Source of the DNA: Acidimicrobiia bacterium
Lineage (GTDB): Bacteria > Actinomycetota > Acidimicrobiia > Spongiisociales > ZC4RG35
Length of the DNA stretch: 64,000 nt
Direction of reading: 5' to 3'
Assembly: GCA_026002975.1 (NCBI GenBank)
Contig: BPGJ01000011.1
Coordinates: forward strand, 23,813-87,812
This document shows positions 1-64,000 of the stretch, piece by piece. The notes under the pieces were generated by a model. That model was not told where the DNA came from and did no database searches. It saw only the letters and a program-made list of their open reading frames with translations. Position 1 is the stretch's first letter; every line of letters starts with the position of its first letter. Made by a program: the position numbers and the translations under genes.

Positions 1-1
1 G

Positions 2-349
2 GGGCGGTTCGACCCGGCCGACTTCGCCGAGGAGCTGGCGGTGGCTCACACCAATCTGGCGGTGGGCACCACCCTGTGGTTCGAGAACGACCGGGTGAGG
101 GTGTGGGAGGTCAGGTTGGAACCCGGTGAGAGAGGTCCGTTCCATGCCCATACCCGCGACTACTTCTGGACGGTGGTCGACCCCGGCATAGGACTGCAGC
201 GCTTCGCGGATGGAACCTACGTGGTGCGTGAGTATCGGCTGGGGGAGACCAAGTTCCTCGAACACAGCCCCGACGCTCCTCTCGTCCACGACCTTGAGAA
301 CGTAGGAGACACCCTGCTCCGTTTCGTCACGGTCGAGCTGATGGGGTGA
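2..349 (+). CDS. Cupin-domain protein, 5' end cut by window edge
   Basis: This is a small single-domain beta-barrel (cupin) protein. The stretch PGERGPFHAH followed by a later histidine fits the metal-binding His pattern of small cupins. The frame is open to the left edge and reads plausible protein before the GTG chosen by the ORF track (GRFDPADFAEELA), so the gene probably starts outside the window. Its TGA overlaps the GTG of the next gene (GTGA), which implies translational coupling with the FAD hydroxylase. It may therefore act on, sense or isomerise a substrate or product of that enzyme, but the substrate is unknown. Confidence 0.6.
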   Translation, partial: GRFDPADFAEELAVAHTNLAVGTTLWFENDRVRVWEVRLEPGERGPFHAHTRDYFWTVVDPGIGLQRFADGTYVVREYRLGETKFLEHSPDAPLVHDLENVGDTLLRFVTVELMG

Positions 350-1518
350 CGACCGATCGGCTCAGGGCCGTGGTCGTGGGCGGCTCGATCGGCGGGCTGG
401 CCGCGGCGGTGCTACTTCGCGACCTCGGGTGGCAGGTCGACGTGTACGAACGCTCGACCGAGGCTCTTCGCCATCGAGGCGCGGGCATAGTCGTGCTCCC
501 GACGACAGAACGCTACTTCGTGGAGCGGGGCCACGGTCGAAGGGTGTCCCTCCGCCTCACCTATTGGACCTATGTCGACCAGACAGGCCGCGTTCTGAGC
601 GCGACACCCGACGGATACCGATTCGGGTCGTGGACGACCATCTACCGGAGCTATCTGGAGGCGTTCGATTCGGACCGCTATCACCTGCGGTCGGAGATGG
701 TCGACCTGATCCTCGACGATCGACGACCCGGGATAGTCCTCCGAGACGGGCGACGACTCCACGCCGACCTGGTGGTATGTGCCGATGGGGTGGCTTCCAC
801 CGCCCGGGGCATCCTCCTTCCCGACACCCATCCGGTGTATGCCGGATACGTGGCCTGGCGGGGGACGTTCCCCGAGGAGCGCTTGAGTCGAAAGGCACGG
901 GAGCTGTTCCGAGACGCGATGGTGTACCAGGTGCTAGATCACAGCCACATCCTGGTCTACGCCATCCACGGCTCCGAGCCGGGCAGCCGGCTGATGAACT
1001 TCGTGTGGTACCGCAACTATCCGACCGGGGGCCCGTTCGAGGATCTGATGACCGGCGTCGACGGGGAGCTGAGACCCTCCACGCTGCCCCCGGGTTTGGT
1101 GCGACCCGAACACCTGGCGGAGATGCGCGCGGCCGCCGAGGCCCTCGCGCCTCCTCTGAGGGAGGTGGTGATCGGCTCGAACGATGTGTTCATCCAGGCG
1201 ATCTTCGACCTGGAGTCTCCCCGGATGGTCTTCGGCCGCACCATCTTGATGGGGGACGCCGCCTTCGTGGCCCGACCCCACGTCGCGGCCGGTACGGCCA
1301 AGGCGTGCGCCGACGCGTGGGCGCTGCACGAGACGCTGCGGGACGCCGCTTCCCTGTCCGACGCTTTGGCCGAATGGGAGCCACGGCAACTGGCCTTGGG
1401 TCGATCGGTGGTGGAACGCTCACGGCGGATGGGGACGCGGTCCCAGTTCGAAGGCTCCATGTTCCCCGGCGACCCGGAGTGGAAGTTCGGACTCTTCGGT
1501 CCTGAGGTGCCCGGCTAG
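346..1518 (+). CDS. FAD-dependent aromatic-ring monooxygenase (2,6-dihydroxypyridine/salicylate hydroxylase-like)
   Basis: This is a class A flavin hydroxylase of 390 residues. The N-terminus has the FAD-binding Rossmann motif VVVGGSIGGLAAAV, and the second FAD motif near residue 300 reads GDAAFVARPHVAAGTAKA. The ARPHxAAGTAKA form resembles dihydroxypyridine 3-monooxygenases more than generic salicylate hydroxylases. Such enzymes hydroxylate an aromatic or N-heterocyclic ring using NAD(P)H and O2 in the cytoplasm. The gene starts with a GTG that overlaps the cupin stop. The nearby molybdenum hydroxylase would suit N-heterocycle breakdown, but the actual substrate is inference. Confidence 0.75.
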   Translation: MTTDRLRAVVVGGSIGGLAAAVLLRDLGWQVDVYERSTEALRHRGAGIVVLPTTERYFVERGHGRRVSLRLTYWTYVDQTGRVLSATPDGYRFGSWTTIYRSYLEAFDSDRYHLRSEMVDLILDDRRPGIVLRDGRRLHADLVVCADGVASTARGILLPDTHPVYAGYVAWRGTFPEERLSRKARELFRDAMVYQVLDHSHILVYAIHGSEPGSRLMNFVWYRNYPTGGPFEDLMTGVDGELRPSTLPPGLVRPEHLAEMRAAAEALAPPLREVVIGSNDVFIQAIFDLESPRMVFGRTILMGDAAFVARPHVAAGTAKACADAWALHETLRDAASLSDALAEWEPRQLALGRSVVERSRRMGTRSQFEGSMFPGDPEWKFGLFGPEVPG

Positions 1519-2336
1519 AGGTCCATGTTCCAGGGCATCGTCGCCGGGTTGTACTGGATGATGAGGTACACCACCGCGGCGATGAAGAAAACCCAACCGA
1601 ATATCTCCCCCGCCGTGCTGTGGGGAGCGGGCCGCATGAACGTCCTGGTCTTGTGGGCTCCGTAGCCCCGGATGTCCAGGGCCATGGCCTGGGTCTGGCC
1701 GTTGCGGAGGCCCAACACCAACATCGCGAAGGCGAGATGCTTGAGCCTGACCCATTTGCGCACCAGCCAGTTGGTGTCCTGACCCAGATCGCGGATCCGC
1801 TGGGTCACGGAGATCTCCCGCCCGAGCTGGATGAAGCTGGGAAACAGGACCAGCCCCAGCACCGGGGCATGGACCAGCCGATAGTCCCAACCCCGTTTCG
1901 AGAGGTTCTGGACCAGATCGGACGGATGGGTGGTGAACGCGAAGGTCAATCCGGAAGCCCCGATGGCCAAGAACCTCAAGGCGAGCAGCGCGCCGAACCC
2001 GATGGCCGCCCAGGTGAGATCCTTGATGGGGGTCCGCAGAGCGACCGTATCGGAACCCACCGTCGCCTGCCCTCCATAGAAGAAGGGGAACACGACGAAC
2101 AGGATGGCGACGAACGGGATGATCACCTTGCCGAACATCCAGTAGTTACGCGCCGGAACACCGGTGAAGAAGAGGGCGACGATCAGGGTGAATAGGAAGA
2201 GCCCGATACCCACGTAGAGGTTGGTGTTGAACAACGCCGCGAAGGACACACCCATCACGTAGAGCAGCTTCGAGAAAGGCGTCATCCGGTGGAAGGGCGA
2301 AGACCCTTCCTTATATGACAGCTCGAGGTTGATCAC
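1515..2336 (-). CDS. ecfT: ECF transporter transmembrane component (EcfT/CbiQ family)
   Basis: This integral membrane coupling subunit of an energy-coupling factor importer has 273 residues and about five or six hydrophobic segments. The C-terminal cytoplasmic helix carries the coupling motif ALDIRGYGA, the typical xARGxG box that contacts the ATPases. It starts at a GTG inside the end of the ATPase gene (26 nt overlap), with the Shine-Dalgarno sequence AAGGAG located within that gene, so the two are translationally coupled. It is the last gene of the S-A-T operon and ends a few bases into the convergent hydroxylase gene. Confidence 0.85.
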   Translation of the reverse strand: MINLELSYKEGSSPFHRMTPFSKLLYVMGVSFAALFNTNLYVGIGLFLFTLIVALFFTGVPARNYWMFGKVIIPFVAILFVVFPFFYGGQATVGSDTVALRTPIKDLTWAAIGFGALLALRFLAIGASGLTFAFTTHPSDLVQNLSKRGWDYRLVHAPVLGLVLFPSFIQLGREISVTQRIRDLGQDTNWLVRKWVRLKHLAFAMLVLGLRNGQTQAMALDIRGYGAHKTRTFMRPAPHSTAGEIFGWVFFIAAVVYLIIQYNPATMPWNMDL

Positions 2337-4074
2337 CTGCGATCTCCTTCACACGTTCTACGAATCGGGGAATCACCAGGGTCGGCTCGCCCAGGATATG
2401 CAGCCCCATCTCGTAAACCGGGGGGGCCTTGAGTTTCGCCCGGGTGAGCACGTCGGGGGAGGCGAACAGCTCCAACGGGACGCCTTCGAACAGGATCTCC
2501 CCATCGCACAGCACGCAGCAGCGGTCGGCGTACTCCGCCACGAGCCGCATGTCGTGGGTGATGAACACCACCGCCGCGCCCTTGGCAGCCAGACCCTCGA
2601 GCATCTCCATCAGGTTCCTCGCCTGGTAGAAGTCCTGACCGAAGGTCGGTTCGTCGAGCACCACCACGTCCGGCTCGGCCACCACCATGCAGGCGACCGA
2701 GAGGCGTCGTTTTTGGCCATGACTCAGAACGTAGGGGCTGAGTTCCCGCTGGTCCAGGAGCTGAAACCGTTCGAGGTATTCGTCCACCCTCTGGCCGATC
2801 TCCTCTTCTTCGAGTCCGAGGAGCTTGAGCCCATGAGCGATCTCTTCCTCCACGGTGTTCCGGATGAACTGCTTCTCGGGAACCTGGAAGATGTAGGCCA
2901 CCCGTTTGACCAGATGGGCGAACTCGTATTCGGTGGTCGGCTTGCCCTCCACCAACACCCGGCCCGAGTCGGGACGGAGGATCCCGTTGAACATGGAGGC
3001 GAGGGTGGATTTGCCCGAACCGTTCTGCCCGACGATGGCCAGGAGCTCTCCCCTGCGGGCCTGCAACGACACGCCCTTCAGGACTCGATGCTCTCCGTAG
3101 GAGAACCACACGTCCTCGACCTGGATGGCCGGGTCGGACCCGACCTCGGGCACGAAGTCGGGCACCCCGGGCGACCGTGAAGGCTCCGGCTCCCCGACCA
3201 TGGGAGCGAGATCCTCCACCAGCTCGGCCACACTCAGCGGCACCCGGGGAAGCTCGACGCCCTGCCGGGCCAGCTCGAGGCCGGCCTCGGTCGCCTGGGG
3301 GATCCACAAGCCGAGGTCGTCCCGGACGTGGAGTCCTCGCTCTGCCATGAACTCCCGGGGATGGAACGGACCCCTCACCTGCTTGTCCTCGACCAGAACC
3401 ACCTGGTCGACCCGATCGAACACCTCGTCGACCTCGTGTTCGACCACCATGAGGGTGAGGTCGACCAGCTCCCTGATCCGGTCCACGGTCTCCAGCACCT
3501 CCTCGGTGCCGGCCGGATCGAGGTTCGAGGTGGGCTCGTCGAGGATCAGGACCCGGGGTTCCAGGGCGAGCAGCGAAGCCAACGCGACCCGTTGCTTCTC
3601 GCCTCCGGACAGCTTCAGAGTGGACCGCTCACGGAAGCCCCTCAAGCCGACCAGGTCTAGAGCCCGGTCGATCCGCCGGTGGATCTCGGCGGTCGGGAAG
3701 AGGTAGTTCTCGAGCGCGAACCCCACCTCCTCCTCCACGGTCAGGGTCACTATCTGATCCTCCGGGTTCTGGAAGAGCATGTTGACCAGCCGGAAGCGCT
3801 CCCCTCGGGTCAGCTCCCTCCGGTTGACCAGCCCTCTCTCGGGATGGTCTATCAGGATTCGACCCGAGTTCTTGCCACCGAAGTAGTCGGGGTAGATCCC
3901 GACCAGATTGAGGGCGAGGGTGCTCTTGCCGGAACCGCTCCGGCCCAGGATGAGGGTGAAGCTCCCCTTTTCGATCTCGAGGTTCACGTTGTCGAGGGCC
4001 AGGACCCCAGGGCGGCCCGCCTGTCCCCGGAACCAGTAGCTGTAATCCTCGACGACCAGGACCGGGGAGCTCAT
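2311..4074 (-). CDS. ECF transporter double ATPase (fused EcfA-EcfA')
   Basis: Two complete ABC ATPase domains are fused in one chain of about 587 residues. Domain 1 has Walker A GRSGSGKST, signature LSGGEKQR and Walker B LILDEPTSNLD. Domain 2 has Walker A GQNGSGKST, signature LSHGQKRR and LDEPTFGQD. The linker lies around residues 260-300. The protein powers uptake with EcfT and the S component encoded on either side. The track start is too early: MSSPVLVVEDY, twelve codons in, is the natural start because the upstream codons lie inside a perfect palindrome. The fused arrangement resembles YkoD of the thiamine-precursor system, but the substrate cannot be fixed. Confidence 0.88.
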   Translation of the reverse strand: MSSPVLVVEDYSYWFRGQAGRPGVLALDNVNLEIEKGSFTLILGRSGSGKSTLALNLVGIYPDYFGGKNSGRILIDHPERGLVNRRELTRGERFRLVNMLFQNPEDQIVTLTVEEEVGFALENYLFPTAEIHRRIDRALDLVGLRGFRERSTLKLSGGEKQRVALASLLALEPRVLILDEPTSNLDPAGTEEVLETVDRIRELVDLTLMVVEHEVDEVFDRVDQVVLVEDKQVRGPFHPREFMAERGLHVRDDLGLWIPQATEAGLELARQGVELPRVPLSVAELVEDLAPMVGEPEPSRSPGVPDFVPEVGSDPAIQVEDVWFSYGEHRVLKGVSLQARRGELLAIVGQNGSGKSTLASMFNGILRPDSGRVLVEGKPTTEYEFAHLVKRVAYIFQVPEKQFIRNTVEEEIAHGLKLLGLEEEEIGQRVDEYLERFQLLDQRELSPYVLSHGQKRRLSVACMVVAEPDVVVLDEPTFGQDFYQARNLMEMLEGLAAKGAAVVFITHDMRLVAEYADRCCVLCDGEILFEGVPLELFASPDVLTRAKLKAPPVYEMGLHILGEPTLVIPRFVERVKEIAGDQPRAVI

Positions 4075-4086
4075 GTTGCAGGGAAA

Positions 4087-4116
4087 ACGGGTGGGGTGCG
4101 ATCGCACCCCACCCGT
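4087..4116 (-). terminator. 30-bp perfect palindrome between S-component and ATPase genes
   Basis: A perfect 30-base palindrome is centred on GCGATCGC with GGGTGGGG arms. On the minus strand it is followed by TTTT, so it forms a strong GC stem with a short U tract. It lies between the S-component stop and the ATPase start within the operon. It probably attenuates transcription or protects the upstream mRNA, allowing more S component than ATPase to be made. Confidence 0.6.
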
Positions 4117-4129
4117 GCTCGATTTCCGA

Positions 4130-4774
4130 TCATGCGTACGACTGTTGCGGTCCGGTCAGCGCAGGTGGTTCCTCCACCGTGGGGACTCCGGCCCGTTCCA
4201 GGCCGCGACCCAGGTACCAGGCGAGCGGACCCCAGATGAGACCACCGATGAAGCCGATGATGATGGACACGGTGCCCCAGAACGCCCCTTCGGCCAGCTG
4301 CATACCGCCCTGACCGATGAAGGCTGCGACCTGGTTCATCGCGGCTGTCACCGCCAAGGAGAGGGCGAACAGCATCCGGCCACCCTTCCACCTCATCAGC
4401 GAGAACACGGCCATCCCGAACACCGCCGGGAATATGCCGTAGAACAGGAGCAGCGGGCCATCCGGGTCCCCGAAGAACCACCTGACCAGGGCAGTGACGA
4501 TCGCCGCCAAGAGGATCACGCTCGACCTCTTCCTGAGGTACGCCCCTGCCCAGTACAGGATCCAGGTGGTCCCGTTGTAGAAGGCGTACAGGGCGAAACC
4601 GGCGGCGCCACCCGCCCAGATGGTGCGTTCGAGGAACCCGAGAGCACCGACGATCTCGATGGCCGCTTCGATGACGCCCAGCAAGACCGCCACCACGATG
4701 TCCATCGTGTTGAGCCGAAGGTCCTCGGCGAGCTGGTAGCCACCGGAGCCGGCTGTTCTTTCCGCGGTTGCCAA
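4130..4774 (-). CDS. ECF transporter S component (substrate-binding membrane protein)
   Basis: The protein has 214 residues with about six hydrophobic segments and little soluble sequence, the size and layout of an ECF S component. It is the first gene of the operon, followed by the fused ATPase and EcfT. It starts with TTG, chosen because GGGAGGAGGAGG lies a few bases upstream. The protein begins with about twenty polar residues before the first helix. The YkoE type (thiamine precursor HMP) is one possibility given the fused ATPase partner, but I saw no TPP riboswitch in the 200 nt leader. The substrate is therefore open. Confidence 0.65.
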   Translation of the reverse strand: MATAERTAGSGGYQLAEDLRLNTMDIVVAVLLGVIEAAIEIVGALGFLERTIWAGGAAGFALYAFYNGTTWILYWAGAYLRKRSSVILLAAIVTALVRWFFGDPDGPLLLFYGIFPAVFGMAVFSLMRWKGGRMLFALSLAVTAAMNQVAAFIGQGGMQLAEGAFWGTVSIIIGFIGGLIWGPLAWYLGRGLERAGVPTVEEPPALTGPQQSYA

Positions 4775-4892
4775 TTTCCTCCTCCTCCCTAGACGAACGG
4801 TGTCGAGTAGCGGCCCTCAGGCCGCACGGTCAGCCTCCGGTCATGGAACCGACCTCCTTCTCGTCCTGGTTCGCACCCCTGGGTCTTGGCAA

Positions 4893-4927
4893 CCTAGGTC
4901 ATACATTGTGTCGTAATGCATCCTAGG
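4893..4927. promoter_or_regulatory. Candidate operator in divergent promoter region
   Basis: An imperfect dyad ATACATT-N7-AATGCAT is flanked on both sides by CCTAGG boxes. It sits between the divergent ECF S-component gene and the alpha/beta hydrolase gene, the usual place for a repressor site. It also contains an AT-rich stretch (TATGAC on the minus strand) that could be a -10 box. No regulator is encoded beside it. Confidence 0.4.
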
Positions 4928-4978
4928 CTTGGGCCTTCCTCCCGTGCCAAGGAAAACGGTTGCCTTTCGCGAATAGGG

Positions 4979-5742
4979 ATGGGGTTCGTGTCCACTTCGA
5001 CGGCCGAAGGGTCCGGCCCTCCGGTCCTCCTCCTCGCCGGCCTGAGCGGCGTCGGTTCCGCCTGGCGGCCCGTCGTCCCACTCCTCTCCTCGCAGCTTCC
5101 AGGTGATACGTGCCCGACCACCGCGGATGCGGCAGGTCGGACCGGCCGGCCGACGGATACACGATCTTCGATCATGCCCAGGACATGGTCTCGGTGATCG
5201 ATCATCTGGGCCTGGAGCGGGTCGCGGTAGTCGGATCGTCGACTGGTGGCGCCATCGCCCAGACGATGGCCCTCGACTACCCGGAACGGATCGACCGTCT
5301 GGTCTTGGCGTCCTCGTGGGCCCGCCCCGACCCGTTCTTCGTCTGGCAGTTCGATCTCCGCAAGAGGGTGCTCGACGAACTCGGCCCCGAGCAGTACACG
5401 CGCCTATCGGCTCTGTTCCTGTTCTCGCCCCGCTACCTGGCGCAGAACCACAGGGCCGTCGACGAGTGGTGCTCCCGAGCCGCAACCGTCGACCGGCGAA
5501 TCCTGGCCCGGCGCATCGACATGATCCTCGCCTTCGACGAATCCGCTCGACTCGGACGGATCACCTGCCCCACCCTGATCACCGTCGGAGAAGAGGACTT
5601 CTGCACTCCGCCCCACATGTCGGAGGAACTGGCCCGGGCCATCCCGGGAGCCGAGCTGCGGCTCCTTCCCGGCGGCCACCTCGTGTACATGGAACGACCC
5701 GAAGGGTTCGCCCAGCTCGTTTCAGGCTTCCTGACCTCCTGA
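4979..5742 (+). CDS. Alpha/beta hydrolase (3-oxoadipate enol-lactonase-like), split by frameshift
   Basis: The N-terminal part (MGFVSTSTAEG, PPVLLLAGLSG) and the C-terminal part (PDHRGCGRSDRPADGY onward) are in different frames. Joined, they give about 254 residues, normal for this family. The nucleophile elbow reads VVGSSTGG. The acid Asp and the catalytic His (LPGGHLVYMERPE) are present, so the catalytic triad looks intact. The break near base 5100 is explained by two extra C residues (CTTCCAG, ATACGTG). I therefore treat it as a real enzyme with sequence errors, although a true pseudogene cannot be excluded. It converges on the molybdenum hydroxylase gene with a 21-bp overlap. Confidence 0.7.
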
Positions 5743-7983
5743 GGCCCTCTGCAGTGCCTCCCACACCACAGCGGGGCGCAGAGGCATGTCCAGATGCTCC
5801 ACCCCGTATGGCCAGAGAGCGTCGAGCACCGCGTTGACCACCGCGGGAGGAGCCCCGATGCATCCCCCCTCTCCGGCTCCCTTGGCTCCCAACGGGTTCG
5901 AGGGGGCAGGGGTCTCCAGCCGGGCGGTCCTGAAGAACGGAAGATCGGTCGAATGGGGCAAGGCGTAGTCCATCAGGGTGGCGGTGCGGAGCTGGCCCTG
6001 GTCGTCGTACTGGACCTGTTCGAACAGGGCCTGGCCGATCCCCTGGGCTAGGGACCCGTGGGTCTGACCCTCCACGATCATCGGATTGATCACGGTTCCG
6101 CAATCGTCGACCGCCACCATGTCGAGGAGCCGCACCTCTCCGGTGTCGAGTTCGACCTCGACCACCGCTGCATGAACACCGTAGGGAAACGTCTGCGCGC
6201 CGGGCGAGTAGAACTCCTCCTCCCAGGTCTCCAGGCCTTCCGCCTTCGCCCTCGCGATCACCTCTTCCAGATCGACCCCGGCCGATGGAACCCCGGCGAC
6301 CACGAACCTCCCATCCGACAGCTCCAGGTCGGAGGGAGAGGCCTCCAACATGGCGGCTGCGACCTCGCGGAGCCGGTCACGGAGCCGCGTCGAGACCCTG
6401 AGGATGGCCGATCCACCGATCTGCGCCGAACGGCTGGCCATCGAGCCCCACCCCCGGGGTACCACCCGGGTGTCGCCTTCGATCACCTCGACCCGGTCGA
6501 TCGGAACCGAGAACACCTCCGCGGCGACCTGGGCGAAAGCCGTCTCGTGACCTTGACCGTTGGACACCGCTCCGCTGAAGACCCGGACCGTGCCGTCCTC
6601 GTCGATCTGCACCCGGGCGTACTCGCCGGATTCGGGCGGACCACCGGCCCTCTCCACGAATGCACCGAGCCCGATGCCGATCGGGTTACCGCCCTCTTCC
6701 CTCCTTCGACGCTGCTCGGAACGCCATCTGTCCAGGTCGATGAGCCGCACCGCGGCGTCGACCGCCTTCCGATAGTCACCACTGTCGTATCTGGCTCCGA
6801 CGATGGTGGTGAGGGGCAGTCGGTGGGTATCGATCAGGTTCTTCCGCCGCACATCGATCGGATCCAGGCCGCACGCCCTCGCGAACCGGTCCACCGCACG
6901 CTCCATCGCGTAGGCCGCCTCGGGCCGTCCCGCTCCCCGGTAGGGGGCAGTGGGAGCCGTGTTGGTGAGCACGGTCTGGATGTCGACCCGCAGCTCCGGG
7001 ACGTCGTACATCTCCTGGGACACCAGACGGGTGTAGCGGGGCACCTGAGCTCCCGTATGGGGATATGCGCCGGTGGAGGCCAGGATGCTGATCCACACCC
7101 GTCTGATCCGGCCATCCCGGTCACCGGCGATCCGCACCGTGTGGACCATGTCCCGGCCATGGGTGCCGCACACCATCGATTCCCGTCGGGTCTGCAGCCA
7201 CCGAACCGGCCTGCCCAGACGGTGAGCGGCCAGGGCCACGACCGCGTACTCGGGGAAGAAGCGGCCCTTCATGCCGAAGCCGCCACCCACGTCGGGGACT
7301 ACCACCTCGACGGGGAAGGGAAGGATCCGGCTCAGAGCATCCCGGAGCCGGTGGGCTGCCTGATGCGTCACATAGAGGGTCACCCCTTCGCCCTCCGGAA
7401 CGCCCAGAGCGGCGAGCGGCTCGATGGGCACCGGGGCGAGACGCTGGTTCCGGACGGTGAGGGTGACGTCGACTTCGAACTCCCACGGCTGGTCGGGGTC
7501 GAAGTTCCCGACCGAAGATCTCTCCACCACGTTGGAACCGAACTCGGTATGGATGGGCTCGCCCGACGCGGCCTGGTCGGGTTCGACCAGAGGGGGAAGG
7601 GGGTCGATATCGGGCCACACCAACTCGGCGGCGTCGAAGGCTGCCTGTTCGGTCTCTCCGATCACCACCGCGACCGGCTCACCGACGTGGCGAACCCGGT
7701 CGCCTGCCAGCAAGGGCCGGGGCACCGGCGGCAAGTCGGTTCCGTCTACGGGAAGGGGGACCAGGGGTACGTCTTCGGCGGTGAGGACGGCCACCACTCC
7801 GGGAGCCTCCCGGGCGGCGTCCACGTCGACCGATGTCACCGAGCCGTGAGCCACGTCGGACCGCACGAAGCGGGCGTGGAGCAACCCCTCCGGGTGGATG
7901 TCACCTACATACCGGCCCCGCCCGGTGACCAACCTCTCGTCCTCTTTCCGGACGACCGACCTTCCCAGGATCCTCTGGTTCAT
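5722..7983 (-). CDS. Molybdenum hydroxylase large subunit (xanthine dehydrogenase/CoxL family, form II-like)
   Basis: The protein has 753 residues starting at MNQRILGRSVVRKEDERLVTG, the standard N-terminus of CoxL-type subunits. The cofactor loop reads PYRGAGRPEAAYAMER. This AYRGAGR-type loop differs from the AYXCSFR loop of true form I CO dehydrogenase, so the substrate is more likely an aldehyde, N-heterocycle or other aromatic compound. The C-terminal motif LGAKGAGEGG with the catalytic Glu is present. Its ATG overlaps the TctB stop (ATGA). No FAD (medium) or 2Fe-2S (small) subunit gene is adjacent, which is unusual. The 121 extra residues in the track ORF are a shadow of tctB. Confidence 0.85.
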   Translation of the reverse strand: MNQRILGRSVVRKEDERLVTGRGRYVGDIHPEGLLHARFVRSDVAHGSVTSVDVDAAREAPGVVAVLTAEDVPLVPLPVDGTDLPPVPRPLLAGDRVRHVGEPVAVVIGETEQAAFDAAELVWPDIDPLPPLVEPDQAASGEPIHTEFGSNVVERSSVGNFDPDQPWEFEVDVTLTVRNQRLAPVPIEPLAALGVPEGEGVTLYVTHQAAHRLRDALSRILPFPVEVVVPDVGGGFGMKGRFFPEYAVVALAAHRLGRPVRWLQTRRESMVCGTHGRDMVHTVRIAGDRDGRIRRVWISILASTGAYPHTGAQVPRYTRLVSQEMYDVPELRVDIQTVLTNTAPTAPYRGAGRPEAAYAMERAVDRFARACGLDPIDVRRKNLIDTHRLPLTTIVGARYDSGDYRKAVDAAVRLIDLDRWRSEQRRRREEGGNPIGIGLGAFVERAGGPPESGEYARVQIDEDGTVRVFSGAVSNGQGHETAFAQVAAEVFSVPIDRVEVIEGDTRVVPRGWGSMASRSAQIGGSAILRVSTRLRDRLREVAAAMLEASPSDLELSDGRFVVAGVPSAGVDLEEVIARAKAEGLETWEEEFYSPGAQTFPYGVHAAVVEVELDTGEVRLLDMVAVDDCGTVINPMIVEGQTHGSLAQGIGQALFEQVQYDDQGQLRTATLMDYALPHSTDLPFFRTARLETPAPSNPLGAKGAGEGGCIGAPPAVVNAVLDALWPYGVEHLDMPLRPAVVWEALQRASGGQEA

Positions 7984-8462
7984 CGGCCCAAACCCAGAGC
8001 TTCCAACCAGGTACCGGTCGGCCAGGGGACGTAGAACACCTCCCCGAACACCACGTAGAAGAAGCCGGCCACCACCGCCGCCACCCCGAACACGACGACG
8101 GCCCTCTGCCAGGTACGCCGGGTGCTCAACATGAACATGGCGCCACCGAACAGGAGGGTGGTGGTGAGCACGAACCCGAGACGGGTGAACAGGAAGTAGT
8201 AGGCGACCAGACCCGCCATCATCGGCAGAACCAGCCGGGTGGCGTTCTCGCGGGGCATGATCGTCTTCGATCTCGCGTCGACCACCCCCCGCACGATCAG
8301 GGCCAGCGCCATCGCCAAGATCACGATGCTGTTGACCCGGGGAAAGATCCACGCGTTGAACCTCCCTCCCCAGGAGCCGACCAGCCCCACGGCTCCGAAC
8401 AGTCCGATGAAGAGACCACCGAGCAGGTCGGTGTTCACTCGGATCATTCGGCGGTCGTCCAT
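7980..8462 (-). CDS. tctB: Tripartite tricarboxylate transporter small membrane subunit TctB
   Basis: About 160 residues with four hydrophobic segments, starting MDDRRMIRVNTDLLGG. This is the length and topology of TctB. The ORF track shows it fused to TctA, but the natural TctA end (SIEALDDEG, stop) lies in another frame just before this ATG. The fusion is therefore most likely an artefact of an indel. It acts with TctA and the binding protein TctC in cation-driven carboxylate uptake, and its stop overlaps the next start. Confidence 0.75.
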   Translation of the reverse strand: MDDRRMIRVNTDLLGGLFIGLFGAVGLVGSWGGRFNAWIFPRVNSIVILAMALALIVRGVVDARSKTIMPRENATRLVLPMMAGLVAYYFLFTRLGFVLTTTLLFGGAMFMLSTRRTWQRAVVVFGVAAVVAGFFYVVFGEVFYVPWPTGTWLEALGLGR

Positions 8463-8464
8463 GG

Positions 8465-9992
8465 TCACCCCTCGTCGTCCAGAGCCTCGATGCTGATACC
8501 CGCTCCTGCGGGCGATCCTCTTCCCGATCCAGGGCCAGGCTGCCGAGAGCAGCGTCAGGACGATCATCACCATCGTGATCGGGCGAGGAAGAACACCTGC
8601 AGATAGCTCCCCTGGGCCTCGGCCAGCGCCAGGGAGGTGACGAAGGCGGCCTCGACGATCGGCCCGAGGATCAGTCCCAGGACGATCGGCCCGGCTTTGA
8701 AACCCAAGCTTGTCCAAGGCGTAGCCGACCAGGCCGATGATGATCATCATCGCGACGTCCAACACGTTGTTCCTGATGGCGAACGATCCGATGATGCTGA
8801 GGAGCATCACCGCCGGAGCCAGGTAGTGGACCGGGAGCGTGGCCACCCGGGTCAGGTACTTGGACACCATCACCGAGAAGACGAGGATCACGAACCCGGC
8901 CCAGACCGCCGACCACATGAACGTGTAGACGATGTCGCCGCTGAACTCGAACAGGTCCTGTCCGGGTCTGAGACCGTGGATCAGCAGAGCGCCGAGGGCG
9001 ATGGCCGCCGGGGGAGAACCGGGGATTCCCAAGGTGAGGAGCGGGATGAGCGACGCGGTGGCGGCCGAGTTGTTGGCCGATTCGGCGGCGATCACACCGT
9101 CGACCGATCCCTTCCCGAATTCCTCGGGATTCTTGCTCCAGCGGATCGCCTCGTTGTAGGAGACCAACGACGCGATCGGTCCCCCCGCCGCTGGGAGGAT
9201 CCCGACGAACACCCCGATCAGGGTGGAGCGGAGCAGGACGAGGGGCCGGAGAACGACCCGTTCCAGCACCTCCCTCAGCACACCCCGGTGTTCCTCGTAT
9301 TCGGCGATCTGCACCTTCCCTCGGATCTCCTCCACCATCTTGAGGGCTTGAGGAACGGCGAACAGGCCGACCAGGGCCACCACCACGTTGACGCCGGCCT
9401 GCAGGCCTGGGTTACCGAAGGTGAACCGGGTGACGGCTCCCGCCGGGGCGATGCCGATCGTGCTGACCAGCATGCCCAACGCGCCGCCGGCCAGGCCCTT
9501 GAACATCGAACCGGTGGAGAGCGAGGCGATCATGGTGAGGCCGAAAATTCCGATCCAGAAGAACTCGGGCGGTCCGAACTTGAGCGAGAACTCGGCCAGA
9601 GGCGGGGAGACGAACAGCAACGCCAGGCCTCCGACCAGGGCGCCCCCGGCTGACGAGACGCCTGAGGCGATCAGGGCGAACTGGCCCTTTCCCTGCTGGG
9701 TCAGCGGGAACCCGTCGAACGTGGTGGCGATCGCCGATGGGGTCCCGGGGGTGTTTATCAAACACGCCGGCACCGAGTCTCCGTAGAGCGCTCCTTGCAT
9801 CAGGCCCACTATCGCGACCAGCCCGGTGGTCGGACTCAGAGCGAAAGTGAATGGCACCAACAAGGCGACGGCCATGGTGGCTGTCAGCCCGGGGAGCGCT
9901 CCGACGATCGCTCCTACGAAACTGGAAAGAACCAGCGTGAAGATCAGATGGGGCTGGAGGCTCCCCAGCAGCCCGTCCAGAAACGCTTCCAA
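8465..9992 (-). CDS. tctA: Tripartite tricarboxylate transporter large membrane subunit TctA (with indels)
   Basis: A large permease of about 505 residues with a dozen hydrophobic segments. It carries the family signatures GALPGLTATMAVALLVPFTF, LYGDSVPACLINTPGTP and the repeat LGIPGSPPAAIALGAL. Two compensating indels about 115 bases apart turn the natural stretch AGPIVLGLILGPIVEAAFVT into an arginine-rich frame before the correct frame returns. A third indel near the 3' end removes the stop. Once corrected, it ends just before TctB. It transports a carboxylic acid delivered by TctC. Confidence 0.8.
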
Positions 9993-10014
9993 CCTTCCTC
10001 CTCTGATTCGGGAC

Positions 10015-10050
10015 CGAGGGTGCCGGTAGAGAAACCTACCGGCACCCTCG
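10015..10050. terminator. Intercistronic hairpin between tctC and tctA
   Basis: A perfect 15-bp stem (CGAGGGTGCCGGTAG and its complement) encloses a 6-nt loop in the gap between tctC and tctA. There is no T run, so it is more likely an mRNA-stabilising or partial-termination hairpin. Such a hairpin would raise binding-protein mRNA above permease mRNA, as is common in importer operons. Confidence 0.6.
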
Positions 10051-10092
10051 TCCCCCTACAGGAACCGCTGCCGTTCTGAGATCGGGAGGAAC

Positions 10093-11175
10093 TCAGGATT
10101 CGCCGTGCAGGGCCTGGAGAATCGGCAGCAGCTCCGTGTAGACCTCGACCTGTTCATCGACGTAGGCCTGGGCCTGGTCCGGACCGAGGAGGATGGGGTC
10201 GAGACCCTCCTCGATCACGGCCTGATCGGCTCCAGTGTCCCGCATCGCCTGGATGACCGCGTTACCGAACTTCTCGACGATCGGCTCCGGGGTCCCAGCC
10301 GGCATCCCCACGCCCCAGGCATACGACACCGACACGTCGTAACCCAGCTCGGAGAAGGTGGGAGTGTCAGGAAGCAGCTCGAACCGCTCGTCTCCCGCGA
10401 TCGCCAGAGGGCGCAGAGTGTCGGAGTTGCGGACGGCATGACTCGTACCCAACACCAGCGCGTCGATGTGGCCCCCCAGAAGGTCTGAGATCAGGGGGGC
10501 AGCACCCCCAGTCACGGGAACATAGGTGACCTCGATCCCCGCCTCGTCGATGAACTCGGCCAGAGCCAGATCCGAGGCCGAGAACGTGGCCACGCCCCCT
10601 ACGGTCAAGCCGCCGGGATTCTCCTGGGCGGCGGCGACGAAGTCTTCCAGGGTCTGATAAGGGCTGTCGTTGGCCACGATCAGCGCAGCCGGAGCGGCCA
10701 CCGTCCAGGCCGCAGCGCGGATCTCCTCGGTCTGGTATCCGGGGTCGTCCAGCGCAAGAGGCTGGATCACGATGTGGGGAATCACCAAACCGGCGACGGT
10801 GTAGCCGTCGGCGGGCCGTTTGACGAACTCGGACCACCCGACAGCACCGCCACCTCCCGACCGGTACTCGATCTGGATCCGGGTCCCCAAGATCTCCTGG
10901 AGGCGATCCTGGATCCTGCGGGCTTCGATGTCAGATCCACCACCCGGGTCGAAGGCGACTATCCAGGTGATGGGCTGTGACGGGTAGTCCGCAGCCTCAT
11001 CAACGGTAGTGGTGGTCTCGGCCGGCAGCGCCGTGGTCGTGGTCTGTTCCACCGGCTCCGTAGTTGCAGACCCTCCGGCCGTGGTGGTCGTGGCATCAGT
11101 GCCACCTCCGCATGCTCCGATGACCAGCCCCATGGCAGCCAGCCACAGAAGCCATCTCGAAGATGATCTCCTCAT
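10093..11175 (-). CDS. tctC: Tripartite tricarboxylate transporter substrate-binding lipoprotein (TctC/Bug family)
   Basis: The protein has 360 residues. A signal peptide with lipobox VIGAC is followed by a Thr-rich linker (ATTTTAGG, EQTTTTALP) that spaces it from the membrane, then a Bug-type binding domain. Family motifs are PITWIVAFDPGGGSD near the start of the domain and GWSEFVKRPADGYTV after it. It is the first gene of tctC-A-B and the molybdenum hydroxylase, suggesting that the imported carboxylate is chemically linked to that enzyme. The ATG is preceded by GAGGAGG. Confidence 0.88.
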   Translation of the reverse strand: MRRSSSRWLLWLAAMGLVIGACGGGTDATTTTAGGSATTEPVEQTTTTALPAETTTTVDEAADYPSQPITWIVAFDPGGGSDIEARRIQDRLQEILGTRIQIEYRSGGGGAVGWSEFVKRPADGYTVAGLVIPHIVIQPLALDDPGYQTEEIRAAAWTVAAPAALIVANDSPYQTLEDFVAAAQENPGGLTVGGVATFSASDLALAEFIDEAGIEVTYVPVTGGAAPLISDLLGGHIDALVLGTSHAVRNSDTLRPLAIAGDERFELLPDTPTFSELGYDVSVSYAWGVGMPAGTPEPIVEKFGNAVIQAMRDTGADQAVIEEGLDPILLGPDQAQAYVDEQVEVYTELLPILQALHGES

Positions 11176-11229
11176 GTTCGGATCCTCCTCTCAGATTTCA
11201 CCGGTCGGTAACCAACCAGCAACGACCCA

Positions 11230-11239
11230 ATCATATATG
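11230..11239 (-). promoter_or_regulatory. Probable -10 region of the tctC operon
   Basis: On the minus strand the sequence CATATATGATTGGG contains the -10-like box TATGAT, about 55 nt before tctC. The same CATATATGATyG string occurs before the Gfo/Idh/MocA gene. The two genes may share a promoter class, but a good -35 box is not evident. Confidence 0.35.
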
Positions 11240-11318
11240 GTGTTTTTTACATCGCGCCAACCGGGGCTCCCGTCGGCTTCCCTGCAATCATTGGAACCCC
11301 ATCCGCAGGAGAGGAGTG

Positions 11319-12161
11319 ATGCCCAGGTTCGCCATCAAGACCCCACCTCAGCACACCAGCTGGGAGGCGATGCTGGAGGTCTGGAAGGCCGCGGATCAGA
11401 TCGAGGTGTTCGAGTCTGCTTGGAACTTCGACCACTTCTATCCGATCCACGGCGATCCGAACGGACCCTGCCTCGAGGCGTGGGTGACCCTGACCGCCCT
11501 GGCCACCCAGACCAGCCGCCTGCGGATCGGATGCATGGTCCACGGCATGCACTTCCGACATCCGGCGGTCACCGCGGCCATGGCCGCCTCACTGGACATC
11601 ATCTCCGGCGGGCGCCTGAATCTCGGGTTGGGTGCAGGGTGGTACCAGCTCGAAGCCGACGCCTACGGAATCGAGTTGGGAACCGTCCGGGAGCGGATGG
11701 ACCGGTTCGAGGAGGGGGTGGAGGTGGTGGTGCGGCTCCTCTCCCAGGAGACCACCGACTTCCAGGGAACCTACTACCGGCTGGCCAACGCCCGGTGTGA
11801 ACCCAAGGGGCCACAGCGACCCCATCCGCCGATCGCCATCGGCGGCGGAGGCGAGCGGCGCACCCTGCGGGTCGTGGCCCGCTGGGCCCAGTGGTGGGAC
11901 GCGCTGCGGACCGACCCCGACACCTGGCGTCACAAGCGGGAGGTGCTGGAACGTCACTGCGCCGAGGTGGGTCGCGACCCCGCCGAGATCACCTGTTCGG
12001 CTCACGTGCCGGTCGGACCCGACGACGACCCAGACATGGTGATAGATCAGGCGGGAGCCCTGTTCGAGGCGGGAGTCGACGTGGCGATCCTCACCCTACG
12101 GCCACCGTTCGACGCCGAGACGGTGGAGAAGCTGGCCACCGCGATCGACCGGTCGTTCTGA
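11319..12161 (+). CDS. LLM-class F420-dependent oxidoreductase
   Basis: The protein has 280 residues with a luciferase-like TIM barrel. It contains ESAWNFDHFYPI at the start of the barrel, the motif RLRIGCMVHGMHFRHPAVTA, and GGRLNLGLGAGWYQLEADAYG, which is characteristic of F420-using LLM proteins. The ATG in AGGAGAGGAGTGATG was chosen over the upstream in-frame codons because of its Shine-Dalgarno sequence and family N-terminus (MPRFAIKTP). The substrate is unknown. It stands alone between two promoter regions. Confidence 0.8.
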   Translation: MPRFAIKTPPQHTSWEAMLEVWKAADQIEVFESAWNFDHFYPIHGDPNGPCLEAWVTLTALATQTSRLRIGCMVHGMHFRHPAVTAAMAASLDIISGGRLNLGLGAGWYQLEADAYGIELGTVRERMDRFEEGVEVVVRLLSQETTDFQGTYYRLANARCEPKGPQRPHPPIAIGGGGERRTLRVVARWAQWWDALRTDPDTWRHKREVLERHCAEVGRDPAEITCSAHVPVGPDDDPDMVIDQAGALFEAGVDVAILTLRPPFDAETVEKLATAIDRSF

Positions 12162-12184
12162 CCGCCCGGTTTTCCTCCCCCGTA

Positions 12185-12208
12185 GCAATCGATTGGTGGT
12201 AGTAGCGT
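12185..12208 (+). promoter_or_regulatory. Promoter of MFS gene with CAATCGATTG operator-like palindrome
   Basis: The palindrome CAATCGATTG lies inside a 16-bp string GCAATCGATTGGTGGT that recurs, inverted, about 8.7 kb downstream. It is followed by TAGCGT six bases before the GTG start, so the transcript is probably leaderless. The palindrome lies just upstream of the -10 box, in the spacer position, which suits a repressor. Confidence 0.5.
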
Positions 12209-12214
12209 ACCGCC

Positions 12215-13408
12215 GTGCTTCGTCGCTCGTCGCTCCTAGTCGACCGGACCTTCGGTCCGTATTTCGTCGGGAACCTGACCTCGAACATCGGTACGTGGTT
12301 CCAACAGGTGGCGGCCGCGGTAGTCGTCCACCGGCTGACCGGCTCCTCGACGATGGTCGGCATGGTGGGGGCAGCCCAGTTCGCTCCGGCGCTCCTCCTC
12401 GCCCCTTGGACGGGAGCCGCGGCCGACCGATTCGACCGCCGCCGTCTCCTCATCGCAGCTCAGTCGCTCGCCTTCGTGGCAGCAGCCGGATTGGCGGCGT
12501 GGACTCTGGCGGTGGGTGTCGACGGCCTGCCCGGTCCGTGGCCGGTGATGGCGACCGCACTGCTCATCGGACTGGGGAACGCTCTGTCGATCCCCGCCCA
12601 GCAGGCTCTGGTGCCGGCCCTGGTCTCACCCGAGCACCTGGACGAGGCCGTCGCCCTCAACTCGGTGACCTTCAACCTCGCCCGGGCGGTGGGTCCCGCC
12701 TTGGGCGGAGTCGTTCTGGTCGCTCTGGGCGCCGGCGTCGCCTTCGCGGTCAACGCGGTCACCTATCTCGCTTTGGTGGGCGCCCTGATGGTGATCCGAC
12801 CCCGCCCCGTCCAGAGGGCCGGGTCCTCCACCTCGGTTTGGGTGGGGATCCGCTACCTACGTCGGGACTCGACGGCCGCCGTCCTCCTCGGAGCTGTGGC
12901 CCTCCTGGGGATCGGCGCCGATCCGATCATCACCCTGTCTCCCGCCTTGTCCCACCTGATGGCGTCCGGGTCGGCCGCCGATGCCCTGGTGGGCTACCTG
13001 GTCTCCGCCTTCGGTCTGGGCGCGGTGCTGGCGACCACCTCGATCCGGAAGCTACGGCGAGCCGGCGTCGTCCGAGCCTCGTCTCTCGGCTTGGGGCTCC
13101 TGGCTCTGGGCGTGGCGGGCCTGAGCTGGGCGCCCACCCCTCTTCCCGCCCTGGCGGCTGCCCTGGTCGCCGGCGGCGGCTTCCTGCTCGGAGTCACCTC
13201 GCTGACCGCAGCGCTCCATCAACGGATCCCGGAGGAGCTGAGGGGCAGGGTGATGGCCCTGTGGGGAGTCGCCTTCTTGGGCTCGAGACCGGTCGCGGCC
13301 CTGGCCGACGGTTATCTCGCCGACCTGGTCGGTCCCCGCCCGACCGCCCTGGTGGTTGCCCTGGTGGTCTTCCTGGGTAGTCGGTTCTTCGTTCGACGGC
13401 TCACCTGA
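12215..13408 (+). CDS. MFS transporter (Bcr/enterobactin-exporter-like)
   Basis: The protein has 397 residues with about eleven or twelve hydrophobic segments. The cytoplasmic loop motif DRFDRRRLLIAAQ after helix 2 is the MFS signature between helices 2 and 3. The N-terminus FGPYFVGNLTSNIGTWFQQVA and the GNALSIPAQQALVPALV stretch match the MFS_3/EntS-type exporter group. It starts at a GTG without a Shine-Dalgarno sequence, directly after a -10 box. Its end overlaps the convergent MFS gene by 8 bp. It is probably a drug or metabolite exporter, cargo unknown. Confidence 0.8.
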   Translation: MLRRSSLLVDRTFGPYFVGNLTSNIGTWFQQVAAAVVVHRLTGSSTMVGMVGAAQFAPALLLAPWTGAAADRFDRRRLLIAAQSLAFVAAAGLAAWTLAVGVDGLPGPWPVMATALLIGLGNALSIPAQQALVPALVSPEHLDEAVALNSVTFNLARAVGPALGGVVLVALGAGVAFAVNAVTYLALVGALMVIRPRPVQRAGSSTSVWVGIRYLRRDSTAAVLLGAVALLGIGADPIITLSPALSHLMASGSAADALVGYLVSAFGLGAVLATTSIRKLRRAGVVRASSLGLGLLALGVAGLSWAPTPLPALAAALVAGGGFLLGVTSLTAALHQRIPEELRGRVMALWGVAFLGSRPVAALADGYLADLVGPRPTALVVALVVFLGSRFFVRRLT

Positions 13409-14601
13409 CCCGACGGGTCTCGGGGAGGAGCCACGCTGCGGCGGCTCCCACCCCGACCAGCAGCCCGGCCACCAGGAGCGACGCGGCCGCCCGCCCGCCG
13501 GTCTCGTAGATGCCGGTCACCATGACAGGCCCCAGGATGAAACCCAGGTCCCCGAAGAAGCGGAACCGGCCGAGGTTGGTTCCGACCCGATCGGGGGGAG
13601 ACAGATCTCCCAGCACGGTGGCGGCCACCGCCACCGCCACGCTGGCCAGCGACATCAGGACGATTGCCACCATCCACGACGTCACCGACGGCGGAAGCGC
13701 GAGGAGGCCGACGCCCACTCCCTGGACCAACAGGGCCGGGCACCAGGGCCGCCTTGCGGCCGATCCGATCGGCCACCCTTCCTCCTACGAGCGTCCCCAG
13801 GAAACGGCAAATCCCGCCGACCCCCAGCGCCAAGCCGATCACGTCGGTACCCAGACCGACCTCCCGGGCACCGATCAGCGGCACCAGCGTCTGGGGAATG
13901 GATCCCAAGGTCAGGAACACCACGAGGGGAACCGCCTGGAGGAGGAGGGCGGCCACCACTCCCAACCGTGGGACGTCGAGCTTCTGCTCGACGGGGTTGG
14001 TCCGCCCTCCATCGCGCCCAGGGGTGGACCGACCCGCGGCGGCCAGAACCGCTCCGAATCCGACTGCCACGGCCGCCGCCCCGAAGAAGGCGGCCCTCCA
14101 CCCGAAGGCCGCACCGACCAACCCTCCCAACGCCGGACCGACGGCCTGTCCCCCCAGCAGGGCCGCCGAGTAGACGCTCATCGCCGTGCCCCGGGCCTCC
14201 ATCCCACCGATCCGGGAGAAGTAGGTCATCCCCGTGGCGTTGGTCACCGACGACGACACACCCAGTAGGAAGGCGCCGACCAACACCCACCGGTCGCTCG
14301 GCGCGACCCCCAACACCAGGGACCCCCCGCCCGCCACCATTGCCGCGCCGACCAGGATGCGAGTGGCGGGGAGACTGTCTGCGATCCGTCCCGCCGGCAG
14401 ATCCGCCAGGAGGCGCCCCAGGGCGAACAGGGTCGTCACCCATCCCAAACGGACCGCCGACATCCCCAGCTCGTCCCCGAACTCGGGGAGGAGAGCCACT
14501 CGGAAAAAGGTCAGCGAGGTGAGGACCAGGACGGAGGCCGCAACCACGGCGGGAAGCCGCGACCCTTCCCGCCATCGGAGCACCTGGAGGATTCCACCCA
14601 T
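13401..14601 (-). CDS. MFS transporter, split by a frameshift
   Basis: The first 290 residues (LGWVTTLFALGRLLADLPAGRIADSL, then GGRVADRIGRKAAL) are in one frame. The last 100 (VGVGLLALPPSVTSWMVAIV to LLPETRRVR) are in another, joined near base 13735 by one missing or extra base in GGTGCCCGGCCC. The reconstructed protein has about 400 residues and twelve hydrophobic segments. It is divergent from the LVIVD gene and starts at an ATG close to TAGCAT, consistent with leaderless expression. It is likely functional if the break is a sequencing error. Confidence 0.7.
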
Positions 14602-14613
14602 CGAGCGGCGGCG

Positions 14614-14630
14614 TATGCTACAAACGATTG
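14614..14630. promoter_or_regulatory. Divergent promoter with CAAACGATTG palindrome
   Basis: On the plus strand TATGCT is a good -10 box, followed after one base by CAAACGATTG, a near-palindrome of the same type as that at the first MFS gene. On the minus strand TAGCAT serves the divergent MFS gene. A protein bound here would block both promoters at about the transcription start. Confidence 0.5.
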
Positions 14631-14648
14631 CCGAAGGAGGGCGAAACC

Positions 14649-15899
14649 ATGCACCCCGAGGAGACCAACGGATTCCACCTGATCGGCCACTCGGATCTGA
14701 ACGGATTCGGGGACGGCATGCAGGTCATGTCCCTGGGAGACGTCCTATACGTGGCGCACTTCGGGCCGAGCGGGATGGGAACCTCCATCCTCGACATCTC
14801 GGATCCGGCTGCGCCAAGAGTCGTGCGACAGTGGCCGGCGCCCCCCGGTTCCCACACCCACAAGGTGCAGGTGGCCGACGGTCTGCTCCTGGTCAACCAC
14901 GAACTCTTCCGCAGCGACGGACCGGCTCCGGTCGGCTTGGCGATCTACAGCCTGGAGGACCCCTGGGAACCCCGCCGAATCGGTTTCCTCGACACCGGGG
15001 GTCGGGGAGTCCACCGCATCGTGTGGGAGGGGGGTCGTTACGCCTACGTCTCCGCCACCCCGGAGGGCTACACCGGGAGGATCTGGATCATCGTCGACCT
15101 CGACGACCCGGAGAACCCCGTCGAGGTGGGCCGCTGGTGGTGGCCGGGGATGTGGACCGCGGGGGGCGAACAGCCGGAATGGCCCGAGGGTCAGCAATGG
15201 GACGTGCACCACGGCCTGGTCTCCGGAGACCGCGCCTACCTGGGTTTCTGGGATGGCGGCATGGTGATCCTCGACATCTCCGACCTGTCCCGGCCACGAC
15301 TGGTGTCCCATCTCAACTGGGAGGAGGGTGGCCACACCCACACCGCGCTCCCTCTCCCCGACCGTGGTCTGGTGGTAGTGACCGACGAGGCCGTCACCGA
15401 GGGCTGCGATGGCCCGCCCCACATGGTGAGGGTGGTCGACGTCAGCGACGAATCCGCCCCCTTCGTGCGCTCCATCTGCCCGGTGCCCGAGGGTGACTTC
15501 TGCGAGCGGGGCTTGCGGTTCGGAGCCCACTGCCTCCACGAGAACCGCCCCGGTTCGTACCGGAGCGACACGCTGATGTTCGTCACCTACTTCAACGCCG
15601 GGTTGCGTGTCTACGACGTCACCGACCCCGACCGGCCCGAGGAGGTGGCCTACTACATACCGGAGTGTCCACCCGGCCAGAAGGCCTGCCAGATCAACGA
15701 TCTCTACGTCGAGTCCGACCACACGGTCTACATCACCGACCGGGTGAATGGAGGGGTCTACATACTCCGACCCGACCGGCGACCTGGACCGGAGGATGAC
15801 CGAGGCAGCCCGCCCCGACTCGTTGTAGATTCGGAAATGTATGCCGTTTTCCTCGACACGGGCGCTGCGTTCCATCTAGAGTCCGCAAACGATTGTTAG
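14649..15899 (+). CDS. LVIVD-repeat beta-propeller-like protein
   Basis: About 416 residues made of repeats of the LVIVDxSDPxxP type: [53 protein letters not shown] and [13 protein letters not shown]. These form blades of a propeller in this family. It is rich in His/Asp pairs ([28 protein letters not shown]) that could bind a metal. No signal peptide is visible. The start is set by GGAGGGCGAAACCATG rather than the upstream ATG. The last 40 residues run into the next promoter and look unlike the rest, so the true stop may be earlier. The biochemical function is unknown. Confidence 0.6.
15877..15895 (+). promoter_or_regulatory. Promoter of NitT/TauT-type operon with CAAACGATTG
   Basis: TAGAGT is followed after three bases by CAAACGATTG, the same -10/palindrome arrangement as before the LVIVD gene. 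The box lies about 40 nt before the TTG start of the ABC ATPase gene, inside the apparent 3' tail of the LVIVD reading frame. Confidence 0.5.
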
Positions 15900-15921
15900 T
15901 GATGACGGTCCGGGAGCAGCT

Positions 15922-16725
15922 TTGAGCAAGACGATCGTCGCCGAGAACGTAACGGTGGGATACGAGCTCTACCGGGAGAGGCAGCGCCTCACCGCCCTCG
16001 CCGACATCACCCTGTCGATCGACAAGGGCGAGTTCGTGGTCCTGGTGGGTCCTTCTGGATGCGGCAAGACCACGTTCATCAACGCCATCGCGGGTCTGGT
16101 CAAGCCGTGGAGCGGACGGATCCTGGTAGACGGACGGCCGGTGGAGGGCCCGGGCCCCGACCGGGCGATGGTGTTCCAGGACTATGCGCTGATGCCGTGG
16201 CGCACCGTGGAGGCCAACGTCCGCCTGCCCTTCGAACTGCAGGACCACGGCTTGAGCAAGGAGGAAGTCGAACGGCGAGTGCGTCACTACATCCGGCTGG
16301 TCGACCTGGAGGGTTTCGAGAAGTCCTATCCGTACGAGCTGTCGGGCGGCATGAAGCAGCGGGTCGGTATCGCCCGGGCCCTGGTGTCTGAACCCGACAT
16401 CCTGTTGGCAGACGAACCCTTCGCCGCGGTGGACGCCATGACACGTGAAGCCATGCAGGCCGAGCTGGAGAAGCTGGTCGCCGAGACCCACCAGACCGTG
16501 GTGTTCATCACCCACTCCATCGACGAAGCCATCACCCTGGGCGACCGGGTGGTGGTCATCTCCTACCGGCCGGGCCGCATCAAGGACATCGTCGAAGTCG
16601 ACCTGCCCAGACCCAGGTTCTCCTACGACGTCAAGGCCCTGCCCGAGTACGGAGCCCTCCGGGAGCACGTGTGGGGTCTGGTCAAAGACGAGGCGATCCG
16701 AACCGCCCGAGGAGCCTGGACATGA
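15922..16725 (+). CDS. ABC transporter ATPase, NitT/TauT/SsuB family
   Basis: The protein has 267 residues with Walker [11 protein letters not shown]-loop [13 protein letters not shown], signature LSGGMKQR, Walker [17 protein letters not shown] and the switch His in FITHSIDEA. The PWRTV and [10 protein letters not shown] forms are typical of nitrate, taurine, sulfonate or pyrimidine-precursor importers. It starts at TTG preceded by GGGAGC, and its stop overlaps the permease ATG (ATGA). It works with the permease and Tat lipoprotein downstream. Confidence 0.9.
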
Positions 16726-17597
16726 GCGTGACCGACAAACCGACCGCCCGGGTGGAAGCCGGACCTCCCCGCCTCCAGGAGCTGGAGGTGACCAAGAAGG
16801 ACCTGTGGCGGGAGTACGGACCGTGGGTGGTTACCGCCCTCAACCTGGCGACGTTCTTCGCCGTGTGGGAACTCATCGCCCGGTTGGGGTGGATCAACCC
16901 GCTTTTCCTACCCAAGGCGAGCGACATGTTCGCCGCCCTCTGGGAGGGTCTCACCACCACCGCCGGCCCGGGAGCGGTCATCTCGGGGAGCATTCGCGAC
17001 CACGTGTTGTGGAGCCTCCGCAACCTGGCGGTCGGCATGGTGATCGCCTGTGTGATAGGCATCCCCTTCGGCCTGTTGATGGGAGCGAACCGATACGTCG
17101 ACGGCCTGCTGAGCCCCTACGTGTGGGCGATCTCCTCCATGCCGAGGATCGCCCTGGTCCCCCTCCTCATCTTGTTCCTCGGTTTCTCGGTGCAGATGCA
17201 GATCACCGTCATCGTCCTGTCGGCGGTCTTCCCCATCATGATCAACGCCTGGGCCGGCGTGAAGACCACCGACAAGTCTCTGCTGGCCGCCGCCAAGGTG
17301 TTCGGCGCCAAACGGAGACAGCTCTACACCAAGGTGGTCTTCCCCTACACCCTGCCGTTCATCATCGCCGGCATCCAGCAGGGCATCGGACGGGGGCTGG
17401 TGGGGGTCATCATCGCCGAGTTCCTGGGCGGTTCCCGGGGGATGGGTTACCTGCTCCAGCGCTCGGCGGACACCTTCAACTCGCCTCTCATGTACGCGGT
17501 GCTGTTCGTGATCGTGGTGGTTTCGCTCAGCCTCATCCAGCTCACCCGTTGGGCCGAAGCCCGGATCGCACCGTGGAGACGGCTCGAAGGACTTTGA
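16722..17597 (+). CDS. ABC transporter permease, NitT/TauT family
   Basis: The protein has 291 residues. A polar N-terminus of about 35 residues is followed by six hydrophobic segments. The EAA loop reads [24 protein letters not shown], the contact site for the ATPase. The start ATG overlaps the ATPase stop. The track ORF begins 17 codons too early. Substrate specificity is set by the binding protein that follows and cannot be read from the permease. Confidence 0.9.
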
Positions 17598-17649
17598 CCG
17601 CACACTGGAAGGAGCCTCGACCGAGGCCAGAACGAGGGAGGTAGAGCCC

Positions 17650-18797
17650 ATGGAAGAACCGAGGATCAGGACACCTCAGGGGCTGTGGGTGACCCGCCGG
17701 GACTTCGTCCGGGTGGGGAGCCTGGGTCTGCTCGGAACCATCCTGGCGGCCTGTGGTGGGGGTGGGACCACGACCACGACCGCGGCCCAGACCACGACCA
17801 CTGCAGCCGGGGGAACCACCACCACGGCCGGGATGACCACCACGACCGCGGCGGCTCAGATACGCGCCAACCTCCAGAAAGTGGTCATGGGGGACTTCAA
17901 CCCCAACTACGCGGCCCAATGGAGCTACATGCTGGCATTGGCCCTCGGCTACCTCGAAGAGTACGGGATCGAGGAGCTGGAGCCGGTCCTCACCGACGAA
18001 TACGTGGCGGGCCTGATCGGCGGCTCCTTGGACATCAGCCACGCCGACACCAACGTCATCCTGGGTTCGGCCGAGGCCTCCGGCGAGCCCCTCAAGATCA
18101 TCTCCATCTATCGGGAGAACGAATGGCAGATCATGGGGGTGAGAGCCGGCATCGAGACCCCGGAAGATCTCATAGGCGGCACGGTTACCGGCGGCTGCCT
18201 CTGGAAGGGCGCAACACCTTCATCCAGAAGAAGATCCTCAGGAAGCTGGGCCTCGACCCGGACAAGGACGTCCAGTTCGTGCCCACTTCGGGGGGGTCCG
18301 ATGCCCGGCTTCAGGCCCTGTTGGCGGGCACCGTGGACGCGGCCAGCGTGTTCCCCCGCCACCGGGCAGCTCTGGAGGCGGCGGGCGGCAAGTTCCTGTA
18401 CGAGGAGCTGGTTCCCGCCCCCCAGGAGGTCCACGCCTCGATGGGCCCGTGGCTGGAGGAGAACGCCGACACCGCCCAGGCTTTCGTGTTGGCGGATCTC
18501 AGGGCCCGCCAGTGGCTCTTCGACCCCGCCAACAAGGATCAGGCCTACCAGTACATGATCGACCTGGGTTACGAGATCCCGCCGGAGTTCATCGAGCTCT
18601 ACGACGTCGAGCTCGACCAGATCTCTCCCGACGGCGGGTTCGACCTCGAGACGATGGACCCGTTCCTCGAGGAGCTCGCCCAGACCGGGGACGTCCCGCC
18701 CGGGGTGGACTGGAAGAAGCACACCGACTTCTCGTTCCTGTGGGCCGCCCAGGAGATGCTGGGGATCCCTCAGCGTCCCGACCCGTCGGCATTCTGA
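17650..18797 (+). CDS. Substrate-binding lipoprotein of the NitT/TauT-type transporter (Tat signal), one frameshift
   Basis: The N-terminus TRRDFVRVGSLGLLGTILAAC combines a twin-arginine motif with a lipobox, followed by a Thr-rich linker rich in TTTT. This suggests Tat export of a folded lipoprotein. The binding domain (MLALALGYLEEYGIEEL, GGSLDISHADTNVILG) is NMT1/SsuA-like. A single-base loss near base 18203 moves the reading to another frame, where RNTFIQKKILRKLGLDPDKDVQFV continues to a normal end. The whole is about 382 residues. It follows the permease by about 50 nt with AGGGAGGTAG before the ATG. Confidence 0.78.
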
Positions 18798-18817
18798 GGA
18801 CTCGATTCTGAGGGCTC

Positions 18818-18844
18818 GGGGGCGGGTCTCCGAGACCCGCCCCC
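18818..18844. terminator. Bidirectional hairpin between convergent genes
   Basis: A near-continuous inverted repeat, GGGGGCGGGTCTC with its complement and a single base between, lies between the ends of the ABC operon and the convergent dehydrogenase gene. The minimal loop makes a stem of about eleven pairs. No U tract is present. Confidence 0.6.
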
Positions 18845-18918
18845 ACTTCCTCACCGCTCGACTTCCTCGAGGGGAACCGATCCGGGAATCGGAGAACCGC
18901 CTGACGGGTCGGTCGTGG

Positions 18919-19905
18919 CTACCCCCTGTACTCCGCCACCTCGACGGCCCGACCCTGCTCGGCGCTGGCCACGGCCGCCTCCAGCACCGCGACCACTTCC
19001 AGTCCCTCTTCGCCCCCCACCTCCGGGGTGACACCGTCCCGGATCACCCTGGCGAACTCCCGGAGCTGGTCGACCACCGGGTCGACCGGGTCGAGCTCCA
19101 CCTCGGTGCCCGCCGGATCGTCCCGATCCTGGTACCAGAGCCGCTCGCCGTCGTAGTCGCTGTAGGCGGCGCCTCCGGTGCCATGGACCGACAGACGGAT
19201 GAGCCGTGGGACGAAGAAAGAGGTCAGGAGGGTTCCCACCGCACCACTCTCGAACTCGAACAGGAGGCCGGTGGCCTCATCGATGGTCACGTCACGCCCT
19301 CGGCGGGTGAAGGTCGACACCCTGGCTATCGGGCCGGCCAGATACATGAACGTGTCTATCGAGTGGATGCCCAGGGAGGTCATCGACCCCAAGGGGCTCT
19401 CCTCGGGGTTCCATCGCCACGCCTCGTTCGGCATCTTGAACCCGTTGGGAACGTGGTGGTCCGACTGCAGGGTCTGCAGGTCTCCCAGGCGGCCCGACTC
19501 GGCCAGCCGCTTCATCTCACGGGCGGCGGCGGTCCTCCGCCGCTGATGACCCACCTGCAGGGCGACTCCCGCCTTGGCCGCCGCGTCGACCGCCCGCCGG
19601 GCCTCCTCCACGGTGGGGGCCAGCGGCTTCTCGACGAAGATGTCCTTGCCCGCCGAGGCGGCCTGCTCGATGAGGTCGGCGTGGGTTCGGTGGGAGGTGG
19701 CGATCATGACCCCTTCGATCTCCGGATCGGAGAGCATCTGCTCCAGGGATTCGGCTGCCCGACATCCCAGCTCCTCGGCGGCGGCTCGCCGCCGCTCGGG
19801 AGTACGAGCGAAGACGGAGGCGACCTCCAGCTCTCCGGTGCTCGCCGCGGCTCGGGCCAGCACCTTCCCCCACCATCCGACCCCGATCAGACCCACCTTG
19901 ACCAT
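18919..19905 (-). CDS. Gfo/Idh/MocA family NAD(P)-dependent dehydrogenase
   Basis: The protein has 328 residues. The N-terminal Rossmann fold starts VKVGLIGVGWWGKVLARAAA, and the family motif FVEKPLAPTVEEARR with its conserved EKP is present near residue 93. The C-terminal alpha/beta domain contains GIHSIDTFMYLAGPI with the catalytic-region His/Asp. It oxidises or reduces a sugar, inositol or related polyol. AAAGGAGGTGTTCGATG gives a strong start. It is divergent from nothing and lies head-to-tail after the DMT exporter. Confidence 0.82.
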   Translation of the reverse strand: MVKVGLIGVGWWGKVLARAAASTGELEVASVFARTPERRRAAAEELGCRAAESLEQMLSDPEIEGVMIATSHRTHADLIEQAASAGKDIFVEKPLAPTVEEARRAVDAAAKAGVALQVGHQRRRTAAAREMKRLAESGRLGDLQTLQSDHHVPNGFKMPNEAWRWNPEESPLGSMTSLGIHSIDTFMYLAGPIARVSTFTRRGRDVTIDEATGLLFEFESGAVGTLLTSFFVPRLIRLSVHGTGGAAYSDYDGERLWYQDRDDPAGTEVELDPVDPVVDQLREFARVIRDGVTPEVGGEEGLEVVAVLEAAVASAEQGRAVEVAEYRG

Positions 19906-19930
19906 CGAACACCTCCTTTCAGAGATTCGA

Positions 19931-19940
19931 TCATATATGA
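19931..19940 (-). promoter_or_regulatory. Probable -10 region of the Gfo/Idh/MocA gene
   Basis: The perfect palindrome TCATATATGA reads on the minus strand as CATATATGATCG, containing TATGAT about 25 nt before the start codon. The same string precedes the tctC operon. I read it mainly as a -10 box rather than an operator. Confidence 0.35.
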
Positions 19941-19947
19941 AAGACGC

Positions 19948-20823
19948 TCAGCCGTTGAGGGTGACCAGCGCAGTGCCGGCCAGCATGGCGACGGTGCCGA
20001 TCACCAGGCGGGTGTTCATGCGTTCGAAGGGCTCCCGGAAGGTGAGCGGAGCCAGCCCGATGACCACCAGCGCGGCGAGCTGCTGGATGGTTATGGCCAC
20101 CGCCACCTTGGCGAGCGCGAAGGAGAGCCATTGGGCGGAGATGCCCACCGCCCCGGTGAGCCCTCCCGCCACCAGCCAACGCATCGCCACCGGAGGGATC
20201 GGCCCTCGACGGAGGATGCGGGTCGCAGCGAGGACGATCAGATGGAGCGAGAGGGAGATCGCCATTCCTACCGTGAGGCCCTCGACCGGATGGTCGAAGT
20301 CTCGCAATCCGATCCTGATGAGCAGCGGTGTGGTCCCCCAGATGGTGGCCACCGCAAACGCGGCCCACGACCGGCGCCACGGGATCCCCAGCTCGCGCGA
20401 GCCGCTCAGAGAGACCAGCGCGACCCCCAACACGGCGACCACCACGCCGGCCGCCATCTCAGGGGTGAGCGCCTCGTCGAGGAACACCGCCGCCAGGATG
20501 GAACCCACCAGCGGCGCGGCAGACACCAGCGCCCCGGTGCGAGCCACCCCGATCTGCTGCTGACTCCAGGCGAGAAGCGTCCAGCCGACGCTGAAGTGGA
20601 AGAGGGTGGTGAGAGCGAACGTCAGCGCGGCTCGAAGCGGGATCTCGGCCAGCAGACCCATCCGACCCAGCACGATCGCTCTGGTCACGAGGACCGCCTC
20701 GACTCCCACGAGCAGGCCGAAGGCCGTGCGGTAGGCATCGACGAGCCGGTTCGCCTTCCGATTGATGATCTGGGTCACGCCGTAGGCGACTGCGGTGACG
20801 AAAGCCCAGGCAACCCCGTCCAA
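19948..20823 (-). CDS. EamA/DMT-family transporter
   Basis: The protein has 291 residues with ten hydrophobic segments arranged as two EamA repeats. The first begins LDGVAWAFVTAVAYGVTQIINRKA and the second near WRRSWAAFAVATIWGTTPLLI. The start is TTG, because AGGAGG lies four bases upstream; the track start lies inside the opposite gene. It probably exports small metabolites. It shares a divergent control region with the small membrane-anchored protein. Confidence 0.78.
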   Translation of the reverse strand: MDGVAWAFVTAVAYGVTQIINRKANRLVDAYRTAFGLLVGVEAVLVTRAIVLGRMGLLAEIPLRAALTFALTTLFHFSVGWTLLAWSQQQIGVARTGALVSAAPLVGSILAAVFLDEALTPEMAAGVVVAVLGVALVSLSGSRELGIPWRRSWAAFAVATIWGTTPLLIRIGLRDFDHPVEGLTVGMAISLSLHLIVLAATRILRRGPIPPVAMRWLVAGGLTGAVGISAQWLSFALAKVAVAITIQQLAALVVIGLAPLTFREPFERMNTRLVIGTVAMLAGTALVTLNG

Positions 20824-20868
20824 ACGTCCTCCTAGAGAGCGCCGGTAGTGTATGGAAACGGACGACGG

Positions 20869-20884
20869 ACCACCAATCGATTGC
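20869..20884. promoter_or_regulatory. CAATCGATTG operator-like site in divergent region
   Basis: The 16-bp string ACCACCAATCGATTGC is the exact reverse complement of the element before the first MFS gene. It lies between the DMT transporter gene and the DUF2007-like gene. On the minus strand a TACACT box follows it, which would place it upstream of the DMT promoter. Confidence 0.45.
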
Positions 20885-20887
20885 AGA

Positions 20888-21187
20888 ATGGAGCGAGGTT
20901 TGGTCAGGGTCGCGCTGTGCCGGTCGCGGTTGCAGGCCGACATCGCCCGCAACGCCCTCAGATCGGCGGGCGTCGAGGCCTTGATCCGTCATCCATCTGG
21001 GCCGTTCGGCCCCTTCGAGGTGCTGGTGGGCGAAACAGACGCCCCCTACGCCAGGGAGCTGATCGGGGGTCTGGGCGGCAGGCGATCGGCCCTGGAGCTG
21101 CTGTCGCCGGCCCGGCTCCTGGTGGCGGTGGCGGTACTTGTGGCGCTGGTGGCTGGGGTCGTGTTTCTGGTCCGACTAGCGGTGTGA
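20888..21187 (+). CDS. Small membrane-anchored protein, DUF2007-like
   Basis: About 99 residues. The first 60 (VALCRSRLQADIARNALRSAGVEALI, then EVLVGETDAPYARELIGGL) resemble the DUF2007 putative signal-transducing fold. The C-terminus is a single hydrophobic helix, LLVAVAVLVALVAGVVFLV, so it probably sits on the membrane with the soluble part in the cytoplasm. I prefer the second ATG, since the 12 codons before it overlap the palindrome. It ends within the convergent hydrolase gene (12-bp overlap). The family role is unknown. Confidence 0.6.
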   Translation: MERGLVRVALCRSRLQADIARNALRSAGVEALIRHPSGPFGPFEVLVGETDAPYARELIGGLGGRRSALELLSPARLLVAVAVLVALVAGVVFLVRLAV

Positions 21188-21991
21188 GTCGAGCCAGTCC
21201 GCCACCAGCTTCCCCACCGCCTCCTCGTGCCCGGTGTAGTAGTGGCCCGAACCCTCCAGGGTCACCACGTCGACGCCGACCCGGGCCCGGCGGGCGAATT
21301 CGTGAGCCGGGTATAGATCGGGAGGTTCCTCGGAGCCGACCAGGTACAGGACCGGACAAGCGATGCGCGGCGCCAGTTCGAGGATCGCCGGGGATTCGGT
21401 CAGGAAGTCGACATAGGTGCGGGCCGAGATCACGTACCACCAGCCCGGCACGAGCAGCAGGTCGTCCCCGCGGCCATCCTCGACCAGCCGGAGCGCCTCG
21501 GAGGTGATCTCCTCGAACCTGTCGCCGGCCATCAGACCGTGTCGAGACATCCGTCTGAGCAGGTCGGGGCCGCCCCGGTGGGCGGATAGGAGAACCAACG
21601 CAGGTGTGTCCGGATGGTCGACCGCGTACCTCACCGCCAGGGTTCCTCCGTTCGAATGCCCCACCACGGCCGGAGCCGGTAACCCGCGGTCCAACAGCCA
21701 CGCCCGGGCGAGCTGGTTGTCGGCGATGGCCTCGGCGTTGGTCTGATACGCCCCGCCCTCCAGCATCCGGCTGTCACGATTCGAGAGCACGTCGTGTCCA
21801 CGCCGGTTGTACGCCAGGCACGCGAAGCCACGGGTCACCAGGTGGCGGGGAAGGAAACGCGGTGGGCCGAAATAGAAGTTCATGGTGTTGCCGTGCATGA
21901 GCAGCACGGACCCGCGCACCACCGAAGGAAGGTACAACAGCCCATCGAGCGGTTGGGTGTCGGTGTCGATCGATACGGGCTCGATGGTCAC
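21176..21991 (-). CDS. Alpha/beta hydrolase (serine hydrolase)
   Basis: The protein has 271 residues. The oxyanion region VLLMHGNTMNFYFGPPRF, nucleophile elbow VVGHSNGGTLAVRYA with Ser, and catalytic His in GSGHYYTGHEE form the expected triad. The GTG start (VTIEPVSIDTD) is preceded by TATCAT at 7 nt, with no Shine-Dalgarno sequence, so expression is probably leaderless. The preceding arginine-rich codons of the track ORF are the upstream terminator region. The substrate is unknown. Confidence 0.75.
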   Translation of the reverse strand: MTIEPVSIDTDTQPLDGLLYLPSVVRGSVLLMHGNTMNFYFGPPRFLPRHLVTRGFACLAYNRRGHDVLSNRDSRMLEGGAYQTNAEAIADNQLARAWLLDRGLPAPAVVGHSNGGTLAVRYAVDHPDTPALVLLSAHRGGPDLLRRMSRHGLMAGDRFEEITSEALRLVEDGRGDDLLLVPGWWYVISARTYVDFLTESPAILELAPRIACPVLYLVGSEEPPDLYPAHEFARRARVGVDVVTLEGSGHYYTGHEEAVGKLVADWLDSHR

Positions 21992-22004
21992 CGGCCGATG
22001 ATAA

Positions 22005-22030
22005 GTGGGCCGGCGTCGCCGCCGGCCCAC
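22005..22030 (-). terminator. Terminator of the LpqB-like operon
   Basis: An 11-bp perfect stem GTGGGCCGGCG and its complement flank a 4-nt loop. On the minus strand it lies just after the lipoprotein stop and is followed by TTAT. It separates the signalling operon from the leaderless hydrolase promoter. Confidence 0.65.
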
Positions 22031-22036
22031 CCGTCG

Positions 22037-23005
22037 TCATGCCTCGGGGTCGAGCCAGACGGGGTACTCCCGGAGTGCTTCCACCCGACCGTCCTCGGCC
22101 GAGTAGTTCCACACTCGTAGCGTCCCCCACTGCGCCTGGGTGATCGGCACATCGAGAGTGACATCGAACGAACCCCAACCGTTCCCTTCGTCGGTCATCA
22201 CATAGGGCGGCTCGGCGAGAACCTCGCCCGCGGCGTCGAGCACCGCCATGTGGAAGGTCGCCTCGAACACCGCGGCGATCCCCGTCACCCTCGCCCGGGT
22301 GCCGATGGTTCCCCCGTAGGGGGGATCCTCGACGAGGATGGTGGGCACCAGATCCTCGAACTCCATCCGCTCCATCGGCCCGTCGATGACTATCCCCTCC
22401 GACGAGAAGACCTCCACCGGTTCACCGTCGAGCCGCAGCTCCACCCGGTCCACGGTGGGGAAGCGGGTCAGGGTGAACACCAGTTGGGCCAAACGAGCCC
22501 GCTGGGAGAACGTCCCGCCGCCGGCGTCGAAGTCGGCCGACAGGTCGACCACCGCGGTGCCGTCGGCGATGGAAACGCCGAGCAGCAGCGTCCCGGGAGG
22601 GACGGCCGAAGCGATGCCCGCCTTCTGCTCGGACGCGGTCGGCCCCGAGATGAGCTGTTCGAGCGCCGCCCTGGCGACCCCCACGGTCTGCGGTACCCGC
22701 CGGAGGACGGGCACCAGGAACGGCCCGGGACGGCCTCGGGTTCCACCCTGATCGATCAGGAAGTACGCCACCACGTCGGTGGTGGGTGGGATGGTCGTGG
22801 TGGTGGTCGAGGTGACCTCGGTGGTGGTGGTCGAACCGGGGCCGTGGGAGCCGTCGGTCGTCGTAGGCGCCTCCGACGTCGTGGTAATGGTCGGAGTGGT
22901 GACCACCGGGTCGCCGGCGATGGTGGTCAGGGGGCCTCCCAGCCCCACACCCCCTCCGCATGCCGCCAACCCGATCATGAGCGTTGCCAGCAGCCGATGT
23001 CTCAT
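22037..23005 (-). CDS. GerMN-domain lipoprotein (LpqB-like)
   Basis: The protein has 322 residues with signal peptide MRHRLLATLMIGLAAC ending in a lipobox, then a Thr-rich linker of about 60 residues. The GerMN domain follows (VGVARAALEQLISGPTASEQ, TLLLGVSIADGTAVVDLS), and then a Gmad2-like immunoglobulin fold near the C-terminus (TGIAAVFEATFHMAVLDA). It is the third gene after a response regulator and sensor kinase, one base after the kinase stop. This matches the mtrA-mtrB-lpqB order in actinobacteria, where LpqB modulates the kinase. It is shorter than classical LpqB and lacks its propeller. Confidence 0.75.
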   Translation of the reverse strand: MRHRLLATLMIGLAACGGGVGLGGPLTTIAGDPVVTTPTITTTSEAPTTTDGSHGPGSTTTTEVTSTTTTTIPPTTDVVAYFLIDQGGTRGRPGPFLVPVLRRVPQTVGVARAALEQLISGPTASEQKAGIASAVPPGTLLLGVSIADGTAVVDLSADFDAGGGTFSQRARLAQLVFTLTRFPTVDRVELRLDGEPVEVFSSEGIVIDGPMERMEFEDLVPTILVEDPPYGGTIGTRARVTGIAAVFEATFHMAVLDAAGEVLAEPPYVMTDEGNGWGSFDVTLDVPITQAQWGTLRVWNYSAEDGRVEALREYPVWLDPEA

Positions 23006-23006
23006 A

Positions 23007-24449
23007 TCACTTTCCTTTCTCTCGGCTGCCCCCATCGTCGAAATCCCGGGTATCGGGGACTTCACGATCGGGTAACGGTTGGGTAACGGGGATCCGAGCC
23101 CTCACCGCGAACCCTCCCGATGGGAGGGTGGTGGCCTCCAGATCCCCGCCCAGGCGACGGGCGTGTTCCTTGGCGATGGCCAAGCCCAGACCGGAGCCTC
23201 CCCGACTGCGGGACGGATCGCCCTTCCAGAACCGCTCGAACATCCGGGCCCGGTCTTCGGGGGGTACCCCGGCTCCCAAGTCCGCCACCTCGACGATCAG
23301 CTCCCCGCCGGCGACCTCCATCCGTATCGTCACGGGGGGCCTTCCGTGTTCGACCGCGTTGTCCACCAGATTCCCGACGATCCGTTCCAGACAGTTCCGG
23401 TCGATCATCACCTCCACGTCGTCGACCTCGAGCTCGATCGGTTCACCCGGTCTACGGTCGATGAGGGTGGAGGCGAACCGACCCAGCCGGGTGGGTTCGA
23501 GCCGGACCGCCGCTCCGGCGTCGAGCCGAGACAGTTCGAGGAGATCGTCGACCAGCTCCCTGAGCCGTCCCACGTCCCGGGTGACGAGGCCCGCCACCCG
23601 GGCGGCCTCGGGTGGCATGTGGTCGAGGTGCCGTGACAGCAGCGTGGCTTCGTTCACCAGGGCGGTCACCGGGGTGCGGAGCTCGTGGGAGACGTCACTC
23701 ACGAAGTGGCGTTGACGCTGCTCGGCCTGACGCAACTGGTCGATCTGGGATTCCAAGGTCTCCGCCATCCGGTTGAAGGCCGCCGCCCACTCGGCCAGCT
23801 CGTCGTCGCCCTGCTGGTGCAAGCGGACCCCCCGTTCACCTGCCGCCATCCGGTTGGCCGCCCCGGAGGCGGCTGCCACCGGTTTCAGGACCCGCCGGGC
23901 GACCCTGTCGGCTACCACCCAGGCGAGACCCACCACCCCCACCCATCCTCCGGCCAGCACTGCGACCAGACGGGACAGGGTCGCTCCTATGGGTTGTGCG
24001 TCGTAGAAGAAATACATGTCTGGGCCCGAAGGTGGGCGGCGTGCCCCCACCATCAGGTAGGGCCGTCCCGAGAGCTCCACCCACTCGTAGGCGACCCAAC
24101 CCTCGGCCACCGCACCGGCAAGGGCCGGGCTGGGTGGACGGGCGAAGAGGAACCCGGACGCGTATGGACCGTCGACCGTGTCGACGTACAGACCGTCCGA
24201 GCCTCTCAGCAGGAACTCGGAAGCCAGGCTCCCGTCCTCGAAGTCGGACAGGCGGACCTGGTCCCCGAGGCGAGCTACCGCCAACACCCCGACGTCGAAC
24301 TGGGTCCTCTCGACGGCTCTGTCGACCAGCTCGGCCCGAAGAGCGGTCCGCACCGTCGTCCACACCCCGACCGCCAACAACAGGGTCGCGGCTCCCACCG
24401 ACACGGCGATCGCAACCGCGACACGGCGGCGGAAGGATCCCCGGCTCAT
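23007..24449 (-). CDS. Sensor histidine kinase (MtrB-like)
   Basis: The protein has 480 residues. A membrane segment spans residues 8-30, followed by an extracytoplasmic sensor of about 130 residues. A second membrane segment near residue 165 leads into HAMP, a dimerisation helix with the phosphorylated His in FVSDVSHELRTPVTAL, and an ATPase domain with N box NLVDNAVEHG, G1 EVADLGAGVPPED and G2 GGSGLGLAIAKEHA. It starts within the regulator stop (ATGA) and leads into the lipoprotein gene. The signal sensed is unknown; for MtrB it is linked to envelope growth. Confidence 0.88.
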   Translation of the reverse strand: MSRGSFRRRVAVAIAVSVGAATLLLAVGVWTTVRTALRAELVDRAVERTQFDVGVLAVARLGDQVRLSDFEDGSLASEFLLRGSDGLYVDTVDGPYASGFLFARPPSPALAGAVAEGWVAYEWVELSGRPYLMVGARRPPSGPDMYFFYDAQPIGATLSRLVAVLAGGWVGVVGLAWVVADRVARRVLKPVAAASGAANRMAAGERGVRLHQQGDDELAEWAAAFNRMAETLESQIDQLRQAEQRQRHFVSDVSHELRTPVTALVNEATLLSRHLDHMPPEAARVAGLVTRDVGRLRELVDDLLELSRLDAGAAVRLEPTRLGRFASTLIDRRPGEPIELEVDDVEVMIDRNCLERIVGNLVDNAVEHGRPPVTIRMEVAGGELIVEVADLGAGVPPEDRARMFERFWKGDPSRSRGGSGLGLAIAKEHARRLGGDLEATTLPSGGFAVRARIPVTQPLPDREVPDTRDFDDGGSREKGK

Positions 24450-25123
24450 CCGCCGGCCCGGTATCCGAAGCCACGGACGGTCCGAATCAGCCTCGGGTTG
24501 GCCGGGTCCTCCTCGATCTTGCTACGTAGACGCTGGACGGTTACGTCCACCAGGCGGGAGTCACCCAGGTAGTCGTATCCCCACACCCGCTCGAGGAGCA
24601 TCTCCCGGGTGAAGACCTGCTGGGGGCGGCCTGCCAGCTCCACCAACAGCTTGAACTCGGTTGGCGTGAGGTGGATCTCCTCTTCGTCCCGCCACACCCG
24701 ACAGCCCTCCAGGTCCACGGTCAGCGGACCCAGACGGAGGGTCCGGGGCTCTCGACCCTGCTTGACTCTGCGCATCACCGCCCTTATACGGGCGACCAAC
24801 ACCGGCAGGTCGAAGGGTTTGGTCACGTAGTCGTCGGCACCGGCTTCGAGACCCAGCACCACGTCGACGGGGTCTCCCCGGGCGGTGAGGAGCAGGATGG
24901 GAACCGACGAACGTGACCGGATTCGGCGACACGCCTCCAGGCCGTCCATGCCGGGGAGCATGACGTCGAGGATCACCAGGTCGGGCCTCACCCGATCGAA
25001 CCGCTCGATGCCTCCCGGCCCGTCCTCGGCGGAGACGACCTTGAACCCGGCTCCTTCCAGCCCGATGACGGTGGTGTCCCTGACCGACGGGTCGTCTTCC
25101 ACCAGGAGGATGAGTTCGTTCAT
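24446..25123 (-). CDS. OmpR/PhoB-family response regulator (MtrA-like)
   Basis: The protein has 225 residues. The receiver domain carries acidic VEDD, phospho-Asp in LVILDVMLPGMDG, Thr in LLLTARG and Lys in VTKPFDLP. The winged-helix output domain begins near residue 130 and contains LTPTEFKLLVELAGRP and a recognition region near VTVQRLRSKIEEDP. First gene of a regulator-kinase-lipoprotein operon. The arrangement is MtrAB-LpqB-like, but orthology was not tested. Confidence 0.88.
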   Translation of the reverse strand: MNELILLVEDDPSVRDTTVIGLEGAGFKVVSAEDGPGGIERFDRVRPDLVILDVMLPGMDGLEACRRIRSRSSVPILLLTARGDPVDVVLGLEAGADDYVTKPFDLPVLVARIRAVMRRVKQGREPRTLRLGPLTVDLEGCRVWRDEEEIHLTPTEFKLLVELAGRPQQVFTREMLLERVWGYDYLGDSRLVDVTVQRLRSKIEEDPANPRLIRTVRGFGYRAGG

Positions 25124-25158
25124 CCCCCAATTCTGCCCGTCGGGCCGTCAGCCCGCGG

Positions 25159-26517
25159 TCAAGCTGCGATGCCCGAACCGAGTAGAGCCTGCGCGAAGTA
25201 GACGATGAAGGCCGCCGCCACCACCCACATGAGGGGATGCACGTCCTTGGCCTTTCCCATCACCAGCTTCACCAACACGTAGGTGACGAAGCCGGCGCCT
25301 ATGCCCACCGTGATGGAGAAGGTGAGGGGCATGAGGATCAGGGCCATCAACGCCGGGAACCCCTCTTCCACGTCGGTGAAGTCGATGTCCTTTATCAGGG
25401 TCGTCATCAGGTATCCCACCACGATCAGCACCGGGGCGGTGGCCTCCGGCGGGATGAGGCCGGCCAGCGGCGCCAGGAAGATGGCGGCCAGGAAGAGGAT
25501 TCCGGTGACCACCGAGGTGAGCCCGGTGCGTCCACCCTCCGCCACACCGGCGGCGCTCTCGATGTAGCTGGTGTTGGAGCTGATTCCTGCCGCCCCTCCG
25601 ACCGCGGCGCCGAGAGAGTCGACCAGGAGGAGACGTCCGATCCCGGGGATGCGACCCTCCTCGTCGGTCAGCCCGGCCTGCTCCACGATCGCGGTCGCGG
25701 TTCCCATCGTGTCGAAGAAGTCGGTGAGCATGAAGCTGAATATGGTGAGCAGCGCGGTGAGCACACCCAGCTCGACGAAGACGTTGCCCATGTCGAAGGC
25801 ACCCAGCGTCGCGAAGCTGGGTGTTACGACGAACTCCTCGGGAAGGGCCTGCACTCCCAGGATGAGTCCCACCACAGTGGTGGCGAGGATGCTGAGGATC
25901 AAGGCTCCCGGCACCTTCCGAGCGAACAGGATCACGGTGATCACCAGTCCGATCAGGGTCAGAGCCGCCCCGGCGGTTTGGGGAAACACGAACTCCACGG
26001 GGACCGGCCCGTCCCCCTCGGGCTGACGGATGAGGCCGCCGTTGACGAACCCGATGAACAGGATGAAGAGTCCGATACCGACGCCGATGGCCCGCTTCAA
26101 CCCCATGGGGACCGCATCCATGACGGCTTCCCGGAAGCCGGCCAAGACCAGGGCGGTCACCACCAGACCCTCCCAGACGATCACCCCCATGGCCCCTTCC
26201 GGGGTGAGCCCCTGACCTAGCACCAAACCGAAGGCGACCGCCCCGTTGATCCCCAGACCCGCCGCCATGGCGATCGGATAGTTGGCTACGAGCCCCATGG
26301 CGATGGTGAGCACACCGGCGACCAGGGCGGTGGCCGCCGACACCGCCCTTGGATCGAGACCCGCGGCCGACAGGATGCCGGGGTTCACGAAGATGATGTA
26401 GGCCATCACCATGAAGGTGGTCACGCCCGCCCGGATCTCGGTGCCGACCGACGTGCCTCGCTCGCTCAGCTTGAAGAAGCCGTCCAAGCCTCGAGCGCGG
26501 GTCTGGACCTGGGCCAT
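25159..26517 (-). CDS. NCS2-family purine permease (guanine/hypoxanthine, AzgA-like)
   Basis: The protein has 452 residues with twelve to fourteen hydrophobic segments. It has the AzgA-type N-terminus LDGFFKLSERGTSVGTEIRAG, the FMVMAYIIFVNPGILSAAG motif, and the DFFDTMGTATAIVEQAGL motif that holds the purine-contacting residues. It starts after AGGGAGAGAGCC. It imports hypoxanthine, guanine or adenine by proton symport. The nearby molybdenum hydroxylase is 17 kb away, so no functional tie to purine oxidation is claimed. Confidence 0.88.
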   Translation of the reverse strand: MAQVQTRARGLDGFFKLSERGTSVGTEIRAGVTTFMVMAYIIFVNPGILSAAGLDPRAVSAATALVAGVLTIAMGLVANYPIAMAAGLGINGAVAFGLVLGQGLTPEGAMGVIVWEGLVVTALVLAGFREAVMDAVPMGLKRAIGVGIGLFILFIGFVNGGLIRQPEGDGPVPVEFVFPQTAGAALTLIGLVITVILFARKVPGALILSILATTVVGLILGVQALPEEFVVTPSFATLGAFDMGNVFVELGVLTALLTIFSFMLTDFFDTMGTATAIVEQAGLTDEEGRIPGIGRLLLVDSLGAAVGGAAGISSNTSYIESAAGVAEGGRTGLTSVVTGILFLAAIFLAPLAGLIPPEATAPVLIVVGYLMTTLIKDIDFTDVEEGFPALMALILMPLTFSITVGIGAGFVTYVLVKLVMGKAKDVHPLMWVVAAAFIVYFAQALLGSGIAA

Positions 26518-26606
26518 GGCTCTCTCCCTCCTTCCTCGCAGCGGGTCGAATCATGCCACGCCAACAGGCCACGGTGCGACCGGGACGAGGAAATTTCGTG
26601 GAGTCC

Positions 26607-27026
26607 TCAGCGGTCGGCAGGCGGTTCCAGTTCGTGGGCTTCCACCGGGTGGTAGCCGATCTCCAACGCGGCCCACAACGTCTTCGAGCGGGGGTAGAAC
26701 GCCACCCCGACCACCGCGGTGACCGCTGCGGTCGCCGCCGCCAACCATCCCCAGGGCACATCGGGCCAGGTGAGGAGGATCCCCCCCACCAGAACCACGA
26801 ACAAGGCCGCGAAGGTGACCGCGGTGTCGATGATCATCGCGCCCACCCAGTAGCCGGGTTCCCGTTCGAACCGAAACCCGCATCCGGGACAGGCTCGACG
26901 CATCTCGCCCCAGGATCGGAAGACGTGGTCGGCGCCACAGAGGGGGCAGCGTCCCGCCAGCCCCCTCCGCAGCCTGGTCCATCCTCTGCCGGTCACCGGA
27001 CCGGTAGGTTGGGCCGCCCGTTCCAA
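26607..27026 (-). CDS. DUF983 family zinc-ribbon membrane protein
   Basis: The protein has 139 residues. Two CxxC pairs, RCPLCGADHVF and ACPGCGFRFEREPGYW, form a zinc ribbon. Two hydrophobic helices follow (IDTAVTFAALFVVLVGGILL and AAATAAVTAVVGVAFYPR). This is the DUF983 layout, whose role is not established. It lies immediately after the DUF981-like gene on the same strand with a 15-nt gap. Confidence 0.75.
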   Translation of the reverse strand: MERAAQPTGPVTGRGWTRLRRGLAGRCPLCGADHVFRSWGEMRRACPGCGFRFEREPGYWVGAMIIDTAVTFAALFVVLVGGILLTWPDVPWGWLAAATAAVTAVVGVAFYPRSKTLWAALEIGYHPVEAHELEPPADR

Positions 27027-27041
27027 CCCGTCAAACCGGGC

Positions 27042-27641
27042 TCAACCCTGGGCGACGATCTCCTCGATGTGCCCGTAGAACCCGGCGATTCCGGTCACCG
27101 CCGCGGCGACGGTCATCAGCCCCAACACCACGACGCCCGCCCAGGCGAGTCTGCGGCGCGTCTCCTCGCCGACGTAGGCGTAGGGCAGCATTCCCAGAGC
27201 GGCCAGACCGGCGGCCAGCCACATGAGGAAGGTGAGGGGCGGGTTGCGGGTCAGGTCGAAGGCCAGCACCGCCCGGGCTCCCTGGAGCAGATACAACCCG
27301 ATCAGCGCCGACGCCCAGGAGAGAGGCGCCAGCGACATGTCGTTGTACAGGAGGAACCCGGCGACGATCAGCAGGAAGGAGAACAGTCCGGTCGAGACGC
27401 CGAACAGCTCCGAATAGTGTCCGGCCGGGAACCCCGCCCAGTCGGTGAGGACGAGCTGGGCGAACCCGCCGAGAGCGAACAGCCCTATCAGGAAGAACAA
27501 CGCCCCGAATTGCTTCCGCACCTCGGGCCCGTCCTTGCCTCGAGCCACGTAGACCCCGAGGTAGGCCGCCCCCGCGGCGCCGGCCGCGGTGACCAGGGCG
27601 AGGATGAGGATCAACGGGTTGTGAGAGCTGAGCGTCTGCAA
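27042..27641 (-). CDS. Six-helix membrane protein, DUF981-like
   Basis: The protein has 199 residues with five or six hydrophobic segments and short loops, for example KQFGALFFLIGLFALGGFAQ and HYSELFGVSTGLFSFLLIVA. TTG is chosen as start because AAAGGAGG lies six bases upstream; the longer track ORF has no Shine-Dalgarno sequence. The repeated short helices resemble DUF981 membrane proteins of unknown function. A TATCGG box lies about 25 nt before the start. Confidence 0.6.
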   Translation of the reverse strand: MQTLSSHNPLILILALVTAAGAAGAAYLGVYVARGKDGPEVRKQFGALFFLIGLFALGGFAQLVLTDWAGFPAGHYSELFGVSTGLFSFLLIVAGFLLYNDMSLAPLSWASALIGLYLLQGARAVLAFDLTRNPPLTFLMWLAAGLAALGMLPYAYVGEETRRRLAWAGVVVLGLMTVAAAVTGIAGFYGHIEEIVAQG

Positions 27642-27706
27642 AGAGCCTCCTTTCTCGGTGTGCACCGATAGTGTCCGTTCTGGAGGATTCGACTCGGCAG
27701 GGACGA

Positions 27707-27728
27707 TCGACCCTTCATGGAGGGTCGA
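27707..27728 (-). terminator. Hairpin after LLM gene
   Basis: An 8-bp perfect stem TCGACCCT and its complement flank a 6-nt loop, about 70 nt after the LLM stop and before the next start on the same strand. It is probably a terminator, although no U run is present. Confidence 0.45.
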
Positions 27729-27796
27729 AGGTCCCCCTCGGTCCCGGCCGGCGGGTCGGATCCCCTCTTCCCCGTCGGCCGGTTGGGGATGGGGTC

Positions 27797-28843
27797 TCAG
27801 CCCGACGCGGCCCTGACCAGCGGCGCCACCTTGGTGCCGAACAGTTCGATGGCTCTCAGCACCTTGTCGTGGGGCATGGTTCCCACGCTGATGTGCAGCA
27901 TGAAGCGCGAGATCCCCAGGATCTCCTTCCATCGGAGGATCTTCGTGGCGACTTCCTCTGGGTCACCTATCACCAGAGAACCCTCCGGCCTCCTCATCGC
28001 TTCGAAGTGGGCTCTCGTCATGGGGGGCCATCCCCGCTCCTGTCCGATCTTGGTCATGGCCAGCGCGTACGAGGGGAAGTACTCGTCGGCGGCCTGATCG
28101 GAACTGTCGGCCACGTATCCGTGGGCGTGGACCGCCAGCGGCACCCGGGATGGGTCGTACCCGTATTCGCGGAGGGTGGCCCGGTGTATCTCGGCGAGGC
28201 GAGCGAAACGGCGGGGGTCCCCGCCGATGATGGCCAACGCCACCGGCAGGCCCCGACGAGCCGCCCGCACCATCGAGGCGGGGTTGCCTCCTACACCCAC
28301 CCAGATGGGGAACGGATCCTGCTGGGGTCGGGGATATATGCCTTGCCCGCGGATCGGGGGGCGGAATCGTCCGGACCACTCGACGATCTCGTTGTCCCGG
28401 ATGGTCAACAGCAAGTCGAGTTTCTCGGCGAAGAGCTCGTCGTAGTCGGCCAGGTCGTAGCCGAAGAGGGGGAACGACTCGATGAACGAGCCCCGACCCA
28501 CCAGCAACTCCGCCCGGCCGTCGGACAGCAGGTCGAGGGTGGCGTACTGCTGGAAGACCCTCACCGGGTCGTCGGTGGAGAGGATCACCACAGCCGGGGA
28601 GAGCCGGATGTTCTGGGTTCGGGCCGCGGCGGCGGCGAGCACCACCGCGGGGGCCGAGGCCGCGAAGTCGGGACGGTGATGCTCCCCCAGTCCGTATACG
28701 TCCAGGCCGACCTCCTCGGCTTTCTCGATCTCCTCGAGAACCTGGCGGAGGCGTTCCCCATGACCGACAAGTTCCCCGGTCAGCGGGTCGGGGAGGGTCT
28801 CGGCGAAACTGGTGAGTCCCAACTCCATCTGCCCACCGCTCAA
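27797..28843 (-). CDS. LLM-class flavin-dependent oxidoreductase (group 1 luciferase-like)
   Basis: About 348 residues. It carries MELGLTSFAETLPDP near the start, the motif EEVGLDVYGLGEHHRPDFAASAP and SDGRAELLVGRGSFIESFPLFG, which match group 1 luciferase-like monooxygenases. The start is likely TTG, because its first bases overlap the glycosidase stop (TTGA) and GGGAGG lies upstream. The internal ATG five codons later is the alternative. It is coupled to a GH1 glycosidase, but the functional connection is unclear. Confidence 0.78.
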   Translation of the reverse strand: MSGGQMELGLTSFAETLPDPLTGELVGHGERLRQVLEEIEKAEEVGLDVYGLGEHHRPDFAASAPAVVLAAAAARTQNIRLSPAVVILSTDDPVRVFQQYATLDLLSDGRAELLVGRGSFIESFPLFGYDLADYDELFAEKLDLLLTIRDNEIVEWSGRFRPPIRGQGIYPRPQQDPFPIWVGVGGNPASMVRAARRGLPVALAIIGGDPRRFARLAEIHRATLREYGYDPSRVPLAVHAHGYVADSSDQAADEYFPSYALAMTKIGQERGWPPMTRAHFEAMRRPEGSLVIGDPEEVATKILRWKEILGISRFMLHISVGTMPHDKVLRAIELFGTKVAPLVRAASG

Positions 28844-30207
28844 CACGTGCCTCCCCCGTTTATTCCCGACCTGATGAGGTCCCGATACCAATAGGCGCTC
28901 GCCTTGGGTGACCGGTCGAGGGTCCGACGATCGACGTAGAACAGACCGAACGTCTTCGAGTATCCGTAGGACCATTCGAAGTTGTCGAGCAGCGACCAGA
29001 CGAAGTACCCCCGCAGGTCGACGCCGGCCTCTATCGCCTCACCGGCAGCCGCGACGTGGGCCGACAGGTAGTCGACCCGGGGTTGATCGTCGATCCGGCC
29101 TCCGACCGGGCGGTCCTCGAAGGCGGCTCCGTTCTCGGTGATGAACAGCGGCAGATCGGGATAGGCATCCGAGACGCGACGCAGCATCCATGTCAGGCCG
29201 TCGGGGTCGATGCCCCAGCCCATAGCGGTGACCGGACCGGAGGGCGGCACCAGCACGGCTTCGTCGGCGCCCGGCCACTCCGCCGGCGAAGGGGCACCCC
29301 GGCGGTAGGCGATCCGGTTCACGTTGTAGTAGTTGACCCCCAGGTAGTCGGACGGTGTGAAGTGGGTTTCCAGCTCTCCCGGATCCTCCTCCACTCCCAG
29401 CACGCGGCAGATGTCCGACACCTCGTCGGGGACCCCACCCCGCAGCGCCCCCTCGAGGAACAGCCGGTTCTGGATCAGGTCCACCCTGTCGGCGGCTTCG
29501 GCGTCTCGTGGATCGTCTACTGCCGGCCAGGCGGGGATCAGGTTGAGAACGATCCCCACCCGATGCTCGGGAGCCCGCTTCTTGATGACGCCGGCCGCCC
29601 GGTGGTGGCCCACCAACAGTCGGTGGGCCACCCGGTGCGCCACCGCGGGATCGGTCGCCCCCGGGGCGTGGACCCCCGCCGAGTGGCCGAGGAACGCGGC
29701 GCACCAGGGTTCGTTGATGGTCGCCCAGACGTCGACGAGGTCGCCCAGCGTCTGGTGGGCGGCTTCCGCGTATCGGGCGAACCATTCGGGAGATTCCGAT
29801 GCCGCCCAGCCACCCTGTTCCTGCAGTATCTGGGGGAGGTCCCAGTGGTAGAGCGTGGCAACCGGGACGATCCCTTCCTCCCGCAGCAGCCGGCACAGCC
29901 GTCGATAGAACTCGGCTCCGGCCGGGTTCACGTCCCCGACCCCGTCCGGGATCAGCCTGGGCCAGGCGATCGAAAACCGATATGCGTCCAACCCGAGCCA
30001 ACCCATCAGCGCGACGTCCTCCTCCAGCCGGTGGTAGTGGTCGGCGGCAACGTCCCCGGTGTCGCCCCCCAGGGTCTTGCCCGGGGTGTGGGAATAGACG
30101 TCCCAGATCGAGGGCGAGCGGCCGCCTTCGTCCACGGCCCCTTCGATCTGATACGCCGAGGTGGCAGCCCCCCACCAGAAACCTTCGGGGAACGTCGGAT
30201 GGGTCAC
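28840..30207 (-). CDS. GH1 family beta-glucosidase
   Basis: The protein has 455 residues, full length for GH1. It begins FPEGFWWGAATSAYQIEGA, the family signature. The acid/base Glu is in ATINEPWCAAF and the nucleophile Glu in PLFITENGAAF. No signal peptide is present, so it cleaves beta-glucosides in the cytoplasm. It starts with GTG (VTHPTFPEG) nine bases after TAGGAT, suggesting a leaderless transcript. The 107 upstream residues of the track ORF are a shadow of modC. Confidence 0.9.
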   Translation of the reverse strand: MTHPTFPEGFWWGAATSAYQIEGAVDEGGRSPSIWDVYSHTPGKTLGGDTGDVAADHYHRLEEDVALMGWLGLDAYRFSIAWPRLIPDGVGDVNPAGAEFYRRLCRLLREEGIVPVATLYHWDLPQILQEQGGWAASESPEWFARYAEAAHQTLGDLVDVWATINEPWCAAFLGHSAGVHAPGATDPAVAHRVAHRLLVGHHRAAGVIKKRAPEHRVGIVLNLIPAWPAVDDPRDAEAADRVDLIQNRLFLEGALRGGVPDEVSDICRVLGVEEDPGELETHFTPSDYLGVNYYNVNRIAYRRGAPSPAEWPGADEAVLVPPSGPVTAMGWGIDPDGLTWMLRRVSDAYPDLPLFITENGAAFEDRPVGGRIDDQPRVDYLSAHVAAAGEAIEAGVDLRGYFVWSLLDNFEWSYGYSKTFGLFYVDRRTLDRSPKASAYWYRDLIRSGINGGGTC

Positions 30208-30227
30208 TCCCGTGATCCTAGAGGTCG

Positions 30228-30866
30228 TCACACCGCGCCGACGAGACCGTCCCTGGCCGGGACTATCCGGTCGCCCAGCTCCCGTGCTTCTTCGGGGTCG
30301 TGGGTCACGAACACCGTGGGCACTCTCCACCGATCCACCAGAGTCATGAGGAGAGTTCGCATCCGGCGGCGGACCGGCAGGTCGAGGGCGTTGAACGGTT
30401 CGTCCAAGAGCACGACCCGGGGGCCCCCGGCCAGCGCCCGGGCGAGGGCCACCCTCTGTGCCTGGCCGCCGGACAGCTGAGCCGGCCGTCGTTCCGACAG
30501 GTCGTCTGCGCCCACCTCCTCGAGCCACCGGAGAGCCACCTGCCTACGGTCGCCCGGTTCCCTCACCGCGAGGGCTACGTTGTCGATCACCGTCCGATGG
30601 GGGAGGAGGAGGGCGTCCTGAAAGACGATCCCCACCCGCCGGTCCTGGGCGGGGACCCATAGCCCGGCGTCGGTGTCGACCAGCGGCTCCCCGTCGAGTT
30701 CGATCCGACCCCGGTCGGGACGGTCGAGCCCGGCCAACAGACGAATGGTCAGGGTCTTGCCGGCTCCCGACGGCCCGAACAGCACCGCTATGCCGTCCCC
30801 GGTGGTGAACCTGGCTCTCAACTCGAAATCGCCGACCCGTCGAACGACGTCGACCGCCAGACTCAC
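30228..30866 (-). CDS. modC: Molybdate ABC transporter ATPase ModC
   Basis: The protein has 212 residues with Walker A GPSGAGKT, Q-loop VFQDALLLPH, signature LSGGQAQR, Walker B VVLLDEPFNALD and switch His in FVTHDPEEA. It is shorter than classical ModC because the C-terminal TOBE (molybdate-sensing) domain is missing. Regulation may therefore rest with the XRE-PBP protein at the head of the operon. The GTG start overlaps the modB stop (GTGA). Confidence 0.85.
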   Translation of the reverse strand: MSLAVDVVRRVGDFELRARFTTGDGIAVLFGPSGAGKTLTIRLLAGLDRPDRGRIELDGEPLVDTDAGLWVPAQDRRVGIVFQDALLLPHRTVIDNVALAVREPGDRRQVALRWLEEVGADDLSERRPAQLSGGQAQRVALARALAGGPRVVLLDEPFNALDLPVRRRMRTLLMTLVDRWRVPTVFVTHDPEEARELGDRIVPARDGLVGAV

Positions 30867-31510
30867 GACCCCTCCATACGACGCACCAACAGGAGGACGC
30901 CCACCGCCACCCCCAGCAGCACGGCGGCGAGCAGTCCGGCCCGGTCGTAGTCGAACGCTTGAACCGCGTCGTAGATGGCGATCGGCATGGTCTGGGTGCG
31001 GCCAGGAATGTTCCCCGCCACCATCACCGTGGTTCCGAAGTCCCCCAGAGCCCGGGCGAACGCCAGAGCCACACCGGCGGCGATCCCCCGCCTGGCCAGC
31101 GGCAAGGTGATGTGGAAGGCGATGCCCAGCCGGGAGAGCCCCATGACCTCGCCGACCTCCTCGAAGCGGCGGTCCACCGAGTCGACTGCGGCTCTCACCG
31201 AACGGAGACAGAAGGGGAACGAGGCCACTGCGGCCGCGACCACAGCCCCCTGCCAGGTGAAGACCAGAGGCCCACCGAACACAGATTCCCAGAGATTCCC
31301 GATCGGGCTGCGTCGTCCCAGCAACACCAACAGGTAGTAGCCGAGCACGGTGGGAGGCATCACGATCGGAGCCGTCGCCAACGCATCCAGGAGGCGGCGG
31401 CCCGGAAACTCGAGTCTGGACAGCATGTAACCCAAGGTCACACCTCCGGCGGCGACCAGGACCGTCGCCGTCAGCGCCACCCGTAGGGAGAGCCACAGTG
31501 GATCCCACAT
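30863..31510 (-). CDS. modB: Molybdate ABC transporter permease ModB
   Basis: The protein has 215 residues with five or six hydrophobic segments. The family motifs TAPIVMPPTVLGYYLLVLLG and FARALGDFGTTVMVAGNIPGRTQT are diagnostic of ModB-type permeases. The start shares one base with the modA stop (TGATG). It forms a molybdate/tungstate channel with ModC and takes substrate from ModA. Confidence 0.9.
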   Translation of the reverse strand: MWDPLWLSLRVALTATVLVAAGGVTLGYMLSRLEFPGRRLLDALATAPIVMPPTVLGYYLLVLLGRRSPIGNLWESVFGGPLVFTWQGAVVAAAVASFPFCLRSVRAAVDSVDRRFEEVGEVMGLSRLGIAFHITLPLARRGIAAGVALAFARALGDFGTTVMVAGNIPGRTQTMPIAIYDAVQAFDYDRAGLLAAVLLGVAVGVLLLVRRMEGS

Positions 31511-32238
31511 CAGGGCAACCCGAACCCGAAACGCTCGAGCAGTGCCCGACCCTCCTCACCGGTGAGGTAGGACACGAACCGGTCGGCGATGACTCGTCGG
31601 TCGGGGTCTCGGGTGACGACCACCAGGGTCTGCTCCAGGGGTGGATACAGGTTCTGATCCACCTCCATCCAGTAGCCGCCGGCCGCCAACGCCAGGGAAG
31701 CCGAAACCAGGGCGACGTCGGCGTCCCCGGTGGAGGCCAGCCGCAGGGTGTCCGACACGTTCTCTCCGTACACCAGCCGGTCGGCGAGCATCTCCCATGC
31801 GCCTATCGCCTCCAACGCTGCACGGGCAGCCGCTCCGTACGGTGCGTGTTCGGGATTGGCGATCGCCACCACCCTGACGTCGGGATCGGCGACGACCTCG
31901 GCCAGGGATCTCCATCCGCCCTGTTGTCTGGACCAGATGACGAGCCGCCCCAACGCGTACACCCTCCGCGAAGAGGGGTCTCCCCTGCCGCGGGAGATGA
32001 CCAGATCCACGTAACCGGCGTCGGCCGACAGGAACACGTCGACCGGCGCCCCCTCCACGATCTGTTGGGCGAGCTGCCCGGACGATCCGAACTGGAAGAC
32101 CACCCCTTCGGGAGCTCCAGCCTCCTCGAACACGGGACGCAGGTCTGCCGCGGCGGCCACCACCAACTGATCGGAGGCGGCCGAGGGGCTGCAGGCCAAG
32201 GCCGACCCGAGGAGGAGCCAGACCAGTACCCTCTTCAC
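31510..32238 (-). CDS. modA: Molybdate-binding lipoprotein ModA
   Basis: The protein has 242 residues. The signal sequence MKRVLVWLLLGSALAC ends in a lipobox. The mature part starts VVAAAADLRPVFEE and has FGSSGQLAQQIVEGAPVDVFLSAD, the ModA oxyanion-binding motif. NPEHAPYGAAARAALE is the second conserved loop. GTG start overlaps the stop of the regulator gene. Tungstate is an alternative ligand. Confidence 0.9.
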   Translation of the reverse strand: MKRVLVWLLLGSALACSPSAASDQLVVAAAADLRPVFEEAGAPEGVVFQFGSSGQLAQQIVEGAPVDVFLSADAGYVDLVISRGRGDPSSRRVYALGRLVIWSRQQGGWRSLAEVVADPDVRVVAIANPEHAPYGAAARAALEAIGAWEMLADRLVYGENVSDTLRLASTGDADVALVSASLALAAGGYWMEVDQNLYPPLEQTLVVVTRDPDRRVIADRFVSYLTGEEGRALLERFGFGLP

Positions 32239-33227
32239 ACTCGCTCCCCCAACCCGCCCAGCTCGTAACCACCCAGAGTCTCCAGGAGGGATCGGAACCG
32301 ACGGGAAGCGATCGCGGCCAACGCCGCACCGACCTCGGGCGACCCGGCATGGCTCTCCTCCACCCACAGCTCGGCCACGTGGTACCCCAAGGGGAAGAAC
32401 TCCAGGTCGGTCGCCCGAGCGGCGGGTTCGATCGTCAACGCCGGCACACCCAGGAGCCGACCGATCCGGGCGGCCTCGAGGTGCCCCCCGGCCACCGGTC
32501 CGGGAACCGGACCCACCACCTCCACGAAACTCTGCTGGATGGCCGCCGAGGAGTCCCTCTGGACCACGGGGAGTCGGCCCTTCCTCACCTCGTCGAACCA
32601 CCCTCGCCCGAGCCCGTCGGGAACACCCAGGCCGATCCGCCATCCGGCCAGACGGAACCGCACCACCGAGCCGGGCGCGGCCGGCAGCCCGCCCTCGGGA
32701 GCGTGGACCACCGCGGCGTGGCTCCGTCGGTCGGTGAGGGCCTCCAAAGCCCGGCCGGTGGAGGTCGGAACCGCCAACGCGCCGTAGCCCGCCTCCCGGA
32801 GGATCTCCTCCAAGGTTCCCAACGCCGGTTCGCATCCGGCCACGACCAGTCCGGGGCGGACTCCCCGGGAGGTCTCGACCCTACCGCCGACGACGACACC
32901 GTCCGGGAGGCTCCACCCATCCACGTCGGACTGGGCCGGTATGCACACCACCCGATCCCCGACTCGACTCAACTTGACCAGACTCCCTTCGCCCGGAGGG
33001 AGCCCGGTGATCACGTCGACCGGAGCGACGTGCTCCGTCCACAGGTCCTCCAAGTCGACCTGGAGAGCTCGGGCGAGGGCCAGCGCCGCATCCACCCGGG
33101 GAAGATGGCGCCCGGCCTCCACCGCGCCCACGAGCTGTCGACTCACCCCCGCCATGTCCGCCAGGCGCTTCTGGCTCAGACCTCGTTCCCGGCGCAGTTC
33201 CCGGAGACGAACTCCGAAAGCCTCCAT
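32235..33227 (-). CDS. One-component regulator: XRE helix-turn-helix fused to a molybdate-binding-like PBP domain
   Basis: The protein has 330 residues. Residues 1-60 are an XRE DNA-binding domain (LRRERGLSQKRLADMAGVSR). The rest is a periplasmic-binding-protein-like domain with no signal peptide (LVVAGCEPALGTLEEILREAG, then FVEVVGPVPGPVAGGHLEAAR), similar to the COG1910 domain found in molybdate regulators. It is the first gene of the modABC operon and overlaps modA by GTGA, so it probably senses cytoplasmic molybdate and controls its own operon. The ATG follows TAGTTT by 8 nt (leaderless), within a palindrome. Confidence 0.8.
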   Translation of the reverse strand: MEAFGVRLRELRRERGLSQKRLADMAGVSRQLVGAVEAGRHLPRVDAALALARALQVDLEDLWTEHVAPVDVITGLPPGEGSLVKLSRVGDRVVCIPAQSDVDGWSLPDGVVVGGRVETSRGVRPGLVVAGCEPALGTLEEILREAGYGALAVPTSTGRALEALTDRRSHAAVVHAPEGGLPAAPGSVVRFRLAGWRIGLGVPDGLGRGWFDEVRKGRLPVVQRDSSAAIQQSFVEVVGPVPGPVAGGHLEAARIGRLLGVPALTIEPAARATDLEFFPLGYHVAELWVEESHAGSPEVGAALAAIASRRFRSLLETLGGYELGGLGERV

Positions 33228-33231
33228 ACGC

Positions 33232-33245
33232 TTGCAAACTAGCAA
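33232..33245. promoter_or_regulatory. Candidate autoregulatory operator of the mod operon
   Basis: TTGCAAACTAGCAA is an inverted repeat TTGC-N6-GCAA that overlaps the TAGTTT -10 box and ends 5 nt before the regulator start codon. A protein bound here would block initiation, as expected for an autoregulated XRE repressor. Confidence 0.5.
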
Positions 33246-33340
33246 ATACGACAGAATCCTGGCATCCGGGTATTCCCCAGGGGCGAATTCCGGATCTTCC
33301 CCGATGGTCAGTACCCGCCTGGCGGCGGAGACTGGCCGCC

Positions 33341-34614
33341 ATGGAACGGAACCGGTACATCGACTTCCTCCGTGCCGCCGCCATCCTCATGGTCGTGATC
33401 GGCCACTGGCTGGTGGCCGCCCCCTACGTGGACTCCGACGGAGTGTTGACCGCCGGGCACCTGCTCGCCGATCTCCCTTGGACCCGATGGCTCACCTGGT
33501 TGTTCCAGGTGATGCCGGTGTTCTTCCTGGTGGGCGGTTATGCCAACGCGGCGTCGTGGCATTCGGCCCATCCAGGCCCATACGGACACTGGCTGCAACG
33601 ACGGGTGATCCGCCTGCTCCGCCCGGTGGCCCCACTGATGGTCTTCTGGTCGGCTCTGGTGATCGTCCTCGACGGCTGTGTTCGATCCCTCGCTGGTCGG
33701 TTTGGCGACCCAGGCCGCCCTGGTGCCGGTCTGGTTCCTGGCCACCTATCTGTTGGTGGCGGCGGCCACGCCGTGGACGGTGAGCCTGTGGAAGAGGTGG
33801 GGCTGGTGGTCGGTGGCGGCGGGGACCGCGGCGGCCGCCATGGTCGACCTGCTGCCCCGAGGCGCCGCCTCCTGGCTCAACTACGTGTTCGTGTGGGGCA
33901 CCGTCCATCAACTGGGTTACGCATGGCGGGAGGGCCGCCTCCGCCGGGCGGCCCCCTCACTGGCGGGCCTGGGAGCAGCAGGCCTGGCCGGAGTCGTGGG
34001 AATGGGTTGGTATCCGGTGAGCATGGTCGGGGTTCCGGGCGCCGAGGTCAACAACACGGTCCCGCCCCGCCTCGCGCTGCTCCTCCTGGGATTCGCCCAG
34101 ACGGGCCTCCTGTCACTCCTGGAGGACGCAGGACAACGGGCACTCCGCCGGACGGGACTGTGGATGGCGACGATCTGGGTGAACCTGCGGATCATGTCGA
34201 TCTACCTGTGGCACCTGACCGCCATGGTGCTCACCATCGGTGCCGGCCTCGCCCTCGGCGGGCTGGGCCTGGGCCTGTCCCCCGGATCGGCCGGCTGGTG
34301 GTGGTCTCGACCCTCTTTGGCTCCTGGTCCTGGCCATCGCAACCTCCCCGTTCGTCGCTCTCTTCGCCCGGTTCGAGCGACCTCACCGCCCGTCGCCCCG
34401 ACCGACATGGCTCAGCCTGTTGGGCACCCTCTCCGCCTGCTCGGGGCTGGGCTGGGTCGCATACTGGGGACTGACCCGAGATTGGTGGGGTCCGGCGGCT
34501 TTCTTCCTCGGCGCCCTCGCCGCCGGGGTCCTCCCCGGTGGCGGGCGACCAAACTGGGAGCATGCAGGACCGGCTGTTCGGGCATCCGGAGGACGGGTCG
34601 GGGGTTCGGCCTGA
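33341..34614 (+). CDS. Acyltransferase 3 family membrane protein, two frameshifts
   Basis: The first 112 residues (YIDFLRAAAILMVVIGHWLV with the conserved His, FLVGGYANAASW) are in one frame. The middle (VFDPSLVGLATQAALVPVWF to SIYLWHLTAMVLTIGAGLAL) is in a second frame and the last 80 residues (LWLLVLAIATSPFVALFARFE) in a third. Each shift is a single extra base, the first in GACGGCTG. Joined, they give about 420 residues and ten to twelve membrane segments, normal for O-acyltransferases that modify carbohydrates or lipids. The exact stop near the next gene is uncertain. Confidence 0.68.
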
Positions 34615-35805
34615 GCTCTGGCTGCGCGACAGCCCTCGGACCATCACATCTCCCCCTCCGCCGCCGGCCCCAGCTCTCGACTTCCACCGCACGCTTCCCG
34701 GCTATCGGCCCACCCCCCTCCGGCGCCTACCCTCACGCCGAGGACCGGCTTGGGAGTCGGCACGGTCTGGGTCAAGGACGAGACCGGCCGGCTCGGACTC
34801 CCCGCCTTCAAGATCCTGGGCGCTTCCTGGGCGCTGTGGCGGATGCTCACCGAGGAGGCGGGGAGCCATCCTCCCTCGGCTAGCTGGGACGGGCTCTTGG
34901 AGTTGGCTCGCCGGATCGGTCCCCGCCGCCTGGTCACGGCGACCGACGGCAACCACGGCCGGGGCGTGGCCCGCCTCGCCTCGATGCTCGGGTGGCCCTG
35001 CACGGTGTTCGTGCCCCTGGGGACGGCTCCGGCCCGCATCCGGCGCCATCGCATCGGAGGGGGCGGAGGTCGTGGTGGCCGATGGAGACTACGACCTAGC
35101 CGTCCGACTGGCCGCCGGGGTCCCCGACGCTCGGACCCGGCCGCCCTGCTGCTCTCCGACACGTCGTGGCCCGGCTACGAGGAGGTGCCGGTCTGGGTTA
35201 CCGAGGGTTACCGGACGATCTTCGCCGAGCTGGACGAACAGCTCGAGGACGCCGGCGGTGACGCTCCCGACCTGTTGGTGGTCCAGATCGGGGTGGGGTC
35301 ACTGGCAGCGGCTGCGATCGAGCACTACCGGGGCCGAGTCCGCCTCGCCGGGGTGGAGCCGATCGACGCGGCTTGCGTGTTGGCTTCCCTACGGGCGGGC
35401 CGGATCGTCAACGTGCCGGGCCCACATCGGTCGCTGATGGCAGGCCTCAACTGCGGCACCCCCTCCCGGACGGCCTGGCCCCTTCTCAGGTCGCATCTGG
35501 ATGCCGTGGTGGCCATCGGTGACGAATGGCTGGCCCCGGCGATACGGTGGCTCGGCGAAGCCGGGATCGAAGCCGGGGAGACCGGCGCCGCCGGGCTTGC
35601 CGGCCTCACCGCCCTGCTGGGTTCGGACCGAGCCAGAACGGTACTGGACGTCGGTCCCGACACCTCGGTGGTGGTGCTGTGCACCGAAGGAGTGACCGAC
35701 CCCGACGGCAGGAGGCGGCTACTGGGGGACGAGGACGATGGTGAGTCCCCCGATGATGACTTCGGCCGACCGCCGGGCGGCGATCCTGCACTTGGTGACC
35801 CGTAG
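34562..35805 (+). CDS. PLP-dependent lyase (diaminopropionate ammonia-lyase-like), several frameshifts
   Basis: Pieces in different frames together make a fold II PLP enzyme. RLGLPAFKILGASWA holds the PLP-binding Lys, ATDGNHGRGVARLASMLG is the phosphate and asparagine loop, and LLVVQIGVGSLAAAA is the glycine loop. The form ATDGNHGRGVA matches diaminopropionate ammonia-lyases better than threonine dehydratases. At least four indels are needed (two near 34735, then about 35035 and 35115). All catalytic motifs survive, so sequence error is likelier than decay, but with this many breaks a pseudogene is possible. The 3' end overlaps the VOC gene. Confidence 0.6.
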
Positions 35806-36399
35806 GTCGTCGCCGGGCACGATGGTCATCTCGGTTCCCGACAACCGGACCGTGTCGTCTGCCGACGAACCCACCATACGTTCCCACACGTCGGTTCCGT
35901 AGGGGGAAACCACCTCGAGGCCCAACACCGCCCGGGCGCCGTTGAGGTGATTCGTCCATCCGGGCTGCCACACCGCTTCCGGGGTGTGATGGTGACAGAA
36001 GAACACCCCGGGAGGCCCGAACACCACGGTGAACGCCGCCCGTCGGGTGGAGCCGTCGGCACCCACCGCCGTTCGCTCGAACCTCATGGGATCCCCGACG
36101 GCGAGCCCGGCTTGGATCAACCTCCGATGTTCGGCCTCGGGGTCAGCGGTGCGGATCACCAGGAAGGGGGCGGTTCCCGGTCCCGACTCAGCCACCCGGG
36201 CGGCGAACTGGCCCTCGATTCGGTCCGGCCGGGTCACCGCGACGATCTCCAGATATGAGCCCTCCAACACGACCAGACGGTTCGAGGTGCCGAAGGGATG
36301 ATCGCTCCTAGGGGTGACCAGGAACCCGGCCTTCCGGTACTCCTCGGCGGCGAGGTCGAGGTCGGACACCACCTGGACGATGTGATCCAGCTCGGGCAC
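35719..36399 (-). CDS. VOC superfamily protein (glyoxalase_3-like)
   Basis: The protein has 226 residues. It begins MPELDHIVQVVSDLDLAAEEY, the usual first strand and metal His of a VOC domain. It has FGTSNRLVVLEGSYLEIVAV with the metal Glu, and a second half-domain after TNHLNGARAVLGLEVV. This two-module layout is that of the glyoxalase-like domain often paired with small-molecule metabolism. It lies 9 nt after the methyltransferase stop and is probably co-transcribed with it. Confidence 0.72.
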   Translation of the reverse strand: MPELDHIVQVVSDLDLAAEEYRKAGFLVTPRSDHPFGTSNRLVVLEGSYLEIVAVTRPDRIEGQFAARVAESGPGTAPFLVIRTADPEAEHRRLIQAGLAVGDPMRFERTAVGADGSTRRAAFTVVFGPPGVFFCHHHTPEAVWQPGWTNHLNGARAVLGLEVVSPYGTDVWERMVGSSADDTVRLSGTEMTIVPGDDLRVTKCRIAARRSAEVIIGGLTIVLVPQ

Positions 36400-36408
36400 G
36401 GCCCGAAG

Positions 36409-37149
36409 TTACGCGGTCGGATGGCGGAACGCGGTCAGCGTCACGGTGCGGTAGTGGACGGTCAACTCGCCGCCCATCGAGTCGATCAGCGTTCCCACTT
36501 CCCGGAGGAGGCGATCTCGGCCGGGATACAGATGGTGGTCGCTGTAGGTGGCGAGGAGATCGAGGTACTGATCCCTGCCGTACGAGGAGGCCCACCAGAA
36601 CTCCCGGTAGTCGACACCGCCGAAGGCTTCGACCAGATGCCGGACCTGTGTGTCCAGCCGTCCCCGCGCAACCCCACCGAGGGCGGGTGAGCCGGAGAGG
36701 TCCGGGGCTACCCGCCGATACAGCTCCCTCATCCGGGCGGCCACCTCGGGAGCGAGGCAAGGACGGTTCCAGAAGACACAGAGAGCGCCCCCGTCTAGCA
36801 GGACCGACCAGGCCTTGCGAGCCCCCGCCCGGGCGTCCACCCAGTGCCACGCCTGTCCCGACACCACCAACCCGAAACGACGCCCCCGGGGATCCCAAGA
36901 CTCGAACGACGAGATCTCCACTGGTATGCCCCGACTGGATGCGATCATCGCCATACGGGGATCTGCCTCCACCCCCAGCACCGACCTCCCCCTGTCTCGG
37001 AGGAGCAACGACACCCGACCCGTCCCGCAACCCACGTCCAACACCGGTCCCGGACCCAGCGCCACCAGGTGGTCGACCAGCCCGGCCGGATATCCGGGGC
37101 GAGCCCGGTCGTACCTCACGGCGTCGTCTCCGAAGGAGGTGGCCCGCAT
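36409..37149 (-). CDS. Class I SAM-dependent methyltransferase
   Basis: The protein has 246 residues. The SAM-binding motif I is VLDVGCGTGRVSLLL and the acidic motif II is VLGVEADPRM. It begins MRATSFGDDAVRYDRARPGYP, typical of small methyltransferase_11 proteins, and GQAWHWVDARAGARKA fits motif IV. The substrate is unknown. It is divergent from the sarcosine oxidase-like gene, with starts about 50 nt apart. Confidence 0.8.
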   Translation of the reverse strand: MRATSFGDDAVRYDRARPGYPAGLVDHLVALGPGPVLDVGCGTGRVSLLLRDRGRSVLGVEADPRMAMIASSRGIPVEISSFESWDPRGRRFGLVVSGQAWHWVDARAGARKAWSVLLDGGALCVFWNRPCLAPEVAARMRELYRRVAPDLSGSPALGGVARGRLDTQVRHLVEAFGGVDYREFWWASSYGRDQYLDLLATYSDHHLYPGRDRLLREVGTLIDSMGGELTVHYRTVTLTAFRHPTA

Positions 37150-37200
37150 GGTGTCGTCCACGGTGCCGGGAAGGCTAGGGTCAGGCCGGAGGTACCGACC

Positions 37201-38421
37201 GTGGCAACCTTCGACGTCATCGTGGTCGGATTGGGGGCGATGGGTTCGTCCGCCGCCTACCACCTGGCGCGGCGTGACGTCCGGGTCCTCGGGCTGGAGG
37301 CATTCGACATCCCCCACGATCAGGGGTCCTACCACGGAGTCAACCGGATCTTCCGGTTGGCCTACTACGAGCATCCCTCCTACGTTCCCTTGATGTCGAG
37401 AGCGCTCGAACTGTGGCGGGAGCTCGAGGAGGTTTTCGGGGAGCGTCTCGTCTTCGTGACCGGATCGGTGGACGCCGGCCCGCCAGGGTCGGAGGTGTTC
37501 GAAGGGTCGGTCGAGTCGTGCCGGCTGCACGACCTACCCCACGAGGTGCTCGGGTCGTCCGACCTCTCCCATCGGTTTCCCGGCTTCCACCTCCCCGCCG
37601 ACCACATGGCCGTGTTCCAGCCGGACGGCGGGTTTCTGGCCTCCGAGCGATGTGTGGTGGCCCACATCATGGAGGCCCAGAGACTGGGAGCAACCGTCCA
37701 CGCCCGGGAGCCCGTGAGGGATTGGAGCCTGCTGCCCGGCGGAGGGGTCAGAGTCGTCACCGACCGGGCGACCTACGAGGCCGGCACGGTGGTGTTCACC
37801 GCCGGCTCCTGGCTCGGGAAGCTGGTTGGGGAGTTGGAACCGCTGGCCGTGGCGGAGCGACAGGTCCTCGGTTGGTTCCAACCCCGCGACCCGGCCGTCT
37901 TCTCCCCCGACCGCTTCCCGGTGTTCAACCTGGAGGTGGAGGAGGGCCGGTACTACGGCTTCGGCATCTTTCGTGTGCCCGGATTCAAGCTGGGCCGCTA
38001 CCACCATCTGGGCGAGACGACGGATCCAGACCGGGTCGACCGCACCGTGAGGAGCGCCGACGAGGAGGTCCTGCGGGCTTGCCTACGGCGCTACTTTCCG
38101 GCAGCCGACGGTCCGACGCTGTCCCTCAAGACCTGCCTCTTCACCAACAGCCCCGACGAGCACTTCATCATCGACCGTCTCTCCGACGAGGTGCTGGTGG
38201 CCGGCGGCTTCTCGGGACACGGTTTCAAGTTCGCCTCGGTGGTGGGAGAGATCCTCGCCGAGCTCGCGACCGAAGGAGACACCCGCCACGACGTGGGTCT
38301 GTTCCGGTTGGCGCGCTTCCGGTCAGGACTCGAGACGTCTGGCACCGAGGAACATCAGGGCGGCACCCGCGTAGAGAGCGAGGCCGGCGATGATGTCGGT
38401 GGCGTTGTCCAGAACCCCTAA
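37201..38421 (+). CDS. FAD-dependent amine oxidase (monomeric sarcosine oxidase / N-methyltryptophan oxidase family)
   Basis: About 406 residues. The FAD fingerprint is VIVVGLGAMGSSAAYHLARR. TCLFTNSPDEHFIIDRL carries the Cys that binds FAD covalently in monomeric sarcosine oxidases. GGFSGHGFKFASVVGE is the C-terminal flavin motif. It oxidises an N-methyl amino acid or similar amine to release formaldehyde and H2O2. GTG start, with GGAGG eight bases upstream. The last 30 residues after LFRLARF overlap the convergent membrane gene and look unnatural, so an indel may hide the true stop. Confidence 0.82.
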   Translation: MATFDVIVVGLGAMGSSAAYHLARRDVRVLGLEAFDIPHDQGSYHGVNRIFRLAYYEHPSYVPLMSRALELWRELEEVFGERLVFVTGSVDAGPPGSEVFEGSVESCRLHDLPHEVLGSSDLSHRFPGFHLPADHMAVFQPDGGFLASERCVVAHIMEAQRLGATVHAREPVRDWSLLPGGGVRVVTDRATYEAGTVVFTAGSWLGKLVGELEPLAVAERQVLGWFQPRDPAVFSPDRFPVFNLEVEEGRYYGFGIFRVPGFKLGRYHHLGETTDPDRVDRTVRSADEEVLRACLRRYFPAADGPTLSLKTCLFTNSPDEHFIIDRLSDEVLVAGGFSGHGFKFASVVGEILAELATEGDTRHDVGLFRLARFRSGLETSGTEEHQGGTRVESEAGDDVGGVVQNP

Positions 38422-38709
38422 CCGCAGGTCGGTGAGCAGTTCTACCAGACCGAGGACTCCGGCCGCAGCTCCCAGGATCTTTAGGAGCCAGGCGGTCGGT
38501 ACGGGCCAGCGTCCCGGCCGCTGCTGCTCGGCCCACACGAGGTAGACGGCGAACACGGCGACCAGCAGGGTTCCCGTGAAGAATCCGTAGGTGTCCAAGA
38601 GCAGCTCGAACAGGACGTAGTCGGCTACGACTAGCAGGGCACCCAGACCCACCATCTGATGGGCGGTACTCAACCCGGGAGCCGACGGAGCAGGTGTCTC
38701 TCCTTCCAT
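38323..38709 (-). CDS. Small four-helix membrane protein
   Basis: The protein has 128 residues, mostly four hydrophobic segments (MVGLGALLVVADYVLFELLL, GFFTGTLLVAVFAVYLVWA, LLKILGAAAGVLGLVELL, ATDIIAGLALYAGAALMFLG). GAGGGAGGAAAATCATG fixes the start; the track ORF extends into a neighbour's shadow. No family recognised. It converges on the sarcosine oxidase-like gene. Confidence 0.6.
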   Translation of the reverse strand: MEGETPAPSAPGLSTAHQMVGLGALLVVADYVLFELLLDTYGFFTGTLLVAVFAVYLVWAEQQRPGRWPVPTAWLLKILGAAAGVLGLVELLTDLRLGVLDNATDIIAGLALYAGAALMFLGARRLES

Positions 38710-38858
38710 GATTTTCCTCCCTCCTCTGGACCCCACCCTAGACACCCACCGGAGCCCCCGCGGTGATTCCTCGAGGTTTTGTCGATAGGCGCCCGGCTGC
38801 TTGTTCGGGGAGGTTGGTTGGGAACAGGTCTGCCTACTTCGAGGTGCCGTCCCCGCGC

Positions 38859-39719
38859 TCACCCCCGGCTCGACAGCCAGTCGACGAGGAGTCGGTTGAG
38901 ATGCCCCGGCGAGTCGACCGGAATCCAGTGCGACACTCCCTCCAGCCGCTCGTAGCGCCACTCCCCCGCCACGTATCGAGCCGAACCGGTCATCTGCTCT
39001 TCGACCAGAGCCCCATCCCGGTCCGACCACACACCCATCACGTCCTGGCTCACCGGAGGTAGATCGATGGGGGGAGCGACCAGCGCCTCGGGTGTCATGT
39101 TGGCTCGATACAGCCCGAGGGCAGCGGTCAGCGCCCCGGGTCTGGAGAGGTCGGCTATCCAGTGCTCCACCTCGGAGGGCTGACCGAGCCAGGTGCGAAC
39201 CGTCTCCCAGTCGTTGCGTGACAGCCACTCCTCGGCTACTCCTGGGAACTGGAACAGCAGCATGTACCAGCTCTTCTCCTTCTGCCGGATACCCGCAGCC
39301 CGGAAGGCGTTGGGATGGCCCACCGAGAGAGCCACCAGACTGGCGACCCGGCCGAGTTCCCTCAGCGCCATGTACCACCCTATGGCGGCCCCCCAGTCGT
39401 GCCCCACGTAGTGGACCCGTTCCACCCCGGCGGCGTCGAGCACCGCGACCAGATCGGCGGCCATTTCGTGCATGGCGTATGCCTCGACCTCGACGGGTTT
39501 GTCGGATCGCCCATATCCCCTCAAGTCGGGGGCCAGCACCCGAAATCCGGCCTCTGTCAGAGCCGGCACCTGGTTCCTCCACAACCTGGCCGAGTCGGGA
39601 AACCCGTGTACCAGAAGCACCGCGGGGCCGCCTTCGGGTCCGTGGTCGGCGAAAGTTAGGGCGACCCCGTCGCGACGGATCTGTCGAGTAGAGGAGTAGA
39701 CGTCGAAAGAGGCCTCCAT
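38859..39719 (-). CDS. Alpha/beta hydrolase, epoxide hydrolase/dehalogenase-like
   Basis: The protein has 286 residues. The oxyanion motif VLLVHGFPDSARLWRNQVP and the nucleophile motif YVGHDWGAAIGWYMA have Asp, not Ser, at the nucleophile, as in soluble epoxide hydrolases and haloalkane dehalogenases. The catalytic His lies in GVSHWIPVDSP. LAPDLRGYGRSDKP is the usual cap-side loop. The ATG lies 9 nt after TATAAC, a near-leaderless arrangement. The true substrate is not evident. Confidence 0.8.
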   Translation of the reverse strand: MEASFDVYSSTRQIRRDGVALTFADHGPEGGPAVLLVHGFPDSARLWRNQVPALTEAGFRVLAPDLRGYGRSDKPVEVEAYAMHEMAADLVAVLDAAGVERVHYVGHDWGAAIGWYMALRELGRVASLVALSVGHPNAFRAAGIRQKEKSWYMLLFQFPGVAEEWLSRNDWETVRTWLGQPSEVEHWIADLSRPGALTAALGLYRANMTPEALVAPPIDLPPVSQDVMGVWSDRDGALVEEQMTGSARYVAGEWRYERLEGVSHWIPVDSPGHLNRLLVDWLSSRG

Positions 39720-39740
39720 CGACGTCCCGTTATAGCGTAC

Positions 39741-39769
39741 GGGGGGCCGCCGGGCGTCGACGGCCCCCC
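39741..39769 (-). terminator. Terminator of small membrane gene
   Basis: A 9-bp stem GGGGGGCCG and its complement flank an 11-nt loop, right after the membrane-protein gene on the minus strand and just before the promoter of the hydrolase gene. Confidence 0.6.
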
Positions 39770-39785
39770 GGACGGGACGCTGGTG

Positions 39786-40121
39786 TCACGCGACCCGACG
39801 GAGGCCGTGCTGACGTTCGATCTCCTCCGCCTCGTCCGCGACCTTACGGAAGAGGCTGCCCAGTAGGCCCAGGAAGTGCCGCCAGAACAGGGCCATGCCT
39901 CCGACGACGAGACCGGTCAGCGTGATCCCGATCCATGACGCCCGCAGGTCGAGACCCCACAGGGCCGCCATGTCGAACCCTGCGATCCAGGCGACGGCTA
40001 TTCCAACCGCTACCAGCACGAGGGCCCAGAGCTCGGGAACCCGGCTGAGCCACCGGTCGAAGATCATGGCCAGGGCGGTGATCCCCAGGCCCACGAAGAG
40101 CGCCAGCGCGAAGGGAAACAT
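39786..40121 (-). CDS. Small membrane protein with charged C-terminal tail
   Basis: The protein has 111 residues. Three hydrophobic segments (FALALFVGLGITALAMIF, LWALVLVAVGIAVAWIAGF, WIGITLTGLVVGGMALFW) are followed by a helix-forming tail KVADEAEEIERQHGLRR. AAAGGAGGTGCGATG gives a strong start. No known family seen. It has its own promoter region and terminator, so it is probably a single-gene unit. Confidence 0.65.
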   Translation of the reverse strand: MFPFALALFVGLGITALAMIFDRWLSRVPELWALVLVAVGIAVAWIAGFDMAALWGLDLRASWIGITLTGLVVGGMALFWRHFLGLLGSLFRKVADEAEEIERQHGLRRVA

Positions 40122-40200
40122 CGCACCTCCTTTCCGAGCCCACGCTCAGGCACGTCGACTCGGGCTCCACATATGAATCTAACCGGCTCTGGACGTTTTC

Positions 40201-40230
40201 GACCCCGGAGAAGGTCGCTCCTCCGGGGTC
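40201..40230. terminator. Hairpin in the region upstream of the sigma factor gene
   Basis: A 10-bp perfect stem GACCCCGGAG and its complement enclose a 10-nt loop. On the minus strand it is followed by GAAAACG. It would end transcription coming from the small ORF next to it, or insulate the two flanking genes. Confidence 0.5.
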
Positions 40231-40246
40231 GCGTGGACCGCGTCGT

Positions 40247-40342
40247 CTACGACGACGGCGCCTCGGTGGTCAGGGTGGGTTGCGGCACGGTGATGCCGGT
40301 TTCCCCCGAATCCTCGCCGCCTCCGCCACCGGAGGCGACCAT
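40247..40342 (-). CDS. Possible 31-residue small protein
   Basis: A short frame reads MVASGGGGGEDSGETGITVP and ends in EAPSS. The minus-strand stop lies 17 nt before a strong hairpin, the layout of a real small gene. No Shine-Dalgarno sequence is seen. It is in the 274-nt gap between the membrane gene and the sigma gene, antisense to the sigma promoter side. The support is weak and it may be non-coding. Confidence 0.2.
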   Translation of the reverse strand: MVASGGGGGEDSGETGITVPQPTLTTEAPSS

Positions 40343-40368
40343 CCACACCGTCGAATCCCAAACCTGGG

Positions 40369-40394
40369 GTTTGCTCGACCCACGGAACGGGCAA
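40369..40394 (+). promoter_or_regulatory. SigB/SigF-type promoter of the sigma factor gene
   Basis: GTTTGC is separated by 14 nt from GGGCAA. This fits the GTTT-N14-17-GGGTAT consensus known for SigB/SigF-type sigma factors. It ends one base before the ATG, so the transcript would begin at or after the ATG, and the GTG nine bases later may be the real start. It suggests that the sigma factor drives its own gene. Confidence 0.6.
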
Positions 40395-40395
40395 G

Positions 40396-41499
40396 ATGGA
40401 ACACGTGACCACGAGAACCTTTCCTTCCGAGCCGGCAGCCGCCCCTCAGGTCCGGGCCTTCGTACGCTCCCTCGTGGAGTTGGGTCCTCTCCGGCAAGCC
40501 GAAGTCGATCTGATGGTTACCGAGCTGGTGGGTAACGTGCTACGCCACTCGCCCGACGTCCCTAGTTTCACGGTCGAGGTGAGCACCGAACATCCGCTGG
40601 GCATCGAGGTGGAGGTCTCACATCCGTTCGACCGTCCGTTCGACCCCCCTCGGGCGGGCCTCGGTTTCACCCTGCTGGAAAAGCTCTCCCGAGGTTGGGG
40701 TCACACGGTGGAGGATGGGACCTTGCGGGTGTGGTTCGTCGTCGGCCGCCCGGGTGCCGTCCCCCGGCTCGATCAGCTCGACGAGTTGGAGCTGTACCGG
40801 CGACTGGACGAGGACCCGCCGACCTTCACCGAGGAGCTACTACGGAGGCACCGTGACTTGGCCGACACCATCGCCCGCCGGTACCGGGGGAAGGGGATCG
40901 ACGACTCGGACCTCGAGCAGATCGCCTTGATGGCGCTGCTCCGGGCCATCCAACGGTTCGACCCGTCGAAAGGAGACCTGCGGCGGTTCGCCGCTTCGAC
41001 CATCTCGGGGGAGATGAAGAAGGCCCTACGCGACGAGGGATGGGCTCTCCGAGTCCCCCGGTCACTCAAGGAACGGGCCTTGGAGGTGGGGCAGGTGGCC
41101 GAATCACTGTCCCACGACCTCAACCGTCGAGCCCGGATCGAGGAGATCGCCGACGCGATGGGAATGTCATCGGTCGAGGTGGCCGAGGCCCTGCAGGCTC
41201 GCCGCTCTTACCGGTCCGAAACGCTGGACGAGGCACCCGACGACGGAAGACCGCTGAAGGAGACCCTGAGCAGCGATCTCCCGGGCCCGGACGATGCCGA
41301 CGAACGAATCCTCTTGGAAGAGGCGATAGCCGGTCTGCCCGAGAAACTACGGAAGGTGCTCGACCTCCGCTTCAACCACGACATGACCCAGTCCGAGATC
41401 GCCGACGTGATCGGGGTCTCCCAGATGCAGGTCTCCCGGATGCTCCGGGATGCCTTGGATCGGCTGCGAGAGCTACTCACCGCCACGGACAGTGTTTAG
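40396..41499 (+). CDS. SigB/SigF-type RNA polymerase sigma factor with fused N-terminal HATPase (anti-sigma-like) domain
   Basis: The protein has 367 residues. Residues about 10-117 are an RsbW/SpoIIAB-like ATPase domain: N box VTELVGNVLRHSP and G2-like PPRAGLGFTLLEKLSRGWG. The G1 box, normally DxGxG, reads EVSHPFDRPF and lacks the Asp-Gly pair, so ATP binding may be weak or lost. Residues from about 130 on are a sigma-70 of the stress/sporulation type: region 2 DLEQIALMALLRAIQRFDP and region 4.2 IGVSQMQVSRMLRDALDRL. The fusion puts an anti-sigma fold in cis with its sigma factor. It is followed by a free ATPase and a convergent phosphatase-STAS pair, which makes a partner-switching control unit likely. 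Confidence 0.88.
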   Translation: MEHVTTRTFPSEPAAAPQVRAFVRSLVELGPLRQAEVDLMVTELVGNVLRHSPDVPSFTVEVSTEHPLGIEVEVSHPFDRPFDPPRAGLGFTLLEKLSRGWGHTVEDGTLRVWFVVGRPGAVPRLDQLDELELYRRLDEDPPTFTEELLRRHRDLADTIARRYRGKGIDDSDLEQIALMALLRAIQRFDPSKGDLRRFAASTISGEMKKALRDEGWALRVPRSLKERALEVGQVAESLSHDLNRRARIEEIADAMGMSSVEVAEALQARRSYRSETLDEAPDDGRPLKETLSSDLPGPDDADERILLEEAIAGLPEKLRKVLDLRFNHDMTQSEIADVIGVSQMQVSRMLRDALDRLRELLTATDSV

Positions 41500-41519
41500 G
41501 CTGGTCCGCCAACGGGTAC
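41494..41519 (+). promoter_or_regulatory. SigB/SigF-type promoter of the free ATPase gene
   Basis: GTTTAG, which includes the sigma gene's TAG stop, is separated by 14 nt from GGGTAC. The spacing is identical to that of the promoter of the sigma gene. The GTG start lies 9 nt after the -10 element. It gives the anti-sigma gene its own sigma-dependent promoter, a negative-feedback layout. Confidence 0.65.
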
Positions 41520-41528
41520 TGCGGAAAT

Positions 41529-41879
41529 GTGAGAACTGACACCGCCGTCGAGTTGCCAGCCACCCTGGAGGCGCCCCGCCGCCTCCGCGCGCGTCTGGAG
41601 CGGCTCCGCGACGACTTGGGTGAACGGTTCGACGACGTGGTGCTGATCGTGTCCGAGTTGGTCGCCAACAGCGTGGTCCACACCGATAGTCGCCGGGTAT
41701 CCGTCCGCCTGAAGCTGAGAGGCGACACGGTTCGGGTCGAGGTGAGCGACGACGGTCATGGGTTCACGCCGGACGACGTCACTCGACGGTGGGGCATCGC
41801 GGTGGTCGAACGGCTGGCTCGACGCTGGGGAGTGGACAGGGGGAAACGCTTCACGGTTTGGGTCGAGATACCGCGTTAG
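41529..41879 (+). CDS. RsbW-like ATP-binding anti-sigma protein (HATPase_c_2)
   Basis: The protein has 116 residues with a single ATPase domain. N box LIVSELVANSVVHTDS, G1 box VSDDGHGFTPDD with the canonical DDGxG, and G2-like RRWGIAVVERLARRWG are all present, so this copy should bind ATP, unlike the domain fused to the sigma factor. Family role: it binds a sigma factor and phosphorylates a STAS antagonist. The track ORF starts inside the sigma gene. I take GTG (VRTDTAVELP) because the ATG just before it runs into TGA and the promoter is adjacent. Confidence 0.8.
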   Translation: MRTDTAVELPATLEAPRRLRARLERLRDDLGERFDDVVLIVSELVANSVVHTDSRRVSVRLKLRGDTVRVEVSDDGHGFTPDDVTRRWGIAVVERLARRWGVDRGKRFTVWVEIPR

Positions 41880-41887
41880 AGCGACGG

Positions 41888-42232
41888 TCAGTCCGGCAGC
41901 TCCTCCACGGCGGCCACCACCTGCACCTTCTGATCGACCCCGGTCAGCTCGATCAGGCGGGTAACCGGGCCCGGCCCCAACATGAGCACCAGCCGCTTGC
42001 CCGACTCCTCGAACCTCTGATGGCGTTCGACCAGGGCCCGTAAGCCGGTGGAGTCCATGAAGGTGACGGCAGAGAGGTCCACCAACAGCCTGTCGTCGGA
42101 TTCGGCCTTGTCGAGGGCTGCCACCAGCACGTCGACGGTGGATATGTCCACCTCGCCCTCGACATGTAGGGTCGGCCAGCCCGGCTTGGCCTCCCCCACT
42201 TGCACCGTCAGAGCTTGGTGGTCTGCCTCCAC
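41888..42232 (-). CDS. STAS-domain anti-sigma factor antagonist
   Basis: The protein has 114 residues. VEGEVDISTVDVLVAALDKA and LVDLSAVTFMDSTGLRALVE are the STAS signature; the Ser in MDSTGLR is the phosphorylation site in SpoIIAA/RsbV proteins. Unphosphorylated, such proteins bind the anti-sigma ATPase and free the sigma factor. It lies 19 nt after the phosphatase gene on the same strand, so phosphatase and antagonist are co-transcribed. The GTG start (VEADHQAL) is preceded by ACGGGG. Confidence 0.85.
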   Translation of the reverse strand: MEADHQALTVQVGEAKPGWPTLHVEGEVDISTVDVLVAALDKAESDDRLLVDLSAVTFMDSTGLRALVERHQRFEESGKRLVLMLGPGPVTRLIELTGVDQKVQVVAAVEELPD

Positions 42233-42251
42233 GGCCCCGTACTGTAGATGG

Positions 42252-43841
42252 TCATCCGCAGCGGCGTACCACCACCACGGTCTGATCGTCGTTCACTTCC
42301 GGGTCGGCGAACCCGACAACCAGGTCGGCGACCTCTTCCGCGTCGGTGGATCTGTCGACGAGCATGTCGGCGAGGCGTTCGGGTTGAGCTGCTCCACCTT
42401 CGTCGATCTGCACGTCGGCGACGCCGTCGCTGAACGCCACCAGCGTCGCACCCGGTGGGAGCCCTACGAGTCGCTCACCCCCGGAATCGGCCCCCATGAA
42501 AAGCAGAGGTCCGGTGGCTTCCACCATCTGCACCGCTCCGTCGGCTACCAGCACCAGGGGAGGATGTCCGGCCGAGGCGATGTGGGCCTCACCCCGGTCC
42601 TTCACGATCTCGATCACCACGGCCGACGACAACGCCGACCCGGACATCAGACGTTCCACCGTTGCGAGACATCCGGCGGGAGACGATCCAGCCGCCAAAG
42701 CGGCAGCCAGACCGTCACGGATACGGACGGCGGCGACCGCCGCTTCGGCTCCGTGGCCTGCCACGTCGACCAGCACGACCCCGAGCCGATCCGGCCCGAG
42801 AGATACGACTGCTGAAGCATCTCCCGTGACCACCCCGGTCGCCGGCCTGTAGCGGGTGGCGACCTGCCAGTTCGGGTCGGGGTCCACCTCCAACAGGTGG
42901 AGCACGTCGGCGACGTTCTCGACCAGCGGAGCCGCCTGCCGCAAGGCGGCCCGCGCCCTCTCGGCCGTGGCGGCGGCTTCGGCGGCCTCGCGGGTGGCCC
43001 GGTCGATCCAGCTCACCAGGGTGGCGAGCATGACGACCAGGAAGAGGCCCAGCCCCACCGCGACGAACGCGAGCAGGCTGACCCGCTCGTTGGCGGGCCG
43101 GGCCTGAGCGAGGAGGATCAGCAGAGCGGGAACCAGCAGCACCACCGGTCCGAAACGTCGAAGCACCGCTCCTCCCCAACCCGGGCTCGACGCGGCCGCT
43201 ACCAGGCCCACACCCGGTTGGGCGAGGAGTATCCCGACCGAGGCGCCCAGGGTGACCAACGCCTCCTGGAGCGAGATCGGAGGACCGAGGACCAGCCTTC
43301 CGATCGCGGGATCACCGGCCGCGTACGCCACCAACGTCACCGCCATGAGGGAGAACACCACCAGACAGCAGATCTGGCCGGCCACAACCCTCCGGGAGTC
43401 CCTTTGGCCGACCAGAAGCGCCCCCGCCGAGAGGCCGACCAGGCCGGCTTCGGCGCTGAAAGCCGGCATCTCGCCCAGCGGAACCGGCCACAACCATCCC
43501 GTGACCCCCAGCAGGGAGGACATCAGGTATAGGGCGTAGACACCCGACAGGACGCACAGCGTCTTACCTGCGAGACGGAGAACCGGCCTCCCACCCTTGT
43601 CGGTCGTCAACACCGCCCCGACGGTGAGGCACGCCAGGCCGACGAGGATGAACACCGACCCGCGCCCCACCGACCCGGGGCCCTCTGATCGAAGACCGCC
43701 CCATCCCATGACGGCCGACCCCGCGGTGACTACCGCCCCGAGAGCCGTCAGACGCCGAACCCACCGGCCGACGGCGCGGATCCGGTTCTCCACCCTGGGA
43801 TCCAATCGGGAGAGGGGACCCGCCTCCTGGGCTTGTTCCAT
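42252..43841 (-). CDS. Membrane-bound SpoIIE/PP2C-type serine phosphatase
   Basis: The protein has 529 residues. About eight hydrophobic segments span residues 30-285, followed by a short coiled coil RATREAAEAAATAERARAAL and a SpoIIE phosphatase domain. Metal-binding Asp motifs are TGDASAVVSLGPDRLGVVLV with DVAGHG, then FSDGVADVQ, and the C-terminal DDQTVVVV. It should dephosphorylate the STAS protein encoded next and switch the sigma factor on in response to a membrane signal. The multi-helix sensor has no recognised ligand domain. Confidence 0.88.
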   Translation of the reverse strand: MEQAQEAGPLSRLDPRVENRIRAVGRWVRRLTALGAVVTAGSAVMGWGGLRSEGPGSVGRGSVFILVGLACLTVGAVLTTDKGGRPVLRLAGKTLCVLSGVYALYLMSSLLGVTGWLWPVPLGEMPAFSAEAGLVGLSAGALLVGQRDSRRVVAGQICCLVVFSLMAVTLVAYAAGDPAIGRLVLGPPISLQEALVTLGASVGILLAQPGVGLVAAASSPGWGGAVLRRFGPVVLLVPALLILLAQARPANERVSLLAFVAVGLGLFLVVMLATLVSWIDRATREAAEAAATAERARAALRQAAPLVENVADVLHLLEVDPDPNWQVATRYRPATGVVTGDASAVVSLGPDRLGVVLVDVAGHGAEAAVAAVRIRDGLAAALAAGSSPAGCLATVERLMSGSALSSAVVIEIVKDRGEAHIASAGHPPLVLVADGAVQMVEATGPLLFMGADSGGERLVGLPPGATLVAFSDGVADVQIDEGGAAQPERLADMLVDRSTDAEEVADLVVGFADPEVNDDQTVVVVRRCG

Positions 43842-43851
43842 GGAGAGGGAA

Positions 43852-43881
43852 AGCTACCCCGCCGGAGCAGGCGGGGTAGCT
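43852..43881 (-). terminator. Terminator after glsB-like gene
   Basis: A 12-bp perfect stem AGCTACCCCGCC and its complement flank a 6-nt loop; on the minus strand it continues as TTTCCCT. It lies between the GlsB-like stop and the phosphatase ATG about 10 nt further. Readthrough would link the phosphatase-STAS pair to the stress promoter upstream. Confidence 0.7.
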
Positions 43882-43902
43882 CTCAGCCGAGCACGTCGTC
43901 GA

Positions 43903-44157
43903 TCAGACCGTCCGTCCGCGCATCGACCGGTAGACCAACAGGGCGATGATCGCCCCTATCACCGACCCGATGAGGCCGGCTGCTGTGATGTCGAGCTGCC
44001 CTTCGAACAGCAGGTTCCCGAGGAACCCGCCGACCAGCGACCCGACCAGTCCCAACACCAAGGTGCCGAGGACACCCATCGGGTCCCTTCCCGGTACCAG
44101 CAGCCTCGCCAACGCTCCAGCGATGAGACCGATGATGAGCCACACGATGATCGCCAT
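43903..44157 (-). CDS. GlsB/YeaQ/YmgE family stress-response membrane protein
   Basis: The protein has 84 residues with three hydrophobic segments and many glycines. It begins MAIIVWLIIGLIAGALARLL, followed by GTLVLGLVGSLVGGFLGNLL and AAGLIGSVIGAIIALLVYR. This is the transglycosylase-associated/GlsB family, commonly induced by general stress. GAAAGGAAGGCAATG fixes the start; the 18 extra codons of the track lie within the promoter. It is under a SigB/SigF-type promoter. Confidence 0.85.
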   Translation of the reverse strand: MAIIVWLIIGLIAGALARLLVPGRDPMGVLGTLVLGLVGSLVGGFLGNLLFEGQLDITAAGLIGSVIGAIIALLVYRSMRGRTV

Positions 44158-44187
44158 TGCCTTCCTTTCGCTCGGATCGGCCTCTCC

Positions 44188-44213
44188 ATACCCGCTCGGC
44201 AGATTCCCCAAAC
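44188..44213 (-). promoter_or_regulatory. SigB/SigF-type promoter of glsB-like gene
   Basis: On the minus strand GTTTGG is separated by 14 nt from GGGTAT, an exact match to the -10 consensus and the third site in 4 kb with the same spacer. It lies about 30 nt before the GlsB-like start. Confidence 0.7.
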
Positions 44214-44237
44214 CAGATCTCCTAGCCTCGCGGCCGC

Positions 44238-45062
44238 ATGGAGAACCTGGTCACCGGCTTGATCGACCCGTGGCGGGCGGAAGCCCTGGCCGCGACCCTC
44301 GACCGGCCGCCGCCCACAGAGGTCCTCCCTCCGCTCTGGCACTGGATCTACCTCTTGGAGGCCTTCCCCACCTCGAACCTGGGACCCGAGGGTCATCCTC
44401 GCCCTCCCGACCTGCCCATACCCGAAGGACGCAGGATGATCGCCGGTGGCGAGGTGGCCTTCCACGGACACGTCCCGTTGGGTGAGGAGGCGACTCGACG
44501 GAGCCGTCTGCTGGGCGTGGAGGAGAAGGAAGGCCGCTCCGGACGCCTGACCTTCGTCCGGCTGGGACATCGCACCGAAGCCCGAGCAACGCTGCTGGTC
44601 GAAGAGGAGCAGCGGATCGTGTACCTGTCTGCGCCTCCCCGGCCCGACCTCCCCCAGGGCTCCCCTCCCGACTGGCCTTGGCGACGAGTCTTCGTGCCCG
44701 ACGAGCTGGTCCTGTTCCGTTTCTCGGCCCTGACCTTCAACTCCCATCGGATCCACTACGACCGCCGCTACACGACCGAGGTGGAGGGCCATCCAGATCT
44801 GGTGGTCCACGGGCCGCTGATCGCCCTGCTGCTGGCCGACCTGGCCCATGAGCGAGTTGGCGAATTGGTCCACTTCTCGTTCCGGGCCACGGCGCCCCTG
44901 TATGTGAACCGACCGATCACCCTCGTCGGGCGACCAACCGGTGGAGACGGAGCCGAGCTCGAGGCCTGGTCCGACGACGGACGCCGGGCCATGGTCGCCC
45001 TGGCGAGGTTCAACCCGCGGCGCGCACCCTCGAAGCGAGGTAGCCGGCCAGGTGCCGGGTGA
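44238..45062 (+). CDS. MaoC/HTD2-like hydratase (mesaconyl-C4-CoA hydratase-like)
   Basis: The protein has 274 residues. The C-terminal hotdog half has LFRFSALTFNSHRIHYDRRYTTEVEG, then LVVHGPLIALLLADL, the signature of mesaconyl-C4-CoA hydratases and related FAS1-like dehydratases, with the catalytic His and Asp of the NSHRIHYD segment. It would hydrate an enoyl- or mesaconyl-type CoA thioester. It starts 9 nt after TAGCCT (near-leaderless). The 3' end overlaps the convergent flavin monooxygenase by about 50 bp. Confidence 0.8.
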   Translation: MENLVTGLIDPWRAEALAATLDRPPPTEVLPPLWHWIYLLEAFPTSNLGPEGHPRPPDLPIPEGRRMIAGGEVAFHGHVPLGEEATRRSRLLGVEEKEGRSGRLTFVRLGHRTEARATLLVEEEQRIVYLSAPPRPDLPQGSPPDWPWRRVFVPDELVLFRFSALTFNSHRIHYDRRYTTEVEGHPDLVVHGPLIALLLADLAHERVGELVHFSFRATAPLYVNRPITLVGRPTGGDGAELEAWSDDGRRAMVALARFNPRRAPSKRGSRPGAG

Positions 45063-46254
45063 TGTCTCGGGCGTCGTCCTCGGCTCCGAAGATGAAGCTC
45101 GACTTCCTTCGCCTCAAGAAGGTGAGCCCGATCCGATACAGGCCCGGCGACTCGGTCACCACCCCCCCTTCGTGTTTGAGCTGACCCTTCCTGTCGAAAA
45201 CCGGTATGTGGAGCCATGAGTGGTCGGGAACGAAACCGGTCGCCCAGATCACCGTCCGCACCTCACCGACCCGAAGCGACAGCGGAGGATCGGGATCGAC
45301 CCGGGTGGGTGGGAAACGGTGGGGAGGTTCCACCTCGTCCTCCAGGCCCCTCTCGACGATCCACTCGTCGATCTGGTCGAGGAGCCGCCCCATCTTCAGG
45401 TCGGCGAGCTTCACCTTGTTGGGGAGCGAGCCGGAGAACTGCAGCTCCCTTCCCGAGATCCCGGCCAGACGACCCACCAGGCGAACCCCCATGTCGGTGA
45501 GGGCGTTCAGATCGAAGATGTCCCTCTCCCGCGACCCCACCAGCTGGGGTGAGGGAACCCGCCTGGCTCTGACTATGTCGTCCACCTCGTCGTACCGTTC
45601 GTCGGCCCGCCCGGTTTTCTCCATCCACCATTGGATGTCCCGACCCCGGTAGGTCCTGGGCATCCGCACGTGCTCGCCGACCGACAAGGTGACGGGACGT
45701 CCCGATCGGTGGATCTCGGCCGCGATCTGGATCCCGGTGGCAGACGCACCCACCACCAGCACCCCGCCTTCGGGTAGGAGATCCGGCCCTCGGTATTCGA
45801 GGGGGGTCAGCGTCGTGACGTCGGTGGGTAGCGCCGAGGCGATCTCGGGGACCTTGGGGAGGTTGAACCCGCCCGAGGCGATCACCACCGTTTCGGCCCA
45901 CCAAACCCCGTTGTCGGTCTCCACCCGATACCCGTCGCCGCTACGGGTGACCGAGGTGACCGTGGTGTGGGTGACCAGCGGGGGGTCCACGAACCTCGCG
46001 TAGTCCTCGATGAAGCGGACCACCTCGTCGACGGTCATGAACCCATCCGGGTCATCGCCTCGGTAGGCGAAGCCGGGCAGCCGGCTCTGCCAGTTGGGGG
46101 TGAGCAGCCGCAGCGAATCCCACCGCTCGGTCCGCCACGTGTTGGCCACCTCTCCCCGTTCGATCACCACGTGATCGATCGACAGTTCGGTGAGGCAGCG
46201 GCTCACCGCCAGGCCGGCGTGCCCGGCCCCCACCACCACGGTCGTGGTTCTCAC
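45010..46254 (-). CDS. Flavin-containing monooxygenase-like FAD/NADPH oxidoreductase
   Basis: The protein has 414 residues. The FAD motif VVVGAGHAGLAVSRCL opens the protein, and RWDSLRLLTPNWQSRLPG follows in the position expected for this group. A second Rossmann motif for NADPH reads VLVVGASATGIQIAAEI, and the late motif TVIWATGFVPDHSWL is typical. It would oxygenate a soft nucleophile such as S or N. The GTG start overlaps the OsmC stop, so both genes lie behind the SAM riboswitch and leader peptide. This supports an organosulfur role by context. Confidence 0.82.
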   Translation of the reverse strand: MRTTTVVVGAGHAGLAVSRCLTELSIDHVVIERGEVANTWRTERWDSLRLLTPNWQSRLPGFAYRGDDPDGFMTVDEVVRFIEDYARFVDPPLVTHTTVTSVTRSGDGYRVETDNGVWWAETVVIASGGFNLPKVPEIASALPTDVTTLTPLEYRGPDLLPEGGVLVVGASATGIQIAAEIHRSGRPVTLSVGEHVRMPRTYRGRDIQWWMEKTGRADERYDEVDDIVRARRVPSPQLVGSRERDIFDLNALTDMGVRLVGRLAGISGRELQFSGSLPNKVKLADLKMGRLLDQIDEWIVERGLEDEVEPPHRFPPTRVDPDPPLSLRVGEVRTVIWATGFVPDHSWLHIPVFDRKGQLKHEGGVVTESPGLYRIGLTFLRRRKSSFIFGAEDDARDITRHLAGYLASRVRAAG

Positions 46255-46823
46255 CGGTCGGCGGGTGTGACCTCGACGGTGACCTGGGTCGGGTTGGTGA
46301 TGATGTCGAACACCGCCGACCGCTTCTGGGATTGAGCCACGAGGGCCTCGATCTCCTCAGGGGTCGCGTCGGCGTCGATCTCGTACTTGACCCGGATCCG
46401 GTTGAACCCGTTACGCACGTCGGGATCGGCACCCAGGATGCCGAGGATGTTCATGTCGCCCTCGAGGGTCGCCTTGACCGACCGGAGTTGGATCTCCCGG
46501 TTCTGCGCGACCGCGGCGATGCCGGCGGTGAGGCAGCTGGCGAGACCGACCAGCACTATCTCGACCGGGGTGGCGCCCTGATCCTCGGCGGCGAACACCT
46601 CGGGGTGGTCGGCTTCGAAGGTGAAGGTCCTGCGGTGCCGGTGCTCCTCTCCGAGGCCGAAGTAACTCTCCACCACCGAGCGGCTGTGGGTGCCGTTGAT
46701 CCATTCGTTGGTGGCCCGCCAGGTGAACTGGGCGGCTTCCGGCGCGTCCGACAGGGCGGCGCGGGCTTCGAGCAGGGCCTGCACGTTGACACCGTTGTCG
46801 ACTGGGGTTCCTGTGATCGTCAT
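46251..46823 (-). CDS. OsmC-family protein with only the first active-site Cys
   Basis: The protein has 190 residues with the OsmC fold. The peroxidatic Cys is in VLVGLASCLTAGIAAVAQ. The second, resolving Cys position in QSQKRSAVFDIITNP is Ser, so it cannot form the usual internal disulfide. It may instead use a free low-molecular thiol or have another function. GTCAGCAGGAGGAAACATG gives a strong start. It is the first structural gene after the SAM riboswitch and Cys-Cys leader peptide and is coupled to the flavin monooxygenase. Confidence 0.82.
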   Translation of the reverse strand: MTITGTPVDNGVNVQALLEARAALSDAPEAAQFTWRATNEWINGTHSRSVVESYFGLGEEHRHRRTFTFEADHPEVFAAEDQGATPVEIVLVGLASCLTAGIAAVAQNREIQLRSVKATLEGDMNILGILGADPDVRNGFNRIRVKYEIDADATPEEIEALVAQSQKRSAVFDIITNPTQVTVEVTPADR

Positions 46824-46853
46824 GTTTCCTCCTGCTGACAGAAGTGACCGGAC

Positions 46854-46918
46854 GCGGACGCCTGCGGTGTTGCTCTCGGGTGGTGGCGTCCGCTAGGCGG
46901 AGTCGACCACCCGAGAGC
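46854..46918 (-). promoter_or_regulatory. Attenuator-like pair of mutually exclusive hairpins
   Basis: Hairpin A pairs GCTCTCGGGTGGT with ACCACCCGAGAGC, a perfect 13-bp stem whose 5' arm lies in the leader codons right after Cys-Cys. The loop contains GCGGACGCC, which is perfectly complementary over 9 bases to GGCGTCCGC just downstream (helix B). A and B cannot easily form together. A ribosome stalled at the Cys codons would cover the 5' arm of A and favour B. This is the geometry of ribosome-mediated attenuation. Confidence 0.6.
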
Positions 46919-46976
46919 CGGCACAGCACATCCGGCTTGGGGTGGTCGTAGGAAGGATCATCGATGTACGGCTCAT
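46893..46976 (-). CDS. 27-residue Cys-Cys leader peptide (uORF)
   Basis: A short frame starts ATG AGC CGT after GAGAGGAGCCCT, a good Shine-Dalgarno sequence. It encodes a peptide ending PSRMCCAGSRVVDSA. Two adjacent Cys codons (TGC TGT) precede the 5' arm of a strong hairpin, and the TAG stop lies inside that hairpin's loop. Cys-rich leader peptides before sulfur genes are known in actinobacteria. The position between a SAM riboswitch and an osmC-flavin monooxygenase operon fits a cysteine-sensing attenuator. It is too short for the ORF track. Confidence 0.6.
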   Translation of the reverse strand: MSRTSMILPTTTPSRMCCAGSRVVDSA

Positions 46977-47042
46977 AGGGCTCCTCTCGCTTCTCGTCTA
47001 CGCGCTCTTCGAGCGCCGCGAGCGGATCCCCGCCGTCGGCGA

Positions 47043-47123
47043 CTCATCGATCAGGCTTTGGCACCGTGCTTCGGCCGGTTGCCGTGGCTTCACAGGGCCT
47101 GTCCCTCCACCACTCTTGATGAG
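47043..47123 (-). ncRNA. SAM riboswitch (SAM-I clan; compact, possibly SAM-I/IV type)
   Basis: The minus strand has all core blocks of the SAM-I aptamer in order. P1 is CTCATC paired with GATGAG, followed by AAGAGTGGTGGAGGGAC, GGCCC, TGAAGCCACGGCAACC and GGTGCCAAAGCC. The four-way core matches the family almost base for base, but the internal P4 helix is very short or absent. This points to the SAM-I/IV variant group. A small hairpin GCGCTC-GAA-GAGCGC follows at 47002-47016 and could be the expression platform or outer pseudoknot hairpin. It controls the leader peptide, osmC and flavin monooxygenase unit. Confidence 0.88.
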
Positions 47124-47129
47124 CGCGTT

Positions 47130-47166
47130 GGCCGGGAAGTAGAGCACAACCCGGCCGAGGAGTCAA
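47130..47166 (-). promoter_or_regulatory. Promoter of the riboswitch-osmC operon
   Basis: TTGACT is followed by a 17-nt spacer and TCTACT, placing the transcription start a few bases before the aptamer's first helix. A 7-bp inverted repeat (GGCCGGG and CCCGGCC) brackets the -10 box and could be a repressor site. Confidence 0.65.
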
Positions 47167-47218
47167 GCCTGCGACGATCCACACCGTCTCACCTCCCGAC
47201 CGATAGCGTTCCCGCCAC

Positions 47219-48307
47219 ATGAGCGACGAACGAAAGGAACAGGACGCTCCTCTCGAAGACGACGAGGAGACCCGCGACCTCGAGCGAGACGAGCGCACCG
47301 AAGAGCGACAGCAGCGACGGGCCACCAACTGGTGGCAGCGGCGACGGGTCGAGCCGGAGGAGCGGGATCGGGTCCTGGGTGAGTTGTTCCAGGAGGGGGA
47401 CCGCCGGGTCCCCTACCTGTATCGGTTGGCGTTCCTCCAGTCGATGTCGGTGGTGGTGGCGGTGGTGGGGATGATGGCCGACTCGCCCGCCCTTGTGATA
47501 GGAGCCATGCTCCTGGCCCCGCTCATGTCCCCGGTGCTGGCGGTCGCCGCCGCCCTGGTGATGGTGTGGCCCAAACGCCTCGCCTTCTCCGCAGGGCTGG
47601 TCGCTCTGGCCAGTCTCGGGTCGGCGGGGCTGGCGTGGGCCATCGCCGTTCTGCTCCCCGACCTGATCGCCGGACCGCTACCCCACGAGCTCACATCCCG
47701 CACCAGTCCGAACCTGCTGGATCTGGTGGTGGCTCTGGCCGCCGGAGCGGCGGGCGGATACTCGATGGTCCGGGAGGAGGTCGGTCGGGCCTTGCCCGGG
47801 GTGGCGGTGGCGGTGGCGTTGGTTCCACCACTGGCCGCGGTGGGCCTCGCCCTCTCCCTCGGAGAGGCCGGTTTGGCGGTCGGCGCGGGGCTGTTGTACG
47901 TCACCAACCTGGCGGCCATAGTCCTGGCGGCCGGGGTCGTGTTCCTCGCCACGGGTTTCATTCCCACCGTCAGGGTGTCCCGCCTGTCGTGGCAGGTGGG
48001 GCTGGCGTTGGCTGCGGCTCTGGTGCCGGTCGCCCTGGTGGCGGTTCCCCTCACCCGGACCCTCCAGGACTCGTTGGCGGAAGCGTCGACCCTTCGGGAG
48101 GTGGGGCGGGTCGTGCCGGCGTGGCTGGCGGGCGAGCCCTTCGATCTGGTCGAGGTGCGGGTCGCACCCGACCAGGTGGTGGTGGTCCTGGCCGGTGACG
48201 GCACTCCCCCTCCGGCATCCGAGCTGGCCGCGCTCCTACCCGATCCCCCACCCGAAGCGATCCGGGTCGACGTCATCCAGAGAACCACCGACGTGTTCTA
48301 CCCCTGA
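47219..48307 (+). CDS. DUF389 family membrane protein
   Basis: The protein has 362 residues. A highly charged N-terminus of about 60 residues (DERTEERQQRR) is followed by the DUF389 core with six or seven hydrophobic segments. Family motifs are VIGAMLLAPLMSPVLAVAAA and ALPGVAVAVALVPPLAAVGLAL with the conserved AxxPP. A short C-terminal domain sits on the inside or outside. The ATG lies 9 nt after TAGCGT, so it is probably leaderless. The role of the family is unknown; its promoter is back-to-back with the riboswitch operon promoter. Confidence 0.82.
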   Translation: MSDERKEQDAPLEDDEETRDLERDERTEERQQRRATNWWQRRRVEPEERDRVLGELFQEGDRRVPYLYRLAFLQSMSVVVAVVGMMADSPALVIGAMLLAPLMSPVLAVAAALVMVWPKRLAFSAGLVALASLGSAGLAWAIAVLLPDLIAGPLPHELTSRTSPNLLDLVVALAAGAAGGYSMVREEVGRALPGVAVAVALVPPLAAVGLALSLGEAGLAVGAGLLYVTNLAAIVLAAGVVFLATGFIPTVRVSRLSWQVGLALAAALVPVALVAVPLTRTLQDSLAEASTLREVGRVVPAWLAGEPFDLVEVRVAPDQVVVVLAGDGTPPPASELAALLPDPPPEAIRVDVIQRTTDVFYP

Positions 48308-48312
48308 GTCTT

Positions 48313-49149
48313 TCATACGTCGCCGGTGAAAGTGTCACAAGCGGCGGGGTCCCCGGTGTCGAACCCGACTCGGAACCAGGTCATCCGCTGCTCGGAAGTG
48401 CCGTGGGTGAACGTCTCCGGGTCCACGCTTCCGCTCGATGCCCCCTGGAGACGATCGTCACCCACCGCGGCCGCGGCGGTCAACGCCTCCTCCAGGTCGC
48501 CGGATTCGAGTAGGTCCCGCTGGAAGGTGGTGTGGCCCCATACTCCGGCGTAACAGTCGGCCTGCAGCTCCAGCCGAACCGACAGCTCGTTCGGGTCTCC
48601 ACGCCCCGAACCTTGCATCGCTTGGACTTCCCCCAAGGTCCCGAGCAGGTTCTGCACGTGGTGTCCGATCTCGTGCGCCAACACATAGGCCTGGGCGAAG
48701 TCACCTTTCGCCCCGTAGCGCTCGGACAGCGCACGGAAGAAGCCGAGATCCAGGTACACCCGACGGTCCAGCGGACAGTAATGGGGTCCGACCACCTCGC
48801 TGGCCCCACCGCAAGCCGACTCGGTGTAGCCGTCGAACAGCACCAGTTCTGCCCGCTCGTACTGCATCCCAGAGAGCCGGAAGATGTCCTCCCACTCGTT
48901 CTGGATGTCGTCGAGGACGAAGGAGAGGAAGTCGACCAGCTCGGAATCGGGGTCACCCGCCGGGGCCGCAGCCGGGTCCTGGCTGGCGCCGCCGAACATG
49001 GACGACAGCACCACGATCCCCACCACGAGGAGGATCCCCGGTATCCCGAGCTTTCCGATCGCCCCCATCGGGATGGGAATCCCCATGCCGCCGCCACGTC
49101 CCCGACGGTCGATCAGGTCGTCGCTCCGGGGTCCTCGCCTCCACTTCAA
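48313..49149 (-). CDS. Neutral zinc metallopeptidase (YpfJ family)
   Basis: The protein has 278 residues. The N-terminus MKWRRGPRSDDLIDRRG and a single membrane segment IPGILLVVGIVVLSSMF are standard for the family, so the catalytic domain is outside. The zinc site is LAHEIGHHVQNLLG with a later Glu in the ELQADCYAGVW motif. CGGASEVVGPHYCPLDRRVYLD is also conserved. The TTG start is supported by GGAGG nine bases upstream. It converges on the DUF389 gene with a 5-nt gap. Confidence 0.88.
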   Translation of the reverse strand: MKWRRGPRSDDLIDRRGRGGGMGIPIPMGAIGKLGIPGILLVVGIVVLSSMFGGASQDPAAAPAGDPDSELVDFLSFVLDDIQNEWEDIFRLSGMQYERAELVLFDGYTESACGGASEVVGPHYCPLDRRVYLDLGFFRALSERYGAKGDFAQAYVLAHEIGHHVQNLLGTLGEVQAMQGSGRGDPNELSVRLELQADCYAGVWGHTTFQRDLLESGDLEEALTAAAAVGDDRLQGASSGSVDPETFTHGTSEQRMTWFRVGFDTGDPAACDTFTGDV

Positions 49150-49294
49150 AGGCTTTCACCTCCGGGCCGTCGCCGCTCCCTTACCCGGAATCGGGACATG
49201 TCAATCCCCGAATGAGTAGCCGTCTACTCATGACACCGGAGTCGCTTCCTAGCACGATCGTCGACAAGAGCCTGGTTCGGCGAGGAGGTCGGCG

Positions 49295-49720
49295 ATGGAA
49301 AAGTGGAGCCAGCTGGGTAGGTCGGGGAAGCTCGCCGCGGTGGGCGGCGTCCTCGTGTTGGTGGGGAGTCTGCTGCCTTGGTATTCGTGGCGGGGCTTCG
49401 GGATCTCGGGATGGGGATCGGGGATTCTGGCCATACTCGGAATGCTGGGGGTGCTGGCCGGGGCGGTGTTCCTACTCTCCGAGCCGCTGTTGGGGAATCG
49501 CCTCACTCTGGGTTCGATGGAACCTTCACAGAGCGCCCTCGTGGTCTCGGCGGTGGGTGAGGCCCTGATCCTGCTTCGTCTCTTGACCTGGGTCTCGGTG
49601 ATCGGCTTCGGGTTGATCCTGTCGGTGGTGGGCGGTCTCCTCGTCGCGTACGGCTCCTTCCAGGCCGTCAAGGAAGCGGGCGTCCCCATTCCACTGATCG
49701 GCGGCAGAGAGCAGTCCTGA
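49295..49720 (+). CDS. Four-helix membrane protein of unknown function
   Basis: The protein has 141 residues with four hydrophobic segments (AAVGGVLVLVGSLLPWYSW, ILAILGMLGVLAGAVFLL, LILLRLLTWVSVIGFGLIL, VVGGLLVAYGSF). The PWYSW motif after the first helix is common in small actinobacterial membrane proteins with four helices. GCGAGGAGGTCGGCGATG fixes the start. No function can be assigned. Confidence 0.7.
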   Translation: MEKWSQLGRSGKLAAVGGVLVLVGSLLPWYSWRGFGISGWGSGILAILGMLGVLAGAVFLLSEPLLGNRLTLGSMEPSQSALVVSAVGEALILLRLLTWVSVIGFGLILSVVGGLLVAYGSFQAVKEAGVPIPLIGGREQS

Positions 49721-49736
49721 ACACCTCGTCTCCAGT

Positions 49737-50132
49737 TCAGGACGGCGGGGCGAAGAACTCCAACGCGATCCCGTCCGGATCCCTGAAGCTGAGTCCCGAG
49801 CCGTAGGAAGCGTCGACTATGCCCCCGTGCCGAATGCCGAGGGCATCGAGACGTTCGACCCATCGCTCGAGTTCGGACCTGTCGGCACATGCGAACGCCA
49901 CGTGATCCAGTCCGACTTCGAACTCGCTGAACCCCTCCTCACCGGGGCCCTGATCGTGCTGGTGTAGCCCGATGAGGGCCCCTCCATCCAGCAGGAACAC
50001 AGTGTGGTGGTAACCAGCGTCGGTTCGCTCGTCCAGCACAGGATCGGAACCGATGAGGCGCCTGTACCAAGGCACGGAGACGGACAGGTCCCTCACCGTG
50101 AGGGCGACGTGTCCGATTGCCGGAAAGGCCAT
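49737..50132 (-). CDS. VOC-family protein (glyoxalase/bleomycin-resistance fold)
   Basis: The protein has 131 residues. It begins MAFPAIGHVALTVRDLSVSVPWYRRLIG, the first betaalphabetabetabeta module with metal His. Second-module residues include GLDHVAFACADRSELERWVERL and SFRDPDGIALEFFAP, with the metal Glu. The start follows GAGGAGGAATCATG, 13 codons inside the track ORF. Substrate unknown. Confidence 0.78.
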   Translation of the reverse strand: MAFPAIGHVALTVRDLSVSVPWYRRLIGSDPVLDERTDAGYHHTVFLLDGGALIGLHQHDQGPGEEGFSEFEVGLDHVAFACADRSELERWVERLDALGIRHGGIVDASYGSGLSFRDPDGIALEFFAPPS

Positions 50133-50297
50133 GATTCCCTCCTCCCTGCCGAATCCGATCGGCACGGCCAAGCGATCCTAAGGCCGGCTCAGGGCGGGGC
50201 ACAAGGGGTTTTCGTGTCGGCCCAAGCGGGTTTGGGAACCCGGTCGACGTCGGGGGACGTCCGGCGGGCGAGGCGGAAACATGTCACACCCCTCCGA

Positions 50298-50303
50298 TAG
50301 AGT
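50298..50303 (+). promoter_or_regulatory. -10 box of leaderless DUF222-HNH gene
   Basis: TAGAGT lies seven bases before the ATG (MFDTCRCG) with no Shine-Dalgarno sequence, a clear example of the leaderless arrangement seen in many genes here. Confidence 0.5.
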
Positions 50304-50310
50304 CGAACAC

Positions 50311-51837
50311 ATGTTCGATACATGCAGGTGTGGGTCGCCCGAGGCGTCGCCGCTCCAAGAGACGGTGACCGATGGCACACATCGATCGACCGACCGGCCG
50401 TCGCACGGGGTTCCCGCCGATCTGGCGTCTTGGGAGCCGGGACCGACGGTGATGTCGGTCCTCGCCGACACGGACCTGGATCGGCTGAACCCCGAGGAAC
50501 ACGTGGTGGTCATGCGCACCTACCAGCGGTTGATCTCCCACCTCCAGGCGGGCCTCTACCGGTCGATGCTGGCGATCCTCGACGCGTACCGCCACCTGGT
50601 AGACGATTCCGACGACGACGAGTTCGTCCACGACGCAGCCCAAGCCGAGATCGGATCGGCTCTGGGTCTGACCCGCCGTGCCGCTGCCCAGGAGCTGACC
50701 TTCGCCATCGGGCTCCGCCGCCTCCCCCAGGTGGCCGCCGCTCTGGCCAAAGGGGACATCGACCGGCGCCGCGCCCGGGTCCTGATCTTGGAAACGGCCC
50801 ACCTGTCCGAAGACGCGGCACGCCAGACCGTGAGCCGGGTGATCGGCTCGGCCGGCAGCCTCACCACCGGTCAGCTGGCAGCCCGGCTCCGCCGCTTGGT
50901 GGTCGAAGCAGCGCCCGAAGAAGCCCAACAGAGGTTCGACCACGCCACCGATCAACGTCGGATGGTGGTGGAACCCACCTGTGAAGGCACCGCCGACATC
51001 CTGCTCATCGGCGTCTCACCCGAAAAGGCGATGGCCGCGTCCGATCACGTCGACACGCTCGCTCGCCATCTCAAACGCCTGCCCGGAGAATCCCGCACCC
51101 TCGACCAGCTCCGAACCGACGTAGCCGTCGACCTCCTGAGGGGCCGGAACCCCGACCCGTCCCGGGCCACGAACCCGAGAAGCGGCGAGGTGATCGTCCA
51201 GGTGGATCTGACCACCCTGGCAGAGCTAGACGACCACCCGGGCGAGCTGGCCGGGTACGGACCGGTGATAGCCGACATCGCCAGGCAGGTGGCCCGCTCC
51301 ACCACCAGGTGGTCCTTCGAGGTGTCCGACCCCGACAGCGGCCGGGTCACCCACGTCGGCGCGGTCCGCCGACGCCCCACCACGGCGCAGACCCGCATGG
51401 TCCGGGCCGGCCATCCGACCTGTGTGTTTCCCGGATGCCGCATGCCGGCCCACAGATGCGACCTCGACCACCGGCGGCCCTACTCCCGGAACGGTCCCAC
51501 CTGCCCTTGCAACCTCGCCCCCCTCTGTCGACACCACCACCAGATCCGCCACCGAGCCGGCTGGACATACCGCCGGATCGACCGAGACAGCATACGAATG
51601 GACCAGCCCCCTCGGCCGGACATACCCCGTCACCTGCCGATCACCCTAGGTGTCGGTGTTCCGGTCAGAACACGCCGCCCACGACGAGCGAACCGACGAC
51701 CGCCACCAGCCATAGGAGTGGAGCCGCCACCCCTCCCAGTAGCCTGGCCCGCAGCCGCCATCGGCTCCCAAACGCCATGTAGGCGAACAGTCCCACCATC
51801 GGCAGGAGCACCACCACCGCCAACCAGACGACCCTGA
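50311..51837 (+). CDS. DUF222 / HNH endonuclease protein (13E12-repeat type)
   Basis: About 508 residues. The helical DUF222 domain spans roughly residues 50-330 (LTRRAAAQELTFAIGLRRLPQ, then GDIDRRRARVLI). It is followed by an HNH motif with zinc Cys residues: TCVFPGCRMPAHRCDLDHRR, CPCNLAPLCRHHHQIRHRAGW. Such proteins are common, often multicopy, in actinobacteria; the biological target is unclear. The last 60 Arg/Pro-rich residues overlap the convergent gene, so the natural end may be an indel-hidden stop near 51649. Confidence 0.82.
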   Translation: MFDTCRCGSPEASPLQETVTDGTHRSTDRPSHGVPADLASWEPGPTVMSVLADTDLDRLNPEEHVVVMRTYQRLISHLQAGLYRSMLAILDAYRHLVDDSDDDEFVHDAAQAEIGSALGLTRRAAAQELTFAIGLRRLPQVAAALAKGDIDRRRARVLILETAHLSEDAARQTVSRVIGSAGSLTTGQLAARLRRLVVEAAPEEAQQRFDHATDQRRMVVEPTCEGTADILLIGVSPEKAMAASDHVDTLARHLKRLPGESRTLDQLRTDVAVDLLRGRNPDPSRATNPRSGEVIVQVDLTTLAELDDHPGELAGYGPVIADIARQVARSTTRWSFEVSDPDSGRVTHVGAVRRRPTTAQTRMVRAGHPTCVFPGCRMPAHRCDLDHRRPYSRNGPTCPCNLAPLCRHHHQIRHRAGWTYRRIDRDSIRMDQPPRPDIPRHLPITLGVGVPVRTRRPRRANRRPPPAIGVEPPPLPVAWPAAAIGSQTPCRRTVPPSAGAPPPPTRRP

Positions 51838-53601
51838 TCCAGACGGACCGGTCGTCGCGTAACGTCCTCCACCCCACCCAGACCGAACCCAGCAGCCAGG
51901 TCAGGAAGGGCACCCACCACAGCAGGGCGCCGAACCAGACCGGCCAGAACCCCGCCGTCGACGGCGATGCCCAGAATCACCGGCCTCGGGGCGTCGAACT
52001 CGATCCCAGGAGGCAGCTCCGGTGTCGTGACGGATGCCGGGTCGAAGTCCAAGGAGGAGAACACCGCCACCGCGGGACGGACCGGCGCCTCGGCCCCTCC
52101 CGGAAGCTGGGGGAAGTCGAGTTCGGGATCGGGCGCGTCCCCGTGGTCGAGCTGGGGATTCTGCTTCGCTCTGGCCTGGGCGATACGACCAAGGTTGTCG
52201 GACGAAGCGGCCATCCCGTACCACAAGGGCAGGTTGATTCCTTCGCAGTCGTGGAGTAGTCGAAGAAGGTACGGGACGGTGGTGGCGGCGTCGTTGCCGG
52301 CGAAACACGAACCCTCCTCCAACGGGCCGCCCAACATCAGGTCGGCCCGGCCCGAACCCCGGATCACGTTGTCCCGCACCTGGTTGCCGCCCGACCGCCA
52401 CAGGTTGGCGTCGATGTTGGTCGCCACCAGCACCCCGGAGGTCCGGTTGTTGACCAACAGGTTGTCCCGCACCACCGAGTCCCTGACCCCGGCCAACACC
52501 ACGCCGTTCCCGTAGGCCGACCACTCCGCCACCTTGCTCGGCGCCCGACCCACCTCGCCGTTGTGGTGGATGTAGTTCCCGGCGATCACCACGTCGTGGG
52601 TGGGGGGCAGCAACTCCGAATCCAGGGTGTTGGGCACCACCCCGGCGACGTTGTACCGCCACTCGGAATTCACGATGTAGAGGTTCCCGGAGGCGTTGGT
52701 GCCCGAATAGCCGAGACCGTTGAACTCGGCCACCACGTCGGTGATCACCGCGTTGCATGGATCACACTGGCCTATGTAGAAGCCGGCGTCGTAGGAACCC
52801 GAGGCGTATGAGTGTTCGAACAGCCCATCGACCGAGTCGAAGGCGTAGATGCCATACACCCAGTTGTCGATCGAGGTGAGATACGACCCCCGGTAGCCGG
52901 TCACACCGGTCCAGAAGAACCCGTTGAGGGTGTAGTTCCGGGCGGTCAGGTTCTCGATCGCCACCCCGTCGGCGGTGACGACGATGCCGTTCTCCCTGGT
53001 GAACTCCCCGTCGAGGATCACCCGGTTGCGGTCGGTGCCCCGGATGGTGAGGCCGGGAGTGGTCACCGACACCGACTCCCGGTAGATCCCCGGACCAACC
53101 AGCACCAGGTCCCCGGGCTGGGCGGCGTCGACCGCCGCTTGGATGGTCGGGAACTCCTCCGGCACCCGCCTGGTGGTCCCGGTCCACGTGTCCGGGGGCT
53201 TCGGAAGCGGCCGCCGCCACCTCGGCGGGTTCGGCCACGTCACCGACGATGACCGTCCCCACCATGCCCTCCCACTCTCCTTCGGCGTTCTGGGTGGCGT
53301 GCAGCGAACAGAAGAACTGGTAGACCCCGGGGCGGTCGATGGTCACGGTGACCGACTCACCCGGTTCCTGGTTGCCACCACCGGCGGTCACCGTGTTGAA
53401 GGTGCCGTCTGCCGCGATCGCGTTGTGCGGCACTCGACCTTCGTTGACGAAGCGGATGGTCTGCCCGACCTCGGCTTCGATCACCCCGGGAGCGAACACG
53501 TTGTCGAGCATCCTCACCTCGACGGCGTCGTCCTGACCGCCCCCGCATGCAGCCAACCCCAGCACCAGGAGGACCAGACCGCCGAGCCGTCGCAGGACCA
53601 C
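51665..53601 (-). CDS. Lipoprotein with cupredoxin, right-handed beta-helix and C-terminal membrane domain; two frameshifts
   Basis: About 645 residues when two indels are repaired. GTG start after TAGTCT (leaderless), signal VLRRLGGLVLLVLGLAAC with lipobox. The cupredoxin domain has the copper residues in RVPHNAIAADG and YQFFCSLHATQNAEGEWEGM. A shift at a C5 run (about 53190) leads to PEEFPTIQAAVDAAQPGDLV and a NosD-like beta-helix of about 380 residues. A second shift at a G4 run (about 51945) leads to FWPVWFGALLWWVPFLTWLLG and two more hydrophobic segments resembling PLDc_N. Periplasmic copper or redox role is inference. Confidence 0.65.
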
Positions 53602-53663
53602 GGCAGGCCAGACTAGAAGACCAGAAGCGAAGGAGACGCCCGAAAGGAGTAAATCGGATCTCG

Positions 53664-54033
53664 TTATCCGCCTTTCGAGCCCAATCCGAGTCTGTCCTCC
53701 AGGTAGCGCCTCGAGGGCCACGCCGTTGTTGTGCACGGGATCCTTCGCCGCGTACAGGAGGGTTACGTCGCCTCGGCGTGCGGCGTCCACCAGGGGACGC
53801 CACGCCTCGGGGCGGGTGTCCAGCTCGGCGAAGTAGCGCTGCAGGAACCCGTCCCATCGTGACGGATCGTGGCCGAACCAGCGCCGGAGCTCGTCGCTCG
53901 GGGCGACTTCCCGTAGCCAGCCGTCGAGCCGGAGGGTTTCCTTCGCGACGCCACGCGGCCACAACCGGTCGACCAGGAACCGAGCCCCGTCGTCCTCCGC
54001 CGGCGGGTCGTAGACCCGCTTCACCTTGATCAC
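53664..54033 (-). CDS. DUF488 family protein, one frameshift near the end
   Basis: About 123 residues. VIKVKRVYDPPAEDDGARFLVDRLWPRG, ELRRWFGHDPSRWDGFLQRYFAEL and VTLLYAAKDPVHNNGVALE are the full DUF488 pattern. In the track the frame runs on into the next lipoprotein, but shifting one base at CTCGAGGCGC gives RYLEDRLGLGSKGG and a TAA, the natural end. The GTG start has AGGAGAGG upstream. Family function not established; some members are small cytoplasmic proteins linked to stress. Confidence 0.75.
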
Positions 54034-54103
54034 CGGTCGGCCTCTCCTCCTGCCCCAGGAACGCTCAGCCCCTTCCTGATGATCCACAGTTTCATGTCGT
54101 AGG

Positions 54104-54298
54104 TCAACCAAGATCCAGCTGATACCACCGCATACGTCGCCAGGGTCGTGTGGTGTTGAGCGCCTTACAGACGTGCACGCCTCCGTGGGGCGGATCGAAG
54201 TCGTCGGACTCGGTGCCGAGTTTCCAAGCCGTGTCGGGCGCGGTCCCATGGCGAGGAGGCGATGTGGGCCCCTCGAAGGCCGCTTCGTCGGGCTTCAT
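54104..54298 (-). CDS. Possible 64-residue protein coupled to the Fic gene
   Basis: The ATG shares one base with the Fic stop codon (TAATG), a strong sign of translational coupling. The peptide MKPDEAAFEGPTSPPRHGTA continues to WRRMRWYQLDLG. It is polar and not similar to any family I know. If real, it could be a partner or regulator of the Fic enzyme, but it may also be chance reading into the 300-nt gap before the DUF488 gene. Confidence 0.35.
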   Translation of the reverse strand: MKPDEAAFEGPTSPPRHGTAPDTAWKLGTESDDFDPPHGGVHVCKALNTTRPWRRMRWYQLDLG

Positions 54299-55449
54299 TA
54301 TGTATCCTCGCTCAGAATCGCCATGACCTCCGGCGCCACGAACCGCCGCTGACGCCGCGGACCGGATGCCATCTCCCGGAGGATCCCCAGGTCGGCGAGC
54401 TGGTCGAGCATCCTGAGCGCCGTCGGTCGCCGTACGTCTACGTTCGCCTCGACGAGTCGCGCCGTGAGGATCGGGTGCGCGAACAGCAGGTCGACGACAG
54501 CCACTGCCTGGCTCCTGGTCGATCCCGTGACGCGGGTCCGGTAGTCCTCTCGAAGGTCGATGAGTCGTTCGGCTCTAGCTACCGCATCGTTCGCCTGGAC
54601 TTCCACCCCGCGCAAGAAGAAGCGGATCCAACCATCGAGGTCACCGACCTCTCGCACCGCCTGGAGCCTGGCGTAGTACTCGTCCCGATGCCGCTCGAAG
54701 TAGGGAGAAAGGTATAGCAGTGGGCTGGGGAGGCGTCCGTGAAGGATCAGGTGAAACACGATGACCAGCCGCCCGAGCCGACCGTTGCCGTCGAGGAAAG
54801 GGTGGATGGTCTCGAACTGATAATGGATCAGCCCGCTCTGAACGAGGGTCGGGATCGACCGGTTCTCGTGAACGAACCGTTCCCAGTCGGCGAGTAGCGG
54901 ACCGAGCTCCTCCGGGGGCGGCGGAACGAATGACGCGGTCTCGATCGTGGCCCCCGGCCCGCCGATCCAATTCTGGCTCGTCCGCAACTCACCGGGGTGA
55001 CGGTCTCGGCCGCGTACCCCATCGAGCAGGACCGCATGCATCTCTCGTACGAGCCGGAGGCTGAACGGCAGCCTCTCCAAGAGAGCCAGCCCTCGTTCCA
55101 TGGCTCTGACATAATTGACGACCTCTTCGACATCTGGCCCCAGGGCTTCGCCGCCCGCCTCGGCCTCCAGGACCTCGACGAGGTTCGCTCTGGTGCCCTC
55201 GATCCGAGTAGACGCCAGTGCTTCCCGAAGGAGGTAAGGACGAATGAGTAGATGCGGATTCGGCAACAATCGGCCAACGCCGGCCAGACGCCCCAGGGCA
55301 GCTTCTGCATCGGCGAGGAGCCGCACCGTGCCCGGGGACAGCTCGACGGACTCGGGGAGCGGCCGGGGATAGTAGGCGAGGTACCCCTTGCCCGGAACCG
55401 GGCGCACCTGACCAAAGCTAGTAGCCATGTAACGGTCCGGGTCCACCAC
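54298..55449 (-). CDS. Fic-domain protein (probable AMPylating enzyme, self-inhibited class II)
   Basis: The protein has 383 residues. The catalytic motif IHPFLDGNGRLGRL matches HPFxDGNGRxGR exactly. N-terminal to it, ALASTRIEGTRAN contains the [S/T]xxxE[G/N] inhibitory helix motif, so the enzyme is probably autoinhibited. The C-terminus (ILTARLVEANVDVRRPTALRML) is a winged-helix domain. It would transfer AMP, or another nucleotide part, to a hydroxyl of a target protein. GTG start close to a TATCCT box. It lies upstream of a coupled 64-residue ORF. Confidence 0.88.
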   Translation of the reverse strand: MVDPDRYMATSFGQVRPVPGKGYLAYYPRPLPESVELSPGTVRLLADAEAALGRLAGVGRLLPNPHLLIRPYLLREALASTRIEGTRANLVEVLEAEAGGEALGPDVEEVVNYVRAMERGLALLERLPFSLRLVREMHAVLLDGVRGRDRHPGELRTSQNWIGGPGATIETASFVPPPPEELGPLLADWERFVHENRSIPTLVQSGLIHYQFETIHPFLDGNGRLGRLVIVFHLILHGRLPSPLLYLSPYFERHRDEYYARLQAVREVGDLDGWIRFFLRGVEVQANDAVARAERLIDLREDYRTRVTGSTRSQAVAVVDLLFAHPILTARLVEANVDVRRPTALRMLDQLADLGILREMASGPRRQRRFVAPEVMAILSEDT

Positions 55450-55469
55450 CAGCAGGATACTTCACCTTT

Positions 55470-55489
55470 ACGCTAAAGGGCGTTAGCGT
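55470..55489. promoter_or_regulatory. Candidate operator upstream of the Fic gene
   Basis: ACGCTAA-N6-TTAGCGT is a perfect 7-bp inverted repeat about 20 nt before the Fic start, next to TATCCT. Because the Fic protein has a winged helix at its C-terminus, autoregulation through this site is possible. Confidence 0.5.
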
Positions 55490-55661
55490 TATGGTCGAGG
55501 GCTCAACCCTACAACGGCTGTAAAGGTGCTCTGAGATGCACCAACTAGACCGGGTGGATCTACCACCCCTCGAGATGCCGCATCGGCCACACCGCTTCGT
55601 CCGCCTCCTCCACATCCCCCGCTCTTCGCCCCCGAGGTCCTCTTGCTACGGTCCCTAGCGG

Positions 55662-56412
55662 ATGGGTGTGGTCACGTTTCTGTTCACCGACCTGGAGGGA
55701 TCGACCCGGCTGTGGGAGAAGCACCCCGAGGCGATGAGGGAGGCTCTGGCTGTCCACGATCGGCTCCTCGAAGACCTGGTGGAAGAACATGGTGGACGGA
55801 TCTTCAAGCACACCGGAGACGGCATCTGCGCCGTGTTCGACTCGGCGGGCGATGCCCTGGAGGCCTCCGCTGACATCCAGCGTCGGTTCGCCGACGAGAC
55901 GCTGCCGGAAGTAGGGCGGCTCCGCCTCAGGATCGGCGTCCACGCCGGAGAGGCGGAAGAGAGGGACGGAGACTTCTTCGGCACTGCGCTGAACCGCACC
56001 GCCAGGCTGATGTCCGCTGCCCACGGCGGCCAGGCCCTGGTGAGTCTGGTCGCGGCCCGTTTGGCCGACGACGCCCGATTGCAACTACGAGATCTGGGTG
56101 AGCACCGCCTTCGGGACCTGGGACGTCCCGAGCGGGTTTTCCAGCTCGTCGTAGACGGCCTCCCCCATGACTTCCTGCCGATTCGAACCCTCGATCACGC
56201 CCGGCCTCCCAGTGCTCACCACTTCCTTCGTAGGGCGCGACCAGGAACTAGCCGAGCTGGAAAAGCTCATTCGTGGAGCCCGCCTGGTGACGGTGACCGG
56301 TGTCGGTGGTTCGGGCAAGACCCGGCTGGCCCTCCAGGCCACCGCCAACCTCCTGCCAGAGTTCCGTGACGGTGTCTGGCTCGTGGAGCTGGCGGCGATC
56401 ACCAACCCTGAC
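55662..56412 (+). pseudogene. Truncated class III adenylate/guanylate cyclase - AAA regulator
   Basis: The class III cyclase domain is complete: VTFLFTDLEGSTRLWEKHPEAM with metal Asp, FKHTGDGICAVFDSAGDAL, and RIGVHAGEAEERDGDFFGTALN. After a frameshift near 56196 the NB-ARC/AAA domain starts (LPVLTTSFVGRDQELAELEK, Walker A GVGGSGKTRLAL) but stops at WLVELAAITNPDMID. There the sequence changes abruptly to an IS110-like transposase. Intact relatives continue for hundreds of residues with TPR or LuxR domains. The start is leaderless after TACGGT. It may still make a free cyclase domain. Confidence 0.8.
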
Positions 56413-56677
56413 ATGATCGACAACCCCAACCGGCTGAACAGCGAGGCCGCCTTCGCCGCCCTCTGCGGCGTCGCACCACTACCCGCCTCCAGCAGCAACA
56501 CCCAGCGACACCGGCTCAACCGGGCCGGAGACCGCCAAGCCAACAACGACTACATGACTCGCCGCTCGCCGAAGGACGCACCAAGGCCCAGATCATCCGC
56601 TGCCTCAAACGCTATGTGGCCCGCGAACTCTTCAAGACCATCCGACAACTCGTCGCGGCCCCCACACCCACTTGACA
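56413..56677 (+). mobile_element. IS110-family transposase remnant
   Basis: RLNSEAAFAALCGVAPLPASSS followed by RHRLNRAGDRQANN is the C-terminal transposase_20 motif of IS110 elements. It is followed in another frame by LAEGRTKAQIIRCLKRYVAREL and a stop. The middle (normally about 20 residues) is deleted and the whole N-terminal half is missing. It directly abuts the truncated cyclase-AAA gene, so an insertion and later deletion probably broke that gene. Confidence 0.8.
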
Positions 56678-56855
56678 GACATAGGAGCGTCTACGGATTC
56701 GTCGCCAGCCGTCACTTCGCCCAACGAGACGCCCCCCTCCTGAAAAGAGGACTGGCCACACCGAAGCAACGCGGCCGCAAACGGGACCTTCTCCTCTGTC
56801 CCGCCCGTTGGACATCTCCTATAGTCGACACGGTGTCGAGAAGAGGAGGCTGATC

Positions 56856-57602
56856 GTGGGTCGCTTGGATGGTGCTGTCGCTCTGATCAGCGGTGGGGCT
56901 CGAGGGATGGGAGCCTCCCACGCTCGGGGCATCGTCGCCGAAGGAGGGAAGGTCGTCATAGGCGACGTGCTCGACGACGAGGGAAGGGCCCTGGCCGACG
57001 AGCTCGGGGACGCCGTGCGCTTCGTCCACCTTGATGTGACCCGGCCTGAGGACTGGGACGCGGCGGTGCGGACCGCTGAAGAGGAGTTCGGGCCGGTGAC
57101 CCCTGCTCATCAACAACGCCGGGATCGTGTCGTACTCGAACATCGAGGACACCGACCCTGCGGAGTTCCGCAGGGGTGATCGAGATCAACCTGATAGGCG
57201 TATTCCTGGGGATGCGGGGCGACGATCCCGTCTCTGCGTCGAGCCGGAGGAGGAGTGATCATCAACGTATCGTCGACCGCCGGCATGACCGGGTATGCCC
57301 AGATCGGCGCCTACGTGGCGAGCAAATGGGGTGTGCGGGGCATCACCAAGACCGCCGCCATGGAACTCGGGCGTGACGGGATTCGGGTGGTGTCCATCCA
57401 TCCCGGACCCATCCGTACCCCGATGACGGAGGGAATGGGCGACGAACTCACCGCCACCCAACCCATCCCCAGGTTCGGTGAACCCGAAGAGGTGACCAGG
57501 ATGGTGATCTTCCTCGCCGCCGACGCTACCTACAGCACCGGATCTGAGTTCGTGATCGACGGCGGGGCATTGCTGGGACCGGTGATGGAGCTACAGCAGT
57601 AG
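56856..57602 (+). CDS. Short-chain dehydrogenase/reductase (SDR), three frameshifts
   Basis: About 248 residues after repair. The cofactor loop ALISGGARGMGASHARG, LLINNAGIVSYSNIEDTDP, INLIGVFLGMR, and the catalytic Ser in IINVSSTAGMTGY with the YVASKWG Tyr/Lys pair are all intact, but in three frames. Each shift is explained by exactly one extra base: CCC to CCCC near 57098, GGG to GGGG near 57170 and near 57213. GTG start after AGAGGAGG. The intact catalytic set argues for sequence error, not gene loss. Substrate unknown. Confidence 0.75.
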
Positions 57603-57623
57603 TCGGTCAGGAGCAGTGGTGGG

Positions 57624-58082
57624 TCAGGTGGGCGGCTGCCTAGAGATGACCTCGATGGTTGGCTCGACCACTACGCGGGCGCTCACCGAGCGGCTCACGA
57701 GACAGGCTTCTTTTGCCTTTTCGAGCAGCCGCCTAGCCCGTTCGGCTTTGGTTTCGGAGTCGACCACCACCCTTGGCCGCAACACGACCAGGTCGAATCG
57801 GTATCGGCGGTCTTCGGACTTTACGAGACGCCCGGTGGGATCGTCAGCGTAGTCCAGGATGTCGAGCTGAGACATGGAAGCCACTGCCTGAAAGGTGGTC
57901 ATCAGGCAGGCCGCCACCGACGCTACGAAGAGATGCTCTGGGGTCCAGACACCAGCCGGACCCCCGAACTGTGGGGGTGGAGCGACCTCCAGCGGAGGGA
58001 GTTCGTAGTCCTCGCTCGATAGCTCGCCTGACCCGCCTGCCAGTCGCCGGAGATGCAGTCGATACTCGTGATATTCGGACAT
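57624..58082 (-). CDS. OsmC-family protein (peroxiredoxin-like, both Cys present)
   Basis: The protein has about 152 residues. It starts MSEYHEYRLHLRRLAGGSG, with the first Cys in FVASVAACLMTTFQAVA and the second in KAKEACLVSRSVSARVVVEP, so both redox Cys are present, unlike the riboswitch-controlled copy. The two ATGs six bases apart are alternatives. It would reduce organic hydroperoxides in the cytoplasm. It converges on the SDR gene with a 21-nt gap. Confidence 0.75.
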   Translation of the reverse strand: MSEYHEYRLHLRRLAGGSGELSSEDYELPPLEVAPPPQFGGPAGVWTPEHLFVASVAACLMTTFQAVASMSQLDILDYADDPTGRLVKSEDRRYRFDLVVLRPRVVVDSETKAERARRLLEKAKEACLVSRSVSARVVVEPTIEVISRQPPT

Positions 58083-58280
58083 ACGCATATGTTCCGTCGG
58101 ATTCGACCAGGGCGTCTCGGGACTTTGGTCACTTTTGGCCCCTCCGAGCCTCATTCCCCTAGATCAGCGCCGCTAGAAGCTCGGGCGAGAACAGTGCGGT
58201 CGGGAGTAGGGGCCCGTTCCGCTGCCCCGAGCGTTGATCCGGCCTGAGGATGCATCGAAGGCGGACCATGTGACGCGAGT

Positions 58281-58973
58281 TCAGCGGTCGATCAAGCCCT
58301 TGCCACGGAGCCAGGTCTTCACGTCCTCGCTCAGCCAGGCCAACGGCACGACATCGACCGCATCCTGGGCCAGGTGTTCGACATGTCGACCGTACTGCTC
58401 GATGATCTGCCGCCGATACTCCGGAAACTGCTCTTGCAGATAACGATCACAGGCCACCGCGATCAGCAGCAGGAACCGTCTCATGAACCACGGTTGATCA
58501 GAGGGTTCCGACTCTTCACGGAGCGCCTGGAGGTATGGGCGCATAGCCACGAAACTCCTCACCACTAGGCCGCCGAACTCCTCTTGAACGAAGGAGACAT
58601 CGAGCAATCCCTTATAGACGAGATAGCCAACCTTGTTGAGTGCAATGCTTCCGTTGCGTAGTGCCTCTCGTCGATTTTGATCATCGACAACATCGGAGAC
58701 GCTGAGTTCCTCTCGCGCCCATCGAGCAGCTTCGTCCAAATCGCTTTTGATCTTTTCGTTGAGATAGTCGTACGTTTGACTCAGCGCATCGAACCGAAGC
58801 TGCTGAATGCTCAGATCCAGCTGATAAACCGTGGCCGCCATGATGGCCGTTGCTGTAGTCGACAGTAGGGTCAAGAGCCCGGTCGCAAACTCACCCGAGA
58901 TGAACCAGGCAACGAGGCCGATCAGTGGAACCGCTATCGCTATTGCGATTATCCATCGACGTAAAGGCTTCAT
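58281..58973 (-). CDS. Membrane-anchored protein with long helical cytoplasmic part
   Basis: The protein has 230 residues. Two hydrophobic segments at the N-terminus (WIIAIAIAVPLIGLVAWFI, ATGLLTLLSTTATAIMAATV) are followed by a mainly helical soluble region rich in Glu/Arg (LRFDALSQTYDYLNEKIKSD). Layout resembles DUF4760-type proteins, but this is not certain. The gene is clearly lower in GC than its neighbours, suggesting recent acquisition, at the border of the decayed mobile zone. Confidence 0.6.
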   Translation of the reverse strand: MKPLRRWIIAIAIAVPLIGLVAWFISGEFATGLLTLLSTTATAIMAATVYQLDLSIQQLRFDALSQTYDYLNEKIKSDLDEAARWAREELSVSDVVDDQNRREALRNGSIALNKVGYLVYKGLLDVSFVQEEFGGLVVRSFVAMRPYLQALREESEPSDQPWFMRRFLLLIAVACDRYLQEQFPEYRRQIIEQYGRHVEHLAQDAVDVVPLAWLSEDVKTWLRGKGLIDR

Positions 58974-59101
58974 ACGATGCGAGCTTACGAGCCCAAACCG
59001 AACCGCGGCGCGGGCGACCCTCTCGGTGACTCCGCCTCTTCGAAACCGACTCTCCCGAGCACGGTCTCTCGCGCGATCCGTCGGCCACGTAGTCTTCAGT
59101 C

Positions 59102-59467
59102 GTGCTTCTCAAGCGGGAAGGGCTGCTCGACACACATGGTGACCGATTGACCGACGCCGCCCGGGGTCGAGCTTCGCTCGTGCTCGTTGCCGGTGAATCC
59201 GGAGCGGGCAAGACATCTCTAGTACGCGGCTTCGTCGAATCGGTCGACGACTCGGTCCTCGTCCTGTTCGGCGCCTGCGACCCCCCACCATGCCGGCCCC
59301 GGACCACGACCGTTGAGGAGACGGCCCATGGGGGCGACGCTGAGTTAGACCAGGCGGATATCGTCGCTGCCACCCTCGCAGCGAGGATCCCGCGGGGTTG
59401 CAATCCGGATGTGGCGGTGAAAGACTGCTCCAGGATTTCTGTCGATTTGGGCGGTCCCGTTCGTTGA
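59102..59467 (+). pseudogene. Truncated AAA-type (LuxR-family) regulator
   Basis: The first 65 residues match the start of a large ATP-dependent LuxR-type regulator: LLKREGLLDTHGDRLTDAARG and Walker A LVAGESGAGKTSLVRGFVES, then LFGACDPP. After that the sequence loses resemblance and ends at 121 residues, where intact relatives have about 900. GTG start six bases after TAGTCT (leaderless). It is a remnant just upstream of the YCII-ECF42 pair. Confidence 0.65.
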
Positions 59468-59505
59468 GAGGATGACCAACCCGATTCCGAAGGAGGATGA
59501 AGGCC

Positions 59506-59859
59506 ATGCCCCAGTACCTGATCTCCGTCTGGCACGACGACGACTACTCCGACAACGACTGGTCCGATCCCGAGATCCAGCGCATCGGCCAGCAGGTGGG
59601 CGCTCTCAACGATGAGATGGCGGAAGCCGGTGTCGAGGTTTTCGGCGCCGGCCTGAAGTCGAATTCCACGGCGACGGTGGTGCGGGCCGTCGGCGGGCAG
59701 GTGACCATGACCGACGGCCCGTACGCTGAGACCAAGGAGCAGATGGGTGGCTTCTGGGTCATCGAGGTTCCGGACTTGGACTCCGCGCTCGAGTGGGCCG
59801 GCAAGTGCGCCAGGGCCTGCGAGCTCCCCGTGGAGGTCCGCCCTTTGCAGGATGGGTGA
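59506..59859 (+). CDS. YCII/DGPF-domain protein
   Basis: The protein has 117 residues. It contains DGPYAETKEQMGGFWVIEV, the DGPF-type motif of YCII-related proteins, after a ferredoxin-like N-terminus MPQYLISVWHDDDY. The second ATG is the start because GGAGG sits nine bases before it and touches the first. It overlaps the sigma factor start by 8 bp. YCII/DGPF proteins are the standard partners of ECF42 sigma factors; their biochemical role is unknown. Confidence 0.85.
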   Translation: MPQYLISVWHDDDYSDNDWSDPEIQRIGQQVGALNDEMAEAGVEVFGAGLKSNSTATVVRAVGGQVTMTDGPYAETKEQMGGFWVIEVPDLDSALEWAGKCARACELPVEVRPLQDG

Positions 59860-61110
59860 CCCAGCGGACGCACTGGCAGAGATCTACCGCCGAGAGGTTG
59901 GCCGCTGCACCGCGACCCTGATCCGGGTGCTCGGTCACATCGATCTTGCCGAGGACGCGGTCGCCGAAGCGTTCGCCATCGCCGCTGAGCAGTGGCCGAC
60001 CAAGGGCATCCCGCCCAATCCCGGCGGTTGGATCATCACCACCGCCCGCAACCGGGCCATCGACCGACTGCGCCGGGAGTCGAAGCGGGATGAGCGACAC
60101 CTCGCTGCCCATCGCATACAGAGCCTCGCCATGGACCCTGAGCCGGATCCCGAGCTGGACGAGCTCGACGCGCTGGTCGAGGTCGTCCCCGACGATCAGC
60201 TCCGACTCACGTTCCTCTGCTGCCACCCGGCTCTAGCCGCTCGAAGCCCAGGTGGCGCTCACACTGCGACTGGTGGGAGGACTAAAGACCTCGGAAATCG
60301 CTCGGGCCTTCCTCGTCCCCGAATCGACGATGGCCCAGCGCCTGGTGCGGGCCAAGCGTAAGCTGCGCGACAACCACGCCCCCTACCGGATCCCCCGCCC
60401 CGCGGACCTGCCAAGCCGACTCCACGCCGTGCTGGTTGTGCTCTACCTGATATTCACGGAGGGCCACACCGCAACTTCCGGTCCCTCTCTGAGCCGGGCC
60501 GAACTCTCGGCGGAGGCGATCCGGCTGACTCGAGTGCTTACGGAGCTGATGCCGGACGAACCCGAGGTCGCGGGTCTCCTGGCTTTGATGCTCCTCACCG
60601 AAGCGCGCCGACCCGCCCGCACGACGCCCGACCGCTCGCTGGTCCGCCTCGCCGACCAGGACCGAACCCTGTGGAACCGGGAGCTGATCGCCGAGGGCGA
60701 CGCCCTGATCCAGACCTGCGTCAACCGCAACACCCCGGGCCCGTTCCAGATCCAGGCCGCGATCGCCGCCGTACACGCCGCCGCCCCCACGGCCGCCCAT
60801 ACCGACTGGTCGCAGATCGTCGCGCTCTACGACCAGCTCCACACCCTTCAGCCCAACCCGGTGGGTGGCATTGAACAGGGCCGTCGCCATCGGCGAGCGG
60901 GACGGAGCAGCCGCCGGGCTGGCAGCACTCGAAACGCTCGACGGCGACGACCTCGCCGCCTACCAGCCATTCCATGCCGCACGCGCCGACTTGCTGGCAA
61001 GAGTCGGTCGTCGAGACGAAGCAGGCGCAGCCTACGATCGGGCCATCGAGCTGACCCAGAACAAGACCGAGCGCGACTTCCTGAAGCGCCGACGCTCGGT
61101 CTTCATTTGA
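59852..61110 (+). CDS. ECF42-type RNA polymerase sigma factor with C-terminal TPR-like extension, two frameshifts
   Basis: About 418 residues after repair. Sigma2 domain (VLGHIDLAEDAVAEAFAIAAEQW, GWIITTARNRAIDRLRRES), sigma4 domain (LRLVGGLKTSEIARAFLVPESTMAQRLVRAK) and the long extension typical of ECF42 with LYLIFTEGHTATSG and a C-terminal helical-repeat part VALNRAVAIGERDGAAAGLAALE. An extra C at 60235 (CTAGCCGCTCG) and an extra G at 60862 (GGTGGGTGG) break the frame. It is translationally coupled to the YCII gene. The extension takes the place of an anti-sigma factor in this group. Confidence 0.82.
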
Positions 61111-61182
61111 CCGTTGGTGGTGTGTGGGCTTGGTTTGGGCCAAAGGAGCATCGCACGATCCCGACCCACGGGGAGGAAGGGT

Positions 61183-61612
61183 ATGCACGACGACCTCATC
61201 GCGAGGGCTTCCATCCTCATCGACGCACCGATTGACGAGGTCTGGCGGCCCTTGGTGGATCCCGAAGCCATCGAACGATACATGTTCGGCACCACGGTCA
61301 TCTCCAACTGGCACGAAGGTAGTTCCATCGTCTGGAAGGGGAGAGTGGCAGGGGAGGCCGTATGAAGACCACGGTGTGATCCTCGAACTTAAGCCGGGCA
61401 GGATCCTTCGATATACACATTTCAGCCCATCGTCTGGACTTCCAGATATACCGGAGAACTATCACACGGTCACGATCGAGTTATCCGCCGATGGAGATCG
61501 AACCCAGGTCTCACCTTCGCAAGACAACAATCCGACCGAAAAAGCGCGTACACACTCGCAACGGAATTGGGAGATGATGCTGGCTGGGCTGAAGGAGTTC
61601 GTGGAACGGTAG
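61183..61612 (+). CDS. SRPBCC/AHSA1-like protein, one frameshift
   Basis: About 142 residues. ARASILIDAPIDEVWRPLVDPEAI and FGTTVISNWHEGSSIVWKG give the START-like fold, and after a single-base shift near 61345 YEDHGVILELKPGRILRYTHFS and NWEMMLAGLKEFVER complete the family pattern. The ATG follows GGGAGGAAGGGT. Such genes often accompany ECF sigma and YCII genes, so it may belong to the ECF42 target set. Ligand unknown. Confidence 0.72.
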
Positions 61613-61617
61613 CACCG

Positions 61618-61760
61618 GCCGTATACGGGCGCCGCCCCGACGGCCGCCGGTACGGACTGGTCGCGGAATGTGGCGCTCCACGACCAGCTCTACACCCAGC
61701 AATGCGACCGAGCGCGAGTTCCAGAAGCGCCGCCGCTCGCTGTTCACTTGACCGTTGGTG
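61618..61760 (+). pseudogene. Scrambled duplicate of the ECF42 sigma 3' end
   Basis: The first 75 bases (GCCGCCCCGACGGCCGCC, then GACTGGTCGCGGA, GACCAGCTCTACACCC) copy the part of the sigma gene around 60770-60848. A jump then leads to GACCGAGCGCGAGTTCC and CTTGACCGTTGGTGGTGTG, copied from the gene's last 60 bases and 3' flank (61065-61122). About 200 bases between the two are missing. It is a remnant of a second sigma copy or a recombination product. Confidence 0.7.
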
Positions 61761-61779
61761 GTGTGTCGGCTCTTCGCGT

Positions 61780-61918
61780 TGACGTGAACCCGCAAGGGCC
61801 CATCGCCACCGGGGTCGTCAATGCCCAACGCGTCCACATAGGGCAATCCCACCAGCAGCTCGCAGACGCGGATCGGGTTCGTCTCCACGGGTCCTCCCAT
61901 CTGGACGGCATCGAACAC
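61780..61918 (-). mobile_element. ISL3-family transposase N-terminal fragment
   Basis: On the minus strand RVCELLVGLPYVDALGIDDPGGDGPLRVHVNAK resembles the N-terminus of ISL3 transposases. The fragment ends abruptly where the ECF42 remnant begins, so the rest of the element has been lost. An ISL3 C-terminal piece lies near the window end in the same orientation, and the two could come from one element type. Confidence 0.5.
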
Positions 61919-62049
61919 CGCCAGACTGGCAGGACCCCTGTCACCTTTCCCCGACCGTCACTCCCCGCTCATTTCCTCCGTAGCGCCACGTAACCGAGAC
62001 CTCTCAACCCTCGGATATCGCCGCGCAGACAGACACCACCGCCACCGTG

Positions 62050-62590
62050 GTTGCTCCCGACTCGGGCGACATCGCCCTTGTTCGCTGCTCACCACCGACG
62101 GGATCACCACGGTCACCGGGTTACCGTTCGGCGAAGGCGTATTCAACGAACAGATCCCCACAGACTCCCAGTCTGGTCTGTGACTGCGTCGCCACCGGTG
62201 GCTGCTTCGCCTTGACCCAAGTGCTGGTCATCCGGGGAGGATGGTCAGGGTCAGTCGGTCGTCGAGTTCTCCGAGGTTGAACCGGAAGACGCCGAGGTGC
62301 CCGGCGCCAACGGCGCCTACACCTTTAGTGGTGGCAGCGTATTGGGCATGGCCGCTGGTGACCACTTCGTCCAAGTCTCCTACGCGCCGGCTCGTGACGC
62401 CGCTCAGGATGACGTGTCAGCGCAGACCATCGCCTTGGCTACGATCGTCGCCGAACGCCTGGGAGGCTGTGTACCGAGACGATCGCGCACGACGCGGTGT
62501 CGTCGGAGAGTCGAAGGGATGGACGCACCCTTCGCCCTCTTTCGAGGACGACCGTCAGCACAGTCGAGCCGAGCCAGGTCGGGGACGTAG
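62050..62590 (+). pseudogene. Broken gene of unknown secreted-type protein
   Basis: The pieces read TTDGITTVTGLPFGEGVFNE in one frame, then VCDCVATGGCFALTQVLVIRG in another and SVVEFSEVEPEDAEVPGANG continuing to GDHFVQVSYAPARDAAQDDV in a third. Together they look like the end of an extracytoplasmic protein, but no start, signal or family was recognised. At least two frame changes occur in 400 bases. The zone contains no other clear gene. Confidence 0.4.
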
Positions 62591-62607
62591 GTTCCTTCGG
62601 CCGGATG

Positions 62608-63033
62608 TCAGGGGCGTTCGATCTGGTCGAGGAGGTCGATTAGCTGTCGGGGGGTTAAAACGGGTGGGACGGGATCTTCGAGGTCGACGAGGTCGGCGTC
62701 ACCGGAGACGAGCACATTGGCACGTACGGTGCGGGCCAGAGTCACGAGGTAGTCGTCGTCGGGATCCGGCGTGTGCCCGACCTCGGCTGGCGGGTCGTCC
62801 ACGACGATGGCGTGGGTTCGAAGCAGCTCGATGTAGGCGTCCGCTTCTTCCGCGGTCACCCATCGCGCCAACGCCGGGCGATGCAGCACCTCATCCAACT
62901 CGTCCAGCAGGAACGGGGACACGATGATGTCGATCTGGCCAGCGAGCCAACAACGCACCAGCTCCGCCGGCGCACCCCGACCCGACAGGCGCGCCGACAC
63001 CAACACCCCGGGATCGACCACGACCCGTAGCAC
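62608..63033 (-). CDS. PIN-domain toxin (putative toxin component, PIN_3/VapC-like)
   Basis: The protein has 141 residues. VVVDPGVLVSARLSGRGAPAELV has the first acidic residue (Asp7), FLLDELDEVLHRP the second, and TPDPDDDYLVTLA with SGDADLVDL the third and fourth, so the metal-dependent RNase site is complete. GTG start four bases after the antitoxin stop. It is predicted to cleave RNA when the RHH partner is lost. Confidence 0.82.
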   Translation of the reverse strand: MLRVVVDPGVLVSARLSGRGAPAELVRCWLAGQIDIIVSPFLLDELDEVLHRPALARWVTAEEADAYIELLRTHAIVVDDPPAEVGHTPDPDDDYLVTLARTVRANVLVSGDADLVDLEDPVPPVLTPRQLIDLLDQIERP

Positions 63034-63036
63034 CGA

Positions 63037-63282
63037 TCAGGAACGCTTCCGGCGCCGCTCGGCGCGGGCGGCGTCGAGCTCCCGGTAGGCGATACGATCG
63101 GCCTCTTCCGGGGAGAGGTCCTGGTTTCGCTCCCACACCGGCTGCAGCACGTCAAGGCCCAGGTACTGGCGCAGCGCGGTCTCGATGACCTCGGACTCGC
63201 GGACGTCCTTGCGGGCCGCATAGACCTTGGCGGCCCGCAGCACGTCCTCATCCACATAGACGGTCGTCTTCCTCTTCACCAT
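63037..63282 (-). CDS. Ribbon-helix-helix antitoxin
   Basis: The protein has 81 residues. MVKRKTTVYVDEDVLRAAKVYAARKDVRESEVIETAL is a ribbon-helix-helix DNA-binding domain; the charged tail (RIAYRELDAARAERRRKRS) would bind the toxin. TATGAT lies six bases before the ATG (leaderless). It forms a type II toxin-antitoxin pair with the PIN protein and is expected to repress its own promoter. Confidence 0.82.
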   Translation of the reverse strand: MVKRKTTVYVDEDVLRAAKVYAARKDVRESEVIETALRQYLGLDVLQPVWERNQDLSPEEADRIAYRELDAARAERRRKRS

Positions 63283-63406
63283 TGCGCCATCATAATGGAA
63301 AGACGTAAACCCGTCTGCCTCTGTGGTTAACCACCTGTCCGCTCCGGGTCACGGCGGCGCGGCTTGCACCGGCCGGCCCAAACCCACCCACCAACCCCAA
63401 AACGTG

Positions 63407-63438
63407 AAAAAAGAGGCGCCCACAAACGTGAACGCCTC
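63407..63438 (-). terminator. Rho-independent terminator after ISL3 transposase
   Basis: GAGGCG pairs with CGCCTC across a 14-nt loop, and on the minus strand the stem is followed by TTTTTT, the most classical terminator in the window. It lies about 115 nt after the transposase stop; the sequence between holds the probable IS end and no gene that I can support. Confidence 0.7.
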
Positions 63439-63554
63439 TTCGTCGTCGTAGTAGTTGGTGAGGGTTTCACAAAACGAGCCTGACCAGGCGGTTTGTAAGG
63501 GCCAGCTCAACGCCAGTTCCAAGTCGTAGGGTTTACAGGTTCCAGTTATCGGCG

Positions 63555-64000
63555 CTACGCGATGAACCGTGGTTGGCGGCCTCGTATTCTGCGGACAGGT
63601 TGAGTATGCCATTTGATGCCGTGACGTCCGATCATCCGTCGGCGATAGTTATCGAGGTTGCGGAATCCGTGGGCTTGGCGACGGACCTTCTCGATCAGCA
63701 TGTGCATGTTCTCGACTCTGCCGTTGGAGGCTCGACCGGTTCGGTGGTAGTTGAAGATCAGCTCTGACCAGCGACTGACTGTGGTGGCGAGGCGGGTGAG
63801 TTCTGCGATGTCGGCGTCGGCGCAGAACATGTAGAAGGCGATCATGCGTCGACGGGCATGAGCCTCGTCGATCGCGGAGAACACATCCCGAAGGAGTTCT
63901 TTGGCGACGAAGGCGGCTCCGACTTCCCCGTCGGGGTCGCCGACTGCCAGCAACGAACACATCCATTCGAACCGGTCGATGGTGAGCCGTTCGTATCCGG
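63555..64000 (-). mobile_element. ISL3-family transposase, C-terminal part, cut by window edge
   Basis: The stretch LLAVGDPDGEVGAAFVAKELLRD with AYHRTGRASNGRVEN-like NYHRTGRASNGRVENMHMLI and HGFRNLDNYRRRMIGRHGIKW is the DDE-transposase C-terminus of ISL3 elements, with the catalytic Glu region at RVEN. It ends RRIRGRQPRFIA and stop. Upstream, near 63962, the natural reading (GYERLTIDRFE) is in another frame, so an indel separates it from the N-terminal part beyond the window. Terminal repeats were not resolved. Confidence 0.8.

Follow-up and report, generated by a model that had tools for sequence, protein, structure and literature searches.

At Clostridium ubiG, S-box antisense control is combined with a Cys T-box. 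Mycobacterial polycysteine leaderless short ORFs are said to have been described by Canestrari et al. in 2020 as leaders in which a structure sequesters the downstream ribosome-binding site. Translation attenuation has been described for the polycysteine short ORFs of M. smegmatis (PMC9031893, PMC13236596), and in mycobacteria such a Cys-rich ORF stands first in sulfur operons across the regulon (PMC9031893, PMC13236596, PMC9094748). A 2005 survey proposed candidate cys leader peptides with Cys runs in Mycobacterium, Propionibacterium and Bifidobacterium, and its available text reports no conserved hairpin (PMC1262725). Among riboswitch leaders, Rho-dependent termination has been shown or considered for the riboswitch-uORF leaders of M. 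tuberculosis (PMC12810186, PMC11260477), SAM-II has been described acting at a distance (PMC9373788), and the mRNA of a Pelagibacter OsmC under SAM-V control rises ~50-fold on sulfur limitation (PMC5069961). Our search of the open-licence PMC literature found no paper in which a SAM riboswitch and a cysteine leader peptide are combined.

A leader of this combined kind lies at positions 46854-47166 of the window, by which we mean the whole 64-kb stretch of DNA that was analysed; we read it directly and scanned it with Rfam, and all leader features given below are on the minus strand. The scan placed a SAM-I riboswitch aptamer (RF00162) at 47125-47041, covering model positions 1-108 of 108 with 71.3 bits against a gathering score of 44.4 (E 1.1e-14), and RF00162 was the sole Rfam family to reach its gathering score in all 64 kb. 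The first-pass annotation had recognized a SAM-I-clan aptamer here and had named a SAM-clan covariance match as the check, which this hit supplies; the element is accordingly assigned to the SAM-I class by sequence and structure. The P1 helix that had been called perfect is present, as six Watson-Crick pairs plus one G-U. Upstream, a -35-like hexamer TTGACT (47161-47166) and a -10-like hexamer TCTACT (47138-47143; a weak consensus match), separated by a 17-nt spacer, are visible by eye as previously stated, and a sigma-70 consensus scan called no promoter at TTGACT-N17-TCTACT. The TTGAC core recurs 25-55 nt upstream of 71 of the 147 SAM-I aptamers of the window's order within the Acidimicrobiia (among the matches listed), where 2.7 would be expected from shuffles. 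The aptamer indeed starts close to this promoter, with the Rfam start lying 12 nt past the -10-like hexamer rather than within the 8 nt originally given.

The leader is followed, in the gene order first proposed, by osmC (46251-46823, minus strand), encoding an OsmC-family protein of 190 aa (Pfam PF02566, 65.8 bits) with orthologues behind the same leader, and by operon gene 2, encoding a flavin-dependent oxidoreductase of 414 aa (46254-45010, minus strand). The oxidoreductase resembles the MSMEG_0569 family, with a TIGR04046 score of 351 bits that falls below the family cut-off of 498, and its gene stands behind the OsmC gene in 23 of 28 OsmC loci examined, with a partial match in one more. 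A divergent DUF389 gene (47219-48307, plus strand) starts 53 bases from the leader's -35-like hexamer.

SAM-I was detected in 95 of 138 genomes of the order. The window genome holds four SAM-I riboswitches, at the window operon, at a second osmC-type gene whose protein is 31% identical to the window OsmC, at a metH/homocysteine-methyltransferase-like gene and at a metX-like gene. Across the order we read 149 leaders among the ~150 matches listed, leaving out G002:C21, and found downstream of them osmC (47), metH-like genes (41), metY (24), metX (8), smaller groups and 8 that could not be placed; gene names in these clusters other than those scored with Pfam or NCBIfam are our own reading of the sequences.

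The stretch behind the aptamer has the features of an expression platform directed at a start site. A single strand, GAGCGCG (47001-47007), is common to two pairings: a hairpin at 46977-47031, which in the minimum-energy fold sequesters the Shine-Dalgarno (SD) sequence of a short upstream ORF (uORF; SD GAGAGGAG, 46988-46981), and an anti-P1 pairing with CGCGCTC (47121-47127), the P1 5' strand and its flank. The small hairpin that the first-pass annotation had seen after the aptamer (GGCGCTC/GAGCGC at ~47017-47001) is real and belongs to this platform. Anti-P1 pairing covaries across the 147 leaders among the matches listed (18.66 vs a partner-swapped maximum of 16.60), as does the pairing of the SD region with the platform (18.06 vs 16.83, n=70); in the 53 stacked leaders alone the anti-P1 signal is slight (20.68 vs a swapped maximum of 20.43), because sequences vary little there. 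In predicted folds, the P1 state lies at -68.4 kcal/mol with the uORF SD paired and the forced anti-P1 state at -65.6 kcal/mol with the SD largely free. The competition between P1 and an alternative platform pairing that characterizes SAM-I is therefore seen both in the anti-P1 covariation and in a gap of 2.8 kcal/mol by which the anti-P1 fold stands above the P1 fold.

Comparison of start positions carried this point across the order. Among the starts listed, the first SD-led start lies 51-71 nt past the aptamer in 27 of 41 metH-like, 4 of 4 thrC-like and 4 of 4 metE-like leaders, and, where a start was called in an osmC leader, 53-77 nt past it in 44 of 45. Several plain SAM-I leaders have no such uORF, and in these the platform precedes the enzyme gene's own start. 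Since the platform covers the uORF SD here and stands before the enzyme gene's own start elsewhere, the uORF sits at the SAM-I-controlled start site.

This uORF is the one of 27 codons described at the outset (MSRTSMILPTTTPSRMCCAGSRVVDSA, 46893-46976, stop TAG at 46895-46893), with adjacent Cys codons TGC TGT at 46928-46923. It is SD-led and lies ~155 nt behind the presumed transcription start, a position at odds with leaderless initiation, and its peptide ends in ...M-C-C-A-G-S-R-V... Conservation of the frame and of the Cys codons in related genomes, which had been set as a further check, was examined and both are kept. In two families of the order, most leaders of OsmC orthologues (66-82% identity) encode an in-frame peptide ending in M-(C/G/R)-C-(P/L/A)-G-S-R-V or something close to it; the ending in L036 is different. 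When osmC-leader uORFs were picked by SD alone, regardless of Cys, 44 of the 47 osmC SAM-I leaders among the matches listed showed an SD-led first ORF of <70 codons, 41 of them with Cys; of the other three osmC leaders, two have Met runs (MAMMPSSRV) and one is a wrong start by this rule, with a Cys-Met peptide visible. Cys and Met make up 8.1% and 4.4% of residues in 43 such uORFs, which are not independent because relatives share ancestry, against 0.85% and 1.00% in main ORFs. No NCBIfam family matched the leader peptides at E up to 1. The locus therefore offers what an attenuator leader peptide requires, a short ORF with an initiation signal and control codons of the pathway amino acid, and a chance uORF is ruled out by the conserved frame, stop and control codons.

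Absent from the first-pass annotation was a conserved stem of 11-12 bp, S1, directly after the control codons. Its 5' arm (CTCTCGGGTGG, 46907-46917) is formed by the Ser-Arg-Val codons and starts one base before the Ser codon, its 3' arm (CCACCCGAGAG, 46873-46883) lies beyond the stop codon, and the uORF stop falls in its loop. A stem-only search recovered S1 in 38 of 138 genomes of the order and the reversed pattern in none, and a stricter stem pattern run against an 84,980-species collection returned 15 stretches, all from MAGs, whose titles read Acidimicrobiia, Acidimicrobiaceae, Actinomycetes or Actinomycetota, with two titled Acidobacteria that are apparently genomes placed in the order. 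From 96 oriented stem matches we retained 48 distinct instances, one orientation each, after merging exact context duplicates; 46 were oriented by the 3' arm sequence and two (L131, L165) by hand, and G114:C69 was left out.

The frame of these instances is strongly constrained. Read in the Ser-Arg-Val frame, 47 of 48 instances have a stop codon between the S1 arms, against 22 and 8 for the other two frames. One or more Cys fall within six codons upstream in 46 (32 and 7), and two or more in 33 (4 and 1); the frame-1 Cys counts (32/48; 5.8% in the uORF set) are mostly an effect of reading ATG-TGT one base out of register. Three codons ahead of Ser stands Cys in 39 instances and Met in nine, together 48 of 48, and in the window this position is taken by the second of the Cys-Cys control codons (TGC TGT, 46923-46928). 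Thus the proposal of conserved Cys codons in the uORF stands and that of Cys-Cys adjacency does not: some close relatives have Met-Gly-Cys or Met-Arg-Cys, and the conserved feature is a Cys or Met three codons before Ser-Arg-Val. In 44 of 48 instances, 6-11 nt separate the end of the uORF stop from the S1 3' arm. As in an attenuator, the control codons are placed such that a stalled ribosome would mask one helix arm.

Support for the stem itself was drawn from an alignment, A1, of 64 of 66 listed rows. Both sides are changed at seven of 12 S1 pairs, a count that leans towards S1 because 18 of the rows were chosen for visibly complementary arms; the one pair left free by the search pattern, the unbiased part, reads UA in 45 rows and CG in 18 with no mismatch. 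A few osmC SAM-I leaders (L036, L081, L121) have a Cys/Met peptide and no S1.

A second helix, S2, joins the S1 loop to the sequence downstream. In the window it is a perfect nine-pair helix between GCGGACGCC (46893-46885), just past the stop codon, and GGCGTCCGC (46862-46854); in relatives an ACGCC-like strand lies between the stop and the S1 3' arm and a GGCGT-like strand downstream. S2 covaries in the 48 pattern instances (16.81 vs a partner-swapped maximum of 15.65) and in the 64 rows (17.62 vs 15.62), as does an apical hairpin within the S1 loop (18.41 vs 15.13, n=46). Because S1 and S2 cross, they either form an H-type pseudoknot or alternate. The fold of the uORF-to-S2 stretch has z = -3.57, with 0 of 200 shuffles as low. 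An extension of S1 in the window fold, with the Cys codons pairing to the S2 3' strand, was discarded at 15.98 vs a swapped maximum of 16.52 in 48 relatives.

A separate set of uORFs was seen at metH-like SAM-I leaders (L070, L074, L102, L125, L129, L141 and others), where 13 of 18 of the short, different uORFs contain Cys. Many of their stops overlap the start of the metH-like gene, an arrangement that suggests termination-reinitiation under SAM-I in place of the pseudoknot.

We infer from these sequence comparisons that the leader responds to SAM and to cysteine, and we consider it probable, with a fair measure of doubt, that it is a two-input sulfur-starvation leader working as a serial gate, in which SAM sets uORF translation, the translating ribosome reads the Cys/Met supply and the pseudoknot is the off state. 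High SAM would keep P1 closed and the uORF untranslated, the pseudoknot would form and the operon would be off. At low SAM, ribosomes would start the uORF. Where Cys-tRNA and Met-tRNA are plentiful, the ribosome would reach the stop, whose inferred geometry has it cover the S2 5' strand, and would then leave, allowing S1 and S2 to form and holding expression off or low. Where they are short, the ribosome would stall, its A site at the control codon, and cover the base of the S1 5' arm, S1 could not form, and transcription would reach osmC and the oxidoreductase gene. The proposed SAM gate and the stalling step together would therefore make expression need both low SAM and low Cys (or Met).

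As the step by which the pseudoknot would act on the operon, an intrinsic terminator, the classical attenuator feature, was rejected, as 46700-47260 contains 0 terminator-like sites and no U-tract. Sequestration of the osmC SD by the leader was likewise rejected, since pairing between the two does not rise above partner-swapped controls (12.46 vs a mean of 12.55; 13.66 vs a maximum of 14.26). With neither a U-tract nor a covarying cover over the osmC ribosome site, Rho-dependent termination is favoured and is probably the output step behind the leader.

The same evidence bears on translation attenuation, in which S1/S2 would cover the osmC ribosome-binding site until a ribosome came to a halt on the Cys codons and uncovered it. 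The peptide is of the same kind as the mycobacterial ones and several copies look leaderless (L002, L204, L244-L246, L249-L251), which speaks for such a step; the osmC SD region, however, has no covarying complement in the leader, and the spacing between S1 and the osmC start ranges widely, 48 to 161 nt in 35 leaders, leaving this explanation unlikely. An unusual intrinsic terminator, with S1 and the apical hairpin acting as a U-less terminator, is less likely still: the hairpin is very stable and GC-rich in the predicted fold, but no U-run follows it here or visibly in relatives, and S2 would be left without a role.

To follow the leader peptide and its pseudoknot through the order, we built a model, R1, from alignment A1. 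R1 has matches in 65 of the order's 138 genomes; among 296 genomes drawn from the class it matches 44, of which 43 lie inside the order and one, G307, lies outside it with a weak partial match (E 6e-4). The stem pattern occurs in 31 of 296 genomes of the class; outside the order it turns up only at one place in G209 and, as a different repeat present in several copies, in G293, and a wider spread of the element was therefore rejected. The G293 repeat, on contigs 5 and 6 (L211), has CTCTCGGGTG/CACCCGAGAG arms in several copies, in a genome of another family of the class. We read 31 of the new R1 matches; in 30 of them an in-frame stop falls 43-67 nt past the start of the match and the peptide is rich in Cys and Met (...TCMCLCMCSRV...), with L271 not fitting the pattern. 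Their Cys/Met content is partly expected, because the control codons are among the columns of A1 from which R1 derives, while stop position and downstream genes are not expected on this ground. Genes downstream of the element encode OsmC, metY and metZ products, rhodanese-domain sulfurtransferases, SsuA-type sulfonate-binding proteins and DUF4395 proteins, with enzyme scores of 666 bits for O-succinylhomoserine sulfhydrylase and 590 bits for O-acetylhomoserine sulfhydrylase.

The aptamer stands before only some copies of the element. Comparing the table of 48 instances with the SAM-I leader loci, we found SAM-I called upstream in 34 instances, among the matches listed, and not in 14; the 14 include L165, which has a chance CGGCAACC and no Rfam SAM-I call, and L188, which starts too near a contig end for SAM-I to be judged. 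Where SAM-I is absent, several copies look leaderless, their start being directly preceded by TTGAC and a -10-like box. One of these is the third copy in the window genome (L212 / G000 contig 2, ~147842-147778, minus strand; L002), with no SAM-I on its strand, where a leaderless-looking uORF with SCCCGCCVRSRV in our translation precedes a rhodanese-type sulfurtransferase-like gene. Leaders L244-L246, L249-L251, L254-L256, L258, L260, L261, L268 and L269 also have no SAM-I on their strand; their very Cys/Met-rich, often leaderless-looking peptides precede sulfurtransferase, metZ-like and other genes. At the sulfurtransferase-leader promoters of L015 and L183, a palindrome like AACACTATCCCGATAGTGTTAAT lies tens of nt upstream of the stem and is a candidate repressor operator.

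This separability in evolution, seen in the 14 instances with no called SAM-I and in the many SAM-I leaders with no such uORF, could be taken to mean that the two modules are independent, with SAM-I exerting its effect on transcription or on the stability of the RNA, while the uORF serves as a Cys sensor translated at any SAM level. We give this possibility little weight, as the platform covers and covaries with the uORF SD and, where no uORF is present, the same platform precedes the enzyme gene's own start. Least credible, to the point of being nearly negligible, is that the peptide is a by-product of a conserved structured RNA with Cys/Met codons arising from RNA constraint, for although S1 fixes the Ser-Arg-Val codons and changes in S1 change the peptide (Arg replaced by Gln in L090/L091, Ser-Arg-Val missing from L088), the control codons are not part of S1 and fall where no pairing is supported, TGT, TGC and ATG interchange there, 47 of 48 instances keep the stop in frame, and the N-terminal portions hold the frame despite differing in length and sequence.

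Collectively, the serial gate at osmC extends to a broader reading, towards which the balance tips only slightly: an undescribed, ribosome-run sulfur regulon in one Acidimicrobiia order, with the leader peptide and pseudoknot at many operons, where an invariant Cys-or-Met control codon would read both sulfur amino acids, and SAM-I, upstream at osmC, metY and some ssuA copies, gating translation of the peptide as a serial AND gate for low SAM and low Cys/Met-tRNA. The stacked two-sensor leader of the first-pass annotation is thus upheld, and its view of an uncommon one-operon design gives way to a leader peptide and hairpin that are regulon-wide in the order. Occurrence of the SAM-I and leader-peptide pair in many related species suggests a shared way of deciding when sulfur genes are switched on. 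With a riboswitch coupled in series to an amino-acid-sensing peptide, the riboswitch would decide whether the second sensor is read, and the order of control, SAM first and cysteine second, becomes directly testable. The association of OsmC, its oxidoreductase partner and DUF4395 proteins with sulfur supply is in turn a lead on their function.

Set against known systems, the leader peptide, as read from its sequence, resembles Cys attenuators and departs from the defining feature of each: it has no intrinsic terminator, it is not leaderless here, and ribosome-site sequestration is unsupported. Like the mycobacterial polycysteine short ORFs, it is a Cys-rich first ORF of sulfur operons and regulon-wide, and several copies in the order look leaderless; unlike them, it is followed by a conserved pseudoknot, fixes the position of the control codon, admits Met besides Cys, is SD-led and stacked on SAM-I in the osmC/metY copies, and shows no covariation above control for sequestration of the downstream ribosome site. 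With the cys leader peptides of the 2005 survey it shares Cys-codon runs near the stop, an actinobacterial host and the lack of a terminator, and it differs in the conserved S1/S2 structure, a conserved hairpin being unreported in the survey's available text (PMC1262725); for one actinobacterial order, the conserved RNA structure reported missing there is now supplied. The LEU element of actinobacterial leuA leaders likewise joins a leader peptide to a conserved pseudoknot, but uses Leu codons and a base stem that pairs the control codons with the leuA SD, as described in the available text (PMC1262725), a pairing unsupported here. The uORFC-8-2 motif also has conserved stems and a uORF whose Cys codons stand in tandem, and according to its own section, which makes no mention of a riboswitch, is confined to Rhodobacterales cysS and has an intrinsic terminator (PMC8632094); the window leader has no such terminator, and its downstream gene is osmC rather than cysS. 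The M-box (PMC12810186) and B12 riboswitch (PMC11260477) of M. tuberculosis are similar in placing a uORF behind a translational platform, and differ in ligand and in that the available text of these papers does not describe their uORFs as amino-acid sensors. The aptamer, finally, is like other SAM-I (S-box, RF00162) elements in its full length, a score above the curated threshold, its position before sulfur/methionine genes and its P1-based switch, and unlike them in that its platform would act on the start of a short leader-peptide ORF rather than on a terminator or an enzyme gene.
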